A DNA stretch of 64,000 nucleotides from Lacinutrix venerupis (lineage in GTDB: Bacteria; Bacteroidota; Bacteroidia; Flavobacteriales; Flavobacteriaceae). The notes beneath the pieces were generated by a model that saw nothing but the letters and a program-made list of their open reading frames with translations, was not told the origin of the DNA and did not search any database. Location of the stretch: the NCBI RefSeq assembly GCF_003663945.1, contig NZ_RCCH01000001.1:496001-560000 (forward strand), read 5' to 3'. Below are positions 1 through 64,000 of the stretch, piece by piece (within the stretch, counting starts at the first letter, position 1; each line of letters opens with the position of its first letter). Position numbers and translations under genes: made by a program.

Positions 1-1
1 A

Positions 2-718
2 AATGGTATAAAAGTTATGACTTCTGCAGAGGTAACAAGTGTGGATACATCTGGAGAAGGTGTTAAAGCTACAGTTAAAACTAAAAAAGGTGAAGAAATA
101 CTAGAAGCTGATATTGTATTATCTGCAGTTGGTATTAAATCTAACATTGAAAACATTGGATTAGAAGATGTTGGTATTGCTGTAGATAGAGATAAAGTTT
201 TAGTAAACGATTATTACCAAACAAATATTCCTGGCTACTATGCAATTGGAGATATAACTCCTGGTCAAGCCTTAGCCCACGTAGCATCGGCTGAAGCTAT
301 TTTATGTGTTGAAAAAATTGCAGGAATGCACGTTGAAGCTATAGATTACGGTAATGTACCTGGTTGTACTTATTGTACTCCAGAAATTGCTAGTGTTGGT
401 TTAACAGAAAAACAAGCCAAAGAAAAAGGTTTCGATATTAAAGTTGGTAAATTTCCATTCTCTGCCTCTGGTAAAGCAAGTGCCGGTGGAAATAAAGAAG
501 GTTTTGTAAAAGTAATTTTCGATGCCAAATATGGCGAATGGTTAGGATGCCACATGATTGGTGCTGGTGTTACAGATATGATTGCAGAAGCTGTTTTAGG
601 TAGAAAATTAGAAACTACTGGACACGAAGTTTTAAAAGCAATACATCCACATCCTACTATGAGTGAAGCTGTTATGGAAGCTGTAGCAGATGCTTATGAT
701 GAGGTTATACATTTATAA
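2..718 (+). CDS. lpd: Dihydrolipoyl dehydrogenase, C-terminal part (cut by window edge)
   Basis: This is the C-terminal half of the FAD-dependent E3 subunit shared by 2-oxoacid dehydrogenase complexes; it reoxidises dihydrolipoamide with NAD+. The open frame runs back to the window edge, so the gene is only partial here and the first ATG in view is internal. Visible features are the second FAD-contact motif (YAIGDITPG), the start of the dimerisation domain, and the catalytic HPHPTMSE motif near the end, where the His-Glu pair acts as base. The 5' part with the GxGxxG FAD site and redox CxxxxC lies outside the window. It ends at a strong bidirectional terminator. Confidence is high from the motif set and full C-terminal length. 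Confidence 0.95.
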   Translation, partial: NGIKVMTSAEVTSVDTSGEGVKATVKTKKGEEILEADIVLSAVGIKSNIENIGLEDVGIAVDRDKVLVNDYYQTNIPGYYAIGDITPGQALAHVASAEAILCVEKIAGMHVEAIDYGNVPGCTYCTPEIASVGLTEKQAKEKGFDIKVGKFPFSASGKASAGGNKEGFVKVIFDAKYGEWLGCHMIGAGVTDMIAEAVLGRKLETTGHEVLKAIHPHPTMSEAVMEAVADAYDEVIHL

Positions 719-738
719 TAGATAAATATTATTTACAT

Positions 739-773
739 AAAAAAAAGTTCCAGAATATTCTGGAACTTTTTTT
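739..773. terminator. Bidirectional intrinsic terminator between lpd and an OMP gene
   Basis: A perfect palindrome (gttccagaat/attctggaac) is flanked by a run of A on the left and a run of T on the right. It can therefore stop transcription from both convergent genes. Confidence 0.9.
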
Positions 774-791
774 ATTATATCTATTTATGTT

Positions 792-1430
792 TTAAAACAT
801 AAAACCTAATCCTACTTGTAAAACATTATTTTTAGCATCTATTCCTTGAAATGGTGTATTGTCATCAAATATATCTGTAACTCCAAAATTGTAACGTCCA
901 TTTACAAACAAGCCACTATCAAATTTATATGATGCACCTAATGCTACACTTGTACTAAAATCTTTAACGTATGAGTCTTCAGAATTTATTTCAATATCTC
1001 CTCCATCGTTAGTAGGTTGAAAATCTAATTCTTCGTGAATTTTAAAGCCAAATTGAGGTCCAACCTCTACACTTAATCCTTTAACTAAATATGCTTTTAA
1101 TAATAAAGGAACTTGTATGTAGTCTAATTGATATTCTATATTATCATTAGTATCAAAAATATTATCTTGATCGTTTTCGGCAACATCAAATCCTTGTCCA
1201 GAATAAAAAACCTCTGGCTGAAATGATAGACGTTCAGAAATTGGAACTTCTGCAAGAACACCTACATTAAAACTAGTTCTCGATTCTAAATCTCCAAAAT
1301 CGTCACCACTAATTGTAGAAGAGTTTAAACCTCCTTTTACTCCAAATTGAACTTCTTTTGAATCTGATTGTGCATTTAAAAATACTAAACCAGAAATAAA
1401 AACTGCTGTACTTAAAATTATTTTTTTCAT
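792..1430 (-). CDS. Outer-membrane beta-barrel protein (porin/PorT-like family)
   Basis: A 212-residue secreted protein. The first 20 residues form a Sec signal peptide (MKK start, hydrophobic core, cut after NAQ). The rest alternates polar and apolar residues and ends in a Phe-rich strand (VGLGFMF), as in Bacteroidota eight-stranded barrels of the OMP_b-brl families. Typical phrases are FGVKGGLNSS near the mature N-terminus and GASYKFDSGLFVNGRYNFG near the C-terminus. It probably sits in the outer membrane; its ligand or role cannot be read from the sequence. It converges with lpd on a shared terminator. A second, unrelated-looking barrel gene lies 0.75 kb away, on the other side of aroQ. 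Confidence 0.8.
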   Translation of the reverse strand: MKKIILSTAVFISGLVFLNAQSDSKEVQFGVKGGLNSSTISGDDFGDLESRTSFNVGVLAEVPISERLSFQPEVFYSGQGFDVAENDQDNIFDTNDNIEYQLDYIQVPLLLKAYLVKGLSVEVGPQFGFKIHEELDFQPTNDGGDIEINSEDSYVKDFSTSVALGASYKFDSGLFVNGRYNFGVTDIFDDNTPFQGIDAKNNVLQVGLGFMF

Positions 1431-1679
1431 GTTATATATTTTTTGGTTATTACATCGAAATTACGAACTGTAATCCAAAAAAGATGTCCAATTAACATGG
1501 TTTAACAGCGATATTAAATTATTTAACTTTTATTAATAATTATGCTAAATATCATCCTTAAAATTTATATTTTTTTTAATATTTTATTTATGGTTATTAA
1601 TAATAAAAACATGATTTTATATTACCAATAAAATCGACTACCTTATTTAGAAAAAATTATTTTCTTAAATTTTAGAATA

Positions 1680-2096
1680 TTATAAAAAACTCTGGATAGC
1701 AAGCTCATAGCTCTGCAATCCAAATCCTAATACAACGCCTTTAGCATTGGGAGCAATAAACGATTGGTGCCTAAACTCTTCTCTAGAAAAAGTATTTGAT
1801 ATATGCACTTCTACAACCGGAGTTTCTATAGCTTTTACAGCATCTCCAATACCAACAGAAGTATGTGTATAAGCGGCTGCATTTAAAATAATACCATCAT
1901 AATTGAAACCACATGATTGAATTTTATCTATTATTTCACCTTCTATATTAGATTGAAAGTGCTCCAAGGCCACGTTGGGATATTTTTCTTTAACAGTATC
2001 AAAAAATTCAACAAAAGTTAAGCTTCCATATATGTTAGGCTCGCGTTTACCAAGTAAATTTAAGTTTGGACCGTTAATTATTATTATTTTTTTCAT
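1680..2096 (-). CDS. aroQ: 3-dehydroquinate dehydratase, type II
   Basis: Third step of the shikimate pathway: 3-dehydroquinate to 3-dehydroshikimate, cytoplasmic, a dodecamer in this family. The 138-residue length is typical. Signature motifs are INGPNLNLLGKREP at residues 7-20, the catalytic Tyr23 just after it, NAAAYTHTS around 72-80, and EVHISN followed by the Arg/His pair in REEFRH. An upstream in-frame ATG would add five residues (MYFYN); the inner ATG at 2096 is chosen because family members begin with MKKI directly before the NGPNLN motif. The divergent arrangement with xerD about 0.9 kb away, with a barrel gene between them, fits a flavobacterial core region. Confidence 0.95.
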   Translation of the reverse strand: MKKIIIINGPNLNLLGKREPNIYGSLTFVEFFDTVKEKYPNVALEHFQSNIEGEIIDKIQSCGFNYDGIILNAAAYTHTSVGIGDAVKAIETPVVEVHISNTFSREEFRHQSFIAPNAKGVVLGFGLQSYELAIQSFL

Positions 2097-2126
2097 ATTG
2101 TAAAAATACAAAAGTTATGGCATAAA

Positions 2127-2159
2127 AAAACCGAAGGTTTAAAGCTTCGGTTTTTTTTT
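2127..2159 (-). terminator. Intrinsic terminator after the second barrel gene
   Basis: The stem ccgaag/cttcgg has an eight-base loop and is flanked by seven A and nine T. It lies in the 80 bases between the stop of the minus-strand barrel gene and the start of aroQ. Confidence 0.85.
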
Positions 2160-2176
2160 ATAATATATAATTAAGT

Positions 2177-2770
2177 TTAGTTAAACTTATAAACAACACC
2201 AAAATTAATATCATTTAAGTTTAAACCAACATCGAAATTATCTGTTGACTCCGCTCCATCAAAATCTGCCTCTGAAGTAGAATATCCTAATACACCAACC
2301 GATGCTTCAATAGCAAAGTTTTTAGAAACAAAATAACTAATACCTGGTGCAAAAGCAATATCAAAACCATCGTAACCAATATCTGTTAATTTATTATCTC
2401 CAGAAGTGTAGTCTACTCCTAATTCTGTAAATAAAGAGAATTGTGTAGCTGGAGTAAAATAATATCTACCAAAGGCTCCAACAGAATATTCGTTAGAATC
2501 TACAGTATCAACACCATTATCGTCTGATGATAAAGAAGTAAAACCTGCCTGTAATCCAACAGCAATATTATTTGACACAAAATATCCAGCTTTAGGCGCA
2601 ATATTAAAAACATTAGAATCTAAATCTCCTGTTTTTTCAGTACCAAAACCTACTGCTCCAGAAATAAAAACATCTCCTTTTTCGAAACCTTTAACTGTTA
2701 CATCTTCTTGTGCGTTAACACTTGTAAAACCTAGCACTGCAATTGCAGCTGTAAAAAATAATTTTTTCAT
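2177..2770 (-). CDS. Outer-membrane beta-barrel protein with signal peptide
   Basis: A 197-residue secreted protein: MKK start, hydrophobic core and a cut after VNAQ at about residue 21. The mature part is rich in Gly, Asp, Ser and aromatic residues in alternating strands and ends GVVYKFN, with a terminal aromatic-containing strand as expected for a small barrel. Internal phrases such as GLQAGFTSL and APGISYFVSKNFAIEASVG match OmpW/OMP_b-brl type porins of Bacteroidota. No enzymatic motif is visible. It is transcribed alone, with a terminator behind it and a good -7 box in front (2800-2807, minus strand). The precise function is unknown. Confidence 0.8.
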   Translation of the reverse strand: MKKLFFTAAIAVLGFTSVNAQEDVTVKGFEKGDVFISGAVGFGTEKTGDLDSNVFNIAPKAGYFVSNNIAVGLQAGFTSLSSDDNGVDTVDSNEYSVGAFGRYYFTPATQFSLFTELGVDYTSGDNKLTDIGYDGFDIAFAPGISYFVSKNFAIEASVGVLGYSTSEADFDGAESTDNFDVGLNLNDINFGVVYKFN

Positions 2771-2799
2771 TTTAAATTGATTTTATTAATTTGAATTCA

Positions 2800-2807
2800 C
2801 AAAAGTA
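2800..2807 (-). promoter_or_regulatory. Bacteroidota -7 box upstream of the barrel gene
   Basis: On the minus strand the bases read TACTTTTG, a full match to the TAnnTTTG consensus, 30 bases ahead of the start codon. The best TTTG (2833-2836) is 25 bases away, slightly longer than usual, so the -33 element is uncertain. Confidence 0.5.
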
Positions 2808-3012
2808 TTGTACAGTTTTACACTAGTTCCATCAAAAATTGTTAAATAAAAATCAATAAAAAACAACAACTTATTTATCAATAATTTATAAAAGATATTT
2901 AACTTTTCTTTAGCTTTAATTTTTAATATTTCTTTAACAAACATTATAAACTGAATTTTAATTTTAATGAAAAGGTGCTTCATTATTAAAGTTGCTTTTA
3001 TATTTTAGTATT

Positions 3013-3909
3013 ATGAAATGGGCAAATGCACTTAAAGATTATCAACTCTATTTAAAAATAGAACGTGGCTTATCAGAAAATTCAATAAGTAACTATAGTT
3101 ATGATGTTAAAAAACTAATTAATTATTTAGAGGCTAATAATATTAGCATCTCTCCTATTTCAATATCTAAAGAAACCATTCAAGAGTTTATATATACTAT
3201 TGCTAAAACTGTAAATGCGCGTTCACAGTCAAGATTAATTTCTGGTTTAAAAGGTTTTTTTAACTATTTAGTTTTTGAAGATTATAGAGATACAAATCCT
3301 TTAGACACTATAGACTCTCCTAAAATAGGCAGAAAATTACCAGATACATTAAGCGAAACCGAAATAAACCAATTAATAAACGCTATAGATTTAAGTAAAC
3401 CACAAGGCGAGCGTAATCGTGCTATACTAGAGTTGCTTTATAGCTGCGGACTACGTGTTAGCGAACTTACAAATCTTAAAATTTCAGATTTATTTTTTGA
3501 AGAAGGATTTATAAAAGTAACTGGAAAAGGAGACAAACAAAGATTTGTGCCTATTATTGATTCTACACAAAAGTATATAGACATTTATAGAAAAGAAGTT
3601 AGAAATCATAAAAATATTACTAACGAGTTTAAAGATACTTTGTTTTTAAATAGAAGAGGAAAACAATTAACTAGAGCCATGATTTTTACCATAATTAAAC
3701 AATTGGCAGTAAAAATAAATTTAAATAAAACCATCTCACCTCACACATTTAGGCATTCTTTTGCCACTCACCTTTTAGAAAATGGTGCAGATTTAAGATC
3801 CATACAATTAATGCTAGGACATGAAAGTATAACAACTACAGAAATTTATATGCATGTAGACAAAAGTCATTTAAAAAATGTAATAAAAACCTTTCATCCA
3901 AGAAAGTAA
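3013..3909 (+). CDS. xerD: Site-specific tyrosine recombinase XerD
   Basis: Chromosome-dimer-resolving recombinase that acts with XerC at dif. The protein has 298 residues, the normal length. An N-terminal SAM-like core-binding domain covers about 1-100, and the catalytic domain follows with all active-site residues in place: Arg148 (GLRVSEL), Lys172 (GKGDKQR), His244 and Arg247 (HTFRHSFATH), His270 (MLGHES) and the Tyr279 nucleophile (TEIYMHV). A start 21 bases upstream is possible but would add a leader (MLLYFSI) not seen in the family, so the ATG at 3013 is preferred. XerC and XerD are hard to tell apart; the complete XerD-like C-terminus and the stand-alone locus favour XerD. No prophage or integron context is seen. 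Confidence 0.93.
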   Translation: MKWANALKDYQLYLKIERGLSENSISNYSYDVKKLINYLEANNISISPISISKETIQEFIYTIAKTVNARSQSRLISGLKGFFNYLVFEDYRDTNPLDTIDSPKIGRKLPDTLSETEINQLINAIDLSKPQGERNRAILELLYSCGLRVSELTNLKISDLFFEEGFIKVTGKGDKQRFVPIIDSTQKYIDIYRKEVRNHKNITNEFKDTLFLNRRGKQLTRAMIFTIIKQLAVKINLNKTISPHTFRHSFATHLLENGADLRSIQLMLGHESITTTEIYMHVDKSHLKNVIKTFHPRK

Positions 3910-3930
3910 ATAACATTTTATCGCGTTTTA

Positions 3931-3962
3931 TTGCTTTTTGCAGATTTTTTTGTATATATTTG
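3931..3962 (+). promoter_or_regulatory. Predicted promoter of the first PAS histidine kinase
   Basis: TTG at 3931-3933, 21 bases, then TATATTTG at 3955-3962: a full match to the Bacteroidota sigma-ABfr-type -33/-7 pattern, about 60 bases before the start codon. Confidence 0.6.
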
Positions 3963-4023
3963 ATTTATAGCTGTTTATTAAATTATTAAGTTCCCTTAAA
4001 AATAATTCAATTTAAGATTTGCT

Positions 4024-5166
4024 ATGCTAAAAGCTAACATTAATTTTTTTAAGAACTTAAACGCGCCTGAATCTAACCTTCATAAGCTTCAAAAAGCTTT
4101 AGAAATTTCTAAGATTGGTGTTTGGGATTTTGATGGAAAAAACAATAAAGTCTTTTTTTCTAAATCTTCTAAAGCAATTATTGGTTTAGAGGAGGATGAC
4201 TGTTTTGGCAGTAACATTAACGATTGGAATGACCGCGTACATCCTGATGATAAAAACAAGTATTTTAAAGACTTTAAAAATCATGTTGATGGAAAGACTA
4301 AGCTATATATAAATAAACACAGAGTATTGTGTAAAAATGGTAGCTATAAATGGATTTTAGATCAAGGTCAAATAATAAACAATCACAATAAAGATGGCTA
4401 CATACATTTTGTAGGAACGCACACAGATATTTCTCGACAAATAAAAAATGAAATTAAAACACACAATGCGTTAACTATTGCAACAAAACAAAATAATAAA
4501 CTTCAAAATTTTGCTCATATTGTAACACATAATCTTAAACAATATTCTGGCAATTTTGAAAGCCTATTAGAATTTTATGATCAAGCTGATACTGCTGAAG
4601 AAAAAGAAGAATTAATTACACATTTAAAAGAAGTATCTAATTGCTTAGAAAGAACAATTTTAAATCTTAATAGAATTGTTTGTGTTCAATCTAAAAAGAA
4701 TACTAGTTTAGAACGACTTAATATTAATAATTTTATAGAACAAACACTTAAGTTATTAGATGTTGTAATTATAGAAAATAATGCTACAATTAATAACCTT
4801 GTTGACCCTAAACTCTACATACAATACAATCCAGCTTATTTAGAAAGTATTATACAAAATTTACTCTCCAATGCAATTAAATATAAACACCCACAAAGAG
4901 ATCCTGTAATTACAATAAAATCTAAAATAACATCGCATAATATCACTATTTCTATAATAGATAATGGTATTGGTATAGATTTAGAAAAATTTGGAAAAGA
5001 CATTTTTGGATTATACAGAACGTTTCATAATAATAATGATGCCGAAGGCGTAGGTTTATATTTAACAAAAAATCAAATTGAAGCTTTTGGTGGAAAAATA
5101 ACAGTTGAAAGCGAAGTTAATATGGGTACTACCTTTAATATAATCATGCCTAATAAAAAATTATAA
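4024..5166 (+). CDS. PAS-domain sensor histidine kinase (soluble, orphan), copy 1
   Basis: A cytoplasmic two-component sensor kinase of 380 residues with no signal peptide or membrane segment. One PAS fold of the PAS_3 type spans about 25-140 and ends in a PAC motif (GTHTDIS). A short coiled linker leads to the dimerisation/phosphoacceptor helix with His169 in VTHNLK. The ATPase domain carries the N box (NLLSNAIKY), G1 (DNGIGID), F box (GLYRTFH) and G2 (GVGLYLTK). No response regulator lies beside it, so its partner must be encoded elsewhere. The next gene is a close paralogue with the same architecture. The ligand of the PAS domain cannot be read from the sequence. Confidence 0.9.
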   Translation: MLKANINFFKNLNAPESNLHKLQKALEISKIGVWDFDGKNNKVFFSKSSKAIIGLEEDDCFGSNINDWNDRVHPDDKNKYFKDFKNHVDGKTKLYINKHRVLCKNGSYKWILDQGQIINNHNKDGYIHFVGTHTDISRQIKNEIKTHNALTIATKQNNKLQNFAHIVTHNLKQYSGNFESLLEFYDQADTAEEKEELITHLKEVSNCLERTILNLNRIVCVQSKKNTSLERLNINNFIEQTLKLLDVVIIENNATINNLVDPKLYIQYNPAYLESIIQNLLSNAIKYKHPQRDPVITIKSKITSHNITISIIDNGIGIDLEKFGKDIFGLYRTFHNNNDAEGVGLYLTKNQIEAFGGKITVESEVNMGTTFNIIMPNKKL

Positions 5167-5282
5167 TTATATTTTATAGTACTTTCAAGACACCAAATTA
5201 AACACTTTAACGTATTTATTTACATTTAATCGTTATTTATTTGTATTTTAGCATCGAATAAAAGCAAAAAAACATTGTTTTT

Positions 5283-5290
5283 TATATTTG
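5283..5290 (+). promoter_or_regulatory. Bacteroidota -7 box ahead of the second PAS histidine kinase
   Basis: TATATTTG is a full match to TAnnTTTG, 32 bases before the start codon. No TTG or TTTG stands at the usual distance upstream, so it may need an activator or be weak. It suggests the two kinases are transcribed separately. Confidence 0.5.
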
Positions 5291-5321
5291 AAACACCCCA
5301 AACATACAAATATTATTCTCC

Positions 5322-6479
5322 ATGAATAAAATAAGTAATACCTATGAAGACATTAATGATTATGTAGATTATAATTCTAAAATAATAATCGATAATTTTA
5401 TTTCTAAATTTGCTTTAGAAAATTCTAATATTGGTGTTTGGGATTTTAATGCTTTAAATAGAACAGTTAATTATTCTATTGAAGCTCAAAAAATATTAGA
5501 TTTAGAACAATTAGACGACCAAACACAAGTTTACAATTGGCAAGATAGAATCCATCCAGAAGATTTAGAAAATGTTCTTAAAAATTTAAAAATTCATTTA
5601 GACAATAAAGCTCCTAATTATGTTAGTGAACACAGAATTATAACTAGAAAAGGGAATTATAAATGGATTAAGGATATTGGAAAAGTTGTTACAAGAGATG
5701 CAAATGGTAAGCACATTCGTATAATTGGAACGATAATAGATATCGATAAGCGTAAAAAACAAGAATCCAATATTACCGAGAAACAAAGTGTAATTAAAAA
5801 GCAAAACGAAAAACTTAAAAATTTTGCATTTATAGCTACTCATAATTTAAAATCTCATGCAGCAAATTTTGAAAGTTTATTAAACTTTTATGATGAAGCA
5901 AAAAACGACAATGAGAAAAAAGAGGTTATAGACTATTTAAAAACAATAAGTAATTCTTTAACAAAAACTATAAAAGGATTAAATAGAATTGTAAGTACAG
6001 AATCTTCAAAAGATAATAATATAGAAACTATTGACGTAAATAGCTTTGTTAACGATGCTATTAAGGCTTTAGAAATTAAAATAAAAAATACTGGAACTAT
6101 TATAAATAAAGATATTACTAGCAATTTATCTTTAGAGCAAAATCCAGCTTATTTTGAAAGTATTTTACAAAACTTAATATCTAATGCTATTAAATACAGA
6201 CATAAAGATAGAACTCCTGTAATTAATATTAAATCGCAAATAACAGAAGACCATATTATAATATCATTTAACGATAACGGTTTAGGCATAGACTTAAATA
6301 AATATGGAAATGATATTTTTAGTTTATACAAAACGTTTCATAACAACGACAATGCAGAAGGTGTTGGTTTATACCTTACAAAAAACCAAGTGGAAGCTTT
6401 CGATGGTGTTATAGAAATAGAAAGTCAAGTAAATATTGGCTCAACATTCACAATAAAATATCCAAATAAAAAAGCTTAG
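5322..6479 (+). CDS. PAS-domain sensor histidine kinase (soluble, orphan), copy 2
   Basis: Sister of the preceding kinase, 385 residues, same order of parts: a PAS_3/PAC region at about 30-143 (ends GTIIDIDKRKK), a coiled linker, phosphoacceptor His174 in ATHNLK, N box NLISNAIKY, G1 DNGLGID, F box SLYKTFH, G2 GVGLYLTK. Most residues from the H box to the end can be aligned without gaps to copy 1, while the first 30 residues differ. This supports a tandem duplication followed by divergence of the input side. All catalytic boxes are intact, so both copies should be active. No regulator gene is adjacent. It is followed by its own terminator. Confidence 0.9.
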   Translation: MNKISNTYEDINDYVDYNSKIIIDNFISKFALENSNIGVWDFNALNRTVNYSIEAQKILDLEQLDDQTQVYNWQDRIHPEDLENVLKNLKIHLDNKAPNYVSEHRIITRKGNYKWIKDIGKVVTRDANGKHIRIIGTIIDIDKRKKQESNITEKQSVIKKQNEKLKNFAFIATHNLKSHAANFESLLNFYDEAKNDNEKKEVIDYLKTISNSLTKTIKGLNRIVSTESSKDNNIETIDVNSFVNDAIKALEIKIKNTGTIINKDITSNLSLEQNPAYFESILQNLISNAIKYRHKDRTPVINIKSQITEDHIIISFNDNGLGIDLNKYGNDIFSLYKTFHNNDNAEGVGLYLTKNQVEAFDGVIEIESQVNIGSTFTIKYPNKKA

Positions 6480-6500
6480 TCTAATAGACTAAACTTTTTT
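6476..6500 (+). terminator. Intrinsic terminator after the second histidine kinase
   Basis: The stem ttagtct/agactaa with a three-base loop is followed by T-rich sequence. It overlaps the stop codon of the kinase. Confidence 0.65.
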
Positions 6501-6525
6501 ATTTTATAAAGTGTAATATTATATA

Positions 6526-8100
6526 TTATTTAGCAATATTAACTGCTCTAGTTTCTCTAATTACAGTAACTTTTACTTGTCCAGGATACGTCATATCTGT
6601 TTGTATTTTTTGAGAAATACTAAACGATAAATCTGCAGCATTTTGGTCGTTTACCTTTTCGCTTTCTACAATAACACGTAACTCTCTACCTGCTTGAATA
6701 GCGTAAGCTTTTTTTACACCTTGAAATCCAAAGGCTATTTCTTCTAAATCTTTTAAACGTTGTATATAACTATCTAAAACTTGACGTCTAGCACCTGGTC
6801 TTGCTCCAGAAATTGCATCGCAAACTTGAATGATTGGCGATAGTAAAGATGTCATTTCTATTTCATCGTGGTGAGCTCCAATAGCGTTGCACACCTCTCC
6901 TTTTTCTCCAAATTTTTCAGCCCATTGCATACCTAAAATAGCGTGAGGAGTTTCCATATCTGCTTCAGCATCTGGCACTTTACCTATATCGTGTAATAAT
7001 CCTGCACGTTTAGCTAATTTAGGATTTAAACCTAATTCTGCAGCCATAACTCCACAAAGTTTTGCAACTTCACGCGAGTGTTGTAATAAATTTTGTCCGT
7101 AAGACGAACGGTATTTCATACGTCCAACCATTTTTATTAATTCTGGATGTAGTCCATGAATACCTAAATCTATAACCGTACGCTTACCAACTTCTATAAT
7201 TTCTTGTTCTATTTGTTTTTGGGTTTTCTTAACTACTTCTTCAATTCGTGCAGGATGTATTCTTCCATCGGTTACTAATTTATGTAAAGATAAACGTGCA
7301 ATTTCACGTCTTACAGAATCAAAACATGATAAAATTATAGCTTCTGGTGTATCATCTACAATAATTTCTACTCCTGTTGCTGCTTCAATAGCTCTAATAT
7401 TTCTTCCTTCTCGACCAATTATTCGGCCTTTAACATCGTCATTCTCTATGTTAAATACAGACACACAATTATCTACAGCTTCTTCTGTACCTATACGTTG
7501 TATCGTATTTATTATTATTTTCTTGGCGTCTTGTTGGGCAGTTAATTTAGCCTCTTCCATTTTACCTTGAATGTAAGCATTAGCTTCGGTTTTTGCTTCA
7601 CCTTTAAGCGACTCTATTAACTGTGCTTTAGCATCTTCGGCAGATAAGCTTGATATTACTTCTAATTGCTCTATTTGGCTTCTATGAAGTCTATCTACTT
7701 CTTCTTGTTTTTTATCGATAATATCTAAGCGGTGATTGTAATCTTTCTTTTTAGATTCTAATTCTAAGTTTAATTTTTTATTTTTTGCTAGTTCGCTAGA
7801 AATTTGAGATTCTTTATCACGCGTGCGCTTTTCAGCATCAGACATTTTCTTTTCGCGACTAGAAATTACTTTCTCGTGCTCTGTTTTTAATTCTAAAAAT
7901 TTTTCTTTAGACTGTAATAATTTATCTTTTTTAATGCTTTCTCCTTCACTTTTAGCATCTCTTAAAATATTTGATGCTGCTTTTTTTGCATTTTTTATAA
8001 GTTTTGAAGCATTATTTTTCTCCATCATTTTTGCTATAACAAAGCCTATAATTGCTCCAATAGCTACACCTGCAATACTAAATATTATTGTATTATCCAT
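6526..8100 (-). CDS. rny: Ribonuclease Y
   Basis: Membrane-anchored endoribonuclease that starts mRNA decay. The protein has 524 residues, the family's usual length. Parts in order: one transmembrane helix (about 5-25), a long Lys/Glu-rich coiled coil (about 30-190), a KH RNA-binding domain with [15 protein letters not shown], and an HD phosphohydrolase domain with [10 protein letters not shown] and further conserved His residues (AIGAHHDE). An in-frame extension of 42 codons upstream exists but would run into the 6S-like RNA and lacks family support; the ATG at 8100 gives the standard N-terminus MDNTIIFS. It lies downstream of zapA and the RNA on the same strand. Confidence 0.96.
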
Positions 8101-8118
8101 TGTTGTTAGTTTAATTGT

Positions 8119-8299
8119 AAAAAAAAAGCCTACACTAATTTTGGTTTTGTATAAACTCCTTAAAAACATGTTTAGGGCTAACAAGCTGATCAAGTATCTG
8201 CCCAAATGGTTTCCCATTAGCAGCACGCTTTTACAACTTTAACTCACCCTTTTTAAAGAATTAACTGTTGAGTTTATCAAAAAAATAATTAATGTAGGC
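8119..8299 (-). ncRNA. ssrS: 6S-RNA-like structured RNA between zapA and rny
   Basis: The gap between zapA and rny encodes, on the minus strand, an RNA of about 180 bases with the shape of 6S RNA. A 13-pair closing stem joins 8287-8299 to 8128-8140 with one G-U pair, and nine T follow directly, so the closing stem could double as part of a terminator. Inside it a second stem pairs gagtttat at 8270-8277 with ataaactc at 8151-8158. Further in are a CTTTAAAAA/TTTTTAAG helix, an AGGGT/GCCCT helix and an apical hairpin AATGG-GAAA-CCATT with a GNRA loop. The long rod, large internal loops and length fit 6S RNA, which binds the housekeeping RNA polymerase holoenzyme. The link to zapA recalls the E. 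coli ssrS neighbourhood. The structure is seen; the 6S identity is inferred. Confidence 0.78.
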
Positions 8300-8326
8300 A
8301 GTAACCTAATTTTATTTATAAGAACG

Positions 8327-8620
8327 TTAAGAACTTAAATGTAGTTCTAACATTTGGTTTAAAGTATTTAACTTTTCTTCCACATGTTCATTTACATACT
8401 CTCTATCTAAAGTTTTCTGTTCTACTTGAGATGCAAATTGTAATGCACACATAGCCAAAACATCTTGTTTATCTCTAACAGAATAACTTTGCTCAAATTG
8501 TTTTATCATAGCATCTATTTTTTTTGCAGCTTTTCGTAAACCTTCTTCCTGACTTGGCGGAATTGTTAAAGGATACACTCTATTTGCTACCGAAAGCTTT
8601 ATTTTAAGCATTTCTGCCAT
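8327..8620 (-). CDS. zapA: Cell division protein ZapA
   Basis: Small cytoplasmic protein of 97 residues that cross-links FtsZ filaments at midcell. The N-terminal globular part contains the family pattern (LKIKLSVANRVYPLTI near the start, then EEGLRKAAKKIDAMI), and the C-terminal half is a helix suited to coiled-coil dimerisation (DVLAMCALQFASQVEQ and following). Length and layout match Bacteroidota ZapA. It sits 16 bases downstream of a small coiled-coil gene, with which it is probably co-transcribed, and directly ahead of the 6S-like RNA and rny. Confidence 0.92.
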   Translation of the reverse strand: MAEMLKIKLSVANRVYPLTIPPSQEEGLRKAAKKIDAMIKQFEQSYSVRDKQDVLAMCALQFASQVEQKTLDREYVNEHVEEKLNTLNQMLELHLSS

Positions 8621-8636
8621 AATTTGCTATGTTACA

Positions 8637-8927
8637 CTATTCTGAAAGTTGACCTATACAATGGTCTATCTCTCTAATTAATGCGTTTATTTTGAGTTTA
8701 GTTTCTCGTTTATCATCGTCACTGCCAAGTATTGTATTCGCCATTTTAAGAGTGTCGTACTTTTCTTTCCAAGTAATAATTTCTAATTCTTGCCTTTTAA
8801 TAGTACTTTGATATTGCTCTTGAGCTTTAGACAATTTTAAATTAGTTTCCCTTAAAACGGTTTGGTTTTTAAGGACTTTTTCTATTTTTAACTCTAAAGC
8901 ATCTACAATACCCTCTATATTACTCAT
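8637..8927 (-). CDS. Small coiled-coil protein upstream of zapA
   Basis: A 96-residue protein with no signal peptide or membrane segment. Residues about 5-65 form a near-continuous heptad pattern rich in Leu, Glu, Lys and Gln (LELKIEKVLKNQTVL, LKLSKAQEQYQ), with a short C-terminal helix (INALIREIDHCIGQLSE). It is the first gene of a likely zapA operon (16-base gap), so a role beside ZapA in division, comparable in position and style to a ZapB-type protein, is plausible. That is inference from context and coiled-coil content; no sequence identity to ZapB can be claimed. Confidence 0.75.
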   Translation of the reverse strand: MSNIEGIVDALELKIEKVLKNQTVLRETNLKLSKAQEQYQSTIKRQELEIITWKEKYDTLKMANTILGSDDDKRETKLKINALIREIDHCIGQLSE

Positions 8928-9080
8928 CTACAAATATCAATACTTATCTCACAAAGTTAACAGAACAGAACTTATTTAGCAATAGTTTTATCATAAAATT
9001 TCAAATAAAATAAAGTAACTCAATTAATTATTATTTAAACTTCAAAAAATCAATACAATGGGCTCGTATTTATTTTTTAC

Positions 9081-9109
9081 TTTGGTATTAATTAGCAATT
9101 GTATATTTT
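9081..9109 (+). promoter_or_regulatory. Predicted promoter of the M23 peptidase/TonB receptor pair
   Basis: TTTG at 9081-9084, 17 bases, then TATATTTT at 9102-9109 (seven of eight to TAnnTTTG). It is placed about 58 bases before the peptidase start codon, in the intergenic region divergent from the zapA operon. Confidence 0.55.
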
Positions 9110-9166
9110 AGCGTCTATACCAAATACTACTAAAATCCTTAAAATAAACTGGTACACTAAAATCTT

Positions 9167-10852
9167 ATGCGTAAACTTTTTTTGTTTTTTTTTATTAGCT
9201 TTTCTGTTTTTTCTCAAAACCAATATCCTCAAGATTATTTTAGGTCTCCTTTAGATATTAATATTGTTCTTGCTGGTACGTTTGCCGAGTTACGCTCTAA
9301 CCACTTTCACTCTGGTTTAGATATAAAAACAAAACAAATTGAAGGTTTAAAAGTTTATGGAATTGCAGATGGCTATGTAAGTAGAATAAAAATTACTCAT
9401 TTTGGATATGGAAAAGCACTATACATAACACACCCTAACGGATATACAAGTGTTTATGCTCATTTACAAAAATTTAGTCCAAAAATTGAAGCTTATATAA
9501 AAGCTAAACAATACAATAAAGAGTCTTTTGAAATTGAGGTTTTCCCTACTAATGAAGAATTAAAAATTACAAAAGGAGAAGTTATTGCCTATTCTGGAAA
9601 CACAGGCAGCTCTTCTGGTCCACATTTACATTTTGAAATTCGAGATAATGCCGAAAGACCTATAAACCCAATGCTTTTTGGTATAGACGTTAAAGACACA
9701 ACAAAACCAATAGTTTCAAATTTTTACGCATATCCAATTGGTGCAAATTCTCACGTAAACGGTTCTAACAAAAAACAAAAACTTAGAGTAATTCCTCAAA
9801 AAAATGGAGACTATAAAATTGAAGATTTAAAAGCCTATGGAACCATTGGCTTTGCCATAGAAACAATAGACAGACAAGACTTAGCAGCAAATAAAAACGG
9901 TGTTTACAATATTTCCACCTATTTTAATGGTATGCAAAATTTTGAAATAGATTTTAGGCGTTTTTCATTTGCCGAAACAAAACACTTAAACCGTTTAATC
10001 GATTATTCTCATTACAAATCTGAAAAACAAAAACTTCAGAAATTATTTATTGAAGAAAACAATCCGTTAAGTCTTTATAACAACATAATTGATAATGGTT
10101 ATATTACAATTCTAGACAGTACAGCTTCAGTTTACAAAACAAAAATTAGCGATTTTAAAGGCAACGAAACCAATGTAGATATTACTATAAAAGGAGATGT
10201 AAAAATTCCAGACGATGTTGAAGAAAAAAAAACAACGCAACACTACATACAACATGATCTAGAAGCTGAATTGCAACAAGATAAATTTAAAGTTAATTTT
10301 TACAAAGACACTTTTTACGATAGTTTCTTTATAGATTTTAATGTTAAAAACGACACACTTACATTACACAAACCTATTATTCCTGTAAAAAAGAGTTTTA
10401 CTATCTCTTATGATATTAGCAATTTTAAAGAAGAAGATTTAAAACAATTATATATAGCCGAATTAATTGGGTGGAATAACTGGCCAAGTTATTCTCCAAC
10501 AAAAAGAAAAGGAAATACATTAAGCACTTATACTAAAGATTTAGGAACTTACGTTTTAGCAAGAGACACTGTTGCGCCTACCATTAAACCTATAAACTTT
10601 AAAGATGGGAGTTGGCTAAGTAAATACAGGTATTTAAAAGTTAAAATTAACGATAAAGGTACCGGCATTTCAAATTACAGAGCCACTATAAATGGTAAGT
10701 GGATATTAATGGAATACAATTACAAAAAGAAAACGTTAACATACGATTTTAACGATGCTGTTAGTACAGAAACAAAAAACAAATTAAAAGTAATAGTTAC
10801 AGATAACGTAGGAAATAGTACTACATTTGAAACTACTTTTTTTAGAAAATAA
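9167..10852 (+). CDS. M23-family (LytM) zinc metallopeptidase, secreted
   Basis: Cell-wall endopeptidase-like protein of 561 residues, exported by a Sec signal peptide (MRKLFLFFF, cut after VFSQ). The LytM domain lies unusually close to the N-terminus (about 45-165). It keeps the zinc and catalytic residues: HxxxD in FHSGLDIKT, a helper His in YAHLQKF, and HxH in GPHLHFEIRD. The C-terminal 390 residues are beta-rich with no motif I recognise, and may bind envelope partners. Peptidoglycan cross-link cleavage is the expected activity. A TonB-dependent receptor follows after 16 bases, so the two are probably one transcript, which ties the peptidase to the outer envelope. Confidence 0.92.
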   Translation: MRKLFLFFFISFSVFSQNQYPQDYFRSPLDINIVLAGTFAELRSNHFHSGLDIKTKQIEGLKVYGIADGYVSRIKITHFGYGKALYITHPNGYTSVYAHLQKFSPKIEAYIKAKQYNKESFEIEVFPTNEELKITKGEVIAYSGNTGSSSGPHLHFEIRDNAERPINPMLFGIDVKDTTKPIVSNFYAYPIGANSHVNGSNKKQKLRVIPQKNGDYKIEDLKAYGTIGFAIETIDRQDLAANKNGVYNISTYFNGMQNFEIDFRRFSFAETKHLNRLIDYSHYKSEKQKLQKLFIEENNPLSLYNNIIDNGYITILDSTASVYKTKISDFKGNETNVDITIKGDVKIPDDVEEKKTTQHYIQHDLEAELQQDKFKVNFYKDTFYDSFFIDFNVKNDTLTLHKPIIPVKKSFTISYDISNFKEEDLKQLYIAELIGWNNWPSYSPTKRKGNTLSTYTKDLGTYVLARDTVAPTIKPINFKDGSWLSKYRYLKVKINDKGTGISNYRATINGKWILMEYNYKKKTLTYDFNDAVSTETKNKLKVIVTDNVGNSTTFETTFFRK

Positions 10853-10868
10853 ATAATAAACTACAACC

Positions 10869-13331
10869 TTGACTACAAAAACTAACTTACTAAAATTATT
10901 AGTATTACTACTTCCTCTTTACACATTAGCACAAACAGCAATTGTAAATGGTGTAATTTTAGACGACAGTAATTTTCCGCTTCAGGCAGTAAATGTAAAA
11001 ACCCGAACAGATGGTACAGCTACAAACGATACTGGTTTTTATGAAATTACTATACCATCAAACACAGATGTAACATTAGTATATTCTCACGTTTCTCATA
11101 AAAATGTAACCATAACTGTAAATTTAAAAAATGGAGAAGTTTTCGAGTTTAATCCAGTTTTAAAAACCGATGTCGATCAAATTGAAACCATTGTACTTAA
11201 CGGCAAAAAACGTAAAGATGTACAAGGCATTGTAAACATAGACCCAAAAACACTAATTAAAATTCCTGGAGCTCAAGCTGGTGTAGAAAATTTATTAAAA
11301 ACATTACCTGGAGTTAGCAGCAATAACGAATTAAGCACACAATATTCTGTACGCGGTGGAAATTTTGATGAAAACCTTGTATACGTTAATGGTATAGAAG
11401 TTTACAGACCATTTCTTGTACGTTCTGGACAACAAGAAGGTTTAAGTTTTATAAATAGCGATTTAGTACAAAATGTAGATTTTTCTGCAGGAGGTTTTCA
11501 AGCTAAATATGGAGATAAATTATCTTCGGTTTTAGATATTACATACAAAAGACCAAAAGATTTTGCTGTTGCTGCAGATTTAAGCTTACTTGGCGGAAGT
11601 CTTGCTGTAGAATCTGCAAGTAAAGATTCTAAATTTACAAGCATAACAGGTTTACGCTATCGTGACAATTCACTTTTAGTACAAGCTAAAGAAACAGAAA
11701 CCAATTATAATCCTGTATTTGCAGATGTGCAAACGTTTTTAACCTATAGATTTACAGATAAATTTGAATTAAGTTTCCTTGGTAACGCTTCTTTAAACAA
11801 ATACGATTACGAACCACAAGCCAGACAAACAAATTTTGGAACATTAGATAATCCTGTAGCATTATTAGTAGATTACGAAGGTCAAGAACGTGATAAATAC
11901 CAAACACTTTTTGGTGCTTTACAAGCCAGTTACGAGTTAAACGACAAAGTCACTTTAGGCCTGGTTGCTTCTACTTACCATACTATAGAAGAAGAACATT
12001 TCGATATTTCTGCACAATACAGTTTAGGTGAAGTTAACAGTAATATTGGCGATGAAAATTTAGGTGAAGTTGAATTTTCCGAAGGTATTGGCGGACAGTT
12101 AAACCATGGACGTAACGACATTGACGCCTTAATTACAACTATAGAACATAAAGGAACAGCAAATATTAATGAAAATGAAATTAAATGGTCTGTTAAATAC
12201 ACAAACGAAGACATTAGAGACCGTTTAATAGAATGGGAAGTTATAGACTCGGCAGGATTTTCTATAAATGCACCAAACTCAAATAGTTTTAACCAAGAAC
12301 CTTACGAGCCAGACACCTTTCCTATAACAGCTTTTCAAAATGCAAGAGCCAGAAATAATACACAAATAAACAGAATACAGGCGTATTTACAATGGAGTAA
12401 ACGCTCTACTTTGGGCGATGCAGATGTTTGGTACAATGCTGGAGTTCGCGCACATAACTGGCAAGTAACAGACAGCAATATTACTGGAGACAACCAATTA
12501 GTAGTAAGCCCAAGAGCACAATTTGCTATTAAACCAGATTGGGAAAAAGACATGCTATTTCGCTTAAGTGGTGGTTTATATTACCAACCTCCATTTTATA
12601 GAGAATTGCGTGACGCAAATGGAACTGTACAACCTAATGTAAAGGCACAAAAATCGGTACACGTAGTATTAGGAAACGATTTTAGTTTTAAAATGAACGA
12701 GCGCCCATTTAAACTATCAACAGAACTGTATTATAAAAACTTAACAGATGTTAATCCATACACTGTAGAAAATGTACGTATTCGTTATGCTGCAGATAAT
12801 AGCGCTACAGCTTATGCTTATGGTTTAGATATGCGATTAAACGGTGAGTTTGTTCCAGGTACAGAAAGTTGGTTTAGTTTTGGCTATCTTAAAACCGAAG
12901 AAAACATTAACAACAGAGGTGATATTGCCAGACCAACAGACCAACGCTTAAAGTTTGCCGCATTATTTCAAGACTATGTACCAAACTTACCAAATTTTAA
13001 AATGTATTTAAACTTAGTGTACAATACAGGTTTACCTGGTGGTTCTCCAAGTTATGCAGATAAATACCAATACCAAAACCGTTTACCAGATTATAAACGT
13101 GCAGATATTGGTTTTCAGTTTGTACTTGTAGATGCTAAAAAGCAATTTGATAGCGGTTGGAAAAAACCGTTTAAAGATTTATCTTTGGGTTTCGAAATTT
13201 TTAATGTTTTCGATGTACAAAACTCAATCACCAATACTTGGGTGCGCGATGTATATAGTAAAAGACAATATGCTATCCCAAATTACTTAACACCAAGAGT
13301 GTTTAATGTTAGAACAACTATGAGGTTTTAA
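10869..13331 (+). CDS. TonB-dependent receptor with carboxypeptidase-like N-terminal domain
   Basis: Outer-membrane active-transport receptor of 820 residues. Order: signal peptide (cut after TLAQ, about residue 22), a carboxypeptidase-regulatory-like beta domain (GVILDDSNFPLQAVNVK, about 25-110), a plug domain with the usual pattern (LKTLPGVSS, YSVRGGNFDENLVYVNGIE, about 130-230), then a 22-stranded barrel ending in aromatic residue VRTTMRF. The substrate is unknown; no SusD partner is nearby, which argues against a polysaccharide locus. The only usable start is TTG at 10869: stop codons lie in frame just upstream and no ATG precedes the signal peptide. Probably co-transcribed with the M23 peptidase. 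Confidence 0.93.
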   Translation: MTTKTNLLKLLVLLLPLYTLAQTAIVNGVILDDSNFPLQAVNVKTRTDGTATNDTGFYEITIPSNTDVTLVYSHVSHKNVTITVNLKNGEVFEFNPVLKTDVDQIETIVLNGKKRKDVQGIVNIDPKTLIKIPGAQAGVENLLKTLPGVSSNNELSTQYSVRGGNFDENLVYVNGIEVYRPFLVRSGQQEGLSFINSDLVQNVDFSAGGFQAKYGDKLSSVLDITYKRPKDFAVAADLSLLGGSLAVESASKDSKFTSITGLRYRDNSLLVQAKETETNYNPVFADVQTFLTYRFTDKFELSFLGNASLNKYDYEPQARQTNFGTLDNPVALLVDYEGQERDKYQTLFGALQASYELNDKVTLGLVASTYHTIEEEHFDISAQYSLGEVNSNIGDENLGEVEFSEGIGGQLNHGRNDIDALITTIEHKGTANINENEIKWSVKYTNEDIRDRLIEWEVIDSAGFSINAPNSNSFNQEPYEPDTFPITAFQNARARNNTQINRIQAYLQWSKRSTLGDADVWYNAGVRAHNWQVTDSNITGDNQLVVSPRAQFAIKPDWEKDMLFRLSGGLYYQPPFYRELRDANGTVQPNVKAQKSVHVVLGNDFSFKMNERPFKLSTELYYKNLTDVNPYTVENVRIRYAADNSATAYAYGLDMRLNGEFVPGTESWFSFGYLKTEENINNRGDIARPTDQRLKFAALFQDYVPNLPNFKMYLNLVYNTGLPGGSPSYADKYQYQNRLPDYKRADIGFQFVLVDAKKQFDSGWKKPFKDLSLGFEIFNVFDVQNSITNTWVRDVYSKRQYAIPNYLTPRVFNVRTTMRF

Positions 13332-13389
13332 AACATAACAAATTCAATTATATATTATTTTTTGAAATTTCGCATGATTGACTTTCTCG

Positions 13390-13498
13390 TTTTTTTCCGC
13401 TAACTTCGTTTACTTGTGCTGAACTAGTTTCAGTATCGTTTGATATAAAATATTAAAATGATTTGATATTAATTAACACGTTACCACACATTTGAGGA
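13390..13498. other. 5' border of a small accessory block
   Basis: Between the TonB receptor and the next gene lie a 13-base sequence (taacttcgtttac, 13401-13413) that recurs at 27055-27067, an imperfect hairpin ctgaactagtttcag (13420-13434), and gttaccacac at 13480-13489, which is inverted at 14121-14130. The recurrence suggests a repeat-derived border rather than a promoter only. Confidence 0.5.
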
Positions 13499-13999
13499 AT
13501 GAAAGATAATAGGGATTTAATTTTAGAGTTTTTATCTGAAAATAGGGATAGGCATTTTAACCAAATGGAATTAAAACAAAAATTATTTCCTGAATTAAAT
13601 AAAGACCAAGTAAAAGAACTTTTACAGCAAATCATTGAATATAAGTCAAGTTTAATGAGAGTCGGTACTGAATCTACTATAGGGATTTTACCTGTAAAAC
13701 ACAGTGGACTTATAGACGATTTTCTTTTAAAAGGTGGGTTTAATAAAATAGAATCGGATTTAAAATCTGATTCCGAGTTTGATAAAGAAAAAAACAAACT
13801 TGATTTAGAAATTAAACTTTTACAAAAGAACAAATTAGAATATGAGGAAACTATTCGTGAACAAAATAACCGAATAAGAAATCTAACGGAAGACCTTAAA
13901 TTTATTAGTTTAATACAAAAATATTGGTGGGTTGTTATTACTTGTATAGGTATTGGATGGTCTTTAGGAGAAATTCTGGACAAATTAGGATGGACATAA
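13499..13999 (+). CDS. Uncharacterised protein: winged-helix-like N-terminus, coiled coil, C-terminal membrane helix
   Basis: No known family recognised. The 166-residue protein has three parts: an N-terminal helical region like a small winged-helix domain (about 1-60; DLILEFLSENRDRHFNQMEL), a Lys/Glu-rich coiled coil (about 90-135; KNKLDLEIKLLQKNKLEYEE), and one C-terminal hydrophobic segment (about 139-157, KYWWVVITCIGIGWSL) that could anchor it in the inner membrane, with the rest in the cytoplasm. The start ATG follows a GAGG stretch, unlike most genes here, which lack a clear ribosome site. A longer frame exists on the other strand but has the Ser/Cys-rich make-up of an antisense shadow. 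The gene sits between 10-base inverted repeats, which suggests recent gain. Confidence 0.7.
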   Translation: MKDNRDLILEFLSENRDRHFNQMELKQKLFPELNKDQVKELLQQIIEYKSSLMRVGTESTIGILPVKHSGLIDDFLLKGGFNKIESDLKSDSEFDKEKNKLDLEIKLLQKNKLEYEETIREQNNRIRNLTEDLKFISLIQKYWWVVITCIGIGWSLGEILDKLGWT

Positions 14000-14118
14000 A
14001 AAATACAAACCCAATCCAAGCCCAAAACAATTGACAATATGCATTTATTTTAACTAATGTTTTGTTATGAAATTTTGACGTAATATTTGAATTTTAAATT
14101 AATAATCTGATTATAAAA

Positions 14119-14270
14119 ACGTGTGGTAACACCGTATATAATTTATTACTAGTTCTGGCCTACTTACAAAAATACTCTCCTATTTTCTATTCTGTATTTA
14201 TTAAATTACGTGCAAAACCCACGTAACAAACCATACACAAACACGTAAACAAACTTCCCCAAAATCAGCA
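14119..14270 (+). repeat. Dispersed intergenic repeat, copy A
   Basis: About 150 bases that align along their length with 33393-33541 (copy B): shared pieces include ttactta, gattttct/tattttct, a GC-poor middle, a short stem-loop and the tail acaaa-ccgtaaac/acacgtaaac followed by aacttccc. In copy A the stem-loop is ttacgtg/cacgtaa (14206-14226). In copy B the same place has attagttgc/gcaactaat. Different bases with kept pairing suggests the structure is selected. Both copies lie just behind accessory genes in the same orientation. Confidence 0.6.
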
Positions 14271-14358
14271 TTAAAATTGAAAACTAAATTATTTCTTAAT
14301 ATATAGCCAACTATTTCATAAAGTCTCACTTCTACTCTATCAAAACCTTAGATTCTTG

Positions 14359-14366
14359 TATATTTG
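14359..14366 (+). promoter_or_regulatory. Bacteroidota -7 box of the PLP-enzyme gene
   Basis: TATATTTG, a full consensus match 22 bases before the ATG. No clear TTG stands at 17-23 bases upstream. Confidence 0.5.
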
Positions 14367-14387
14367 CTGTCTTAAAAAAGTAAGAAA

Positions 14388-16232
14388 ATGCAAGACAATA
14401 CAATGCTAAATTATATTAATAATGTTTTAGAAAATATGCCTTTAGATTGGTTAAAGCTAACAACCCATCGATTGGATATCTACAACGAGGCATTAGCTAA
14501 AACACAGTTTTTAGAGCAATTTGAAATTTTATATAATAATAACAATTATAGTACTTCAGAATTAGAAAAATTACCAACAGCATACGATTATATAAGATTA
14601 GGTCATCCATTATCTTGTATATTAGAATGGACCGTTGGAAAATTAAATAATATAGCACCAGAAAACGTAATAAGTTTTGCATCGCAAACCATGCCTATTT
14701 TAGCTATTCTTAGAAAAAACAGCTTTAATAATAAAAACACACAAATAGTTTATACTGAAGCTTTACCAGATTGTTTTAATGAAGCTATTTTAAAAAATGT
14801 GTATGGTTATACTTTCAATTTAAAAAAAGTTGACAAAGCAGAAGATGTTTCGACCTTTAACGGTAGTACTATTTTTATTTCTAATCAAGAAAATATTAAC
14901 AACGTAGCGCTTACACCAAACATCGATTTCTACATTAATTTACAAAACAATATTGGTAGTATTTTAATTGCAAATGGAGAAGAAAATAACAATTATATTT
15001 CAGAAATTCAGCATGTAAGACGTCGCGAATCTATAGCAATGACTCCTAGTAACGTGAATGTAGTTTTAAAAGCAATTGCGCTACAATCTTCTTACAACAA
15101 CCAGGTTGATATAGATAAAACAAGTAAAACAGAAGTTTTAAGTTTAATTAATAAAATTTCTGGATCTAATACTAAAGCCTTAGTAGCATCAAGTGGCCTA
15201 TCTATTCAATATGCTATTTTAATGGGCTTAATTCATGATGCTTTAGAGCATAATCCAGAAAAAGCTATAAAAATTGTTGTACCACCAAATTGTTATGGCG
15301 GTACAAACGACCAAGCAAGACGTGTTGCAGTAAGTATAGATAATGTGGAAATTGTAGATTTACCTGTAGATGGTGACGCCGATATGGTTAGTAGTATAGA
15401 TCGTGTTTTAAATACAATTGCTACACAAGATGCTATACCGTACATTATTGCAGAAATTCCAACCAATCCACGAGTAGAAGTTCCTAATCTTACAGCGTTA
15501 AAAGAAGCTTTAACTAAAGTAAGAAAAACTAAAAATGGCGATACTGCCATAGATCCTGTTTTTGTTTTAGATCAAACATTTTGTCCTAATGTACAGTTTT
15601 TAGGTAAAGGTAAAATACTTTCAACCGTTAGAACAATTTCATTTGCAAGTGGCTCTAAATTTCCAAGTGGCGGACAATGTACTGCTGGTTACTGCGTAGG
15701 AAATACAAAAACAGAATCGTTAATAGAAAAAATAGAAACACATCTTAAGCTTTGCGATAATGAAGCCACTTCGCTTCAATATCAAATATTAGCAAAGCAA
15801 ATGCCTTCAATGAATAAAAGAATTATTGATGCTTATAAAAATACACGTGAGTTTGTAAACTATATTCACGAAGTTTTACCAGAAGCAAAAATAAATTTTG
15901 TTTCTAAAGACTTAGCGGAACAAGAGTTTATGCCTTCTGTTTTCTCTCTAGATTTACCTACAAAAGGAAATACTAACGAGGAAAAAGAGACTTATAAAAG
16001 AGCATTAAATTTAAAACTCATTAATTTAATGATTACCGAAATTCCTAACGAAAGTAAATTTTGTGTAAGTTATGGGCAATTAAAAGGCTGCTACTGGACG
16101 GTGCCTGCAACCTCTACACAAGGTACAACTAAGGAAGGTGATAAAGACTATATTGTTCGCGCTTCGTTATCTGCAAATATGGATTTAGAAAAACATAAAG
16201 AAGTGTTTTTAAAATTTGTTAAAAGCATTTAA
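14388..16232 (+). CDS. PLP-dependent enzyme of the Cys/Met-metabolism type (fold I), enlarged
   Basis: A 614-residue cytoplasmic protein. The region from about 215 on resembles trans-sulfuration enzymes: ALVASSGLSIQYAIL corresponds to the phosphate-binding loop, IIAEIPTNPRVEVPNL to the substrate/cofactor segment with the family E-x-PxNP pattern, DQTF to the Asp that holds the pyridine nitrogen, and SFASGSKFPSGG to the Schiff-base lysine. The first 200 residues are an extra N-terminal part absent from the 380-400-residue classic enzymes. C-gamma or C-beta lyase/synthase chemistry on a sulfur amino acid is likely, but the exact reaction cannot be assigned. Transcribed alone, with a strong terminator. 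Confidence 0.8.
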   Translation: MQDNTMLNYINNVLENMPLDWLKLTTHRLDIYNEALAKTQFLEQFEILYNNNNYSTSELEKLPTAYDYIRLGHPLSCILEWTVGKLNNIAPENVISFASQTMPILAILRKNSFNNKNTQIVYTEALPDCFNEAILKNVYGYTFNLKKVDKAEDVSTFNGSTIFISNQENINNVALTPNIDFYINLQNNIGSILIANGEENNNYISEIQHVRRRESIAMTPSNVNVVLKAIALQSSYNNQVDIDKTSKTEVLSLINKISGSNTKALVASSGLSIQYAILMGLIHDALEHNPEKAIKIVVPPNCYGGTNDQARRVAVSIDNVEIVDLPVDGDADMVSSIDRVLNTIATQDAIPYIIAEIPTNPRVEVPNLTALKEALTKVRKTKNGDTAIDPVFVLDQTFCPNVQFLGKGKILSTVRTISFASGSKFPSGGQCTAGYCVGNTKTESLIEKIETHLKLCDNEATSLQYQILAKQMPSMNKRIIDAYKNTREFVNYIHEVLPEAKINFVSKDLAEQEFMPSVFSLDLPTKGNTNEEKETYKRALNLKLINLMITEIPNESKFCVSYGQLKGCYWTVPATSTQGTTKEGDKDYIVRASLSANMDLEKHKEVFLKFVKSI

Positions 16233-16240
16233 TCTATATA

Positions 16241-16267
16241 AAAAAAGCACTCTACGGAGTGCTTTTA
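16241..16267. terminator. Bidirectional terminator with a UACG tetraloop
   Basis: The stem gcactc/gagtgc closes a tacg loop (UNCG class, very stable). A runs precede it and T follows, so it can serve both convergent genes. Confidence 0.88.
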
Positions 16268-16290
16268 ATTTTTATAACATATCGATTATA

Positions 16291-16593
16291 TTAACTAACT
16301 TCAATAACCGTTTCTTTCGTTTTTGTTTTAAAAACGTATGTATATAACCACATTAGTGTAAATGTTGGTATAACATCTAATCCTGGCATTGCTTCTTCTA
16401 TAAAAGAAACTGCTGCACCTAATTTTCCTGCATTACCTTTATAAAGTTTAGTCATTAAATATGCTGAAGCTGGAGCCCAAACAACATCTATTATCTCTCC
16501 TATTCCAGGAATAATAAAACTGGCGTATCCTACAGCATCAAAAATAATACTTGCTGCTAAAATTTTGTATTTGTTGGTGTTTTCTAAATTCAT
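16291..16593 (-). CDS. Small membrane protein of unknown function
   Basis: A 100-residue protein without a cleavable signal. Two or three hydrophobic helices are visible: about 11-32 (KILAASIIFDAVGYASFIIPG), 36-46, and 72-90 (DVIPTFTLMWLYTYVF). The GIGEIIDVVWAPASAYLM part resembles small integral membrane proteins annotated only as hypothetical in flavobacteria. It is a single gene converging on the PLP-enzyme terminator. No function is offered. Confidence 0.7.
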   Translation of the reverse strand: MNLENTNKYKILAASIIFDAVGYASFIIPGIGEIIDVVWAPASAYLMTKLYKGNAGKLGAAVSFIEEAMPGLDVIPTFTLMWLYTYVFKTKTKETVIEVS

Positions 16594-16752
16594 TGTGTTG
16601 TAATTTTGTTAATACTTTTTATAAATCAAATAGTGTTCCGTTTTTTACTTATATCATAAAAAAACTATTAAAACCACTAAATTTGAAACCTATAATTATC
16701 TATTAGTAAAGGTTTTACAGTATTTGTTACAAAACAATTAAATTAAAAAATG

Positions 16753-17304
16753 CTAAGTAGTAGGTTTTAACTTATTACTATAATAAGTATTAAGTTTTTT
16801 AAGTTTGGGATGGATAACAAACTGGCAATAAGAGTTTTCTTTATTACGCTCGTAAAATTCATGATGCTCTTGTTCTGCTCTATAAAATACATCAAAAGCA
16901 GTAACTTCGGTAACAATAGTATCATCAAAAATCTGCTCGCTATCTAAATGTTTTATAAATGCTTCAGCTTGATGTTTTTGTTCTTCATTATGATAGAATA
17001 TAGCCGAACGATATTGTGTACCAATATCATGACCTTGTCTATTTAATGTTGTTGGGTCATGAGTTGCAAAAAATATTTCTAATAACTCTATATAACTAAT
17101 CTTATTAGAATTATAGTATAACTGTATAGCTTCAGCATGTCCTGTTCTTCCAGTAGTAATTTCGCGATAAGCAGGATTTTTAATATGTCCACCAGTAAAT
17201 CCAGAAACCACTTGCTCTACACCTACTACTCTATTAAAAACAGCTTCGGTACACCAAAAACATCCATTTGCAAAAGTTGCTATATTTAAATTGTTCTTTT
17301 CCAT
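16753..17304 (-). CDS. msrA: Peptide methionine sulfoxide reductase MsrA
   Basis: Repairs oxidised proteins by reducing the S-epimer of methionine sulfoxide, using thioredoxin. It has 183 residues, the normal MsrA size, and no signal peptide, so it is cytoplasmic. The catalytic Cys15 is in NGCFWCTEAVF; the second Cys of this motif (Cys18) and Cys169 (SYCQFVIHPKL region) could resolve the disulfide. GFTGGHIKNPAYREI, TGHAEAIQL and GTQYRSAIFYHNEEQ are the standard conserved blocks. No msrB is fused or adjacent. Confidence 0.95.
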   Translation of the reverse strand: MEKNNLNIATFANGCFWCTEAVFNRVVGVEQVVSGFTGGHIKNPAYREITTGRTGHAEAIQLYYNSNKISYIELLEIFFATHDPTTLNRQGHDIGTQYRSAIFYHNEEQKHQAEAFIKHLDSEQIFDDTIVTEVTAFDVFYRAEQEHHEFYERNKENSYCQFVIHPKLKKLNTYYSNKLKPTT

Positions 17305-17374
17305 AATTTAAATTTAATTAAAAAAGTCCGTTTTTAAAGCATAACCTTACTTTACCAATATTATTTAACTTTTT

Positions 17375-17409
17375 TTTGTGAAATAAAAGCAACTACAAAA
17401 TTAGATTTG
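17375..17409 (+). promoter_or_regulatory. Predicted promoter of the DUF5916 gene
   Basis: TTTG at 17375-17378, 23 bases, then TAGATTTG at 17402-17409 (full -7 match), about 72 bases before the start codon. Confidence 0.55.
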
Positions 17410-17481
17410 TAACCGAAAACTGTAACAATTAAAAATTTCGCAAGTCTTTAGACTACAAATACTAACTAACCACTTTCTTTA

Positions 17482-19929
17482 ATGAAACTTTTTTCGACTA
17501 TTTTATTCGCCTTTGTTTTCACAATATCATTAAGTGCTCAAAACAAAAAAACTTATACGATTACCCGAACTAATAATGCTCCAAAAATTGATGGTGTTCT
17601 AGATGATGAAGTTTGGAAAACAGCACAAATAGCTACAGATTTTGTACAATTTAAGCCAACTGCTGGTAAAATAATGCAAAAAAACAAAAGAACAGAGGTT
17701 AAAATGAGTTACGACGATTCTGGAATTTACATTGCAGCCTATTTGTATGACAATCCTGAAGATATGTTAAGACAATTTACACAACGTGATGATTTTGGAC
17801 AGTCAGATTTTTTTGGTGCTGTATTTAACCCAAATAACGACGCTCAAAACAATACAGAATTTTTTGTATTTAGCTCTGGAACACAAGCCGATGCTACCGA
17901 AACGCCAAGCAACGGCGAGGATTTTGGATGGAATGCCGTTTGGGAAAGCGCAACACAAACCGTTAGTGATGGTTGGATTGTAGAAATGAAAATTCCCTAC
18001 AGAACTTTAAGATTTACACAACAAGACAACCCAACTTGGGGCATTCAATTTCACAGACACTATAGAAATACACGCGAACAAACAACGTGGAACCCAATAG
18101 ACATTACTAGTGGTGCTAATATTGGTTTTTTTAATGGAGAATTAAATGGTTTAAAAAACCTTGAACCTCCTACCCGACTAAGTTTCTATCCGTTTGCTTC
18201 TTTTGTAACAGATAGTTTTGATGGAGAAACCATAAACGATTTTAATGCAGGTTTAGATATTAAATACGGTATAACAGAAAATTTCACACTTGATGCTACA
18301 TTAATTCCAGATTTTAGTCAAGTTGGTTTTGATGATGTTCAGCTTAATTTAGGACCATTCGAGCAACAATTTTCTGAGCAAAGACAATTCTTTACAGAAG
18401 GTACCGATTTATTTACCAAAGGAAATTTATTCTATACAAGACGTGTAGGTAGTGCTCCTACAGGTTACCCAACACTAAATAGCAACGAAGAAATAGTTGA
18501 TGGTTATCCACAAAAAACAAATTTACTAAATGCTGTAAAAATCTCTGGAAGAACCAAAAACGGCTTAGGAATAGGTTTTTTTAATGCTATAACCGAAAAA
18601 ACAGACATCGACATTATAGACAAAACAACTGGTCAAAAACGCACAGAAACAGTAGAGCCTATCTCTAACTATAATATTCTAGTTATAGACCAACAGTTTA
18701 ACAAAAACTCTTCAGTAAGCTTAATAAATACAAATGTAACTAGAAATGGATCTAATTTTAGAGATGCTAATGTTACAGGATTATTATTCGATTTAAAAAA
18801 CAAAAAAAACACCTATGGAGCCGAAGCTCAAATAAAAATGAGTAACCTTAATTTACAAGATGGTACACAAACAGGATTAAGCTCTTTACTTGCATTTGGT
18901 AAAAATAGCGGGCAGTATAGATGGAGTGCTTACCATGAATTTGCAGACAAAGATTACGATATTAACGATATGGGTATCTTGTTTAGAAATAACTATAATA
19001 ATTTTGGAGCAGAATTTAATTATCAAATTTTTGAACCTACAAAAAATCTAAACAACTTTTACATTGGCACTTGGGCTAACTATAATAGCTTATTTAGACC
19101 AGGAACTTTTACAGGCTTTAATTTTGGCGGAAGTGTTTCAGCAACAGGAAAAAAGAGTTTAATGGGTTATGGTGGTAATTTTAATGTACAACCTGGCAAA
19201 CAGTATGATTATTTTGGGCCTCGAGTAGATGGTCGTTATTTTATAACTGAAGACTGGTTAAATAGTAGCGTATGGATATCTTCTAATTACAATAAAACAT
19301 TTGCCTTAGATGCAAACTTAGGTTACGAAACTTTATTTGAAGAAGGAAGGTCTTACCAAAGCGTATTTTTTGGCTTATCACCTAGATTTAAGGTAAACGA
19401 AAAATTTATTGTGGTTTACGAGTTCGATTACGACCAAGAACTTAGAGAAAGAGGGTTTATAGATTTTATTGGAGACGATATTATTTACGGACAACGCGAT
19501 CAAATTACAATAGAAAACGGTATCTCTGCTAGCTATAATTTTAATGCCTTAAATAGTTTAACTTTAAGTTTTAGAAACTATTGGAGTGCTGTACAATACG
19601 AAAATAACATTTTTGTATTAGGCGAAAATGGAAGGCTAAATAGAGACGATAATTACACAAAAGAAGACATAGAAGATCCAGATGTAAACTTTAGCACATG
19701 GAACTTAAACTTAACATACTCATGGCAATTTGCTCCTGGAAGCTTTTTAACAGCCCAATATAGAAATCGTATTTTTAATAGAAGTAACGATGGAGCTCAA
19801 GCTTTTCAAGACACTCTTGAGGATTTATTTAACCAGCCTTCTGGTAACACCTTCTCTCTTAAAATGGTTTATTTTATAGATTACAATAATATTAAAAACG
19901 TATTTAAAAATAAATCTAATACCATTTAA
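17482..19929 (+). CDS. DUF5916 outer-membrane protein with CBM9-like N-terminal domain
   Basis: A secreted 815-residue protein. The signal peptide ends after LSAQ (about residue 19). Residues about 25-225 form a beta-sandwich like family 9 carbohydrate-binding modules (PKIDGVLDDEVWKTAQ, then DSGIYIAAYLYD, WIVEMKIPYRTLRF). From about 230 onward the sequence is DUF5916: FFTEGTDLFTKGNLFYTRRVG is typical, and the remaining 550 residues alternate like a large beta-barrel ending near FSLKMVYFIDYNN. It probably sits in the outer membrane. Substrate and role are not established for the family. No sugar-utilisation genes are adjacent, so sugar binding is only suggested by the fold. Confidence 0.85.
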   Translation: MKLFSTILFAFVFTISLSAQNKKTYTITRTNNAPKIDGVLDDEVWKTAQIATDFVQFKPTAGKIMQKNKRTEVKMSYDDSGIYIAAYLYDNPEDMLRQFTQRDDFGQSDFFGAVFNPNNDAQNNTEFFVFSSGTQADATETPSNGEDFGWNAVWESATQTVSDGWIVEMKIPYRTLRFTQQDNPTWGIQFHRHYRNTREQTTWNPIDITSGANIGFFNGELNGLKNLEPPTRLSFYPFASFVTDSFDGETINDFNAGLDIKYGITENFTLDATLIPDFSQVGFDDVQLNLGPFEQQFSEQRQFFTEGTDLFTKGNLFYTRRVGSAPTGYPTLNSNEEIVDGYPQKTNLLNAVKISGRTKNGLGIGFFNAITEKTDIDIIDKTTGQKRTETVEPISNYNILVIDQQFNKNSSVSLINTNVTRNGSNFRDANVTGLLFDLKNKKNTYGAEAQIKMSNLNLQDGTQTGLSSLLAFGKNSGQYRWSAYHEFADKDYDINDMGILFRNNYNNFGAEFNYQIFEPTKNLNNFYIGTWANYNSLFRPGTFTGFNFGGSVSATGKKSLMGYGGNFNVQPGKQYDYFGPRVDGRYFITEDWLNSSVWISSNYNKTFALDANLGYETLFEEGRSYQSVFFGLSPRFKVNEKFIVVYEFDYDQELRERGFIDFIGDDIIYGQRDQITIENGISASYNFNALNSLTLSFRNYWSAVQYENNIFVLGENGRLNRDDNYTKEDIEDPDVNFSTWNLNLTYSWQFAPGSFLTAQYRNRIFNRSNDGAQAFQDTLEDLFNQPSGNTFSLKMVYFIDYNNIKNVFKNKSNTI

Positions 19930-19980
19930 AAGTTGTGCATTTGTTAGTAAAGTAGTATTTTCAGCCTCTTAATTTTGCAT

Positions 19981-20655
19981 ATGATTAAAGCTGAAAATAT
20001 TCATAAATATTACGATGAATTACACGTACTAAAAGGCGTAAATGTTCATATTAAAAAAGGAGAAGTTGTATCTATTGTTGGCGCATCAGGTGCAGGGAAA
20101 ACTACTTTATTACAAATTTTAGGCACCTTAGATGGCATTTCTAAAACCGAAAAAGCTTCTCTAATTATTAATGGAGAAAACATTAGTGCACTTTCCGAAA
20201 AGAAATTAGCTAAATTTAGAAATGAAAATATTGGCTTCATATTTCAATTTCATCAATTATTACCAGAATTTACTGCATTAGAAAATGTTTGTATTCCAGC
20301 ATTTATAAAAAAAACACCTAAAGCCGAAGCGACTAAACGTGCCAAAGAATTATTAGACTTTTTAGGGCTTGAAAATAGATACAACCATAAACCAAACGAA
20401 TTATCTGGTGGAGAACAACAGCGTGTTGCAGTAGCAAGAGCGTTAATTAACAATCCTAGCCTTATTTTTGCCGACGAACCTTCTGGAAACCTTGATAGCG
20501 AAAGTGCCGAAAACTTACACAGTTTATTTTTTAAATTACGTGATGAGTTTGGACAAACATTTGTAATTGTAACCCATAATGAAGAATTAGCAAACTTAGC
20601 AGACAGGAAACTAGTTATGGTAGATGGCACAATAAGTAACCAAACAACTATTTAA
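19981..20655 (+). CDS. ABC transporter ATPase, LolD/MacB-like
   Basis: A 224-residue ATP-binding subunit. Motifs: Walker [10 protein letters not shown] (Lys40), Q-loop in [18 protein letters not shown], signature [15 protein letters not shown] at about 141, Walker [13 protein letters not shown], and the switch His in VIVTHNEE. The [10 protein letters not shown] and PSGNLD pattern is characteristic of the LolD/FtsE/MacB group, whose transporters act on substrates from the periplasmic face, lipoproteins in the case of LolCDE. No permease lies beside it, so it is an orphan ATPase whose partner is elsewhere. The ATG at 19981 is preferred to an in-frame TTG six bases upstream. Confidence 0.88.
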
Positions 20656-20713
20656 TAATTGTAAGTTTACAACAAAATTTAAGACATAAAATATACTCAA
20701 TTAAAATAAAAAC

Positions 20714-21403
20714 ATGAGAAAAGAACAACATCACAAAGGTTGGAACGAAAACAAAACAAACGATTCTTGGGCAATTTTCAAGATCATGGGAGAATTTGTA
20801 AATGGTTTTGAAAAAATGAGTCAAATAGGACCTTGTGTCTCTATTTTTGGTTCTGCAAGAACAAAACCAGATCACAAGTACTATAAATTAGCCGAAAGTG
20901 TAGCTAAACAAATTTGCGAAGCAGGTTATGGCGTTATTACAGGAGGTGGACCAGGTATTATGGAAGCTGGAAATAAAGGAGCTCATTTAGCTGGAGGAAC
21001 ATCAGTAGGTTTAAACATCGATTTACCTTTCGAGCAACACGATAATCCTTATATAGATGGAGATAAAAGTTTGGATTTCGATTATTTCTTTGTAAGAAAA
21101 GTTATGTTCGTTAAATATTCTCAAGGTTTTGTTGTAATGCCAGGAGGTTTTGGAACTTTAGACGAGTTATTTGAAGCGATTACACTTATACAAACCAATA
21201 AAATTGAAAAATTTCCTATTATTTTAGTTGGTACAGATTTCTGGGCAGGATTAATTGACTGGATTAAAGAAACTGTTTTAGGAAAATTTACAAACGTAAG
21301 TGCTGGAGATTTAGACTTAATTCACTTAGTAGATACCGAAGACGAAGTTGTAGCAATATTAGACGCATTTTATAAAGAATACGGTTTAAGCCCTAACTTC
21401 TAA
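20714..21403 (+). CDS. LOG-family protein (TIGR00730), probable nucleoside-monophosphate phosphoribohydrolase
   Basis: Rossmann-like protein of 229 residues. GGGPGIMEAGNKGA and PGGFGTLDELFE are the two hallmark motifs of the LONELY GUY family, which cleaves nucleoside 5'-monophosphates to base and ribose 5-phosphate and includes cytokinin-activating enzymes. CVSIFGSARTKPDHKYY marks the N-terminal nucleotide-binding strand. The bacterial substrate is probably AMP or another purine nucleotide, but a specific assignment cannot be made. About 25 residues precede the domain (about 1-38). It stands alone after the ABC ATPase with a 58-base gap. Confidence 0.9.
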   Translation: MRKEQHHKGWNENKTNDSWAIFKIMGEFVNGFEKMSQIGPCVSIFGSARTKPDHKYYKLAESVAKQICEAGYGVITGGGPGIMEAGNKGAHLAGGTSVGLNIDLPFEQHDNPYIDGDKSLDFDYFFVRKVMFVKYSQGFVVMPGGFGTLDELFEAITLIQTNKIEKFPIILVGTDFWAGLIDWIKETVLGKFTNVSAGDLDLIHLVDTEDEVVAILDAFYKEYGLSPNF

Positions 21404-21532
21404 AAAATTAATAAAACCAAAATGTATTTAATACGTATATAGATTAACAGCAATAATACAATTAAATACAACTATTTCTGTTACATATAATTAAATATAA
21501 AACTATAAATCTTTAAAGTCTATAAAAATCCA

Positions 21533-24358
21533 TTGAATCTAAATTTTGCTACCTTATTATTGTGCCTACTATTATGTTTTTCGGCCTCAAGCCAAAACAA
21601 GTTAGATATTAATGCAACTTTCGATATCGAAAAGAAAAGTATTAATATTCAACAAACTATTGAGTACTTTAATAACTCAAAAGCAACATTAGATACAATA
21701 TATTTAACAGATTGGAGCCATAGTTATTCTGCAAAAAACACTCCTTTGGCAGAAAGATTTGCAGAAGAATTTAAAAACACTTTTCATTTTGCAAAAAATG
21801 AAGATCGTGGATTTACAACTTTAATATCAATACAGGAAAACAATACCGAAACCCATTTTTCAAGACTAAAAAAGCAACCAGATATTATTAAAGTTGCATT
21901 GTCACAACCTTTATTACCTAATAAAAGTTACACTTTGCAACTTAAATATATTGTACAAGTACCTAACGATAAGTTTACGCGTTATGGATTAACTTCAGAA
22001 GGCGATTATAATTTAAGATATTGGTACATAACTCCTGCTATTTTTGATGGAAAGTGGAACTACCACAGTAATAAAGATTTAAACGATGCTTATATTCCTA
22101 AAGCAGATATCTCCATTAAGGCATCTTATCCTAAAAATTATAGTATAATTTCAGAATTGGACGTTTTTAACAAAACAATTTTAAACAATACTGAAACCAC
22201 ATTTTTTAAAGGAGAAGATAGAATTAACACTAAATTAATTTTAAAACAAAACAACGATTTTAAAACTGTTGAAACAGACTATTTTACTATAGAATCTAAT
22301 TTAGATGAAAAAGAACTAGCCGCACAGGATATTGCAATTATTAGCGATAATATTGCCGGATACATAACAAAAGAATTAGGTGCATATCCACACACCAAAT
22401 TACTATTAACACGTATAGATTATAAAAAAAGTCCTATTTACGGACTAAATCTTTTACCTGATTTTTTTAGGCCTTTTCCAGATACTTTTCAATACGAAAT
22501 AAAACTTTTAAAAACAGCGCTTCACAATTACCTTGAAAATATTGTTTTAATTAATCCTAGAGAAGACCAGTGGGTTATAGATGGTATTCAAACATATTAC
22601 CTAATGAAATATGTTAAAGAAAACTACCCTAACACAAAACTTACTGGCGCCTTAGGAAATATGTGGGGAATTAGAGCGTTTCATGCCGCAGATTTAAAAT
22701 TTAACGATAAATATAATCTTGCGTATTTACACATGGCTAGAACCAATCTAGATCAGCCATTAACTATGGCTAAAGATTCTTTATTAAAATTTAATAAAAA
22801 TATTGGTAACAAGTATAAAGCTGGTTCTGGTTTACGCTATATAAATGAATATAATAATAGTAATGTAGTAGAAACGGCAGTAAAAGAATTCATTCAAAAT
22901 AACACATTAAAACCAACAACAGGAGAAACTTTTTACAACGCTTTAAAAAACAATAGTAAAAAAGATATTAATTGGTTTTATAACGATTTCTTAAACTCAA
23001 ATACCAAAATAGATTACAAAATTAAAAATGTTAAGAAAAAAGAAGACTCACTAATAGTTACAATGCTTAACAAAAAAAATAATAATGTTCCTGTGTCATT
23101 ATTTTCAATAAAAAATGACTCTGTAGTTAATAAACTTTGGGTCAAAGGTTTTAAAGGACAGAAAACCATTACTATTGCAGGCTCAGATGTAGATAGATTA
23201 GCATTAAATTACGATAAAATAATACCCGAAGTTAAAGATAGAAATAACTGGAAAGCCGTAAATAAGTTATTAGACAAACCTATTCAACTAAGACTCTTTA
23301 AAGATGTAGAAGATCCAGACTATCATCAAATGTTTTTTATGCCAGAGTTTGCCTACAACCTATACGATGGGTTTTCACCTGGATTAAAACTATATAATAA
23401 AACAGTGCTTTCTAAAGACTTTTTATACAAATTTAGTCCAAAATACGGTTTAAAAAGTAATGCTTTAGTTGGTAGTGCTTATTTAAGCTATAACAACAGA
23501 AAAGAAAATGTTAGAAACTACAGTACAAGATATACGTTTAGAGTAGAAAACTATAATTATGCAAGAAATCTATCTTATACCACTTTTACACCTTCAGTAA
23601 GTTTTGCTTTTAGAAATCCTGACGATTTAAGAAAAAATAAAAAACAATATTTAAATTTTAGATATGTTAGTGTTGATCGTGACGAAGATCCAACTGGAGA
23701 GTTTGAGGTAGAAGGAGAACCAAAATATGGTGTTTTTAACGCTAATTTTGCCTCGATAAACAATAATTTGAAAAATTTTAGCTCTTTAGATACAGATTTA
23801 CAACTAGCAAAAGACTTTGGTAAGCTTTCGGCAACTTTAGAATTTAGAAAGCTAACAGAAAACAATAGACAGTATAATTTTAGAGCTTATGCTGGCGCCT
23901 TTTTATACAATAACACTTTTGAAGATACCAACTTTTTTAGCTTTGCTTTAGATAGACCTACCGATTATCTTTTTGATTATGATTATTTAGGAAGAACAGA
24001 AGACGATGGCATTACTAGCCAGCAACTTATTCTAGCCGAAGGTGGATTTAAGTCTCAATTACAACCAGCATTCGCAAATCAATGGATTACAACAATAAAC
24101 ACAAGTACTACCATATGGCAATATATTATGGCATATGGAGACGTTGGTTTTGTTAAAAACCACAACACAAATGCTAAGTTTGTATACGATGCCGGAATAC
24201 GCTTAAACCTCGTGCAAGATTATTTCGAATTGTATTTACCTGTTTACTCTAATAAAGGATGGGAAATAGCACAGCCAGAATACGATAAAAGTATTCGTTT
24301 TATAGTTACATTATCTCCTAGCACATTGCTTAAATTATTTACCAGAAGATGGTATTAA
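21533..24358 (+). CDS. M1-peptidase-like outer envelope protein with degenerate zinc site
   Basis: Secreted protein of 941 residues (signal peptide cut after SASSQ). The first half follows M1 aminopeptidase architecture: an N-terminal beta-saddle (LDINATFDIEKKSINIQ, IYLTDWSHSYSAKNTPL) and then a thermolysin-like helical domain. Where the HExxH zinc motif is expected it reads HNYLE, and the NEGFATY helix reads IDGIQTYY. The general-base Glu, the second zinc His and the third ligand Glu are thus all changed, and zinc hydrolysis is unlikely. The second half (about 590-941) looks like a beta-barrel, ending KLFTRRWY. It starts at TTG; no ATG precedes the signal peptide. An intact M1 enzyme exists at 59-61 kb. 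Confidence 0.78.
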   Translation: MNLNFATLLLCLLLCFSASSQNKLDINATFDIEKKSINIQQTIEYFNNSKATLDTIYLTDWSHSYSAKNTPLAERFAEEFKNTFHFAKNEDRGFTTLISIQENNTETHFSRLKKQPDIIKVALSQPLLPNKSYTLQLKYIVQVPNDKFTRYGLTSEGDYNLRYWYITPAIFDGKWNYHSNKDLNDAYIPKADISIKASYPKNYSIISELDVFNKTILNNTETTFFKGEDRINTKLILKQNNDFKTVETDYFTIESNLDEKELAAQDIAIISDNIAGYITKELGAYPHTKLLLTRIDYKKSPIYGLNLLPDFFRPFPDTFQYEIKLLKTALHNYLENIVLINPREDQWVIDGIQTYYLMKYVKENYPNTKLTGALGNMWGIRAFHAADLKFNDKYNLAYLHMARTNLDQPLTMAKDSLLKFNKNIGNKYKAGSGLRYINEYNNSNVVETAVKEFIQNNTLKPTTGETFYNALKNNSKKDINWFYNDFLNSNTKIDYKIKNVKKKEDSLIVTMLNKKNNNVPVSLFSIKNDSVVNKLWVKGFKGQKTITIAGSDVDRLALNYDKIIPEVKDRNNWKAVNKLLDKPIQLRLFKDVEDPDYHQMFFMPEFAYNLYDGFSPGLKLYNKTVLSKDFLYKFSPKYGLKSNALVGSAYLSYNNRKENVRNYSTRYTFRVENYNYARNLSYTTFTPSVSFAFRNPDDLRKNKKQYLNFRYVSVDRDEDPTGEFEVEGEPKYGVFNANFASINNNLKNFSSLDTDLQLAKDFGKLSATLEFRKLTENNRQYNFRAYAGAFLYNNTFEDTNFFSFALDRPTDYLFDYDYLGRTEDDGITSQQLILAEGGFKSQLQPAFANQWITTINTSTTIWQYIMAYGDVGFVKNHNTNAKFVYDAGIRLNLVQDYFELYLPVYSNKGWEIAQPEYDKSIRFIVTLSPSTLLKLFTRRWY

Positions 24359-24393
24359 ATTTTAAATAATCTTCAACGAATTTTTAAAATATT

Positions 24394-24420
24394 GAATAAT
24401 TATGAATTATTCTTAATTAT
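24394..24420 (+). terminator. Weak terminator-like hairpin after the M1-like gene
   Basis: gaataatt/aattattc with a three-base loop, followed by TTAATTATT. It is AT-only and therefore weak. Confidence 0.35.
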
Positions 24421-24467
24421 TACAAGGCAAAACTAAATATTTATCATTTTTTTAAGACTCTTTCGTA

Positions 24468-24498
24468 TTGCAAAAATCACTTTTATTAGTTAAGTTTG
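24468..24498 (+). promoter_or_regulatory. Predicted promoter of the E1 dehydrogenase gene
   Basis: TTG at 24468-24470, 20 bases, TAAGTTTG at 24491-24498 (full consensus), 22 bases before the ATG. One of the clearest promoters in the window. Confidence 0.65.
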
Positions 24499-24520
24499 TA
24501 ATTGCAAAAAACCATAAACT

Positions 24521-26932
24521 ATGAATACAAATTCCGACTTAAAAAAAGAGTTATCCTTTAACGATTTTAAATCTCAAGTCTTAGAAGATTATAAAGTTGC
24601 TGTAACAAGTCGAGAATGTAGCCTACTTGGTCGTCGTGAAGTTTTAACTGGTAAAGCCAAATTTGGAATTTTTGGCGACGGTAAAGAAGTACCACAATTA
24701 GCATGGGCAAAAGCTTTTGCTAATGGTGATTTTAGATCTGGATATTATAGAGATCAAACTTTTATGATGGCTATTGGAGAATTAGACATTCAAACTTTTT
24801 TTGCCGGTTTATATGCAAATACAGATTTAACTTTAGAACCAATGTCTGGAGGTCGCCAAATGGGTGGTCACTTTTCTACATTTAGTTTAGATGAAAATGG
24901 ACAATGGAACGACCTTACTAAGCAAAAAAATTCAAGTTCAGACATTTCTCCTACAGCAGGACAAATGCCAAGACTTTTAGGCTTAGCACAAGCATCTAAA
25001 ATATACAGAAATGTAAAAGGTATAAATACAAATAAATTTTCTGTTAAAGGTAATGAAGTTGCTTGGGGAACTATAGGTAATGCTAGTACAAGTGAAGGTT
25101 TGTTTTTCGAAACCATAAATGCTGCAGGTGTATTACAAGTACCAATGGTAATTAGTGTTTGGGACGACGAATACGGTATTTCTGTACATGCAAAACATCA
25201 AACTACAAAAGAAAATATTTCTGAAATATTAAGTGGTTTCCAACGTGATAACGAAGCCAAAGGTTACGAAATTTTAAGAGTTAAAGGTTGGGATTATGTA
25301 GCTTTAATTGAGACTTATCAAGAAGCAGCTAGAATTGCAAGAACAGAACACGTACCTGTTTTAATTCACGTTAACGAATTAACACAACCTCAAGGACATT
25401 CTACATCTGGTTCTCACGAGCGTTATAAAGATAAAGAACGTTTAAATTGGGAAGCAAAAATGGACTGTAATCTTCAATTACGTAATTGGATGATTGAAAC
25501 AGGAATATCTACAGATGAAGAGTTAATAGCTATAGAAAAATCTATTAAAAAAGCGGTTAGAGAAGGTAAAAAAGCAGCTTGGAACGCTTATTTAAATCCT
25601 ATTTTAAACGAAAGAAATCAAATTTCTAAAATTATATCTCAAGCAGCAGCATCTAGCTCGAATAAAGTATTTATTGAAAAAATAAATAACGATATGTTAG
25701 CTATTGCAGAACCATCTAGAAAAGATGTTGCTTCTGCCTCAAGACGTGTTTTAAGATATTTAGTATCAGAAAACTCGCCAGCTAAAACACAATTAATACA
25801 GTGGATAGATACTTATTTTAATACTATTCAACCTAAATACAGTTCTCATTTACAAAATGAAACACCTTCTGCTGCAAAAAACATAAAAGAAGTTAAACCT
25901 ATATATAAAGGTAGTAACGAAGAAGTGGACGGCCGTGTGGTATTAAGAGATAATTTTGATGCTATATTCAATAAATATCCGCAATCATTAATTTTTGGTG
26001 AAGATGCTGGAAATATTGGAGACGTTAACCAAGGTTTAGAAGGCTTACAAGAAAAATATGGCGAATTACGTGTTGCAGATGCTGGAATACGCGAAGCTAC
26101 TATTTTAGGCCAAGGTATTGGTATGGCAATGCGTGGATTAAGACCTATTGCAGAAATTCAATATTTAGATTATTTAATGTACGCCTTACAAATAATGAGC
26201 GACGATCTTGCAACTGTGCATTATAGAACAAAAGGTCGACAAAAAGCACCATTAATTGTAAGAACTCGTGGACATAGATTAGAAGGTATTTGGCATTCTG
26301 GCTCACAAATGGGTGGTATATTAAATCTAATTCGAGGTATACATGTTTTAGTACCTAGAAATATGACTAAAGCTGCTGGTTTTTACAACACATTACTAGA
26401 AAGTGATGAGCCTGCTTTAGTAGTAGAATGCTTAAATGGCTACCGTTTAAAAGAAAAAAAACCTACAAATTTTGGAGAATTTAAAACACCTATTGGTGTT
26501 GTAGAAGTTACAAAAGAAGGAAGTGATATTACATTATTATCTTATGGCTCTACTTTTAGAATTGTTCAAGAAGTAGCTAAAGAATTACTTCAAGTCGGAA
26601 TAGATGCCGAAGTTATTGATGCACAATCATTACTACCTTTCGATATCAACCACGATGTGGTAAAAAGTTTAGCAAAAACAAACCGTTTAATGATTATAGA
26701 CGAAGATGTTCCTGGAGGTGCATCGGCTTATTTATTAGACGAAGTATTAAATAAACAAAACGGTTACCAGTATTTAGATGCGGCGCCAAAAACACTTACA
26801 GCAAAGGCACATAGACCTGCTTACGGTACAGATGGAGACTACTTCTCTAAACCATCTGCCGAAGATATTTACGAAGCCATTTATGCTGTTATGCATGAAA
26901 GCAACCCTAATGATTATCCTAAACTAAGATAA
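24521..26932 (+). CDS. 2-oxoacid dehydrogenase E1, fused alpha and beta subunits (branched-chain type)
   Basis: Thiamine-diphosphate enzyme that decarboxylates branched-chain 2-oxoacids and passes the acyl group to lipoyl E2. The 803 residues hold both subunits: an alpha part (about 1-400) with the ThDP region GNASTSEGLFFETINAA and VPMVISVWDDEYGISV, and a beta part (about 460-803) with LIFGEDAGNIGDVNQGLEG, ADAGIREATILGQGIGMA, a transketolase pyrimidine domain, and the C-terminal LLSYGST and IDEDVPGGA region. The alpha/beta fusion is known in Bacteroidota. It is transcribed alone between its own promoter and terminator, and shares the E3 encoded at the window start in function. Pyruvate dehydrogenase is less likely, but substrate cannot be proven from sequence. 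Confidence 0.9.
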   Translation: MNTNSDLKKELSFNDFKSQVLEDYKVAVTSRECSLLGRREVLTGKAKFGIFGDGKEVPQLAWAKAFANGDFRSGYYRDQTFMMAIGELDIQTFFAGLYANTDLTLEPMSGGRQMGGHFSTFSLDENGQWNDLTKQKNSSSDISPTAGQMPRLLGLAQASKIYRNVKGINTNKFSVKGNEVAWGTIGNASTSEGLFFETINAAGVLQVPMVISVWDDEYGISVHAKHQTTKENISEILSGFQRDNEAKGYEILRVKGWDYVALIETYQEAARIARTEHVPVLIHVNELTQPQGHSTSGSHERYKDKERLNWEAKMDCNLQLRNWMIETGISTDEELIAIEKSIKKAVREGKKAAWNAYLNPILNERNQISKIISQAAASSSNKVFIEKINNDMLAIAEPSRKDVASASRRVLRYLVSENSPAKTQLIQWIDTYFNTIQPKYSSHLQNETPSAAKNIKEVKPIYKGSNEEVDGRVVLRDNFDAIFNKYPQSLIFGEDAGNIGDVNQGLEGLQEKYGELRVADAGIREATILGQGIGMAMRGLRPIAEIQYLDYLMYALQIMSDDLATVHYRTKGRQKAPLIVRTRGHRLEGIWHSGSQMGGILNLIRGIHVLVPRNMTKAAGFYNTLLESDEPALVVECLNGYRLKEKKPTNFGEFKTPIGVVEVTKEGSDITLLSYGSTFRIVQEVAKELLQVGIDAEVIDAQSLLPFDINHDVVKSLAKTNRLMIIDEDVPGGASAYLLDEVLNKQNGYQYLDAAPKTLTAKAHRPAYGTDGDYFSKPSAEDIYEAIYAVMHESNPNDYPKLR

Positions 26933-27249
26933 TTTTTAGCATAAAAAATAATGAGTCTAAAGCGTTTACCTTCTAGTAAGCGCTTTTTTTTATATTATAA
27001 ATTAAACAACGCTCTTGAAGGCCTGGTTTTCTTTACTTTGTAAAAAAAATAAGTTAACTTCGTTTACGAACGATATAGTTCATTGAAACGGAACCATATC
27101 TTGAACATTGTAGCTAATTTAACAAAACCGTTATCTATTCTGAAACTTAACCAAAAAGAATTTCATTTATATAAACAAAAAAATACGTAATCTGTCGTAT
27201 TTCTCAAATCACATAGCTATTATAAATTGCCAACCAAAACTAAAAGTTT
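26933..27249. other. 317-base gap: terminator plus 5' border of the MORN operon block
   Basis: No gene. After the E1 terminator come taacttcgtttac at 27055-27067 (also at 13401-13413), an imperfect hairpin gatatagttc/gaaccatatc (27072-27100, one mismatch), and acattgtagctaat at 27105-27118. The last resembles, in inverted form, ggctacaacaatgt at 33395-33408 behind the operon. No clear promoter motif is seen near 27200. Confidence 0.5.
26959..26990 (+). terminator. Intrinsic terminator after the E1 gene
   Basis: aaagcgtttac/gtaagcgcttt forms an 11-pair stem with one G-U pair, followed by T8. Confidence 0.85.
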
Positions 27250-29685
27250 ATGAAGCGTAAAAGTATTTTAATAATAACATTAATAAGTATATTCTCATCA
27301 GCATTTGCACAAAATGTCGATTGGATAAATGCACCTGTTAACCCTATTCCACAGGGATGCAACCTCAACAAAACCAACCTTAAAGGTGATGTGTTCCAAC
27401 ATAATTATGACTATTACGATGCACAAGGAAATCGAATATTTTTCGATTCGGAAGAATATGTCACCAAAGACCAGTACAACAGAGTAATTTCTTATAAGTC
27501 GCCAACTTTAGGAACAACGCAATACAAGTACGATAGCAAGGGGAATTTAGTCAATTCAGGCGGTATATTGTATGAATATGATAACAATAATCGACTAACC
27601 AAAGCGACCTATAGTAATAAAACAGAAACCTATAGCTACGACAAACAAGGTGATATTGTTATAGTATTAAACAATACTTACTCTACTGACGGAAAATTAA
27701 TTCATAAAAGCAAAGCACATTATAAGAATGGTTTAATTGTTAAAAGAGAAAAAACAATTATAAAAAATGAAATTAACTACTCCTATGAGTTTGATGCACA
27801 AGGAAATTGGACAAAACGATTGTATACAGACGCCAATGGAAAACCAACACAAGATCCTTTTCATCAAGTCATTATTTATAGCAACGAGTTGAATAATTTT
27901 GCAAGCAATATAAAAATTAAAAGAAGTACAGGTGCTATTAACCTAACTGGTAGAGAACTACCATACATTTATATAAACGACAAACTTGTTACCATTCCGC
28001 TTTATAACAAACTAAAAAATGATTATATCTTTTACAATCCATTAACAAGCTCATATTACATTGCACCAAATGCTTATGATGAAACCATACCTACTAACAC
28101 CACAATTAAACATAAACAACTTATACGAGGCGAAAAAAACATTCTTATAATTAATGGTACAAAAACACGCTTAATTAAAGAAGGTTTAAACAGTTATAAA
28201 ACATCAAGCAGCTGGAACTATAATAGAGTATTTAATCACGTATTAATCAGTAATGAGCAAGAGGCTTATGTAGCAAAAAATGCATTGCAAAAAGTCCATA
28301 ACCAAACCACAGCATTCCCAGTATTTGCCATTGCAACGCCTGGTAGCGAGGTATGGTACATCCCTTCTAAAGACCACAAAAACAGCTCTTTGTATGTAAA
28401 AGGTAAAAACATAAGTGGTTTTAAAGTGGCTGGTTTTATACAAGGAACCAAAGATTATGTGTTAAGCATTAATAATACGCCAACTTATGTGTTAAGTAAT
28501 TTTAGTTCGAGCATTGCTGAAGATTTTAATAAAGGCCGTTATTTTAATGCTGCAGTTGATAAGATTTCAAGCACATCAAATACAAATTCAAATACATCAC
28601 AAAACAAATCATCAACCACTTCGTGCACTTCAGGAAATTGTGCAGATGGTTACGGAACATATACTTATGAAAGCGGTGCCAAAATAGAGGGTTTTTTTAA
28701 AAATGGAAAACTTAACGGTTACGGAGAGTTTGTTTACGCTAATGGCGACACTTATAGAGGTAATTACCTTGAAGGTCAACGCGATGGTTATGGCATTTAC
28801 CATTGGAAACAGAACAACTTACACTATTATGGCCATTGGAAAGATACAAAACAACACGGTTATGGATATTTTGTAAAAAATGGAGAAACTATTGAAGCTG
28901 GTATCTATAACGAGGGAAAATTGGTAACCAATCTTTTAACCGACTTTTCTAACGGCAAGTCTAGCGGAAATTGTCTCGGTAATTGTACCAATGGATATGG
29001 ATCTATTACCTATGATCAAGGTGATGTTTATGAGGGATTGTTTAAAAACGGTAAGCCATACAAAGCTGGCACTTATATGTGGACTAACGGCAATAGTTAT
29101 ATGGGCGATTGGGACGAAAGTGGCAAAATAAATTATACAGGTCAATTTTTTACCAGTTCATTTGTCTATAAAGGTGCCTTTGCATACAATGGATTTATTA
29201 CAGGACTTGGTGTAAAACTAGATAAAAAAACAAACACTAAAAGCTACGGGGAGTTCAAAAGCGGAAAATTGGTTATAGATTATGCCAATGGACATACATC
29301 CGCAGCCACTACAACAAATAACAGTACTGCTTCAAAACAAGCAGAAGAAGCTATGCTAAACTCAGCAAATTCATTAATAAGCTTATACTACAAAAGTAAT
29401 TCTGAGTTTAAGAAAATTGTAGTTAAACAACATAATAATTTTACACAAAAAATGAGCATTGATAAATTAAATAAACTACACGCATTATTTATTAAACACC
29501 TATTTCAATTAGATAAAGTAGTCGCTCATAGATATTTATTATACTTACCAAACCCTTATGCAAGGGTGAATACGAGCAAAATTTTAACCGAATTAAGTAA
29601 TGAAGAACGAACTTTCATGAGAGAAGAGTCTAAAAGGTTCTCTAGTAAATATAAATTAAAAGAACAATATGTGCCTAAAAATTAA
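27250..29685 (+). CDS. Secreted MORN-repeat protein
   Basis: An 811-residue exported protein (signal peptide cut after AFAQ, residue 21). Residues about 45-200 contain Tyr/Asp-rich strands like RHS/YD repeats (YKYDSKGNLVNSGG, YEYDNNNRL, YSYDKQGDI). A unique middle part follows to about 450. From about 460 to 690 there are several MORN repeats (GYGTYTYESGAKIEGFFKNG, GYGEFVYANGDTYRGNYLEG, GYGSITYDQGDVYEGLFKNG), each block led by a Cys pair (CTSGNC, CLGNC) that could form disulfides. A C-terminal helical tail follows. MORN repeats bind lipids or proteins; no enzyme domain is visible. First gene of a five-gene operon. Confidence 0.82.
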   Translation: MKRKSILIITLISIFSSAFAQNVDWINAPVNPIPQGCNLNKTNLKGDVFQHNYDYYDAQGNRIFFDSEEYVTKDQYNRVISYKSPTLGTTQYKYDSKGNLVNSGGILYEYDNNNRLTKATYSNKTETYSYDKQGDIVIVLNNTYSTDGKLIHKSKAHYKNGLIVKREKTIIKNEINYSYEFDAQGNWTKRLYTDANGKPTQDPFHQVIIYSNELNNFASNIKIKRSTGAINLTGRELPYIYINDKLVTIPLYNKLKNDYIFYNPLTSSYYIAPNAYDETIPTNTTIKHKQLIRGEKNILIINGTKTRLIKEGLNSYKTSSSWNYNRVFNHVLISNEQEAYVAKNALQKVHNQTTAFPVFAIATPGSEVWYIPSKDHKNSSLYVKGKNISGFKVAGFIQGTKDYVLSINNTPTYVLSNFSSSIAEDFNKGRYFNAAVDKISSTSNTNSNTSQNKSSTTSCTSGNCADGYGTYTYESGAKIEGFFKNGKLNGYGEFVYANGDTYRGNYLEGQRDGYGIYHWKQNNLHYYGHWKDTKQHGYGYFVKNGETIEAGIYNEGKLVTNLLTDFSNGKSSGNCLGNCTNGYGSITYDQGDVYEGLFKNGKPYKAGTYMWTNGNSYMGDWDESGKINYTGQFFTSSFVYKGAFAYNGFITGLGVKLDKKTNTKSYGEFKSGKLVIDYANGHTSAATTTNNSTASKQAEEAMLNSANSLISLYYKSNSEFKKIVVKQHNNFTQKMSIDKLNKLHALFIKHLFQLDKVVAHRYLLYLPNPYARVNTSKILTELSNEERTFMREESKRFSSKYKLKEQYVPKN

Positions 29686-30682
29686 AATCCTTTCAGCTAG
29701 CTTATTTTTAAGCTTAAATGCAATGGGGCAATCCTTACCACAAATAAATGTTAAGGATTATGGATTTGAACTAAACACCAATCAAGTTGAAATTACCACC
29801 TACAATGTTGAAAATGACAGTGTAGTGGCGTTAGAAATTAGTAGCTACAGCTTTAACAATGAAGGTGCTATGGAAAGCTATGAGTACCGAAATAAGCAAA
29901 ACAAGTCTTGGAAAAAAGAAAAAAACACGTATAAAAAGGGAAGATTACACAAAAAAACTGGGAAGTTTAGTAATTCTACCCTAAATAAAAAGCATTACTA
30001 CACCTATGATAACAATGGTCATCTAAGCAATGAACAAATTCGTTTAAATAACGGAAATACCAATACCGTAAAATACGAATATAAAGACAATATGCTTCGC
30101 AAAATTAGCAGTACTATAGATGAAACTGTCATCACACATCACTATACCCAAAAAGGGCATTTGTTTAAAAAAGTATACTCTAAGAAAGAAGCTGACAAAA
30201 CAAATGTTATTTCCAATCACTTTTATTTAGAAGATAAAGAAATTTTCTCTTACACAGCACCAAAAAGTCATTACAAAGCACATATCTATAATGAAAACGT
30301 ATACATTGGTTTTGAGCTTATAGACGACGAGCGTATTAAAAGCAAACTAGATAGAGGTATACAACGATTTAATAAAGAAGCGCCTAAAGACAATCTTCCG
30401 TTCAATTTACAAAAGCATTGTAACCAAACTTGGCAGTTTTACGATAAAAATTTAGACAAAGTAATCCCTTTCGAAATAAAAATTTACAAGTATAAAAAAG
30501 ATGCTTCAGGCAATAAAATAAAGTATGCCGAAGCAATAGTTGATATAAAAACTAAAACTATTTCTAACCTTAGTTTTTACAAAACAACATTTAAAAATAA
30601 TACTATTGTAGGTAGTACAGCTTTCGATAAAAACATATTTTCAGAACTTAAAGAAGATATTACCTATATAAATATCCCTTAA
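29669..30682 (+). CDS. Secreted protein with YD-like repeats (operon gene 2)
   Basis: A 337-residue protein whose ATG overlaps the end of the MORN gene by 17 bases, so translation is likely coupled. The N-terminus is a signal peptide (KILSASLFLSLNAMGQ, cut near residue 21). Residues about 40-190 repeat a Tyr/Asn/Gly pattern (YSFNNEGAMESYEY, YYTYDNNGHLSNEQI, YEYKDNMLRKI, YTQKGHLFKKVYS), similar to the YD region of the preceding protein. The C-terminal 130 residues are alpha/beta with no motif I know. Likely periplasmic or surface exposed. Function unknown. Confidence 0.75.
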   Translation: MCLKIKILSASLFLSLNAMGQSLPQINVKDYGFELNTNQVEITTYNVENDSVVALEISSYSFNNEGAMESYEYRNKQNKSWKKEKNTYKKGRLHKKTGKFSNSTLNKKHYYTYDNNGHLSNEQIRLNNGNTNTVKYEYKDNMLRKISSTIDETVITHHYTQKGHLFKKVYSKKEADKTNVISNHFYLEDKEIFSYTAPKSHYKAHIYNENVYIGFELIDDERIKSKLDRGIQRFNKEAPKDNLPFNLQKHCNQTWQFYDKNLDKVIPFEIKIYKYKKDASGNKIKYAEAIVDIKTKTISNLSFYKTTFKNNTIVGSTAFDKNIFSELKEDITYINIP

Positions 30683-30692
30683 CACTTCTAAA

Positions 30693-31712
30693 ATGACCTC
30701 TACCAATTTTGAAATAAAACCACTATCCTCTCAAGACAGAAATAAACTTAGAAAACAGTACTTATTTGCTGCTTTGTTCTTAGGTGTTGCAAGTGCTATA
30801 TTTTCTTTCATTTATTTTTTTGTTATAAAACCAGACAATTTCAGCGGGATTCCTATAATTATGTTTTCAATATTTCTGTTATTCTTTGCTGGTATTTTTT
30901 CTTATGTATTCTGGAATACCTATATCGATTTAAAACGTGGTATTAAGCACTGTTTTACAGGTGTTGTTACCGATAAGCGTGTAGATAAACACACTACTAA
31001 ATCAAGAAGTTATAATAACAGAATGGGCACAAATACAAGACACAAGTCTAGCAGAACCTACTATTATATAACTATTGATAACAACGAACACAGCGTGCCT
31101 TATTCAAAATATGCAAAAATAAACGTAAACGATAAAGTATATTTAGAGTCTAGTCCTAAAAACAAAGAAGTTTTAGCTTTTACCATATTAGAAAAAAATC
31201 AAAATCCTGTTACTAGTACTACCAACACGTCTTATTCTGCTTCTTTTAAAAGTAAAAGCATTACCAAGCCAATGCGCCAAAGTGACATTGATTTAGTAAA
31301 AAAAATATTTTTAAAAAAAGTAAGACAAGCCTTAATTTACATGGCTATTTACAGCATTTTATTGTTTACACTTTGGCAAGGAATATTCATCTTTTTAATT
31401 CCGGTAATAATCGCCTTTATTTATACTTCAATTAAACTACTTATCTTAATTAACAACTATGCTAAATTTAACAGAAACGGAAGGCTAAAAAACATAACTA
31501 CGGTACAAGTAACCGATAAATTAACCATGACTTCTAATACTAGCTCAACTAAATTTAGAGTGATAACCAATATTGAAAGTATTGATGTTTCTGAAAAAAT
31601 ATACAAGAAACTAAAGACAAACGCTATTATAGAATTACACAAAGCAACTTTTCTTAAAAACTTAGTAGGTGTTAGTATTAATGAAGGTACACAATATTTA
31701 GAAAATTTATGA
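30693..31712 (+). CDS. Integral membrane protein of unknown function (operon gene 3)
   Basis: A 339-residue inner-membrane protein. Two hydrophobic helices near the N-terminus (about 25-47 and 54-76), a soluble loop of about 120 residues rich in Lys, Thr and Ser (HTTKSRSYNNRMGTNTRHKS), two more helices around 208-255, and a soluble C-terminal part. The segment FTGVVTDKRVDKH followed by a beta-rich stretch and INVNDKVYLESSPK recalls small beta-barrel linker domains of the DUF3592 type; that is a resemblance only. Its stop overlaps the next start (ATGA). Confidence 0.7.
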   Translation: MTSTNFEIKPLSSQDRNKLRKQYLFAALFLGVASAIFSFIYFFVIKPDNFSGIPIIMFSIFLLFFAGIFSYVFWNTYIDLKRGIKHCFTGVVTDKRVDKHTTKSRSYNNRMGTNTRHKSSRTYYYITIDNNEHSVPYSKYAKINVNDKVYLESSPKNKEVLAFTILEKNQNPVTSTTNTSYSASFKSKSITKPMRQSDIDLVKKIFLKKVRQALIYMAIYSILLFTLWQGIFIFLIPVIIAFIYTSIKLLILINNYAKFNRNGRLKNITTVQVTDKLTMTSNTSSTKFRVITNIESIDVSEKIYKKLKTNAIIELHKATFLKNLVGVSINEGTQYLENL

Positions 31713-32758
31713 AAACGGTGTTTGTCAAAATAACATTAAACATAGTACTTATATTTTTTTTAAGTAATAAGCTATATAGCAATGCAGCTCAACCAGGTGT
31801 TTGGAATGCAGGTGGAACAGTATTTACAATGCTTTATCCTGAAGATTCTCTTAGCTTTAAAAAAGTGCAAATGAAGCAAGAGCAAATTTACATTCAATTG
31901 TACAAAGGCTTTGCGGTTGTAAAAGGTATCTACTGGTTTCGCAATACCACAAAAGACCGCTTACAGTTTAAAATGGGGTATCCTGTAAATGGTATTTATG
32001 ATGGCGGAGAAACAACCTTAAACCAGGTTAGTATAGATTCATTAAATGAATTTAAAATAAAAGCCAAAGGCAACTGGTTACGACTATTTAAACAATCTTA
32101 CCCAGAGCTTAATAATAACGATAAAAACCCTATACCATTTAGCGACAATTGGAAAGTATGGGAAATGACATTTAATCCTAATGAAATACAAATTGTTGAA
32201 GTATATTTTATAGTAAACACCAGTAATGCGCAAGTAAGAAAGGGTTACAATGTTGATAACAAAAATGCGTTTATTTATCTGTTAGAAAGTGGTAGTGTAT
32301 GGCAGTCACCAATCGAAAACGCAGCTTTTTATGTACAGTTAATGGATGGATTGCGGCCAACAGATATAAACGGAATTTCTACAGGTTTCAATTTTAAATA
32401 CAGCGAAAAATATAAATTATTTAGTGGTAAAAAACACAACTTTTCGCCTACCCCAAAAGACAATCTAGTTATTAGCTATCATAATAAAGAAGACGATTTT
32501 TTATTTAAAAATAAACTTTCTAAAGCTAACTGTTTATACCTATCTATAAATGATTTAAGTGCTTTACCTAAAAATAACATTGAGTATAAAGCCATAAAGT
32601 TAGGCAACCCTTATAGCGTAAAACCTACAGTTGATGGTTTTTTACCAATACTATTAATCTATTTTGTAATGTATCTTCCATGTATTATAATTACTATTTT
32701 AATCATACTATTTATACGATATATGCTTAAACGAAGAAAACTAAAAATCAATTCTTAA
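31709..32758 (+). CDS. Exported protein with C-terminal membrane anchor (operon gene 4)
   Basis: A 349-residue protein: signal peptide (about 1-25, ends near YSNAAQ), a beta-rich domain of about 275 residues with several Trp and Tyr (AVVKGIYWFRNTTKDRLQ, KVWEMTFNPNEIQIVEVYF), and one transmembrane helix near the C-terminus (about 309-338), followed by a basic tail (KRRKLKINS). The predicted topology is a periplasmic domain anchored in the inner membrane. The layout resembles DUF4424-type proteins, but I cannot confirm that. Its start overlaps the previous stop by four bases. Confidence 0.72.
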   Translation: MKTVFVKITLNIVLIFFLSNKLYSNAAQPGVWNAGGTVFTMLYPEDSLSFKKVQMKQEQIYIQLYKGFAVVKGIYWFRNTTKDRLQFKMGYPVNGIYDGGETTLNQVSIDSLNEFKIKAKGNWLRLFKQSYPELNNNDKNPIPFSDNWKVWEMTFNPNEIQIVEVYFIVNTSNAQVRKGYNVDNKNAFIYLLESGSVWQSPIENAAFYVQLMDGLRPTDINGISTGFNFKYSEKYKLFSGKKHNFSPTPKDNLVISYHNKEDDFLFKNKLSKANCLYLSINDLSALPKNNIEYKAIKLGNPYSVKPTVDGFLPILLIYFVMYLPCIIITILIILFIRYMLKRRKLKINS

Positions 32759-32771
32759 ACTAACCTTAACA

Positions 32772-33383
32772 ATGCATTCCATTATTGAAAAACATATAAA
32801 ACACTATGCTCGATGGGATTTTTTGGTTTTCACACTCTTTACAATACTTTCCATTTTAAAAGGGAAAACCACCATATTTTATATTCTATATTTTTTTTGG
32901 TGCAATGAATTATTGCGCATTATTATTGATCGCCTATTTTATAAAAGTAACTCAAATGCTTTATTAGGATTTTCTAAAAACACCTCTATATTACCTTCGC
33001 TTTTCCCAATGGGAATATATTTTGTGTTTATTGTAGTCTTTTTTGGTTTTATTTCCAGCTGGAAAAATGAGGAAATTGCATTAATGAATATGGAAATATT
33101 GTTTTTTAAAAATACCTTTTTTGTACTTAACGTAATTTTTGCAACTATAGAACGCATACTACTTCACAGAACACAACAAGCAGTAATAGTTATTTTTGGA
33201 ATATTTACACCTAATATGCTAATACTCCATATTTCAATTATACTTGGTGCTTTATTAATGTTTTTTGTTATACGTAGTTTTCCCGACATATTTACACCAA
33301 GCAACCTTTGGGGTTCAGTTATTATTATCTTTCCATTCATACTTATAAAAGCTTTTTTTGCATATTACAGACAGAATAAATAA
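32772..33383 (+). CDS. Polytopic membrane protein (operon gene 5)
   Basis: A 203-residue protein with five or six hydrophobic helices: about 18-45, 65-90, 98-120, 128-146, 150-170 and 176-196. No catalytic motif is visible. A conserved-looking Trp-Cys-Asn-Glu in FFWCNELLRIIIDRLFY and the short basic N-terminus place it in the inner membrane. It resembles small polytopic proteins of the DUF6498 kind, a weak suggestion. It closes the MORN operon, and repeat copy B follows immediately. Confidence 0.7.
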   Translation: MHSIIEKHIKHYARWDFLVFTLFTILSILKGKTTIFYILYFFWCNELLRIIIDRLFYKSNSNALLGFSKNTSILPSLFPMGIYFVFIVVFFGFISSWKNEEIALMNMEILFFKNTFFVLNVIFATIERILLHRTQQAVIVIFGIFTPNMLILHISIILGALLMFFVIRSFPDIFTPSNLWGSVIIIFPFILIKAFFAYYRQNK

Positions 33384-33392
33384 AAAAAATAA

Positions 33393-33541
33393 CTGGCTAC
33401 AACAATGTATAAAATTAATTGCTTGGTTCGATCTTACTTACGAAAATCCTAGTGGATTTTCTATTAGGTTTTTATTTGCTAAATTAGTTGCTTAAACCAC
33501 GCAACTAATCTTATACAAAACCGTAAACGAACCTTCCCAAA
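33393..33541 (+). repeat. Dispersed intergenic repeat, copy B
   Basis: About 150 bases similar to 14119-14270. It contains two perfect stem-loops: gaaaatcc/ggattttc (33442-33461) and attagttgc/gcaactaat (33483-33509). Its ends also pair: tgtataaaattaattgc at 33406-33422 matches, inverted, 15 of 17 bases of 33501-33517. The paired ends and inner hairpins look like a small non-autonomous mobile or palindromic element. It lies directly behind the last gene of the MORN operon. Confidence 0.6.
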
Positions 33542-33591
33542 TCCCTAAAAAAACTACACTAATATTTCATTTTAAGTTTAATATATAAAAA

Positions 33592-35193
33592 ATGCTAACA
33601 AAAAAAGATAAAGTACAACTTCGCGGTACTATTTTTAGACATCTTGATGGTATTGCTACTGCAACTACTGCTTACGCTTTGCATAAAAAAGGAGTATTAG
33701 ACTTTTTAATAAAAAATAAATCTATTAAGCTATCAAATCTTGCTAATCAATTTAACGCTAATAGCGGTTATTTAAATGTAGCACTTAGAGTTTTATGCTC
33801 ACAAGATTGGTTAGTACAAAAAATAGATAATAAACATAACACTGTTACCTATACAACTAACGCAAAAAGTAAAACAGCATTTGCTCTCGCTTATTTATAT
33901 GAAGATGTTGTAAATGTATTAAACTATGCTGTTCGTTTTCCAGAAGACAGACATATAGGAAGCGATGCTTTTATAATTTTAGAACGTGTTTTTAAAAAAT
34001 ACGGCAACAATTATGGTTTAGAAAACATTAAAGAAGACTCTATAGAATATCAAGTTTTAAAACATATCGAAGGATGTCTTGTAGCTCCAATAGCCGTTAT
34101 GTTAGGCGTAAATGGATTATTTCATAAATATTTCATGGAAGCTTCTTTTTCTGCAGAAGAATACCATAAGGATCCGGAAAGTTTTAAAAAAATATTAGAT
34201 TTTTTAAGTGATTTAGGTTGGTTTAAAAAGAAAAAAGGAAATTACCAATTTACAGATAGAGGTTTATTTTATGCAAAACGCGCATCAGCTTACGGTGTAA
34301 CAGTATCCTATCTACCTACATTTTTACAATTAGACGAGTTACTTTTTGGTAATCCTTTAGTTTTAAAATCTAAAGAAGGTGAAACCGAAAAACATGTACA
34401 TAGAGAAATGAATGTTTGGGGAAGCGGTGGTGCACACTCCACCTATTTTAAAGTAATTGATCAGGTTATTATAAAATTATTTAACAAACCAATAGACGAG
34501 CAACCAAAAGGGATTTTAGATATGGGTTGCGGTAATGGTGCTTTTATTCAACATATATTCGATGTTATAGAAAACCAAACATTACGTGGTAAAAATCTTG
34601 AAGAATATCCATTATTATTAGTTGGAGCAGATTTTAATAAAGCTGCTTTAAAAGTAACAAGAGCCAACTTAATAAAAGCCGATATTTGGGCAAAAGTAAT
34701 TTGGGGAGACATAGGAAGACCAGATTTATTAGCAAAAGATCTACATGAAGATTATAATATAGAATTAAAAGATTTACTTAACGTTCGTACTTTTTTAGAC
34801 CATAATCGTATTTGGCAAGCACCTAAAAAAATAACAAAACGTGTAAGCAACTCTTCTGGAGCTTTTGCTTTTAAAGGAAAACGTATTAATAACAATTTAG
34901 TTGAAGATTCTTTATTAGAACATTTGCAAAAATGGAAACCTTATGTAGAAAAGTTTGGGCTATTAATTATAGAACTACACACCATTAATCCAGAATTAAC
35001 TGGTAAAAATATAAGTAAAACTCCCGCAACTGCATACGATGCAACACATGGTTATAGTGATCAATACATATTAGAAGTAGATGTATTTACTAAAATAGCA
35101 ATAGAAGCAGGATTAAAACCAGACGCTAATCATTTTCATAAATTTCCAAATAATGAATTAGCAACTGTAAGCGTAAATTTATTAAAAGGATAA
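33592..35193 (+). CDS. SAM-dependent methyltransferase with N-terminal winged-helix domain
   Basis: Class I methyltransferase of 533 residues, cytoplasmic. The N-terminal 260 residues contain a winged-helix/dimerisation region like that of small-molecule O-methyltransferases (FLIKNKSIKLSNLANQF, DFLSDLGWFKKKKGNYQF). SAM motif I is ILDMGCGNGAF at about 305-315, and the acidic residue of motif II is in LLVGADFNKAAL. The C-terminal part (PATAYDATHGYSDQYILEV and HKFPNNELATVSVN) resembles methyltransferase domains of AprA type from polyketide pathways, though no polyketide genes are near. The substrate is unknown. First gene of a tight three-gene unit. Confidence 0.82.
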   Translation: MLTKKDKVQLRGTIFRHLDGIATATTAYALHKKGVLDFLIKNKSIKLSNLANQFNANSGYLNVALRVLCSQDWLVQKIDNKHNTVTYTTNAKSKTAFALAYLYEDVVNVLNYAVRFPEDRHIGSDAFIILERVFKKYGNNYGLENIKEDSIEYQVLKHIEGCLVAPIAVMLGVNGLFHKYFMEASFSAEEYHKDPESFKKILDFLSDLGWFKKKKGNYQFTDRGLFYAKRASAYGVTVSYLPTFLQLDELLFGNPLVLKSKEGETEKHVHREMNVWGSGGAHSTYFKVIDQVIIKLFNKPIDEQPKGILDMGCGNGAFIQHIFDVIENQTLRGKNLEEYPLLLVGADFNKAALKVTRANLIKADIWAKVIWGDIGRPDLLAKDLHEDYNIELKDLLNVRTFLDHNRIWQAPKKITKRVSNSSGAFAFKGKRINNNLVEDSLLEHLQKWKPYVEKFGLLIIELHTINPELTGKNISKTPATAYDATHGYSDQYILEVDVFTKIAIEAGLKPDANHFHKFPNNELATVSVNLLKG

Positions 35194-35197
35194 TATT

Positions 35198-35461
35198 ATG
35201 AGTAATGAAATTGATTTAAGTACTAGAGATTGGCTAGCAATAGAACGCACAAAATTAGCTAACGAACGTACTTTTCTAGCTTATTTTAGAACTTTTGTAG
35301 TGTTTTTAGGTTTTGGAATATCTATACTTAAGCTAGATTTTTTAAACGAAATTAAATCTTTAGGTATTATATTAACCGTTATGTCTCCTATTATATTAAT
35401 TATAGGAGTTATTAGACTCTTTAGAGTAAAACTAAAAATACACGAACACTATAAACAATAA
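35198..35461 (+). CDS. DUF202 (YidH-like) small membrane protein
   Basis: An 87-residue inner-membrane protein. The family signature RDWLAIERTKLANERTFLAY occurs at residues 8-27, followed by two membrane helices (about 28-45, FVVFLGFGISILKL, and 52-74). DUF202 proteins are small membrane proteins of unproven function. The gene starts four bases after the methyltransferase stop and nine bases before the kinase-like gene, so the three are almost certainly one transcript. Confidence 0.88.
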   Translation: MSNEIDLSTRDWLAIERTKLANERTFLAYFRTFVVFLGFGISILKLDFLNEIKSLGIILTVMSPIILIIGVIRLFRVKLKIHEHYKQ

Positions 35462-35470
35462 AACATTGTA

Positions 35471-35959
35471 ATGATACATCTTATAGTTGGCAGTACAGGT
35501 TCTGGAAAAACTACTTATTCTAATAATTTACGTGAAGAAAACCAAGGTGTTATTTTCTCTATAGATAAATGGAATAATATATTATTTATGCCAGATAAAA
35601 CAAATAAGGATGGTTTAGAATGGATGCTAGAACGTATTGATAGAAGCGAAAAATTAATACAGCATTACATTTTACAATTAGAACACAACGGTATAGATTC
35701 TATTTTAGATTTAGGATTTTCTAAATTTTCTCATAGAGAAAAATTTAGGTTATTTGCCTTAAATAATAAAATTAACTACAAATTACATTACCTTGATATT
35801 TCTATAGACATAAGGAAAAAGCGTGTAATTAAACGTAACACAGAAAAAGGTAGTACTTATGAGTTTGAAGTTAGAAATGAAGATTTTGAGTTTATGGAGA
35901 CCTTTTTTGAAGTACCAACCGCCTCAGAACTCGAAAACGGTGTACATATTAAACTATAA
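35471..35959 (+). CDS. P-loop ATP-binding protein, small kinase-like
   Basis: A 162-residue cytoplasmic protein of the AAA_33/zeta-toxin-like nucleotide kinase group. Walker A is GSTGSGKTT at residues 7-15. An Asp in FSIDKW and the ILDLGF strand correspond to the acceptor-site and Walker B positions, and KKRVIKRN is a basic lid. This fold phosphorylates small molecules or nucleotides, but the substrate cannot be deduced. No antitoxin-like gene is adjacent, which argues against a toxin. Third gene of the methyltransferase unit, closed by a strong terminator. Confidence 0.8.
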   Translation: MIHLIVGSTGSGKTTYSNNLREENQGVIFSIDKWNNILFMPDKTNKDGLEWMLERIDRSEKLIQHYILQLEHNGIDSILDLGFSKFSHREKFRLFALNNKINYKLHYLDISIDIRKKRVIKRNTEKGSTYEFEVRNEDFEFMETFFEVPTASELENGVHIKL

Positions 35960-35991
35960 AAAAACGTCTGCAATTGCAGACGTTTTTTTAT
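35955..35991. terminator. Bidirectional intrinsic terminator
   Basis: The perfect palindrome acgtctgcaattgcagacgt is flanked by A6 and T7. It separates the methyltransferase unit from the convergent alpha/beta hydrolase. Confidence 0.92.
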
Positions 35992-36007
35992 AGTTTATAT
36001 TATTTTT

Positions 36008-36844
36008 TTAAGATTTTAAAAATTTCATTAAAATCTCATTCAATTCTTCTTTGTGTGTTATATTTAAACCGTGTGGTCCTCCTTTAATTATTTCGTAAGT
36101 TGAATTTTTAATTCCTTTTGCTGCTTGTTCAGAAGAAGTTTCAATTGGTACAGTGGCATCGGCATCTCCATGTACAATTAATGTTGGTACATTAATATTT
36201 TTTAATTCCGGTCTAAAATCTGTATGCATCCATGATAGCGCTGCTTGAATAGTAGCTCTTGGTGAAGCGTGAGAAGCTACAATAAAATCGTAATCTAAAA
36301 CAGCTTCACTAATACGGTCTGCTTTTTTGTTTTCATCAAAATTATAAAATCCTTTATGGAACTCTTTTAAAAATCCAACACGGTCGTTTTCTAAGGCATT
36401 TTGAATATCCTTTAAAGCCGATTCTGGAACGCCATCTGGATTATCTTCTTTCTTTTTAACTAAAGGAACAATACTAGAAATTAAAACTGCTTTAGCAATT
36501 TTACTATCTCCATAATCTGTTAAGTAACGTACTACTTCTCCTCCACCCATAGAGAATCCAACAATTATTGCATTTTCAAGTTTTAGTTCATTAATAATTG
36601 CATCTAAATCACTCGCTAAAGATGAATAATCATATCCATCCCAAGGTGCAGACGAAATACCAAAACCACGTCTATCGTAAGAAATACAACGATACCCAGC
36701 TTCTACAATTTTCCAAACTTGGTGTTCCCAAGATTTTCTACTTAGCGGCCAACCATGAATTAAAATTACAGGCTGTCCTTTTCCGTAGTCTTCATAAAAT
36801 ATATCTACTTGTTCTTCACTCTTTTTATTTGTTATAAATGGCAT
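36008..36844 (-). CDS. Alpha/beta hydrolase, haloperoxidase/esterase-like
   Basis: A 278-residue cytoplasmic hydrolase. Oxyanion region LIHGWPLSRKSWE, nucleophile Ser98 in GFSMGGG, the strand SYDRRGFGIS typical of cofactor-free haloperoxidases and related esterases/perhydrolases, acid Asp in VHGDADATVP (about 225) and base His in GGPHGLNITH (about 255). Members hydrolyse esters or form peracids, so the natural substrate is unknown. Single gene behind a bidirectional terminator. Confidence 0.9.
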   Translation of the reverse strand: MPFITNKKSEEQVDIFYEDYGKGQPVILIHGWPLSRKSWEHQVWKIVEAGYRCISYDRRGFGISSAPWDGYDYSSLASDLDAIINELKLENAIIVGFSMGGGEVVRYLTDYGDSKIAKAVLISSIVPLVKKKEDNPDGVPESALKDIQNALENDRVGFLKEFHKGFYNFDENKKADRISEAVLDYDFIVASHASPRATIQAALSWMHTDFRPELKNINVPTLIVHGDADATVPIETSSEQAAKGIKNSTYEIIKGGPHGLNITHKEELNEILMKFLKS

Positions 36845-37035
36845 ATCATTTTATTTTGGTTAATATTTATTTTAAGCTAAAAATTAGCATACATAAGATA
36901 ATAAGATAAAAATTTTATAACTGTTAAAGGATTTTTAATTGTGAAAATTTTAAGTGTTATATTACATTTTTAAATAAATAATTAAGTTAGGATAAAAATA
37001 CGTTTTTTACAAAGACACAAAATACATTTTTTAAA

Positions 37036-37506
37036 ATGAAAGCAGTATCGGTGGTTACCATAAGAAAAGAATTAAAACACAAAAGCAATGAAGAGCTTGC
37101 CGAACTCTGCTTGCGTTTATCACGTTTTAAAAAGGAAAACAAAGAATTATTAACATATTTATTATTTGAAGCAGATAATGAAGCTGGTTATATTGAAACC
37201 GTAAAATCTGAAATTGATGAGCAGTTTGAACTTATTAACACCAATAGCTTTTTTTACATAAAAAAAAGCGTGCGTAAAATTTTAAGAAATACTAAAAAAT
37301 ACATCAGGTATTCATTAAACAAAGAAACTGAAGTAGAGTTACTACTTTATTTTTGCAAAAAGTTAAAGGCTATGAAACCTTCAATTTCAAGAAATACTAC
37401 ACTTACTAATATTTACAATCGCAACATAGAAGCTATAACTAAAAAAGTTTTAAAACTTCATGAAGATTTACAATACGACTTTAATTTAGAATTAGAAGAC
37501 ATGTAA
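37036..37506 (+). CDS. Conserved flavobacterial protein of unknown function, all-helical
   Basis: A 156-residue cytoplasmic protein without signal or membrane segment. It is predicted nearly all helical and Lys/Glu/Leu-rich, with a conserved-looking segment SNEELAELCLRLSRFKKENKELLTYLLFEA split over residues 17-46 and a basic stretch KKSVRKILRNTKKYIRYS at 76-93. I do not recognise a domain. It lies alone between divergent and convergent neighbours, with no operon partner to suggest a role. Confidence 0.72.
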   Translation: MKAVSVVTIRKELKHKSNEELAELCLRLSRFKKENKELLTYLLFEADNEAGYIETVKSEIDEQFELINTNSFFYIKKSVRKILRNTKKYIRYSLNKETEVELLLYFCKKLKAMKPSISRNTTLTNIYNRNIEAITKKVLKLHEDLQYDFNLELEDM

Positions 37507-37531
37507 CAAAAAGACTATGTTATATCATTCT

Positions 37532-37858
37532 TTAATGAGATACAATTTTTAAACCAACAATAGAAATAATTAGCGTAGATAGAAAAAACAAACGCCAAAA
37601 ACTAGCTGGTTCCTTAAAAACAAAAATACCTAAAAGCACGGTTCCTATAGCTCCAATTCCTGTCCAAACTGCATAAGTTGTGCCTATTGGCAGCTCTTGA
37701 GTAGCTTTAAAAAGTAAAAACATACTTATAGATAAACATACTAAAAAACCAACATACCAATATGTTACCTCTGTTCCTGTTGCTTCTTTTGCCTTGCCTA
37801 AACAAGCAGCAAAAGCAACCTCAAATAAGCCAGCTATAACTAGTATTATCCAATTCAT
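37532..37858 (-). CDS. SMR-family exporter, Gdx/SugE-like
   Basis: A 108-residue inner-membrane protein with four helices, the small multidrug resistance size. The essential Glu is at residue 13 in GLFEVAFA, and TTYAVWTGIGA is the signature of helix 3. The GTxYAVWTGIGA pattern and FEV context fit the Gdx/SugE branch, which exports guanidinium in exchange for protons, better than EmrE-type drug pumps. It works as an antiparallel dimer. No paired SMR gene and no guanidine riboswitch are seen nearby. Confidence 0.9.
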   Translation of the reverse strand: MNWIILVIAGLFEVAFAACLGKAKEATGTEVTYWYVGFLVCLSISMFLLFKATQELPIGTTYAVWTGIGAIGTVLLGIFVFKEPASFWRLFFLSTLIISIVGLKIVSH

Positions 37859-37933
37859 TTATAGGTATTTATTTTAAACGAAGTTATAATTTGTAAACTA
37901 CAAAATCAACCTTTAAAACTATAAAAATGCAAA

Positions 37934-37962
37934 ACAAAAAAGCAACTGTTTAAAGTTGCTTT
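37934..37962 (-). terminator. Intrinsic terminator after the three-domain lipoprotein gene
   Basis: agcaact/agttgct with a short loop. On the minus strand it is followed by a T run (the A6 at 37935-37940). Confidence 0.75.
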
Positions 37963-37987
37963 ATCAATTATTTAAAAGAATAAAAAA

Positions 37988-39037
37988 TTAATCTACTTTT
38001 TTATAACGTAATACCTCTTTACCCTCTTTATTATATAGAGATAATGTAAGGTTATTTATATTATATGTCTCTACATTATTAAGAATATTGCTTATCTCGT
38101 TAGAAAACTTCATATTAAAACAGGCTTTTTTTGTACCTATTAATGGCTTAAAAGATAAACTCTTACTATCTACTTGTTTAATTTCTCCGGAAAAATTGTT
38201 ACAACCGTCATTTCCCATAACGCGATTAGATGTTAAATTAATTTCCAAATTAGGACGTTGATTATAGTTTTTAACATTAATCTCTTTTCCGTTTACAGCT
38301 TGTAATGCCCAAATATCATGAAGTCTCATTTTATTATCCTTTATTTTTTCTAATACTTTTACTAATTCATAATTAATTGATGAGGCATCTGCTGGAACTT
38401 GATTTTTAGCGCGTTTAATTTCTTTAACAATTAATTTATAAATGTAACCTGCTTCAAAATTAAATCCTTTAATTGAACTATAAAATAACTTCCAATCTTT
38501 AGAATTTAAAATTTTGTTTTTTTGAACTTGCATACAGCTCATTTTACCAACTCCACTACACTCTACTTTTACTGAGTTTACCCAATAAATGTATTCTCCT
38601 TCATTTAAAACTACGTTATTATTCATTTTTTTTGATAAAATATAATTTTCTTTTAATGCACCAGAAATCACATTCCCTTTATTATCTAATTTCATAATCT
38701 TACTTTCCATAATCATATATTGATGATCTGGTGATGGTTTACCATCTATATTAAGAGTAATTATATTACCATTAGCATTCCAACTAAATGTTCCGGTTTC
38801 TTTAAAAACATCTTTAGATTTTTCTAAATAAACAGTGCTTAGTTGATAAGTTTCGTCTTGATTTAAAATAAGTTCTGTTTCTATACCTGGACAATCTGCG
38901 CAAGGCAATGTACCACTATAAACACTAGGCCACTTTAATGTGTTTTTAGAGTCAACACTATCTAAAGTATAATTTCCGTTTTTTGTGCTATTACATGATG
39001 TTAGTATTATTACTAAAAGTAATATTTGGCTTTTCAT
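37988..39037 (-). CDS. Stress-type lipoprotein: NlpE-like + DUF4377 + META domains
   Basis: A 349-residue lipoprotein (signal peptide ends LTSC; lipid on Cys at about 15). Three known envelope domains follow in order. Residues about 35-125 are NlpE N-terminal-like (PSVYSGTLPCADCPGIETEL with its CxxC). About 140-230 are DUF4377-like (YWVNSVKVECSGVGKMSCMQ, FNFEAGYIYKLIVKE). About 235-349 are a META/HslJ domain (GNDGCNNFSGEI, GTKKACFNMKFSNEI). Each occurs separately in envelope-stress or metal-response proteins; here they are fused. The ATG at 39037 is preferred to one 12 bases upstream because it gives a normal signal peptide. Binding of metals or a sensing role is inferred from NlpE only. Confidence 0.87.
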   Translation of the reverse strand: MKSQILLLVIILTSCNSTKNGNYTLDSVDSKNTLKWPSVYSGTLPCADCPGIETELILNQDETYQLSTVYLEKSKDVFKETGTFSWNANGNIITLNIDGKPSPDHQYMIMESKIMKLDNKGNVISGALKENYILSKKMNNNVVLNEGEYIYWVNSVKVECSGVGKMSCMQVQKNKILNSKDWKLFYSSIKGFNFEAGYIYKLIVKEIKRAKNQVPADASSINYELVKVLEKIKDNKMRLHDIWALQAVNGKEINVKNYNQRPNLEINLTSNRVMGNDGCNNFSGEIKQVDSKSLSFKPLIGTKKACFNMKFSNEISNILNNVETYNINNLTLSLYNKEGKEVLRYKKVD

Positions 39038-39070
39038 AAAAATTCTCATTACTTAGTTTTAAAATTAAAA

Positions 39071-39102
39071 AAAAAGTAATCCGTTAAACTGGATTACTTT
39101 TT
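39071..39102 (-). terminator. Intrinsic terminator after the DJ-1/PfpI gene
   Basis: aaaagtaatcc/ggattactttt is an 11-pair stem with an eight-base loop and is T-rich on the minus-strand side. Confidence 0.85.
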
Positions 39103-39124
39103 AAAATTTGATTATTCAATTTTG

Positions 39125-39685
39125 TTATGCTAATTGTTCTTCATGCTTACCTTCATAGACTTCCTCTACTAATTTAGCATTAAATGCTGGTAAATCGTCT
39201 GGATTTCTACTTGTTACTAAACCATGATCGCATACAACATCTGTATCGTACCATTTAGCACCAGCATTCTCAATATCCGTTTTAATAGAATTAAAACTTG
39301 TTACTTTTCTACCTTCTAATACTCCAGCCTCTGCTAATAACCATGGTGCATGACAAATTGCGCCTACAGGTTTATGGTTTTCGAAAAATGATTTTACAAA
39401 GCTTACTGCTTTTTCTTCTCTTCTTAATAAATCTGGATTAATAACTCCTCCAGGCAACATTAATGCATTGTAATCGCTTTGCGAAACTTCATCTAAAGTT
39501 TTATCAACTTTATAAGTATTACTCCAGTTTCCATCTGCCCAAGACTTAATTTCTCCTTTTTCAAGAGAAACAATATGCACATCTGCTCCTGCTTCTTCTA
39601 AAGCTTTTTTTGGTTCTCTTAATTCGCTTTCCTCAAATCCATTGGTTGCTAAAATTGCAACTGTCTTTCTATTTAAATTTTCCAT
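39125..39685 (-). CDS. DJ-1/PfpI-family protein (type 1 glutamine amidotransferase-like)
   Basis: A 186-residue cytoplasmic protein. The nucleophilic Cys111 lies in the elbow GAICHAPW, the conserved Glu18/19 in FEESELREP near the start, and NALMLPGGVINPD forms the oxyanion region. This subset (YhbO/PfpI) is reported to act on glyoxal-damaged proteins or as a stress protease; the exact activity is debated. The gene follows the cupin lipoprotein gene with a 160-base gap that holds three direct repeats, which may be an operator. Confidence 0.9.
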   Translation of the reverse strand: MENLNRKTVAILATNGFEESELREPKKALEEAGADVHIVSLEKGEIKSWADGNWSNTYKVDKTLDEVSQSDYNALMLPGGVINPDLLRREEKAVSFVKSFFENHKPVGAICHAPWLLAEAGVLEGRKVTSFNSIKTDIENAGAKWYDTDVVCDHGLVTSRNPDDLPAFNAKLVEEVYEGKHEEQLA

Positions 39686-39782
39686 TTTTAGTGTTTTAAG
39701 ATTAGTAATTTCTTTCCACTAAATTACCATAAATAGATGTGTTTAAAGAATATTTGAAATGGTTTAACGTCACTTTAATATG

Positions 39783-39832
39783 AAGTGTTAAAGGAAGAAA
39801 CCAAAGTGTTAAAAGAAACACTAAAGTGTTAA
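39783..39832. promoter_or_regulatory. Three direct repeats upstream of the DJ-1/PfpI gene
   Basis: aagtgttaa occurs at 39783-39791, 39804-39812 and 39824-39832, spaced 21 and 20 bases, that is two helical turns. The third is part of a palindrome aacactaaagtgtt (39818-39831). The spacing would place three protein units on one DNA face, as for an operator or activator site about 100-150 bases ahead of the start codon. Confidence 0.5.
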
Positions 39833-39845
39833 TAAATTTATGAAA

Positions 39846-40211
39846 TTATTTCTCTTCTATTATTAAATATACAGAAGTACTATCTCCTACATTTAAAACA
39901 TTATGCTCGCTTAGCTCTGTTTTACTCCAAGTAACACCTGTTGCCACTGGCACTGTACGTGTACCGTTTTTATCTGTAATTTGAAAAGTACTTCCTGCTA
40001 AAGTATAACCAAAATGTGGTTTATGATAATGTTTCTCGTGACCAACACCTGGAGGAAAAGTACATTTTAAAATGCGTTGTTTTTTTGTTTCGTTTAATAC
40101 TTCGCAAACTTTTTCACCTTCCCAACCAGCTTGCAAGGGATCTGGAAGTGTTTGGGTTGATTTGCAGGAGAAAAGACCAATAGTTAATAAGATACTGAGT
40201 AATTGTTTCAT
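39846..40211 (-). CDS. Cupin-domain lipoprotein
   Basis: A 121-residue protein with a lipoprotein signal peptide (LTIGLFSCKS; lipid on Cys16). The single cupin barrel covers about 45-118. The first metal-binding motif is GVGHEKHYHKPHFGYTLAG, with the His pair and a further His, and the second is SKTELSEHNVLNVG. It is probably a small periplasmic metal-binding protein or isomerase-like fold; the substrate is unknown. Its start overlaps the previous gene's stop by four bases (ATGA), so the two are translationally coupled. Confidence 0.85.
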   Translation of the reverse strand: MKQLLSILLTIGLFSCKSTQTLPDPLQAGWEGEKVCEVLNETKKQRILKCTFPPGVGHEKHYHKPHFGYTLAGSTFQITDKNGTRTVPVATGVTWSKTELSEHNVLNVGDSTSVYLIIEEK

Positions 40212-40594
40212 GAATAAATATATTTCTGTAATTCAATTTCGTTGACCTTTCCTTCTTTTGTAATAAATTTAAACTGATAAAGAAATTTCACAGCATCAAT
40301 TGAATTTTTAATATCATCAACTTCAAAACCAATAGTTTTCTTTTTTTCAATCCATCTTAATTGAGGTAAAAAATGCTTCCTTTTAGTAAAAACATTATAT
40401 GGCGTGATAATTTTTATCACAAATAATTTTTCTTGTGATTGTATGCTTGAAATTTTATACTTATTTTTTTTGCTTTTTTTAATGTTAACATATTCTATTC
40501 CATCGACATAAGCGATATCATTCTCAATTTTAATATTTTGTGCTTCAACAAAATGATTTAATAATACAAATAATAGAATAATAATTTTTTTCAT
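40208..40594 (-). CDS. Secreted protein of unknown function
   Basis: A 128-residue protein with a signal peptide (MKKIIILLFVLLNHFVEAQ). The mature part is Lys/Ile-rich and beta-prone (YVDGIEYVNIKKSKKNKYK, LQKYIYS end); no known domain recognised. It sits between holA (five bases upstream) and the cupin lipoprotein (four-base overlap), so it is probably read through from holA. A TTG nine bases upstream is in frame, but the ATG gives the better signal peptide. Small secreted companions of this kind often have no assigned role. Confidence 0.7.
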   Translation of the reverse strand: MKKIIILLFVLLNHFVEAQNIKIENDIAYVDGIEYVNIKKSKKNKYKISSIQSQEKLFVIKIITPYNVFTKRKHFLPQLRWIEKKKTIGFEVDDIKNSIDAVKFLYQFKFITKEGKVNEIELQKYIYS

Positions 40595-40599
40595 AGTTT

Positions 40600-41604
40600 T
40601 CAATTTAAGATTCTAACTAGTAACTCTTGCAATAAATCTTTTTGCGGTATAGCATTAGCATTTACACCTTTACCCTTTACATCGAACTCTCTTAAAATAG
40701 CTATAATACCACTTACTTTTCGCATTGGAAAATTACGTGCCGCATCTAAATATTCGGTAACAAAATATGGGTTTACACGCAGTGCAGCCGCAACACTTCT
40801 TGGCGATTTATCATTCATACCATGCAATTGCAGTAATTGAGAAAAGAAATTAAATAATAAGGAAACCGTTACTACCATTGGATTATCTTTAGGATTATCG
40901 CCAAAATAAGTAACAATTTTAAAAGCTTTGGCATCATTTCTTGAACCTATGGCTTTTCGTAATTCAAAATTATTATAATCTTTACTTATTCCTATATTTT
41001 CTTCAATATGTATTGGTGTAATCTCCGTTCCTTCTGGTAAAATAATTTGAAGTTTTTCTAACTCATTATTAATTTTACTTAAATCTGTACCCAAAAACTC
41101 TACTAGCATTTGTGATGCTTTTGGTGAAATTTTATAGCTTTTTGTAGATAATGTACGTCTAATCCAATCTGGCACTTGGTTATCGTACAACTTCTTACTT
41201 TCGAACACCACACCAGATTTTTTTATAGTCTTATAAACGGCTTTTCGTTTATCTATACTTTTATATTTATAGCATAAAACCAAAACAGTAGAAGGTTGTG
41301 GATTTTTAGCATATTCCGATAGTTTATCTATAGTCCTAGACAAATCTTGAGCCTCTTTTACTATAACCACTTGCTTATCTGCCATCATAGGAAAACGCTT
41401 TGCATTACCTACAATATCTTCTATTGTTACATCGCGACCATACAAAACCATTTGGTTGAAACCTTTCTCTTCTTCGGCTAATACATTATCTTGTATAAAA
41501 TCTGAAATTTTATCAATATAATAAGCCTCTTCTCCCATTAGCAAATAAATAGGTGCAAGATTTTTGTTTCTAATGTCTGTAACTATTTTTTTTACTTCGT
41601 CCAA
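40600..41604 (-). CDS. holA: DNA polymerase III, delta subunit
   Basis: Clamp-loader subunit that opens the sliding clamp during replication. The protein has 334 residues from the chosen start. Family blocks: LAPIYLLMGEEAYYIDKISDF near the N-terminus, split over residues about 13-33, a degenerate AAA+ region (QVVIVKEAQDLSRT), and the C-terminal helical domain (FNFFSQLLQLHGMNDKS, NPYFVTEYLDAARNF). There is no ATG before the conserved N-terminus. The TTG at 41604 (MDEVKKIV) gives the usual delta start, while the frame stays open for 13 more codons to another TTG at 41643. Its likely operon continues into two small secreted-protein genes. Confidence 0.9.
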   Translation of the reverse strand: MDEVKKIVTDIRNKNLAPIYLLMGEEAYYIDKISDFIQDNVLAEEEKGFNQMVLYGRDVTIEDIVGNAKRFPMMADKQVVIVKEAQDLSRTIDKLSEYAKNPQPSTVLVLCYKYKSIDKRKAVYKTIKKSGVVFESKKLYDNQVPDWIRRTLSTKSYKISPKASQMLVEFLGTDLSKINNELEKLQIILPEGTEITPIHIEENIGISKDYNNFELRKAIGSRNDAKAFKIVTYFGDNPKDNPMVVTVSLLFNFFSQLLQLHGMNDKSPRSVAAALRVNPYFVTEYLDAARNFPMRKVSGIIAILREFDVKGKGVNANAIPQKDLLQELLVRILN

Positions 41605-41794
41605 AGAAAAACTAATTTTTGTTATCACATTAAGCACAGTCAAAATGCTTGTAATAACAGTTATTATGGCTTCGATTACGCTTAGCCAAACGTTTAATTT
41701 ATATTATATACCAAAATAGAAACAAATTAAAAGTGTTAGTAATTTGGTATTTACTTGTTGAAGTTTACCTTTGAAAAAATTATATTTTGCTTTC

Positions 41795-42256
41795 ATGCAA
41801 GCACTCAATTTTCCAAAGTTTTCGTTCCGTTTCAAAAATAGCGAAAATAAAGTTTCTATATTCGATGCAATTCGTAAAAAATTTGTGATTCTACAACCCG
41901 AAGAATGGGTTAGACAACATTGTGTGCATTACTTAATAGAAGTAAAAGGATACCCAAAATCTCTTATTAACGTAGAAAAAGAACTTAAAATCAACGATTT
42001 AAAAAAACGTTACGATATTGTAGTATTTAACCCAAATGGTAGTATTCATCTAATTGTAGAGTGTAAAGCTCCAAAAATTAAAATTAGCCAAGATACTTTT
42101 GACCAAGTTGCGCGTTATAACTTAGCTTTAAAAGCTTCCTTTTTAATGGTTACTAATGGTCTAAACCATTATTATTGTGTTATGAATTTTGAAACAGAAA
42201 AGTATGATTTTTTAAAGGACATTCCAGATTACAACACTTTAGATTTTGAAATTTAA
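41795..42256 (+). CDS. Stand-alone HsdR N-terminal-like nuclease-fold protein
   Basis: A 153-residue protein matching the N-terminal (type I restriction R subunit) nuclease-fold domain. The PD-(D/E)xK core is visible as the Asp in KKRYDIVVF and the ECK of LIVECKAPK, with a Gln in FDQVARYN as in the QxxxY extension. It lacks any helicase part and there are no hsdM or hsdS genes, so it is not a restriction system. The gene is a common neighbour of holA in flavobacteria in my recollection. The ATG at 41795 is preferred over a TTG 24 bases upstream. Function unknown; DNA or RNA cleavage is possible since the catalytic residues appear intact. Confidence 0.85.
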   Translation: MQALNFPKFSFRFKNSENKVSIFDAIRKKFVILQPEEWVRQHCVHYLIEVKGYPKSLINVEKELKINDLKKRYDIVVFNPNGSIHLIVECKAPKIKISQDTFDQVARYNLALKASFLMVTNGLNHYYCVMNFETEKYDFLKDIPDYNTLDFEI

Positions 42257-42270
42257 TTTTTTATAAAACT

Positions 42271-43260
42271 ATGAATATTGCAGTCGTTATACTTAACTGG
42301 AACGGTAAAGCACTTTTACAAAAGTTTTTACCATCTATAATTACTCACTCTAAAGAGGCTAATATTTATGTTGCAGATAATGCTTCTACAGATGATTCTA
42401 TTGTATTTATTAAAAATGAATATCCTCAAATAAAAATTATAAAAAACAAAGAAAATGGTGGTTATGCCAAAGGTTATAATGAAGCTTTAAAGTATTTAAC
42501 AGAAGATATTTTTTGTTTAGTAAATAGCGATATTGAAGTAACAGAAAATTGGCTAACTCCTATTTTGAAAACTTTTAATACCGAAGAGAACACCGCCATA
42601 ATTCAACCTAAAATATTAGATTATAAAAACAAAGCGTATTTTGAATATGCCGGAGCAGCCGGTGGTTTTATAGATAAATACGGTTATCCTTTTTGTCGTG
42701 GTCGTATTTTTAATACTATTGAAAAAGACCAAAAACAATACAATAATAATACGAATATTTTTTGGGCTTCTGGCGCTTGCTTTTTTATTAGAAAAAACAC
42801 ATTTAATGCCTTAAATGGCTTCGACGAATCGTTTTTTGCACATATGGAAGAAATAGATTTATGTTGGCGTGCCTACAATTTAGGCTACACAATTAAATAC
42901 GTTGCACAATCTAAAGTGTATCATGTTGGTGGAGCAACTTTAAATGCTATTAACCCTAAAAAAACATATTTAAACTTTAGAAATAGCTTAGCAACACTAA
43001 CAAAAAATGCATCAGGAAATATCTTGTTTTTAATTATTACTAGGTTAATTTTAGATGGCTTAGCTGCTATTAAATTTTTATTAGAATTTAAATTTGCACA
43101 CATTTTAGCCATATTAAAAGCACACTTTAGTTTTTATGCTTGGTTACCATTATTATTAAAACAACGACAAGCGCTATCGCAAAAAAAAGATTACTTTAAA
43201 GTAAAATCTATTGTTTGGTCTTACTACATTTCTAAAAAAAATAGTTATAAAAAGCTATAG
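42271..43260 (+). CDS. Glycosyltransferase family 2
   Basis: A 329-residue GT-A glycosyltransferase. VVILNWNGKALLQKFLP starts the nucleotide-binding fold, followed by ADNASTDDSI, NGGYAKGYNEAL, the metal-binding LVNSDIEV (DxD-like) and the acceptor-side FFAHMEEIDLCWRAY. The C-terminal hydrophobic helices (about 250-280) suggest attachment to the inner membrane. It resembles rhamnosyl/dTDP-sugar transferases used in surface polysaccharide or glycoprotein synthesis, but there is no polysaccharide gene cluster beside it, so the sugar is undetermined. Confidence 0.9.
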   Translation: MNIAVVILNWNGKALLQKFLPSIITHSKEANIYVADNASTDDSIVFIKNEYPQIKIIKNKENGGYAKGYNEALKYLTEDIFCLVNSDIEVTENWLTPILKTFNTEENTAIIQPKILDYKNKAYFEYAGAAGGFIDKYGYPFCRGRIFNTIEKDQKQYNNNTNIFWASGACFFIRKNTFNALNGFDESFFAHMEEIDLCWRAYNLGYTIKYVAQSKVYHVGGATLNAINPKKTYLNFRNSLATLTKNASGNILFLIITRLILDGLAAIKFLLEFKFAHILAILKAHFSFYAWLPLLLKQRQALSQKKDYFKVKSIVWSYYISKKNSYKKL

Positions 43261-43311
43261 TAATTTAAAAAAAATCAGTATTTTTAATAAACCACAAATA
43301 ATTCTGATTCT

Positions 43312-44084
43312 ATGACAAAAAATTACTTTAAACTTCCTTTTTTAATAATAGCTTTACTTTCAAGCTCTATTGCACTTTCTCAAACTGTTTTTGAATTCAC
43401 AAATTTTAGTCAGTCGAACACCAATGGTAGTAACATGTTTGAGATGACAGAGTCTCAACCAGATCCTAGTGATACTATTCCTTTTGTTATGTTAGCAAAT
43501 GCCTTAAACGGTACTACTGGAGTACTAATATCCACTTTTAACATTAACGGAGCATTTGGTACAGATGGAAATGTAATGAGATCTAATCCGGCTACAAGAA
43601 TAAATTTTGATTTTAATAAAGCTGTAGATATAGTTTCAATTATAACACTAAATGGAGAAAGCGGTGACGACACATTCACCTTTACACCAAACGGAGGAAC
43701 AGGAAGTCCTGTACAAGTCACAATACCAGGAAATAATGCTCAAAATGTAGCCCTTAATTGGCAAGGAGCTACTGGTTTTTCTGTTACTAGCTCTCAAGGA
43801 ACTATAAGCTTTTTCTTTGATACTTTAGTAATTTCCGAAAATACGCTAACCACAAAAGAATTTAGCTTAAATAAGGTTTCAATATATCCTAACCCAACAA
43901 ATAACATTATAAATATTAAAAGCAATAATGCTATACAAAACGTAGAATTATATGATGTGCTTGGGAAAAAAGTAAAACCACTAAAGCTTCTACAATATCT
44001 TTAAATTCTTTTTCAAAAGGAATTTATATAATGAAAGTTACAACAGATAAAGGTATAGTTACAAAAAAGGTAACTAAAATTTAG
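43312..44084 (+). pseudogene. T9SS cargo protein gene with a one-base frameshift in its sorting domain
   Basis: Exported protein: signal peptide cut near SIALSQ, a beta-rich region of about 180 residues without a known domain, then a type A T9SS C-terminal sorting domain (KVSIYPNPTNNIINI, ELYDVLGKKV). The reading frame breaks just after GKKVK: it reads out to a stop at 44002-44004. The second frame from 43977 continues exactly as the rest of a sorting domain (SLNSFSKGIYIMKV, GIVTKKVTKI) to a TAG at 44082-44084. Adding one A in the run at 43974-43977 restores one frame of 257 residues. Either a true frameshift mutation, a homopolymer sequencing error, or slippage; the first would stop export to the surface. 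Confidence 0.8.
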
Positions 44085-44165
44085 CATTTACTATTAGGTT
44101 AAAATTATAGATTACTCTTTTAGTAAAAGTTTTGTTAATACTTCTTTTAACATTTAATAATTAGC

Positions 44166-44173
44166 TATTTTTG
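44166..44173 (+). promoter_or_regulatory. Bacteroidota -7 box of the OmpA-like gene
   Basis: TATTTTTG, a full TAnnTTTG match, 34 bases before the ATG. A TTTG is 31 bases upstream, which is too far, so the -33 element is uncertain. Confidence 0.45.
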
Positions 44174-44207
44174 GAGTGTTAAAATTTAATTTTATCTAAT
44201 AATAATT

Positions 44208-45065
44208 ATGAAAAAACTAATAGTACTTAGTGCAGTAGCACTTTTATCTTTAAGTTCATGCGTGTCTAAAAAAGATTTTTTAGCACTTGAAGAAAAACAA
44301 AAAGAAACACAAGACCTTTTAAATAGCGCAACCGTTAAATTAAATAGCTGCTTAGCAGAAGAAGCCGCTTCTGCAGCCCGTATTAAAGAATTACGAGCTC
44401 GCCTTGAAGACATGAAAACTAATAATTTAGCATTAATTGAGAGCACTAAAGACATGACTGTTTTAACAGCTCAAGGTGCTAAAAATGTAGAAAAATCTTT
44501 AGAAAGTTTAAAAGAAAAAGATTTACGTATTTCAAGATTACAAGATGCTTTAACTAAAAAAGATAGTGTAACGCTTGCTTTAGTTACTAGCTTAAAAAAA
44601 GAAGTTGGACTTAATGATCCAGACATTGAAATTAATGTTGAAAAAAGTGTAGTATTTATCTCTTTATCTGATAAACTTTTGTTTAGAACTGGTAGCTACA
44701 ATATTTCTAGCAGAGCTAACGAAATTTTAGGAAAAGTTGCTACAGTTATTAACAGCAAACCTAATTTTGAAGCAATGGTAGAAGGCCATACAGATAATGT
44801 ACCTTACAAAAGTGGCGTTTTATTAGACAACTGGGATTTAAGTGTAAAACGTAGTACAGCTATTGTTCGTGCATTACAAGATTTAGGTGTTAAACCAGAA
44901 CAGTTAATTGCTGCAGGTCGTGGAGACCATTTACCTTTAGTAGCAAACGATTCTCCTGAGAATAGAGCTATAAACCGTAGAACTAAAATTTATATTCTTC
45001 CAAAAATCGATCAGTTTTATGAAATGATTGAAACTGAAATGAAAGAATTATCTAAGGAAGGATAA
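44208..45065 (+). CDS. OmpA-family peptidoglycan-binding lipoprotein
   Basis: A 285-residue outer-membrane lipoprotein (LSLSSC; lipid on Cys18). Order: lipobox, a long coiled coil (about 25-110; KDFLALEEKQKETQDLL, RIKELRARLEDMKTNN), and a C-terminal OmpA domain (about 145-270) with NVEKSVVFISLSDKLLFRTGS, MVEGHTDNVPYKSG, SVKRSTAIVRALQ and the peptidoglycan-contact Asp/Arg in NRAINRRTKIYI. It should tether the outer membrane to the cell wall in the manner of Pal or MotB-like proteins. Single gene with its own promoter box and terminator. Confidence 0.92.
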   Translation: MKKLIVLSAVALLSLSSCVSKKDFLALEEKQKETQDLLNSATVKLNSCLAEEAASAARIKELRARLEDMKTNNLALIESTKDMTVLTAQGAKNVEKSLESLKEKDLRISRLQDALTKKDSVTLALVTSLKKEVGLNDPDIEINVEKSVVFISLSDKLLFRTGSYNISSRANEILGKVATVINSKPNFEAMVEGHTDNVPYKSGVLLDNWDLSVKRSTAIVRALQDLGVKPEQLIAAGRGDHLPLVANDSPENRAINRRTKIYILPKIDQFYEMIETEMKELSKEG

Positions 45066-45082
45066 TTAAAATAAAATAAACA

Positions 45083-45114
45083 CAAAAAGCTCAATCGAAA
45101 GATTGAGCTTTTTT
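45083..45114. terminator. Bidirectional terminator with a GAAA tetraloop
   Basis: aaagctcaatc/gattgagcttt closes a gaaa loop, with A on the left and T6 on the right. It is placed between convergent genes and runs into the VOC gene's stop. Confidence 0.92.
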
Positions 45115-45472
45115 ATTTGTTATAACTCCAAACAGCCAACTCATTGCCTGAAGGATCCAAAAACTGAAATCTACGTCCTCCTGGAAAAGAGAAAATATCT
45201 ACTTTAATACTACCGCCAAAATTAATTATTTGCTGTTTTATTTCTTTTAAATTGTCATGATATAAAACCACAAGAACTCCATTTACAATTACATCTTCTG
45301 TTTTTTCAAAACCTCCATCTATACCAGATTTTTCAAAAGAAAAAGACATATAATTTTCTCCATAATCTGTAAACTCCCAACCAAAAACGTTATTATAAAA
45401 TTGTTTAGTAATAGCTAAATTGTGAGCTTTAAATTCTAGATAATTTATAGTGTTGTTTTTAGGTTTTGTCAT
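45113..45472 (-). CDS. VOC-superfamily (glyoxalase/dioxygenase-like) protein
   Basis: A 119-residue single VOC fold with paired beta-alpha-beta-beta-beta units: FKAHNLAITKQFYNNVFGW at the start and FPGGRRFQFLDPSGNELAVW at the end are the typical opening and closing segments, the last containing the metal-ligand Glu. Members include glyoxalase I, fosfomycin-resistance proteins and bleomycin-binding proteins, and a specific activity cannot be assigned. It begins one base after the Sua5/TsaC stop, so the two genes share a transcript. Confidence 0.87.
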   Translation of the reverse strand: MTKPKNNTINYLEFKAHNLAITKQFYNNVFGWEFTDYGENYMSFSFEKSGIDGGFEKTEDVIVNGVLVVLYHDNLKEIKQQIINFGGSIKVDIFSFPGGRRFQFLDPSGNELAVWSYNK

Positions 45473-45473
45473 T

Positions 45474-46094
45474 TTAAAAAATATTTAAACTGCCTTTTCC
45501 TTCCCTAACAACAACAGGCTCATTGTTAGACAAATCTATAATTGTAGAGCCTTCATTACCTCCATAACCACCGTCTATAACAAGATCAACAAGGTTATCC
45601 CATTTTTCTAGTATTAACTCCGGATCTGTAGTATATTCTAAAATTTCATCTTCATCTCTAATTGAAGTAGAAACTAATGGGTTTCCCAATGCTTTAACAA
45701 TTTCTAAAGTGATGTTATTATTAGGAATACGAATACCAACCTCTTTTTTCTTTTTAAAAACTGATGGTAAAGATTTAGAACCTGGTAAAATAAAAGTATA
45801 TGGTCCAGGTAATGCTCGTTTTAAAATTTTAAAAGTTGACGTGTTAATTTGCTTAACATGATCGCTTAAATTGCTTAAATCTTGACAGATAAAAGAAAGT
45901 TTTGCTTTTTCAAGCTTCACTCCTTTTATTCTTGCTATTCGCTCTAAAGCTTTATTATTAGTAATGTCGCAACCTAGAGCATATACGGTATCTGTAGGGA
46001 AAATTACTAAACCTCCGCGTTTTAAAACGTCTATTACTTTTTTTACCTCTTTAGGATTTGGGTTTTCTTCGTAAATTTTAATAAATTCCGCCAT
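45474..46094 (-). CDS. L-threonylcarbamoyladenylate synthase (Sua5/YrdC/TsaC family)
   Basis: Makes threonylcarbamoyl-AMP, the precursor of t6A37 in ANN-decoding tRNAs. The 206-residue length matches the single-domain YrdC/TsaC form without the Sua5 C-terminal domain. Blocks: LKRGGLVIFPTDTVYALGCD with the KxR/ST(S)-type nucleotide-binding pocket, RIARIKGVKLEKAKLSFICQ, LPGPYTFILPGSKSLP, VGIRIPNN and STSIRDEDEIL. No tsaB/D/E genes are adjacent. Followed by the VOC gene. Confidence 0.92.
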   Translation of the reverse strand: MAEFIKIYEENPNPKEVKKVIDVLKRGGLVIFPTDTVYALGCDITNNKALERIARIKGVKLEKAKLSFICQDLSNLSDHVKQINTSTFKILKRALPGPYTFILPGSKSLPSVFKKKKEVGIRIPNNNITLEIVKALGNPLVSTSIRDEDEILEYTTDPELILEKWDNLVDLVIDGGYGGNEGSTIIDLSNNEPVVVREGKGSLNIF

Positions 46095-46142
46095 AATACA
46101 TACCTTATTTAAACATTTACTAAAGTATATACTAATTTGTTT

Positions 46143-47003
46143 ATGAAAAAATTATTGCCTCACTTTTTATTACTAATCTGCTTAACACTAATAGCTTTCT
46201 CTTGCTCAGAAGATGCTGAACCTGAAGTGCCTGAAATTGTAGAAGTACAAGAAACTATTGAAGCTTTAGAATTATATAATGTTCCTTACGGAACTGATAA
46301 TAGACAAGTATACGACATATATTTACCAGAAAACAGGAATGAAAACACCAAAGTAATTATATTAATTCATGGTGGCGGATGGGTTTCTGGTGATAAAGTT
46401 TCTATGTTACCATATGTTGTAACAGCAAAAGAAGAATTACCTAATTATGCTTTTGTTAATATTAATTATCGTTTAGCTTCAGAAGGTGTTTCGCCATTTC
46501 CTATGCAGTTAGACGATATTACAGCTGTAATTAATCATTTAAAAATAAATAAGGATGAATACCTAATTTCCGAAGATTATGGTTTTATAGGTATTAGTGC
46601 TGGCGCTCATTTAGCTATGCTATGGAGTTATGCATATAATTTTGATAGTAATGTAAACATGGTGGCAAGCATTGTTGGACCAACAAACTTTAAAGATCCT
46701 AATTACGAAGATTTTGTAGATCCTACTTTTGTTTATTTTAATATTACTCCATCCGATAGCATTTTAGAGCAATACAGCCCATATTATAATGTAAGTGCTT
46801 CTTCTCCACCTACAATATTATTTTACGGAGGAAATGATCCATTAATACCAAATACTCAAGGTATAGATATGGATGCAAAACTTGCAGAATTAAATGTTGC
46901 TCACGAATTTACATTTTATGAAGAAGAAGGCCACGGTTGGGTTGGAGACAACTTATTGGATACATGGGAAAAAATTATAGCTTTTATAAACACACACCAT
47001 TAA
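46143..47003 (+). CDS. Lipoprotein alpha/beta hydrolase (BD-FAE/esterase-like)
   Basis: A 286-residue lipoprotein (IAFSC; lipid on Cys21, then Ser-Glu-Asp). The hydrolase is of the hormone-sensitive-lipase/BD-FAE type: oxyanion LIHGGGWVSG around residue 77, nucleophile Ser152 in GISAGAH, acid Asp in YGGNDPLIP and base His in EEGHGWVG. It cleaves short esters, possibly polysaccharide acyl groups on the cell surface. The ATG at 46143 is preferred over a TTG two codons upstream. The small membrane protein gene follows 16 bases later. Confidence 0.88.
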   Translation: MKKLLPHFLLLICLTLIAFSCSEDAEPEVPEIVEVQETIEALELYNVPYGTDNRQVYDIYLPENRNENTKVIILIHGGGWVSGDKVSMLPYVVTAKEELPNYAFVNINYRLASEGVSPFPMQLDDITAVINHLKINKDEYLISEDYGFIGISAGAHLAMLWSYAYNFDSNVNMVASIVGPTNFKDPNYEDFVDPTFVYFNITPSDSILEQYSPYYNVSASSPPTILFYGGNDPLIPNTQGIDMDAKLAELNVAHEFTFYEEEGHGWVGDNLLDTWEKIIAFINTHH

Positions 47004-47019
47004 AAGTTAAGTTTTTTAA

Positions 47020-47424
47020 ATGCAAAAAATAAGATATTCTAAAGAAAGACTAAAAAGTAACTTAAGAATTGGGTTGTTTTTTTTAATAACAGGAATCGTT
47101 CTTCTTATAATTTCTATAACAACAACTAAATGGGAAGAAATTTCAATATTTTCAATAGGTTTTGGGCAAGCCTTAGCAGGAATTTTTATGCTTAGTATTT
47201 ATTATTTTGAAAATAAACTACAATATTTAACTATAACAAATGGTGAAATAGTTAAAAACACATTGTTTTTTAAGAAAATTAAAATTTCAGAAATAAAATT
47301 AACAAAAGAATTTGCTGGAGATTTAATACTTAAAACAGATAAAGAGGAATTTTTAATAAATACTCAAATTATAGAACCAGCTTCTTTAACGTATTTAAAA
47401 AATAGTTTAAAAAGCTGGTTATAA
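47020..47424 (+). CDS. Two-helix membrane protein with PH-like C-terminus
   Basis: A 134-residue protein. Two membrane helices (about 14-34, RIGLFFLITGIVLLIISI, and 44-66) are followed by a cytoplasmic beta-rich part (LTITNGEIVKNTLFFKKI, ISEIKLTKEFAG, DKEEFLINTQII) that reads like a bacterial PH domain. No function can be given. It probably forms a transcript with the upstream esterase; the convergent uvrD lies just behind. Confidence 0.7.
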   Translation: MQKIRYSKERLKSNLRIGLFFLITGIVLLIISITTTKWEEISIFSIGFGQALAGIFMLSIYYFENKLQYLTITNGEIVKNTLFFKKIKISEIKLTKEFAGDLILKTDKEEFLINTQIIEPASLTYLKNSLKSWL

Positions 47425-47463
47425 AAAACATTAATTATCAGGTTTAACCTTACCTAAAAAATA

Positions 47464-49803
47464 TTAACCTATAATTTCTAATTTAGCAAAACGCAATAAT
47501 AGTTTTTTTAAGCCTCCAAATTCAAAATCAATTTCAGCTTTAACGTCAGTTCCTTTTCCTTCAATTTTTAAAACCTCTCCTCTACCAAATTTTAAGTGTT
47601 TTACTCTATTACCTACAGTAAGTTCACCGTCAAATAAATTTGCATCTGCTGGAGCCTCAACCTCTGAAGCTTTTTTCATTTTTTTAGGAGCGCTAATTTC
47701 GAAGTTTACTGGTTCTTTCTTTTTTGCCACTTTTTTCTGGAATTTTGGTTGTACTGCTTTTTTAAATCTTATTTTATTTGGAGGAACATCCCCAAAAATA
47801 TCTGCCGATAGCATCGGGTTTATTCGTCTTTCTTCTATTGGAGTAACAATGTCTAAAAACTGGTCGTCTATCTCTTCAATAAAACGACTTGGTTCTGAGT
47901 CTACTAGCTTTCCCCAACGGTATCTGGATAGTGCATATGTTAAGTATGCTTTCTTTTCTGCTCTGGTCAAAGCTACGTAAAATAATCGTCTTTCTTCTTC
48001 AAGTTCGCTTCTTGTATTCATACTCATAGCACTTGGGAATAAGTCTTCTTCTAAGCCCACAATAAATACATGATTGAATTCCAAACCTTTAGAAGAGTGA
48101 ATGGTCATTAAAGCTACGTGATTAGGATCGCCTTTATCTCCATCTAAATCTGTAGCTAAAGCAACATCTTCTAGAAATTCTGCCAAACCGTCTTTAGAAT
48201 CTGCAATTTCCATTTGTCCTTCAACAAAATCCTTAATACCATTTAAGAGCTCTTCTACATTTTCTAATCTTAAAACTCCTTCTGGTGTGCCATCTTTATT
48301 AAATTCTCTAATTAAACCACTGGTTTTTGTAACATGTTCGGCTAAATCAAAAGCGTTTGCTGTTTGATTCATAACCTGATAGCTTTCTATTAAGGTTACA
48401 AAATCTCTTAGTTTGTTTTTTATACCATTATTTAAATTAATATTTACGGTATCGATTTCTTTTAATAATCCAAAAATAGTTTTTCCGGTACTATTTGCTG
48501 CTACAACTAATTTATCTATTGTTGTTTGGCCAATACCTCTAGCTGGATAATTTATAACACGTTTTAATGCTTCTTCATCGGCAGTATTTAGCACCAATCT
48601 TAAATAAGCTGTAACGTCTTTAATTTCTTTTCTTTGGTAAAAAGACAAACCTCCATAAATACGGTAAGGAATATTACGTTTACGTAAAGCATCTTCCATT
48701 GCTCGAGACTGAGAATTGGTACGGTATAAAATTGCAAAATCACTATTAGGTAATTGATTATTCATCTTTTCTTCCCAAATGGTGCTTGCTACATAACGCC
48801 CTTCGTCTCCATCTGTTAAAGATCGATGAACTATAACTTTGTCTCCTTCATCGTTTGCTGTCCAAACAATTTTATCTAGTTTGGTTTTATTATGTTCTAT
48901 AACAGAATTAGCTGCACCTACAATATTTTTTGTAGAACGGTAGTTTTGTTCTAAACGGTACATTTTAACGTTATCGTAGTCCTTTTGGAAGTTTAGAATG
49001 TTATTTATGTTTGCTCCACGAAAGGCGTAAATACTTTGCGCATCGTCACCAACCACACAAATATTTTGAAATCTATCTGCTAAAGCTCTTACTATAAGAT
49101 ATTGAGAGTGGTTTGTATCTTGATACTCATCAACTAAAATGTACTTGAATTTGTGTTGGTATTTAGCTAAAACTTCTGGAAAACGTGTTAAAAGCTCATT
49201 GGTTCTTAATAGTAAATCATCAAAATCCATTGCTCCTGCTTTAAAGCAACGGTCTACATAATTAGCATAAATCTCTCCCATTTTTGGTCTGCGTGCCATA
49301 GCATCTGCTTCCATTAATTCTGGGTTTTTAAAGTATGCTTTTACAGTAATTAAACTATTTTTATATGAAGAAATCCTACTATAAACCTGCTTTGTTTTAT
49401 AAACGTCTTTATCTAAGCCCATTTCTTTAATAATGGAGCCTAATAGTTTTTGAGAATCTTGAGTGTCGTAAATTGTAAAATTACTTGGAAAACCTAAATG
49501 ATGTCCTTCGAAACGTAAAATTTTTGCAAATACAGAGTGAAATGTTCCCATCCACAGGTTTTTAGCTTCACCATCTCCAACTATATCGGCAATTCTGCCT
49601 TTCATTTCTTTGGCAGCTTTATTAGTAAATGTTAATGCAAGAATGTTAAACGAATCTACACCTTGATTCATTAAATATGCAATTCTATAAGTTAACACTC
49701 TTGTTTTTCCAGAACCTGCACCAGCGATAATAATCATTGGTCCATCTTTTTGAACTGTAGGTTCGTATTGTGCTTCGTTTAACTGACTTAAATATTTTTC
49801 CAA
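47464..49803 (-). CDS. UvrD/PcrA-type 3'-5' DNA helicase
   Basis: Superfamily 1A helicase of 779 residues for nucleotide-excision and mismatch repair or clearing RecA and replication blocks. Motif I GAGSGKTRVL (residues about 28-37), Ia ALTFTNKAAKEM, II ILVDEYQDTN, III VVGDDAQSIYAFRGA, IV LEQNYRS, V VALMTIHSSKGLEF, VI FYVALTRAEK are all present. The C-terminus (NRVKHLKFGRGEVLKIEG) is the PcrA/UvrD Tudor-like RNAP-binding domain. It begins at TTG (49803) after a clear AGGAG four bases upstream; no ATG fits the conserved N-terminus. Confidence 0.95.
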   Translation of the reverse strand: MEKYLSQLNEAQYEPTVQKDGPMIIIAGAGSGKTRVLTYRIAYLMNQGVDSFNILALTFTNKAAKEMKGRIADIVGDGEAKNLWMGTFHSVFAKILRFEGHHLGFPSNFTIYDTQDSQKLLGSIIKEMGLDKDVYKTKQVYSRISSYKNSLITVKAYFKNPELMEADAMARRPKMGEIYANYVDRCFKAGAMDFDDLLLRTNELLTRFPEVLAKYQHKFKYILVDEYQDTNHSQYLIVRALADRFQNICVVGDDAQSIYAFRGANINNILNFQKDYDNVKMYRLEQNYRSTKNIVGAANSVIEHNKTKLDKIVWTANDEGDKVIVHRSLTDGDEGRYVASTIWEEKMNNQLPNSDFAILYRTNSQSRAMEDALRKRNIPYRIYGGLSFYQRKEIKDVTAYLRLVLNTADEEALKRVINYPARGIGQTTIDKLVVAANSTGKTIFGLLKEIDTVNINLNNGIKNKLRDFVTLIESYQVMNQTANAFDLAEHVTKTSGLIREFNKDGTPEGVLRLENVEELLNGIKDFVEGQMEIADSKDGLAEFLEDVALATDLDGDKGDPNHVALMTIHSSKGLEFNHVFIVGLEEDLFPSAMSMNTRSELEEERRLFYVALTRAEKKAYLTYALSRYRWGKLVDSEPSRFIEEIDDQFLDIVTPIEERRINPMLSADIFGDVPPNKIRFKKAVQPKFQKKVAKKKEPVNFEISAPKKMKKASEVEAPADANLFDGELTVGNRVKHLKFGRGEVLKIEGKGTDVKAEIDFEFGGLKKLLLRFAKLEIIG

Positions 49804-50154
49804 ACTCCTGCTTTTTTAATTGGTAAAAATAAGAATTGTTGTGCGGTTTACTTCTTGGTTTTATTAATAATTATAAACAATTGACAATTATTTTATGTTA
49901 CATTTTTATTAACTATAACTTAAATAATTGCTTTAAAGAAAGGATTAGAAAAACGAATAGTACTTATTAGAAGTGATAAACTAAAATATTCTAGAAAAAT
50001 GACAATAACTTTTTTAAATACGTATATGCAAATTTTACAAATACCAAGAAAGAAACCACTATAAATATTGGTTGTAAATTAATATAAAAAAAACCTCTTA
50101 CACTAATAACATGCAAGCTTTAAAAGATTGTGAGTATTTGGGTGGTTATAAAGC
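49804..50154. other. 351-base gap between the helicase and the LytTR operon
   Basis: I see no gene. The strand behind the response regulator shows an imperfect hairpin (aagctttaaa at 50115 onward against tataaagctt at 50147-50156) and, on the minus strand, gtgtaagaggtttttttta (about 50086-50104), which together may end the operon transcript. A 15-codon frame at 50111-50158 is not credible as a gene. The rest is very AT-rich with no recognisable RNA, repeat or promoter, apart from the TTG start region of uvrD. Confidence 0.4.
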
Positions 50155-50895
50155 TTAGCTAAAAAGCTTTAAAAAGGCTTTTTTATTGGTTCTTGAAATT
50201 GGCACACGTTGGTTGTTTTCTAATATAAGGTAGCCTTCATTTTCAAAATGACGCACTTTTTCTAAATTTACTATATGCGATTTGTGGCATTTAAAAAATC
50301 TGGTGTTTAAAAGTTTTTCAAACTTACCTAAATTATAAGAGCTAGTAATGGTTTTGTTATTTATTAAATGAATTTTAGTATAACCACCATAACCTTCTAA
50401 ATGCATAACTTCTTCTTGAGGGATAAAAGACATTCCTTTTTGTGTAGGTACTATAATTTTATTGTTAGCAGATATAGTATTGGTTAATACGCTTACCAAC
50501 TTATGATTGCTTTCTAAATCATTTTTAAGCTTTATTGCCTGTTTTGCTTTATTTGTTGCCACAATTAAATCATCATCATCTATTGGTTTTAATACATAAT
50601 CTATTACACTTTGTTTAAAAGCTTCAATTGCATATTCACTATAAGCTGTTACAAAAATAACTTGAAAATCTATTTCGTTTAATTGAGCTAATAAATCAAA
50701 ACCATTAATTCTAGGCATTTCTATATCTAAAAACACAAGATCTGGCTGTTTTATCTTTAAAGCTTTAATTGCTTCTTCTGGTTTTTGGTAGGTGTTTTGT
50801 ACTTCGATTTCTGGAAATAGTTTACCTAACTTTTGTTTTAAACCTTTTAGGTTTGAAATTTCGTCATCGATTAATATTGCTGTTATTGGTTTCAT
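50155..50895 (-). CDS. LytTR-family response regulator
   Basis: A 246-residue DNA-binding regulator. Receiver domain about 1-120 with the acidic pair Asp10/Asp11 (LIDDE), the phosphorylated Asp57 (LVFLDIEMPR), Thr in FVTAYSEYA and Lys in YVLKPID. The LytTR DNA-binding domain lies at about 145-246 (YGGYTKIHLINNKTI, FFKCHKSHIVNLEKV, VPISRTNKKAF). It lies four bases after the sensor kinase, its cognate partner. Target genes are unknown; lipoprotein genes in the same operon are obvious candidates for autoregulation. Last gene of the eight-gene unit. Confidence 0.93.
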   Translation of the reverse strand: MKPITAILIDDEISNLKGLKQKLGKLFPEIEVQNTYQKPEEAIKALKIKQPDLVFLDIEMPRINGFDLLAQLNEIDFQVIFVTAYSEYAIEAFKQSVIDYVLKPIDDDDLIVATNKAKQAIKLKNDLESNHKLVSVLTNTISANNKIIVPTQKGMSFIPQEEVMHLEGYGGYTKIHLINNKTITSSYNLGKFEKLLNTRFFKCHKSHIVNLEKVRHFENEGYLILENNQRVPISRTNKKAFLKLFS

Positions 50896-50899
50896 TGCA

Positions 50900-53758
50900 T
50901 TAAATCTGGTTGATAATAAACGTAGAAATATTTCCTTTGTCTTTTAAATCTGAATGTAATTCTTTTTCTGAATACGTAATAGTCCATTGCCCAGATTTGT
51001 TTAAAAACCTAAGTCTATCTTCTAATACATGTGAAGATTTAACTTTTCTATTTCCTTTTTTTGTGGTGTTTACAAAGCCTACTCCATCATCTATTATTTC
51101 TACTTTAAAACTTTTATTATCTATGCATTTAAAATTAATTGTGACTTCACCATTGTTTTCTTTATTAAAAATACCATGATTTATAGCATTTTCAACAATG
51201 GGCTGTAACAGCATGGTTGGAAGTTTATTTAATTTTCTATCTAAATTAGCATCAATATTTATAGTGTATTCAAACTTATCTTTAAAACGTAATTTTTCAA
51301 TATCTAGATAGTTTTTTAGTAGTTTAACTTCATCTTCTATACTAATATTAGTTTCTTTAGTCCACTCGAAAAATTGCCTTATTAATTTTGAAAACTTTAC
51401 CAAATAAGTTTCTGATGCTTCCATTTGGTTATTATTTATATAATATTGAATGGCAGCTAAGGAGTTGAATACAAAGTGCGGATTCATTTGAGAGCGTAAA
51501 GCTTTCAATTGTAACTCTGATAAGCGTTTGTCTTCAATAATTTTTTGGTTTTTTTTGAATTGTGTACGTTTAACAAAATATCTAGAAATGTACACAACCA
51601 ATAAGATACTTAATAAAACAGCTAGCAATCTTACCCATAGCATTTGGTACCAAAGCGGTTTTATTTTAAAGCTTAATGATTTTTCAATTTCTTGAGACTT
51701 TATATAAAAGGTATAATCTCCTGGTTGTAAATCGTTAAAATTAAAATTTTTAAATTTTGAACTTGTCCATTGTTTTTGAACAGGCTCTAATTTATACTCA
51801 TAAGAGAAATTAGTATCATCTTCAGAGAAATCTATTTTAGATACTGTAAAATTAACATTATTATTTTCTACATATTTAAAGGTACTATTTGTAGATGTAA
51901 TTACTTTATCATTATAATTTGCTTTATCAATGTAAACATCTAATAACTGCGGAATACTTACTTCGTCTTTAGGTAAAATTGCAATCCCGTTATTAGTACC
52001 TACTATAAGATTATTATTGTCTACAAAAATTGAAGTAATGTGGTTGGTTGGCAAACCATCGCTTTTTGTAAAACGTTTTTCAAATTGAAAGATTTCATTG
52101 TTTTTTATAAATTTTAAAACACCAGAATTTGTTGCTAACCAAAGCGCTTTATTTTCTATATAAGCATCTTCAACAATTAAATATTCTGTAGGTTGTAAAG
52201 GACAAATAGTTTGCAAATCTGTAATATATGCTCCAAAACCATCGGTATTTATTAACAAGTGTTTTGCATCAAGTACTTTTATATTTAATATAGATTTTGT
52301 AAACTTATTGTTTTCTAAAATTACTGGAGTTAAAGCATTCGATTTTAATTCTTTTAAACCACTTGTTGTAGCAATTAACAACCTATTGTTAAACGTAATA
52401 ATATCGTTACAACCTTTTTGTGTAAACTCTTTTTCTATATGTAATGTCTCTGGATCTAAGCTATTAATACCAAAAGCAAAATTGCCATATATTTTATTAT
52501 TAAAATAAACAAATTTACGTCCAAGCTCATTAGCATAATTAGATGCATTAAAAACTTTTTCAAGATTTAACTCTGTATATTTATCTTGAGCGTTACTTTT
52601 AACAATTGCGTTTTTAAAAGCATAATAATTGGTATTGGTTTCATTAATATAACTTGCTTCGTATATGTAATCTTCTTTGTTTACTAGTGAGTTAAATGTT
52701 TTGGTGTTGCTATTATATTTAAAAAATCCTTTTTTATAGACACCAACTATTAAATTATTATTTATAACATTAAAGCTTTGGACTTTTTGATTACTAAATT
52801 TATAAACTACCTCTTTTTTTCTAGAAGATAATTTATAAACACCATTGTTAAATGTTGCCAACCAAATATTGTTTAACTTATCTATAAAACCAAAATGAGA
52901 TTGAATGTGTTCTGGGAAATAAAACGGATTAACAATTTTAAAATCTGAATTTAATTTAGCAACAAATCCAGATCCAGATATTTGTAAATCATCACCTACT
53001 AAATTTATTCTAGGGTATTTTATTTCAGTTTTAGCTAAAACATCTTTAAACTTAAATTGTCTAAATGATTTAGTGTTTAAATTAAGTATGGAATAATTTT
53101 TATTGGTTGCCCAAAAAAACAAACTATCATTTAATTGACCTCTTGCACCTACTCTACCATAAATATCTTTGGTTTTAATGCTTTTAATTTTTTTTAAATC
53201 TTTGGTATACAATGTTACCCTTTGGTCTAGTGTAAAAGCTAAATATGCTACATGATTTTGTCTTATTTTTATCCAATCTTGATTTGTTTTTTTACTATTA
53301 AGGTTAATTTGACTTATCCATTTATCATCTTTTAAAAAAAATGATTTTTTAGTTTCAGTAGGATATATAGAATCTCCTACTTGAGAAGAATATATAGGAT
53401 TAATTATACTTTCTTTATTACTATTATAAAACGAAAAAACAGAATCTTTTTTAATATATCCAAGTTTTGTAGATTTAGATAAGTACCATATGTTTCCGTT
53501 TGGTGCTGTAAAAGCGTCCCAAACATCGTTATTAGGTAATCCATTTTTAGTAGTAAATGTTTTTAACTGGGCACCATTAAACCTAGTCATACCTTTATCT
53601 GTTAAAAACCAAATAAAACCTTTAGCATCTTGTACAATAGTATACACGTGGTTACTTGGTAAACCATCTTGAGTCGTATAATTGGTGTATTGTTGTGAAA
53701 AAGAAAAACTCCATATCAAAAAGAAGAATAATATAATATGGAGTTTTTTATGTTTCAA
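50900..53758 (-). CDS. LytS-type sensor kinase with periplasmic beta-propeller
   Basis: A 952-residue hybrid-like sensor. Order: signal peptide (cut after FSFSQ), about 600 residues of two-component-propeller type repeats (YTTQDGLPSNHVYTIVQDA, GFIWFLTDKGMTRFNG, GNIWYLSKSTKLGYIK, TNSGVLKFIKNNE), a Y_Y_Y domain at about 610-690 (FSYEYKLEPVQKQWTSSKFK), one transmembrane helix at about 692-712, and a His_kinase module with MNPHFVFNSLAA at about 755-766, a degenerate ATPase with NAINHGIF and DDGVGF. It probably binds a periplasmic signal and phosphorylates the LytTR regulator directly downstream. Start codon TTG (no ATG before the signal peptide). Confidence 0.92.
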   Translation of the reverse strand: MKHKKLHIILFFFLIWSFSFSQQYTNYTTQDGLPSNHVYTIVQDAKGFIWFLTDKGMTRFNGAQLKTFTTKNGLPNNDVWDAFTAPNGNIWYLSKSTKLGYIKKDSVFSFYNSNKESIINPIYSSQVGDSIYPTETKKSFFLKDDKWISQINLNSKKTNQDWIKIRQNHVAYLAFTLDQRVTLYTKDLKKIKSIKTKDIYGRVGARGQLNDSLFFWATNKNYSILNLNTKSFRQFKFKDVLAKTEIKYPRINLVGDDLQISGSGFVAKLNSDFKIVNPFYFPEHIQSHFGFIDKLNNIWLATFNNGVYKLSSRKKEVVYKFSNQKVQSFNVINNNLIVGVYKKGFFKYNSNTKTFNSLVNKEDYIYEASYINETNTNYYAFKNAIVKSNAQDKYTELNLEKVFNASNYANELGRKFVYFNNKIYGNFAFGINSLDPETLHIEKEFTQKGCNDIITFNNRLLIATTSGLKELKSNALTPVILENNKFTKSILNIKVLDAKHLLINTDGFGAYITDLQTICPLQPTEYLIVEDAYIENKALWLATNSGVLKFIKNNEIFQFEKRFTKSDGLPTNHITSIFVDNNNLIVGTNNGIAILPKDEVSIPQLLDVYIDKANYNDKVITSTNSTFKYVENNNVNFTVSKIDFSEDDTNFSYEYKLEPVQKQWTSSKFKNFNFNDLQPGDYTFYIKSQEIEKSLSFKIKPLWYQMLWVRLLAVLLSILLVVYISRYFVKRTQFKKNQKIIEDKRLSELQLKALRSQMNPHFVFNSLAAIQYYINNNQMEASETYLVKFSKLIRQFFEWTKETNISIEDEVKLLKNYLDIEKLRFKDKFEYTINIDANLDRKLNKLPTMLLQPIVENAINHGIFNKENNGEVTINFKCIDNKSFKVEIIDDGVGFVNTTKKGNRKVKSSHVLEDRLRFLNKSGQWTITYSEKELHSDLKDKGNISTFIINQI

Positions 53759-53806
53759 TAGTTTTTATTTAAGTGATGATTACAAAAGTAATAGTTTTAG
53801 AGTTTT

Positions 53807-54772
53807 TTAAAACTCATCTACTAAACCATTGCAATTATTATCAATTCCATCAGCAATTTCTGGAGCTCCAAAATATACATTTGAATCATTATCATCACAA
53901 TCTGTTCTATTTGTTGAGCTTCCTGCAAAATTTACTGTTGTTCCTAAATCATTAGAATCTCCAAAACCATCACCATCAGCATCTTGATAATAATATACAA
54001 CATCTGTATTACCATCACAATTGTTATCCAAACCATCTGTAGTGTTTTCAGTAGCAAAAGGATGCATGCTTGCATCTCCATCATAACAATCTAAACTATT
54101 AAATACATATCCAGTTGGTATTGTCATTTGAGCTTCATAATTACAAGGTGCTGGACAACTAGCAATTAAAGGATTATTAATATCTCCATAGCCATCTCCA
54201 TCATTATCTGCATAAAATGTATAGTCTTTACTTGACGATGCGTCACAATCTTCGTCTACATTATTATCTGGTATTTCAGTTGCTCCTGGATTTATATAAG
54301 CATCATTATCGTCACAGTCTGTGTTATCTGTTACTACTCCATTAGTAGTATTGTTTGGATCTCCATAACCATCTCCATCATTATCTGCATATAGTGTAGG
54401 ACATGTAACATCTCCACTACAATCTGGATCTTCGCAATCTGTAAAACCATCTCCATCATTATCCACTCCATCATTGCAAATTTCTACGCAATTTTCATCA
54501 ACTTGTCCATCGCAATTATTATCAATTCCGTCTCCACAAATTTCATTTGCTCCTGGATATGTAATAGCATCTGTATCATCACAATCACCAGAAACTAAAA
54601 CATAACCAGCTGGTTGTACACAAGCGTTTTGTGTTACAGCTGGATTACCAAATCCATCTACATCTGCATCCTGATACCATGCTTGTTCTGTACAAGAAGC
54701 ATCATCATCGCTTCCACAAGCTACTACTAATACTAGTATAAATAGTATACTTAATTTTAAAATTGTTTTCAT
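53807..54772 (-). CDS. Surface lipoprotein with MopE-like calcium/metal-binding repeats
   Basis: A 321-residue lipoprotein: ACGSDDDAS, with lipid on Cys19 and an acidic stretch directly after it, as in the Bacteroidota lipoprotein export signal, so surface display is likely. Four MopE-type modules follow, each with a D-rich loop such as DADVDGFGNP, DNDGDGYGDP, DNDGDGYGDI or DADGDGFGDS and later DGIDNNCDGQVDE-like endings with CDD. One NDGVDNDGDGFTDCEDPDC unit looks like a thrombospondin type-3 repeat. These loops are typical calcium or other metal sites. Last lipoprotein gene before the sensor kinase (48-base gap). Confidence 0.88.
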   Translation of the reverse strand: MKTILKLSILFILVLVVACGSDDDASCTEQAWYQDADVDGFGNPAVTQNACVQPAGYVLVSGDCDDTDAITYPGANEICGDGIDNNCDGQVDENCVEICNDGVDNDGDGFTDCEDPDCSGDVTCPTLYADNDGDGYGDPNNTTNGVVTDNTDCDDNDAYINPGATEIPDNNVDEDCDASSSKDYTFYADNDGDGYGDINNPLIASCPAPCNYEAQMTIPTGYVFNSLDCYDGDASMHPFATENTTDGLDNNCDGNTDVVYYYQDADGDGFGDSNDLGTTVNFAGSSTNRTDCDDNDSNVYFGAPEIADGIDNNCNGLVDEF

Positions 54773-54784
54773 AATATATAGTTA

Positions 54785-55336
54785 TTAATAATTTTGATCT
54801 GCATCACGTTGCACTCTACATTCACCTGAAATAGTTCTGGTAGTCCCATTATCATCAAATGTTCCTGAAAAAGTAAACTCTAAATAATCACCTATATTTG
54901 AAGGGATTGCAGAAGTAACTGTTGCAACTATTGGATGTGTTGTAAAATCACCAGATAAAACAAATAAGTTTGAAGAGGTACTTTCAGCAAAATAGAATTT
55001 TTCAGTCGGAGAACTATCTAATGCTAATCCCCAATTATAAGTTGTTGCAGGCATAAAAACACCATTACTATCAAAAGAAAAACTTGCAGCAATCCTTCTT
55101 AAATCACCACTTGGTTGTTGTCCTGATGCATTTATTTCAAATCTATCTATAATCGTAGAAGTATCTGTTTCTAAATGACCTTCTACTTCATAATCAAATA
55201 TACGTTCTACACCATCTATAGTGTATTTATAATATTCGTTTGTATTACCTGTTGTAGTGGATCCATCGTCATCATTACTACATGCTACAATAAATACTAA
55301 CGTTAGTAGTAAGCTAATTTTTAATACTATTTTCAT
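54785..55336 (-). CDS. Surface lipoprotein of unknown function
   Basis: A 183-residue lipoprotein: VACSNDDDGS, lipid on Cys19 followed by an acidic run. The signal peptide is similar to that of the downstream MopE-like protein (LSLLLTLVFIVAC against LSILFILVLVVAC), which suggests the two genes share an ancestral 5' end. The mature part is beta-rich (YKYTIDGVERIFDYEV, FTFSGTFDDNGTTRTISGE), resembling the small secreted beta-sandwich proteins common in flavobacteria. No family can be named with confidence. It lies 12 bases ahead of the MopE gene and four behind the next one. Confidence 0.75.
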   Translation of the reverse strand: MKIVLKISLLLTLVFIVACSNDDDGSTTTGNTNEYYKYTIDGVERIFDYEVEGHLETDTSTIIDRFEINASGQQPSGDLRRIAASFSFDSNGVFMPATTYNWGLALDSSPTEKFYFAESTSSNLFVLSGDFTTHPIVATVTSAIPSNIGDYLEFTFSGTFDDNGTTRTISGECRVQRDADQNY

Positions 55337-55340
55337 GTTA

Positions 55341-55658
55341 TTATTTTTTGTTTTCGTTATAAAATTTTAATGCTTCAGAAAACTTAAAACTAAAAAAAGC
55401 GTCTTTACCTTCGTAATGGATTACTTTTACTCCATCTACTACATCATTTAAAAAAATGATTTCATGAAAGTCTTTTTCTTGAAGTTTTCTGCCATTTATT
55501 AAATAATATCTTACTATTTCTGTTTTCTCTGCTTTACTTAATGGCTTTGAAGTTTCGGTTTTAGTAGTTTTTTCTAATGCTTGAGGTTTCTTTTCATCTT
55601 TACAATTAAAAACTATTAAACCTAAACAAATCACTAAATACTTAACATATGTTTTCAT
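55341..55658 (-). CDS. Small lipoprotein of unknown function
   Basis: A 105-residue lipoprotein (LIVFNCKDEKKPQ; lipid on Cys19, then Lys-Asp-Glu). Unlike its neighbours it has KDE rather than an Asn/Asp run after the Cys, close to the K-(D/E)-rich form of the export signal. The rest is Lys/Thr/Glu-rich at first (TTKTETSKPLSKAEKTEI), then has a small alpha/beta part (VVDGVKVIHYEGKDAFFSFK). No known domain recognised. It lies four bases ahead of the previous entry in the same transcript. Confidence 0.7.
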   Translation of the reverse strand: MKTYVKYLVICLGLIVFNCKDEKKPQALEKTTKTETSKPLSKAEKTEIVRYYLINGRKLQEKDFHEIIFLNDVVDGVKVIHYEGKDAFFSFKFSEALKFYNENKK

Positions 55659-55669
55659 AGTTATCTTTT

Positions 55670-56116
55670 TTATAGAACCTCATCAATTATTACACAAAAC
55701 TCTACCTCTACACTTCCATTTACAACGTCTAATCTTACCTCATCACCTACTGCTGTTCCTGCACGTTGACAAGTTACTGTAACAGTTTGCTCTGTACCAT
55801 TATCAATAGTAATCAAACCAGTTCCTGTATCGTTTAAAGCAATGACGTTAGTAGTAAAAAACAGTGTTGTTGAACCTGTATACGAAACAATTTCTATTCC
55901 TGGTGCTCCATTAGGTCCATTACTTGCATTTGGAAAATATTGTGTATTTAATTCTGATTCTGGAATTAAAGTTTGATCGTTATTATTGCTATCTAAATAC
56001 GAAAAACCTTGATAGTTACATTGGGTTTCATTAGTTGCATCGTTATTTACATCGTCGTCATTATTACAAGATGTAAAAAGAACTAAAGCAACTATTATAT
56101 TTCTAAATACTTTCAT
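55670..56116 (-). CDS. Surface lipoprotein, paralogue of the first operon gene
   Basis: A 148-residue lipoprotein (LFTSCNNDDDVN; lipid on Cys17). The mature start CNYQGFSYLDSNNNDQTLIP resembles CNYQGMSYLDTSDNTQILIP of the gene at 56809-57231 so closely that the two are paralogues. Both continue with a polar beta-rich domain and a final VEFCVIIDEVL/IEYCVIIDVYH strand, and both have two Cys suited to one disulfide (CNYQG and the terminal FCVII/YCVII). Function unknown; no enzyme motif. It is one base from the preceding gene, so strongly coupled. Confidence 0.78.
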   Translation of the reverse strand: MKVFRNIIVALVLFTSCNNDDDVNNDATNETQCNYQGFSYLDSNNNDQTLIPESELNTQYFPNASNGPNGAPGIEIVSYTGSTTLFFTTNVIALNDTGTGLITIDNGTEQTVTVTCQRAGTAVGDEVRLDVVNGSVEVEFCVIIDEVL

Positions 56117-56117
56117 T

Positions 56118-56780
56118 TTAATCTAAAATTACTCCAAAGGTTCCTTCGTAATGTCCTGTAATGACTTCTCCATTTTGATTCATAAAAGTATAATCGACAT
56201 CAATTGTACTGGCAGAAGGATTATTAGCGTCTAAATCTATTGCATTAATTGTTATACTTGGACCTTGCGTACCTGGAGTATTAAAAACGCCTACGTTTTC
56301 GTCTCCTGTTCCATACTCAACACCATTAATAAAATAAGAAGGATTTAAACCATTTATTTGACCGTTTTCTATTATTACAGAGTCGTTTATACTAGAAACC
56401 ACATAAGTATTTCCAGCAGAAGGACCTGCATTTGCTAAACTTGGATTATCTACAACTTCTACATTTAAAAACACCCAGTTAGTAGTATTTAAAGAGAATA
56501 AAAAATCATCATTTAAACCATTTACATTTGCTGGATCATTATCAAACATACGTCCATTAGAGAAGAAAAAACTATAGTTATCTGGATAACCATCACCACC
56601 AATATTAGGATCGTCATCATCTTCATCTATTTCAAAATAAGCATTTGGTGTATCGTAAAATACATTGTTATGCGTAAATCCATCTGTTGGAGTTACTGGG
56701 TCTGTTTGTGCATCATCGTTACTATCACAACTAAAAACTGTAATAATTAAAAGAAATAAATATGCTTTTGTTGTTTTCAT
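56118..56780 (-). CDS. Surface lipoprotein of unknown function
   Basis: A 220-residue lipoprotein (TVFSCDSNDDAQ; lipid on Cys18, acidic stretch after it). Mature part beta-rich with many Asn, Asp and Gly, including an acidic loop EIDEDDDDPNIGGDGYPD that could bind calcium. It ends IDVDYTFMNQNGEVITGHYE, like lipocalin- or transthyretin-type secreted sandwiches. Not recognised. Second gene of the operon: 28 bases after the first and one base before the next. Confidence 0.75.
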   Translation of the reverse strand: MKTTKAYLFLLIITVFSCDSNDDAQTDPVTPTDGFTHNNVFYDTPNAYFEIDEDDDDPNIGGDGYPDNYSFFFSNGRMFDNDPANVNGLNDDFLFSLNTTNWVFLNVEVVDNPSLANAGPSAGNTYVVSSINDSVIIENGQINGLNPSYFINGVEYGTGDENVGVFNTPGTQGPSITINAIDLDANNPSASTIDVDYTFMNQNGEVITGHYEGTFGVILD

Positions 56781-56808
56781 AGTGCTTTACATTTTTTTAA
56801 TTATTTTA

Positions 56809-57231
56809 TTAGTGATATACATCTATAATAACGCAATACTCTATTTCAAAACCACTGTGAGATACATCGCATCTAATTTCACCTCCAAGTACATTATCAT
56901 CTCTCTGTACAGTAATAGTAACTGGATATTGTGTACCATTATAAATAAATTCGTAAGTATTGGTTCCTGGAGAATATACTAATGTTAAAAAATCTCCTCC
57001 TTGTGTATTTCCATAAATCTCCCATTCTGGTCCATTAGAAGAGCTCGCAAAATAATCGGTAGTTAAATCGGCTTCAGGAATCAAAATTTGTGTATTATCT
57101 GATGTATCTAGGTAAGACATACCTTGATAATTGCATACATCTACATTTGGAGCATCATCATCATCATTATTGCAATTGAATAATGTTAAAACTACTAATA
57201 CGACTAATGCTTGTTTAAATAAGGTTTTCAT
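56809..57231 (-). CDS. Surface lipoprotein, first gene of the lipoprotein/LytTR operon
   Basis: A 140-residue lipoprotein (LTLFNCNNDDDDAP; lipid on Cys20, followed by four Asp in a run). Paralogue of the gene at 55670-56116 (shared CNYQGxSYLD start, final YCVIID strand). Beta-rich, with two Cys that may form a disulfide. No family recognised. It opens the likely eight-gene transcript that runs to the response regulator at 50155; a TATTTTTG -7 box lies about 100 bases upstream. Confidence 0.78.
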   Translation of the reverse strand: MKTLFKQALVVLVVLTLFNCNNDDDDAPNVDVCNYQGMSYLDTSDNTQILIPEADLTTDYFASSSNGPEWEIYGNTQGGDFLTLVYSPGTNTYEFIYNGTQYPVTITVQRDDNVLGGEIRCDVSHSGFEIEYCVIIDVYH

Positions 57232-57330
57232 TTTTAAAAATTTTGAGGTTAAATTATGGTCTAATAATAAATCGCCAAGAATAACTTTACATTAATCTTG
57301 ACGATTTATGTTAAAAGATTAATAGCAATC

Positions 57331-57338
57331 CAAAAATA
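57331..57338 (-). promoter_or_regulatory. -7 box upstream of the lipoprotein/LytTR operon
   Basis: On the minus strand TATTTTTG, a full TAnnTTTG match, 100 bases ahead of the first lipoprotein start codon. No TTG at 17-23 bases further upstream, so it may need an activator such as the operon's own LytTR regulator. That is inference. Confidence 0.4.
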
Positions 57339-57480
57339 GTAATGTGTTTGTGAGTAAAAAGCTAACATTTTATAAACCTACATTTACATTATATAAAAAA
57401 CACGTTTCATTCAATTATCGGTTTTCTTGTACAATAATTTAAAACACATTAAGTTTGCTTAATAACTTAATAACACTTTA

Positions 57481-57999
57481 ATGGAAGATCAATTATTAAA
57501 CCTTGTAATGTATGCTGTACCTTCACTAATTGTAGGTTCAGTAGCATTTTTATTTTTTAGAGAACATATTCAAAATGAAGATGATAGGCGTAAATTTATT
57601 ATCCATAAACAGTTACAAAAAGAATCGCTACCTCAACGTTTACAGGCTTACGAAAGGCTTTCTCTTTTTTTAGAACGTATTAATCCAAACCGATTGATTT
57701 TAAGAATAAATCCTGGGGCTTCAAATAAAAACGATTATGAAATGTTATTAATAAATAATATTGAACAGGAGTTTAACCATAATTTAGCCCAACAAATATA
57801 TGTTAGCGATAATTGTTGGAGTGTTATAAATGCTTCAAAAAGCGCTACTGTTCAACTTATTAGAAAAATAAGCATGAGTGATAAAATTGACTCGGCCGAA
57901 AAGCTTAGAGAGGCAATTATTACTGAAATGATGGATAAAGCTGCACCTAGTAACGCCGGACTTTCTTACATTAAAAAAGAAGTTAGTGAGCTATGGTAA
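57481..57999 (+). CDS. Membrane-anchored conserved flavobacterial protein (DUF7935-like)
   Basis: A 172-residue protein with one N-terminal membrane helix (about 8-26, VMYAVPSLIVGSVAFLFF) and a cytoplasmic, mostly helical domain (RLQAYERLSLFLERINPNRLI, LRINPG, HNLAQQIYVSDNCWSVINAS). Such proteins are conserved in Bacteroidota without known role, and the layout resembles that of DUF7935, which I give only as a likely label. It is divergent from the lipoprotein operon and stands alone, ended by a strong terminator. Confidence 0.78.
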   Translation: MEDQLLNLVMYAVPSLIVGSVAFLFFREHIQNEDDRRKFIIHKQLQKESLPQRLQAYERLSLFLERINPNRLILRINPGASNKNDYEMLLINNIEQEFNHNLAQQIYVSDNCWSVINASKSATVQLIRKISMSDKIDSAEKLREAIITEMMDKAAPSNAGLSYIKKEVSELW

Positions 58000-58012
58000 G
58001 CCATAATACTTT

Positions 58013-58055
58013 ATAATAAAAAAGCGATATCGAAATTAGATATCGCTTTTTTTTA
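58013..58055. terminator. Bidirectional intrinsic terminator
   Basis: aaaaaagcgatatc/gatatcgctttttt forms a 14-pair stem with a seven-base loop between convergent genes. Confidence 0.92.
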
Positions 58056-58060
58056 TTCTT

Positions 58061-58996
58061 TTATTTTTCTTTTTTTATTGGTTTTATTGGTACTGTAGAA
58101 CTATTTGGATTATTATCACCATGTTTTTCTTGAGCGTAAAGAAAACCTTCCATCCACCATTTTTCCATAAGGCTTTTATTAAAAATTAAAGAGTTCTCTG
58201 TTAATTTTGTTGGTGTATAATATAAGTTAAGTGTCACATTTTTATGCAATGCTGCCAATTTTCCAATTGTTATATCTCCACGTTCTACTTGATCTAATAA
58301 ATGACCAAAAAGATTAATCATTAATGAAAACGGATTTTTACCTAATACTTTATTGTATTCAAGGTTTTCGCTTTCAAGAATAATAGCATCAATTTCGGTT
58401 GCGCCTCTATTAATGGCTTCTCTAATTGGCACAACACAACCCAAACCGCCATCGGCATACTCAAAACCATTTTTCTTTACTAAAGACATAAATGGTATAT
58501 AGTTACAAGAAATCCAAATCCAATCGCAAAATTCTTCATATTCAAAATCGTTAATAGATTTGTATTCGGTGCAGTTTTTAGAGAGGTTTGCTACCGTAAC
58601 AACGACATCTTCTTTAGTTTCTCTAATTTGATTAAACTCTGCTTCGGTAAAGTTTTTTTTAATGTTTCGTCTTAGTGCTTTACTTTCTCCAAATGTTCTT
58701 CGTTTTTTAATAAACTGAAGCATGGTATTAAAATAATTTATAGAAACATACTCTCTCCCTTTTTTCTTTTTTACAACAAATGGATTAACACTAAAAATAG
58801 AATATTGGTTTACGTGTGTAAAAATATCGTAAAGTTTTCCAAGATTTTCTGTGGCTAAATAAGGGATAAGTAAACTTCCTGTAGAGGTCCCTAAAAACAT
58901 ATCGTACTCTTTCCCTTCTTGCTCTATAAGATATTGAGCGACACCACCTGCAAATGCGCCTTTACTTCCGCCTCCAGAAATTACTAATGCTTTCAA
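58061..58996 (-). CDS. Patatin-like phospholipase
   Basis: Acyl hydrolase of 311 residues with a Ser-Asp dyad. The oxyanion loop GGGSKGAFAGG sits at residues 8-18, with Lys in place of the usual Arg. The nucleophile is Ser38 in LGTSTGSL (GxSxG), and the catalytic Asp is in YADGGLG at about 182. The C-terminal tail is basic. No signal peptide, so it is cytoplasmic or peripheral. It probably cleaves phospholipid acyl chains; the substrate is unproven. The start is TTG at 58996; no upstream ATG in frame. Confidence 0.88.
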   Translation of the reverse strand: MKALVISGGGSKGAFAGGVAQYLIEQEGKEYDMFLGTSTGSLLIPYLATENLGKLYDIFTHVNQYSIFSVNPFVVKKKKGREYVSINYFNTMLQFIKKRRTFGESKALRRNIKKNFTEAEFNQIRETKEDVVVTVANLSKNCTEYKSINDFEYEEFCDWIWISCNYIPFMSLVKKNGFEYADGGLGCVVPIREAINRGATEIDAIILESENLEYNKVLGKNPFSLMINLFGHLLDQVERGDITIGKLAALHKNVTLNLYYTPTKLTENSLIFNKSLMEKWWMEGFLYAQEKHGDNNPNSSTVPIKPIKKEK

Positions 58997-59042
58997 TATT
59001 AGTTGTTGAGTTAGTTATTGTTTAATTGCAAAATTAGAATAA

Positions 59043-61094
59043 TTACTTTTCTTTTAATTGCTCCTGCAAATTAACAATTATCTCCTTATAATTTTCATCT
59101 TCACTTAATGATTTCAATAAATCTCTAGCAAAACTTTTAAAACGCCAGTTATGGTGTGATGTTGCATCTATTAAATTTAGCAAAGAATCTACATTAAATA
59201 TTTGAAGCTTATTTATATAGTTAAACGCATTTTCTCGTGTTTGAAATCCATATTTTGGTGAAGTATAACTCGTTAATTCATTAATATAAATTGTATTTAA
59301 TCTTGGATTATACTCTTTTGTTATTAAAGCAAGAGCTAACCAAAGGCATCTAACATTTTTATTATTAAAACCAATAACATCTTTTGTTGCCTCTAAATAT
59401 TTTGCTCTCTCATAAGGATATTTAGACCATAAATTTGATAATGCAATTTCTTTTGTTACATAAGAAGCATCCAATAAAAGCGTTTCACTTTCTTCTTTAA
59501 AACCATCTGGTATAGCCTTAGCTAACAATTGTCTTACTTCAATTTCATTAGAGCTGAAAGCTTCCTCTATTAAATCTCCATATGTAGGATAGTCCGGTTT
59601 CTTTAAAGCTTCTTCCAAAACAGCAAGCCGCTCTATATAATAACCTTTAGGAAGCTCATTTACCAAACTTGAAGGCACAAAACCATCCTTGTTTTTCCTA
59701 TAACTTAAATAAGGTGTGTGTTCAATGGTTTCTAAAAATGCTATACTTTCATTCTTTTTTAAAGACATTCTCATTTTAGCAATTGGCAAATCTTTAGATA
59801 ACAACCATTCCTTTTTAAAACCTTCTAAATTCTGTCCAGAAACTTTTTCAACTTCAGTTAAAAAATCTTGAGTATTTACATTTTTAAAAGCATATTTATT
59901 TAAATAGTTTTTTACAGCGGTTTTAAAGGCTTTTTCTCCTACTTTTTCATTTAGCATATGTAAAGCCCACGCGCCTTTTTTATAAAAGGTTACACTGCTT
60001 GCTTTTGCGTCTAACAACGGTGTTGCTTCATCTGCTAATTGCTGGTTTATTAATTCTTTTGCGTAACCATAAAGTGTATTGTAGTAATAATCATCGCCAA
60101 AAATATCGCGCTCTGCTAGTAATGCATAATAGGTTGCAAAACCTTCTTGAAGCCAGTGGTGTTTTCCTTCTGTGGCTGTAATATAATCGCCAAACCATTG
60201 GTGTGCAAGCTCGTGAGCATTTACATTTACGTAGTTTTTATCTACAAATGAAGTTTCATCAATCATGAAATCGTCACTAAAAATAGTTAGACTCGTGTTT
60301 TCCATACCGGAATATAAAAAGTCTTTTACTGGCACTTGTTTATAGTTTTGCCAAGGATAAGTTAGGCCTATTTCTTGTTCAAGAAAATCGAACATTTGTT
60401 TTGTATAACGGTATGTTGGCTCTACTTTAGCCGAATCTTCAGGATAATAATACAGCTCTATTGGCACGCCACTTTTAGAGGTTATTTCTTTTTTATGGTA
60501 TTTGCCAATCGCTAACGCTACAAGGTAACTTGGCATTGGTTTTTGCATATCGTAATGCCACGTTGTTGCGCTTTCTCCAACCGCTTTATTTATTAGCATT
60601 CCGTTTGCTACAACTTCATAACCATTATTATAATTTATAGACAAATCAAACTCCATTTTATCGTTTGTATCGTCTAAACTTGGCAACCAATTACTTGTGT
60701 ATTTGCCTTGACCTTGTGTCCAGATTTGATTGTCCTCTCCTCTATTTACAAAGTAAAGTGCTTTTTTAGGTTTTGTAGAATATTCAAATTCAATTGTATA
60801 ATTCGCGCCTTTTTTAAACTCCGATTTAAACCAAATTTTCTTTAAATTGTTAATAAATGTAATGTCTTTTCCATTTAATTTCACTGCATTAAACTTCATA
60901 TTTATAGCATCTAAATAAATAGAATCTACATTTTGTAGTACTACTAATGAATACTTTACATTACCACGAACCAAACTAGAGTCTGGTTCTAATTGCAATT
61001 GCGCATGAACAGTCTTGAAATCTACAATTTCTGTTTGTTGCGCTTTCGCGGAAAAAAATACAAACGCGATTATTAGATATAGAAACTGTTTCAT
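59043..61094 (-). CDS. M1-family aminopeptidase, secreted
   Basis: Zinc aminopeptidase of 683 residues with a signal peptide (LIIAFVFFSAKAQ). The N-terminal saddle domain (about 25-220) is followed by the catalytic domain with the substrate-anchoring GMENTSLT, zinc site HELAHQWFGDY (His/His) and Glu in HWLQEGFATYYALL, and a Tyr further on. The C-terminal helical region (about 450-683) completes the M1 fold. It releases N-terminal amino acids from peptides in the periplasm or outside. A 23-codon upstream extension was rejected because the ATG at 61094 gives the signal peptide. Not an operon with its neighbours, but convergent/divergent. Confidence 0.93.
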   Translation of the reverse strand: MKQFLYLIIAFVFFSAKAQQTEIVDFKTVHAQLQLEPDSSLVRGNVKYSLVVLQNVDSIYLDAINMKFNAVKLNGKDITFINNLKKIWFKSEFKKGANYTIEFEYSTKPKKALYFVNRGEDNQIWTQGQGKYTSNWLPSLDDTNDKMEFDLSINYNNGYEVVANGMLINKAVGESATTWHYDMQKPMPSYLVALAIGKYHKKEITSKSGVPIELYYYPEDSAKVEPTYRYTKQMFDFLEQEIGLTYPWQNYKQVPVKDFLYSGMENTSLTIFSDDFMIDETSFVDKNYVNVNAHELAHQWFGDYITATEGKHHWLQEGFATYYALLAERDIFGDDYYYNTLYGYAKELINQQLADEATPLLDAKASSVTFYKKGAWALHMLNEKVGEKAFKTAVKNYLNKYAFKNVNTQDFLTEVEKVSGQNLEGFKKEWLLSKDLPIAKMRMSLKKNESIAFLETIEHTPYLSYRKNKDGFVPSSLVNELPKGYYIERLAVLEEALKKPDYPTYGDLIEEAFSSNEIEVRQLLAKAIPDGFKEESETLLLDASYVTKEIALSNLWSKYPYERAKYLEATKDVIGFNNKNVRCLWLALALITKEYNPRLNTIYINELTSYTSPKYGFQTRENAFNYINKLQIFNVDSLLNLIDATSHHNWRFKSFARDLLKSLSEDENYKEIIVNLQEQLKEK

Positions 61095-61253
61095 AGATAG
61101 TATTTTATAAGGATGCGACCAAAATACAATTTTTACTATTTCTACATAAATTGCAAAACACAATAAAAACTTAAATTTTTACAAAATTGGCATAAATACG
61201 ACTTCTAAATAATACTTTCACTTTAAATAGAAATACCTTAATTTCGTTTTCTA

Positions 61254-63356
61254 ATGGCAACTAACCTACAAACTCCTATAGATTACTTAAAAGGTGTTGG
61301 ACCAAATCGTGCCGATTTGCTTCGCAAAGAACTTGGTATACACACTTACCAAGATTTAATAAATCTATTTCCAAATCGCTATTTAGACCGTACAAAATAC
61401 TATAAAATTAACCAGTTAAACCCAAGTACGGCCGAAGTACAAATTATAGGAAAAATTACAAGTTTTAAGGAAGTCTCACAAAAAAGAGGCAAACGATTAG
61501 TAGCTACTTTTCAAGACGAAACTGGCACCATGGAATTGGTTTGGTTTCGAGGTCAAAAATGGATTCGTGAATCGCTAAAAAAAAATGTGCCTTACGTGAT
61601 TTTTGGCAAAACAAATTTGTTTGGTGGCAAGTTTAACATGCCACATCCAGACATAGAATTAAAGACAGAACACGAGCAAAATTTACGCTCTACAATGCAA
61701 CCCATTTATCCTTCGACAGAGAAACTTTCAAACAAAGGAATCACTAACAGAATGATGATGAAAATCATGCAAAATCTGTTTATAGAAACGGGTGGAAAAT
61801 TTGTTGAAACGCTCTCGAAAAACATCCTCGAAAATCTTAAAATAATTTCTAAATCTGAAGCCCTTTTTAACATCCATTTTCCTAAGAGTCCAGAGCTACT
61901 TTTCAAGGCACAATTTAGACTAAAATTTGAAGAATTATTTTACATACAATTACAATTAATTTTAAAAAATTTAATTCATAAATCTAAAATAAAAGGCTTT
62001 CCTTTTGAAAACGTTGGAGCACTTTTTAATACCTTTTTTAAACACCATTTACCGTTTGAATTAACTGGTGCACAAAAACGAGTACTTAAAGAAATTAGGG
62101 CAGATTTAGGTAGTAATGCACAAATGAACCGACTTTTACAAGGCGATGTTGGTTCTGGAAAAACAATTGTTGCACTAATGTCAATGTTAATGGCGCTTGA
62201 CAACGGTTTTCAAGCCTGCTTAATGGCGCCAACTGAAATTTTGTCAGTTCAGCACTATAATGGGTTATCTGAATTGTGTAAAGATTTGAAAATCAGTATT
62301 AAAATACTTACAGGTTCAAGTAAAACTTCAGAGCGTCGTGAAATACACGAAATGCTAGAAAATGGCGAATTAGACATCTTAATTGGCACTCACGCATTAC
62401 TTGAAGATAAAGTAAAATTTAAAAATTTAGGACTGGCAATTATAGATGAGCAACATCGATTTGGAGTAAAGCAACGCTCTAAATTATGGAAAAAAAACAC
62501 CTTTCCTCCTCACGTTTTAGTAATGACCGCAACACCAATTCCGCGAACATTAGCCATGTCGGTTTATGGTGATTTAGACATCTCAATTATTGACGAATTA
62601 CCACCCGGAAGAAAGGCCATAAAAACGGTTCATAGATACGACTCAAATAGGCTAAAAGTTTTTCAGTTTTTACGATCTGAAATCAAGAAAAAAAGACAGG
62701 TTTATATTGTCTATCCATTGATACAAGAAAGTGCTCAAATGGACTACAAAGATTTAATGGATGGCTACGAAAGTATTGCTCGAGATTTTCCTGCTCCAGA
62801 GTTTCAAATTTCTATTGTTCATGGCAAAATGAAACCTGCAGATAAGGAGTTCGAAATGCAAAGATTTATAAAAGGTCAAACACAAATTATGGTAGCAACA
62901 ACTGTAATTGAAGTTGGCGTAAATGTGCCAAATGCATCGGTAATGATTATTGAAAGCGCAGAGCGTTTTGGGCTTTCACAATTACACCAATTACGTGGTC
63001 GTGTTGGTCGTGGTGCAGAGCAAAGTTATTGCATTTTAATGACGAGCCATAAACTCTCAGAAAACAGTAAAAAACGCATTGAAACCATGGTAAGAACTAA
63101 TGATGGTTTTGAAATTGCCGAAGTAGATTTAAAACTTCGTGGTCCTGGAGATATTATGGGAACACAACAAAGCGGTATATTAAATCTTAGAATTGCAGAT
63201 ATTGTAAAAGACAACGACATTTTACAACACGCTAGATATTACGCAAAAAAGGTTTTAGAAAAAGATCCATCGCTTGGCCACCCAGAAAATGCTGTAATTC
63301 TAGAAACATACAGGCAAATGAGTAAGTACAAGAATATTTGGAATTATATTAGCTAA
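61254..63356 (+). CDS. recG: ATP-dependent DNA helicase RecG
   Basis: Branch-migrating helicase for stalled forks and Holliday junctions; 700 residues, the usual length. An N-terminal wedge/OB domain (about 50-150) precedes the helicase motors: motif I LLQGDVGSGKTIVA (about 297-310), Ia MAPTEILS, II IIDEQHRFG, III MTATPIPRTLA, and later VATTVIEVGVNVP and HQLRGRVGRG. The TRG motif region follows. The start ATG at 61254 fits family alignment (MATNLQTPIDYLKGVGPNRA). miaE-like gene follows 30 bases later. Confidence 0.96.
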   Translation: MATNLQTPIDYLKGVGPNRADLLRKELGIHTYQDLINLFPNRYLDRTKYYKINQLNPSTAEVQIIGKITSFKEVSQKRGKRLVATFQDETGTMELVWFRGQKWIRESLKKNVPYVIFGKTNLFGGKFNMPHPDIELKTEHEQNLRSTMQPIYPSTEKLSNKGITNRMMMKIMQNLFIETGGKFVETLSKNILENLKIISKSEALFNIHFPKSPELLFKAQFRLKFEELFYIQLQLILKNLIHKSKIKGFPFENVGALFNTFFKHHLPFELTGAQKRVLKEIRADLGSNAQMNRLLQGDVGSGKTIVALMSMLMALDNGFQACLMAPTEILSVQHYNGLSELCKDLKISIKILTGSSKTSERREIHEMLENGELDILIGTHALLEDKVKFKNLGLAIIDEQHRFGVKQRSKLWKKNTFPPHVLVMTATPIPRTLAMSVYGDLDISIIDELPPGRKAIKTVHRYDSNRLKVFQFLRSEIKKKRQVYIVYPLIQESAQMDYKDLMDGYESIARDFPAPEFQISIVHGKMKPADKEFEMQRFIKGQTQIMVATTVIEVGVNVPNASVMIIESAERFGLSQLHQLRGRVGRGAEQSYCILMTSHKLSENSKKRIETMVRTNDGFEIAEVDLKLRGPGDIMGTQQSGILNLRIADIVKDNDILQHARYYAKKVLEKDPSLGHPENAVILETYRQMSKYKNIWNYIS

Positions 63357-63386
63357 TACAATACCTTTGCCAAAAAACAGTACATT

Positions 63387-63974
63387 ATGAGCATGCTTCA
63401 CTTAAAACTAGAAACCGATCCACGTTGGGTAACCATTGTAGAAAGTAATATTGAAGAAATTTTAACCGATCATGCTTGGTGCGAACAAAAAGCGGCTACA
63501 AACGCTATAACAATAATCACCAACAATAGTGAACATGAAGAGTTGGTAACAGAGCTTATAAAATTAGCTCAAGAAGAATTGGAGCATTTCCAGATGGTTC
63601 ACGATATTATTAAAAAACGCGGCTACACTTTAGGTCGTGAGCGTAAAGACCATTACGTAAACCAATTGTATAAGTTTATGAATAAAGGCGGAAGCAGACA
63701 ACAAAGCTTTGTCGATCGCTTATTATTTTCTGCAATGATAGAAGCACGTAGTTGCGAACGTTTTAAACTTTTATCGAAACGTATAAAAGACAAAGAACTG
63801 TCTAAATTTTACCACGATTTAATGATTAGCGAAGCTGGACATTACACTACATTTATAACCTTTGCAAGAAAATATGGCAAAGGCATTGATGTAGATAAAC
63901 GCTGGAAAGAGCTTGTAGCATTCGAAGGCGAATTAATTAAAAGCTACGGTAAAAGCGAAACCATTCACGGTTAA
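63387..63974 (+). CDS. miaE: tRNA-(ms2io6A)-hydroxylase MiaE-like
   Basis: Di-iron monooxygenase that hydroxylates the isopentenyl group of ms2i6A37 in tRNAs; 195 residues, complete in the window. Ferritin-like four-helix bundle with di-iron ligands in EQKAATNAI, LAQEELEHFQMVH, MIEARSCERFKLL and MISEAGHYTTF, giving the Glu and ExxH pairs. It lies 30 bases behind recG and may share its transcript. Its C-terminal end is a few residues before the window edge. Confidence 0.9.
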   Translation: MSMLHLKLETDPRWVTIVESNIEEILTDHAWCEQKAATNAITIITNNSEHEELVTELIKLAQEELEHFQMVHDIIKKRGYTLGRERKDHYVNQLYKFMNKGGSRQQSFVDRLLFSAMIEARSCERFKLLSKRIKDKELSKFYHDLMISEAGHYTTFITFARKYGKGIDVDKRWKELVAFEGELIKSYGKSETIHG

Positions 63975-64000
63975 GCTTTTTTTTACTTCAACAACCTTTT

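Follow-up and report, generated by a model that had tools for sequence, protein, structure and literature searches.

The window analysed here is a stretch of 64,000 nucleotides from Lacinutrix venerupis. It holds eight minus-strand open reading frames at the positions given by a first-pass annotation, separated by gaps of 28, 1, 11, 4, 12, 48 and 4 bases. Open reading frames and Pfam families also bear out the gene content described there: six lipoproteins (LP1 to LP6), then a sensor kinase (HK), then a regulator (RR). The lipoproteins are LP1 (140 residues, CNNDDDD; 56809..57231), LP2 (220 residues, CDSNDD; 56118..56780), LP3 (148 residues, CNNDDD; 55670..56116), which is a paralogue of LP1, LP4 (105 residues, CKDE; 55341..55658), LP5 (183 residues, CSNDDD; 54785..55336) and LP6 (321 residues, CGSDDD; 53807..54772). 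HK is a LytS-type sensor kinase of 952 residues with a TTG start (50900..53758), and RR is a receiver-LytTR response regulator of 246 residues (50155..50895).

The order of lipoproteins followed by HK and RR is found again, some genes being gained or lost, in Lacinutrix, Olleya, Bizionia, Winogradskyella, Algibacter, Oceanihabitans and Lutibacter; the lack of conservation that would have spoken against the first-pass annotation did not occur. LP4 has homologues in 12 loci, representing nine distinct genomes. At 43 of 46 orthologue loci HK is followed by RR, and two of the three exceptions are cut by a contig end. This count used 47 of 80 loci, without partial matches and without the majority of the more distant ones, and became 46 on removal of L091, which has no usable HK. 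Some records appear under two identifiers (L024 and L043, L025 and L046, L026 and L045, L027 and L050, L029 and L055), and L121 lies within L172. RR orthologues of at least 66% identity are present in 7 of 16 genomes tested, all seven among the eight genomes with HK. The recurring order and a dedicated LytTR-type operator ahead of the lipoprotein set both sustain the earlier view that the lipoproteins and the HK-RR pair belong together.

The sensor kinase and its regulator

HK combines Reg_prop, Y_Y_Y and His_kinase (PF06580, 4e-22) domains, and RR combines Response_reg (PF00072, 5.5e-21) with LytTR (PF04397, 1.8e-18). The motif NPHFVFNS, containing the conserved HFVFNS box, is invariant among the six HK sequences aligned. 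A His_kinase protein with this box adjoins a receiver-LytTR protein, as expected of a LytTR two-component system. The locus shares with LytS/LytTR systems the PF06580 sensor, the receiver-LytTR regulator and a direct-repeat operator with two-turn spacing, but here the sensor is a Reg_prop/Y_Y_Y propeller, which topology suggests is periplasmic.

The best solved-structure matches to this sensor part are 3v9f and 4a2l, a likeness to the propeller/Y_Y_Y sensors of HTCS and SusCD loci. An HTCS has its kinase and an AraC-type regulator fused in one protein. By contrast, HK ends past the ATPase region and the response regulator is a separate LytTR protein rather than a fused AraC-type domain, so HK is not an HTCS fusion. 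The genome encodes eight further RR-like proteins. The single PADLOC match, a weak one, covers residues 1-63 of RR.

The start of the kinase gene

A -7-like box, TACTTTTG (53783..53790, minus strand), precedes HK. Boxes of the type TAnnTTTG, described as the Bacteroidetes -7 consensus (PMC7366714), stand 29-34 nt before the start codon in 13 of 33 HK orthologues. Anywhere in the 50 nt upstream, such a box is found for 15 of 33 HK orthologues versus 23 of 241 other genes inside runs.

Codons 4-19 of HK, within the signal peptide, contain a hairpin with a U-rich 3' side (53704..53748, minus strand). In the window's own sequence its z is -5.5 relative to synonymous recoding. The hairpin beats recoding at p≤0.05 in 27/32 nearer and 2/16 farther HK orthologues (29/48 overall; the near/far split was chosen with data already in view), and the same test on other open reading frames gave 12/150. 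Compensatory changes occur in 9 of 15 pairs in alignment A2, from which nine of the 32 near orthologues were dropped for their different arm spacing, leaving 23.

In the own genome, a model of this hairpin matched nothing below E 0.02 except the HK start. Across 40 genomes, every one of its six matches below E 1e-7 fell on an HK start, and the next-best match had E 0.0019. Full scoring in the hairpin-model searches covered about 130 candidates per genome (132 in that for HK). Because the genomes searched supplied part of the sequences behind models R1 and R2, it is only the absence of other strong matches that is informative. Rfam gave no family match at either this hairpin or that of the leader described below; one SAM-II match at another place was weak, scoring 19.6 bits where the cut-off is 44, and was rejected. 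For hairpin pairing, G.U exceeds A.C mismatches by only 13 to 5 (p 0.10), which falls short of proving an RNA structure over a DNA palindrome. A conserved, covarying, U-rich stem behind promoter-like sequence has the features expected of an RNA attenuator, as far as sequence can tell.

Termination at this hairpin is not certain, because its loop is 15 nt and it fails a simple intrinsic-terminator rule (loop 3-8, T run): a scan of 49800-57500 listed neither hairpin. It is possible, if doubtful, that the hairpin is instead a translation brake, or an RNA-processing site that parts lipoprotein mRNA from kinase mRNA. It starts 10 nt downstream of the first TTG base, which is within the usual reach of an initiating ribosome, and its loop is long for a terminator. 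A brake, however, would not need the U run at the 3' side of the stem, which is kept in at least 90% of aligned starts.

The first-pass annotation had proposed a single eight-gene operon, a reading opposed by HK's own TAnnTTTG box and by the U-rich hairpin right past its start codon. We consider it unlikely that one operon runs from 57.3 kb, with RR also regulating itself and the HK box and hairpin being passengers of AT-rich sequence. The intergenic gaps of just 1-48 bases, the lack of a terminator between LP6 and HK in the simple scan, and the position of the operator ahead of the whole run are all consistent with such an arrangement. Against it stand the placing of the HK box at one position in the 13 orthologues, the conservation of the HK hairpin beyond that of the peptide together with its covariation, and the fact that in other lineages HK comes after an unrelated secreted-protein gene.

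The lipoproteins

A lipobox-like Cys is present in all six lipoproteins, followed by NNDDDD, DSNDD, NNDDD, KDE, SNDDD or GSDDD. By a crude lipobox rule, at least two acidic residues follow the Cys in 6/6 and at least three in 5/6. With the same rule, three or more occur in 45 of 98 cassette lipoproteins versus 16 of 70 other lipoproteins at the orthologue loci, and in five of six here versus one of five lipoproteins elsewhere in the window. Acid-rich starts are enriched in the cassette but not unique to it, being common elsewhere too.

Reported export signals include SDDDD in B. fragilis and SDDFE in F. johnsoniae (PMC5080379). Like the Bacteroidetes LES described in that paper, the starts seen here have polar residues and an Asp/Glu run directly after the lipid Cys. 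They differ in being mostly Asn-led and in that their export is predicted only; moreover, LP4 has K at +2, a residue that the C. canimorsus LES optimum has at +3. Judged by this motif, LP1 to LP6 are likely to be exported to the cell surface; the adhesive role put forward in the first-pass annotation is putative. That they remain on the inner face of the outer membrane, feeding the HK propeller as sensing partners, seems to us distinctly unlikely. The probable periplasmic location of the propeller and the adjoining of the lipoprotein genes to HK would suit such a role, but the acid-rich starts resemble reported export signals (PMC5080379) and, in several more distant HK orthologues, the same slot is taken by a type IX-secreted protein with a Por_Secre_tail.

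LP6 contains four Cu-binding_MopE stretches (PF11617, E 4.7e-34), repeats with a putative metal-binding role, and LP1 to LP5 match no Pfam family above cut-off. Structural models of LP1 (pLDDT 77.8) and LP2 (pLDDT 80.8) are mainly beta, and Foldseek found no match to either at E≤0.001. VIA-align pointed to small beta-barrel-like chains for both LP1 (best Z 8.0, rmsd 2.8, 84 aligned) and LP2 (best Z 6.1, rmsd 4.1, 96 aligned), scores too weak for us to accept a family name. LP1 had no match among phage records.

Operator, promoter and leader

Ahead of the lipoprotein set lies a predicted LytTR regulator site (57380..57421, minus strand) made of the direct repeats TGAATGAA (57406-57413) and TAATGTAA (57385-57392), 21 bp apart. 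Two direct repeats about two helical turns apart are what a LytTR target operator comprises; known sites are described as pairs of 9-bp direct repeats with 10-13 bp spacing, and activator sites as lying mostly upstream of -35 (PMC11347149). The form TGAATGAA-N13-TGAATGAA, about 75 nt before a -7 box, sets this operator apart from those of other LytS/LytTR systems.

The repeat pair occurs at spacing 21 in 15 of 35 upstream regions and in four at most at any other spacing from 9 to 40, with the qualifications that the motif was initially spotted by eye in some of the regions that later entered the count, and that neighbouring species share upstream regions by descent. In a DUF7935 control, one of 26 upstream regions had the pair at this spacing (24 of the 26 came from genomes without an HK match). 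The own operator has a leave-one-out matrix score of 30.6 against a control maximum of 15.0, a value exceeded in 21 of 46 HK loci and not in the other 25. One match above 15.0 falls inside an open reading frame (L104, 16.8), and the 47 matrix matches in all include doubles from loci with two identifiers.

A strict pattern, written from known sites, matched the own genome once with up to two mismatches, at the lipoprotein head. In nine other genomes, six sites matched with 0-1 mismatch; five of these head a lipoprotein cassette and the sixth has the corresponding position in G003. Six sites, the own head among them, matched with two mismatches, compared with four in the backwards control. A loose pattern with three mismatches was useless (81 matches versus 116 control matches in the own genome).

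Among 13 same-genus genomes, the operator is present in 6/6 with HK and RR, and in those without the pair it is intact in 1/7, with a decayed half in one more. G003 keeps the operator, the leader and one secreted-protein gene and has no HK or RR orthologue (its assembly is 89% complete), so another regulator may read the operator. HK without a recognisable operator is seen in Aequorivita (G039, L055), with a 66% RR, and in G024, with a 43% RR. We judge it very unlikely, given its distribution in the genus, that the operator is read by another LytTR regulator while HK-RR serves other genes, even though G003, the eight further RR-like proteins and Aequorivita would all accord with this.

The -7 box of the lipoprotein promoter, TATTTTTG (57331..57338, minus strand), lies 75 nt from the operator and fits TAnnTTTG; a -7-like box stands at 74-75 nt in 20 of 33 sites listed. 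It is followed by GCTATTAATC (57317..57326, minus strand), the presumed transcript start judging by the distance from operator to GCTATT. Of the 20 sites having GCTATT at 80-95 nt, 19 show a distance of 87 nt and one of 90 nt; 13 of the 33 sites listed have no GCTATT in this range. A sigma-70 promoter scan gave matches no more often than chance.

A hairpin occupies the 5' untranslated leader (57267..57309, minus strand). Folded with its neighbours it reaches -20.5 kcal/mol (z -5.5), and compensatory changes affect 7 of 11 pairs in alignment A3 (10 heads, excluding near-identical ones, the L036 copies, L047 and those lacking the hairpin). The U run past it is weak in the window. An antiterminator, in the form of GCTATTA pairing with the hairpin region, was not found (mean z 0.01 over 20 leaders).

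Discussion

Three conserved elements absent from the first-pass annotation, namely the operator ahead of the lipoprotein promoter, the leader hairpin, and the HK hairpin behind HK's own promoter-like box, make two transcription units more likely than one eight-gene operon. We think it fairly probable that the locus is a self-contained surface-display switch. The HK propeller would watch the periplasm or outer surface, and HK would phosphorylate RR. RR would then bind the two direct repeats, 21 bp apart and 75 nt before the -7 box, activating rather than repressing a single promoter for the lipoprotein set, and the lipoproteins with export-signal-like starts would probably be flipped to the cell surface. 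HK and RR would be made mainly from their own promoter ahead of HK. The U-rich hairpin in the first HK codons would act as a damper, halting a large part of the transcription that runs on from the lipoprotein unit and limiting kinase synthesis, so that few kinases would serve many lipoproteins. Of this scheme, the sequence itself establishes the genes, their order, the operator with its spacing and the two hairpins; RR as the binding protein, activation, surface location and damping are predictions.

A bolder proposal, which we advance tentatively as slightly less probable than its opposite, is that the HK signal-peptide codons double as a conserved RNA attenuator setting the kinase-to-lipoprotein ratio, and that a mobile-looking operator-promoter-leader module recruits adjoining surface-protein genes. 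If so, HK-RR would serve marine flavobacteria as a plug-in switch for changing surface coats.

The locus type that emerges, in marine flavobacteria related to Lacinutrix, is a conserved sensor-regulator pair with a changing set of probable surface lipoproteins. Signals in DNA and RNA that are conserved across species point to a way for the pair to turn on the lipoprotein genes and to keep its own level low. Control of surface proteins by two-component systems is known; what surprises is the conserved hairpin within kinase codons, which would be an unusual means of fixing the dose of a two-component system. To our knowledge, Bacteroidota regulators of surface lipoproteins outside sugar-use loci are little described. 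Among the literature matches listed, titles and abstract openings contained no description of the gene set or operator. Predictions at single-base resolution for the operator, the promoter geometry and both RNA elements make the whole scheme testable.

In comparison with LytS/LytTR systems, the predicted targets are the adjoining surface-protein genes and a covarying hairpin lies in the kinase codons. The leader resembles leader attenuators and terminator-type RNA switches in having a U-rich hairpin soon past the promoter; unlike leader attenuators, the locus has a second hairpin inside kinase signal-peptide codons, and neither place matches Rfam. The eight genes differ from SusCD polysaccharide loci in lacking SusC, SusD or enzyme domains, and no SusC or SusD domain was found in 10 neighbouring proteins scanned from relatives. 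As in HTCS and SusCD loci, the regulator adjoins surface proteins presumably under its control.

Gene set and conservation

Comparison across genomes indicates that this locus is a real, conserved and locus-specific regulatory system, a predicted new form of two-component control of surface proteins. Among the literature matches listed, no description of the gene set, its operator or its hairpin was found.

The eight minus-strand genes (50155–57231) encode six lipoproteins (LP1–LP6), a sensor kinase (HK) and its regulator (RR). When the ORFs were re-read in the window, gene number, order, short gaps and acid-rich lipoprotein starts all matched the first-pass annotation. Pfam assigns Reg_prop, Y_Y_Y and His_kinase to HK, Response_reg and LytTR to RR, and four MopE-type stretches to LP6. 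LP1 is a paralogue of LP3, with which it shares 40% identity in the family alignment. Structure models of LP1 and LP2 contain mainly-beta, barrel-like domains that have no clear relative.

HK is matched at E ≤ 1e-80 in 8 of 80 genomes, its own included, and a search of named records returned 80 loci with many full-length orthologues in Flavobacteriaceae. We examined the neighbourhoods of 47 of these 80 loci, in 46 of which HK was callable. RR directly follows HK in 43 of the 46; two of the other three end at a contig edge and the third, L066, does not. The neighbourhood comparison across Flavobacteriaceae proposed with the original annotation bears the gene set out: apart from genes lost or added, relatives such as Olleya (L037, L041), Bizionia (L047) and the congener G002 (L023) keep the order LP1, LP2, LP3, LP4, LP5, MopE-type.

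Additions include an LVIVD lipoprotein (L028), a lipoprotein of ∼584 aa downstream of RR and, frequently adjoining the MopE lipoprotein, an extra gene resembling prolipoprotein diacylglyceryl transferase (Lgt). This 266 aa gene lies at or near the head (promoter-side end) of the lipoprotein cassette, often immediately upstream of the MopE-type gene. The Lgt domain is confirmed for the two genes checked, those of L023 (11862–12659, minus strand) and L052 (4345–5142, plus strand); 266 aa genes also head L037, L041, L044, L047, L062 and L083. In G002 the gene is extra to the housekeeping Lgt.

Aequorivita and some further lineages have a single protein of ∼580 aa in the lipoprotein slot beside HK–RR; two of these proteins were scanned (L029, L054), and each has a type IX sorting tail. 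Oceanihabitans L036 has three type IX proteins upstream of its lipoproteins. An outer-surface role for the lipoproteins is supported by the relatives in which type IX-secreted proteins occupy that slot, and the lipoprotein starts are similar to published export signals (PMC5080379). That the lipoproteins act in adhesion or as a coat is a guess.

The same site is empty in two close relatives, G009 and G011 (DUF7935 95–96% identical). Window positions 49804–50154, which separate the UvrD helicase gene from RR, match in short pieces a glutamate-synthase-family gene that G009 and G011 carry, so this stretch is probably a scar of that gene's loss from the window genome.

The operator

Two direct repeats 21 bp apart (57380–57421, minus strand) head the lipoprotein genes and form the predicted RR site. 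Allowing up to 3 mismatches in 16, TGAATGAA occurs twice at this spacing in 15 of 35 regions upstream of the HK-containing gene run, the motif having been chosen by eye in some of those regions; each other spacing from 9 to 40 occurs in at most four. Among 26 control regions upstream of DUF7935 (24 from genomes without an HK match at E ≤ 1e-80), only G003 has the pair, and G001, which lacks the cassette there, retains one half in decayed form. Published LytTR sites are paired 9-bp direct repeats spaced by 10–13 bp, in activators mostly upstream of −35 (PMC11347149).

A 42-position matrix built from 14 sites gave leave-one-out scores of 17.9–50.9, against a maximum of 15.0 in reversed control sequence. 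Scores above 15.0 occur in 21 of 46 HK loci and in none of the other 25. Among sites not used in training, those above 15.0 lie ahead of the 584 aa lipoprotein (L027, L041), the three type IX proteins of L036, the first gene (L040, L042, L045, L047, L056, L063, L172), a 576 aa protein (L073) and, in L070, HK itself. The G001 relic is another; one match falls within an ORF (L104), and the remaining L036 matches echo that locus's operator sites, either overlapping them or on the reverse strand.

A strict pattern (≤2 mismatches) occurs at 12 places in 10 genomes, versus 4 for the backwards control. Its sole match in the window's own genome is the cassette head. The six matches with 0–1 mismatch are five lipoprotein-cassette heads and the equivalent place in G003. 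Near species share these stretches by common descent, so neither the operator counts nor those for promoter spacing given below are independent.

Three genomes speak against the proposed scheme, in which RR would bind this operator. In G003 the operator is present and the HK–RR pair is missing: operator and leader stand before a 598 aa DUF7619 protein (L172 4341–6321), and orthologues of HK and RR are absent from the assembly. No recognisable operator accompanies the pair in Aequorivita (G039) or G024.

Pairs of TGAGTGAA-N13-TGAGTGAA, with the operator's geometry and one different letter, lie at G005:C38:405624, G005:C35:66958 and G006:C15:229120; these are possibly operators of sister LytTR regulators.

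Promoter and leader hairpin

Among the 20 sites with GCTATT, this element lies 87 nt from the operator in 19 and 90 nt in one. A −7-like box lies 74–75 nt from the operator in 20 of 33 listed sites, some of them before 584 aa lipoproteins; the published Bacteroidetes −7 consensus is TAnnTTTG (PMC7366714). By eye, GGTAACA recurs ∼17–20 nt ahead of a TATAA-like stretch at the cassette heads of L038 and L045 and, in L118–L120, before the 584 aa lipoprotein. This arrangement resembles a promoter used by a different sigma factor.

The leader after the lipoprotein promoter (57267–57309, minus strand) folds at −20.5 kcal/mol (z −5.5). Across ten heads both sides change in 7 of 11 pairs, and 89.8% of cells are paired versus 25–53% in the slid alignment. 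With ∼130 candidates per genome fully scored for each hairpin model, the leader model matched seven heads, that of G003 among them, at E ≤ 3.6e-4 (next best 0.0016). Weak matches (E 0.0016–0.006) occur in three close genomes, at G000:C7:160477–160553, G009:C1:1824441–1824517 and G011:C22:77222–77294.

A hairpin within the kinase gene

An unusual feature of the locus is a conserved hairpin within kinase codons. It occupies codons 4–19 of HK, in the signal peptide (53704–53748, minus strand), with a 15-pair stem, a 15-nt loop and a U-rich 3′ side, and folds at −18.2 kcal/mol (z −6.7). At p ≤ 0.05 the native start is more stable than its synonymous recodings in 27 of the 32 nearer orthologues and 2 of the 16 farther ones; the same test gave 12 of 150 for other ORFs. 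In 23 aligned starts, compensatory changes affect 9 of 15 pairs and 90.1% of cells pair, versus 39–53% in the slid alignment. A covariance search of 40 genomes found six HK starts at E < 1e-7, one per genome (next best 0.0019). G·U outnumbers A·C mismatches 13 to 5, a non-significant excess that is suggestive of RNA.

Five lineages (L028, L036, L047, L052, L083) have extra codons 3′ of the hairpin. These appear to supply a new, second signal peptide, and the hairpin therefore seems to be retained for its own sake.

Transcription units

Of 33 orthologues, 15 have a TAnnTTTG box no more than 50 nt from the HK start, and in 13 of these it sits at 29–34 nt; for other genes inside runs the figure is 23 of 241. 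This box and the hairpin behind it alter the picture of a single eight-gene operon drawn by the first-pass annotation: judged from these elements, HK–RR most likely has its own promoter and receives only partial read-through from the lipoprotein unit.

The window also carries a 6S-Flavo RNA (8153–8273, minus strand), scoring 98.6 bits, above the Rfam gathering score of 85.
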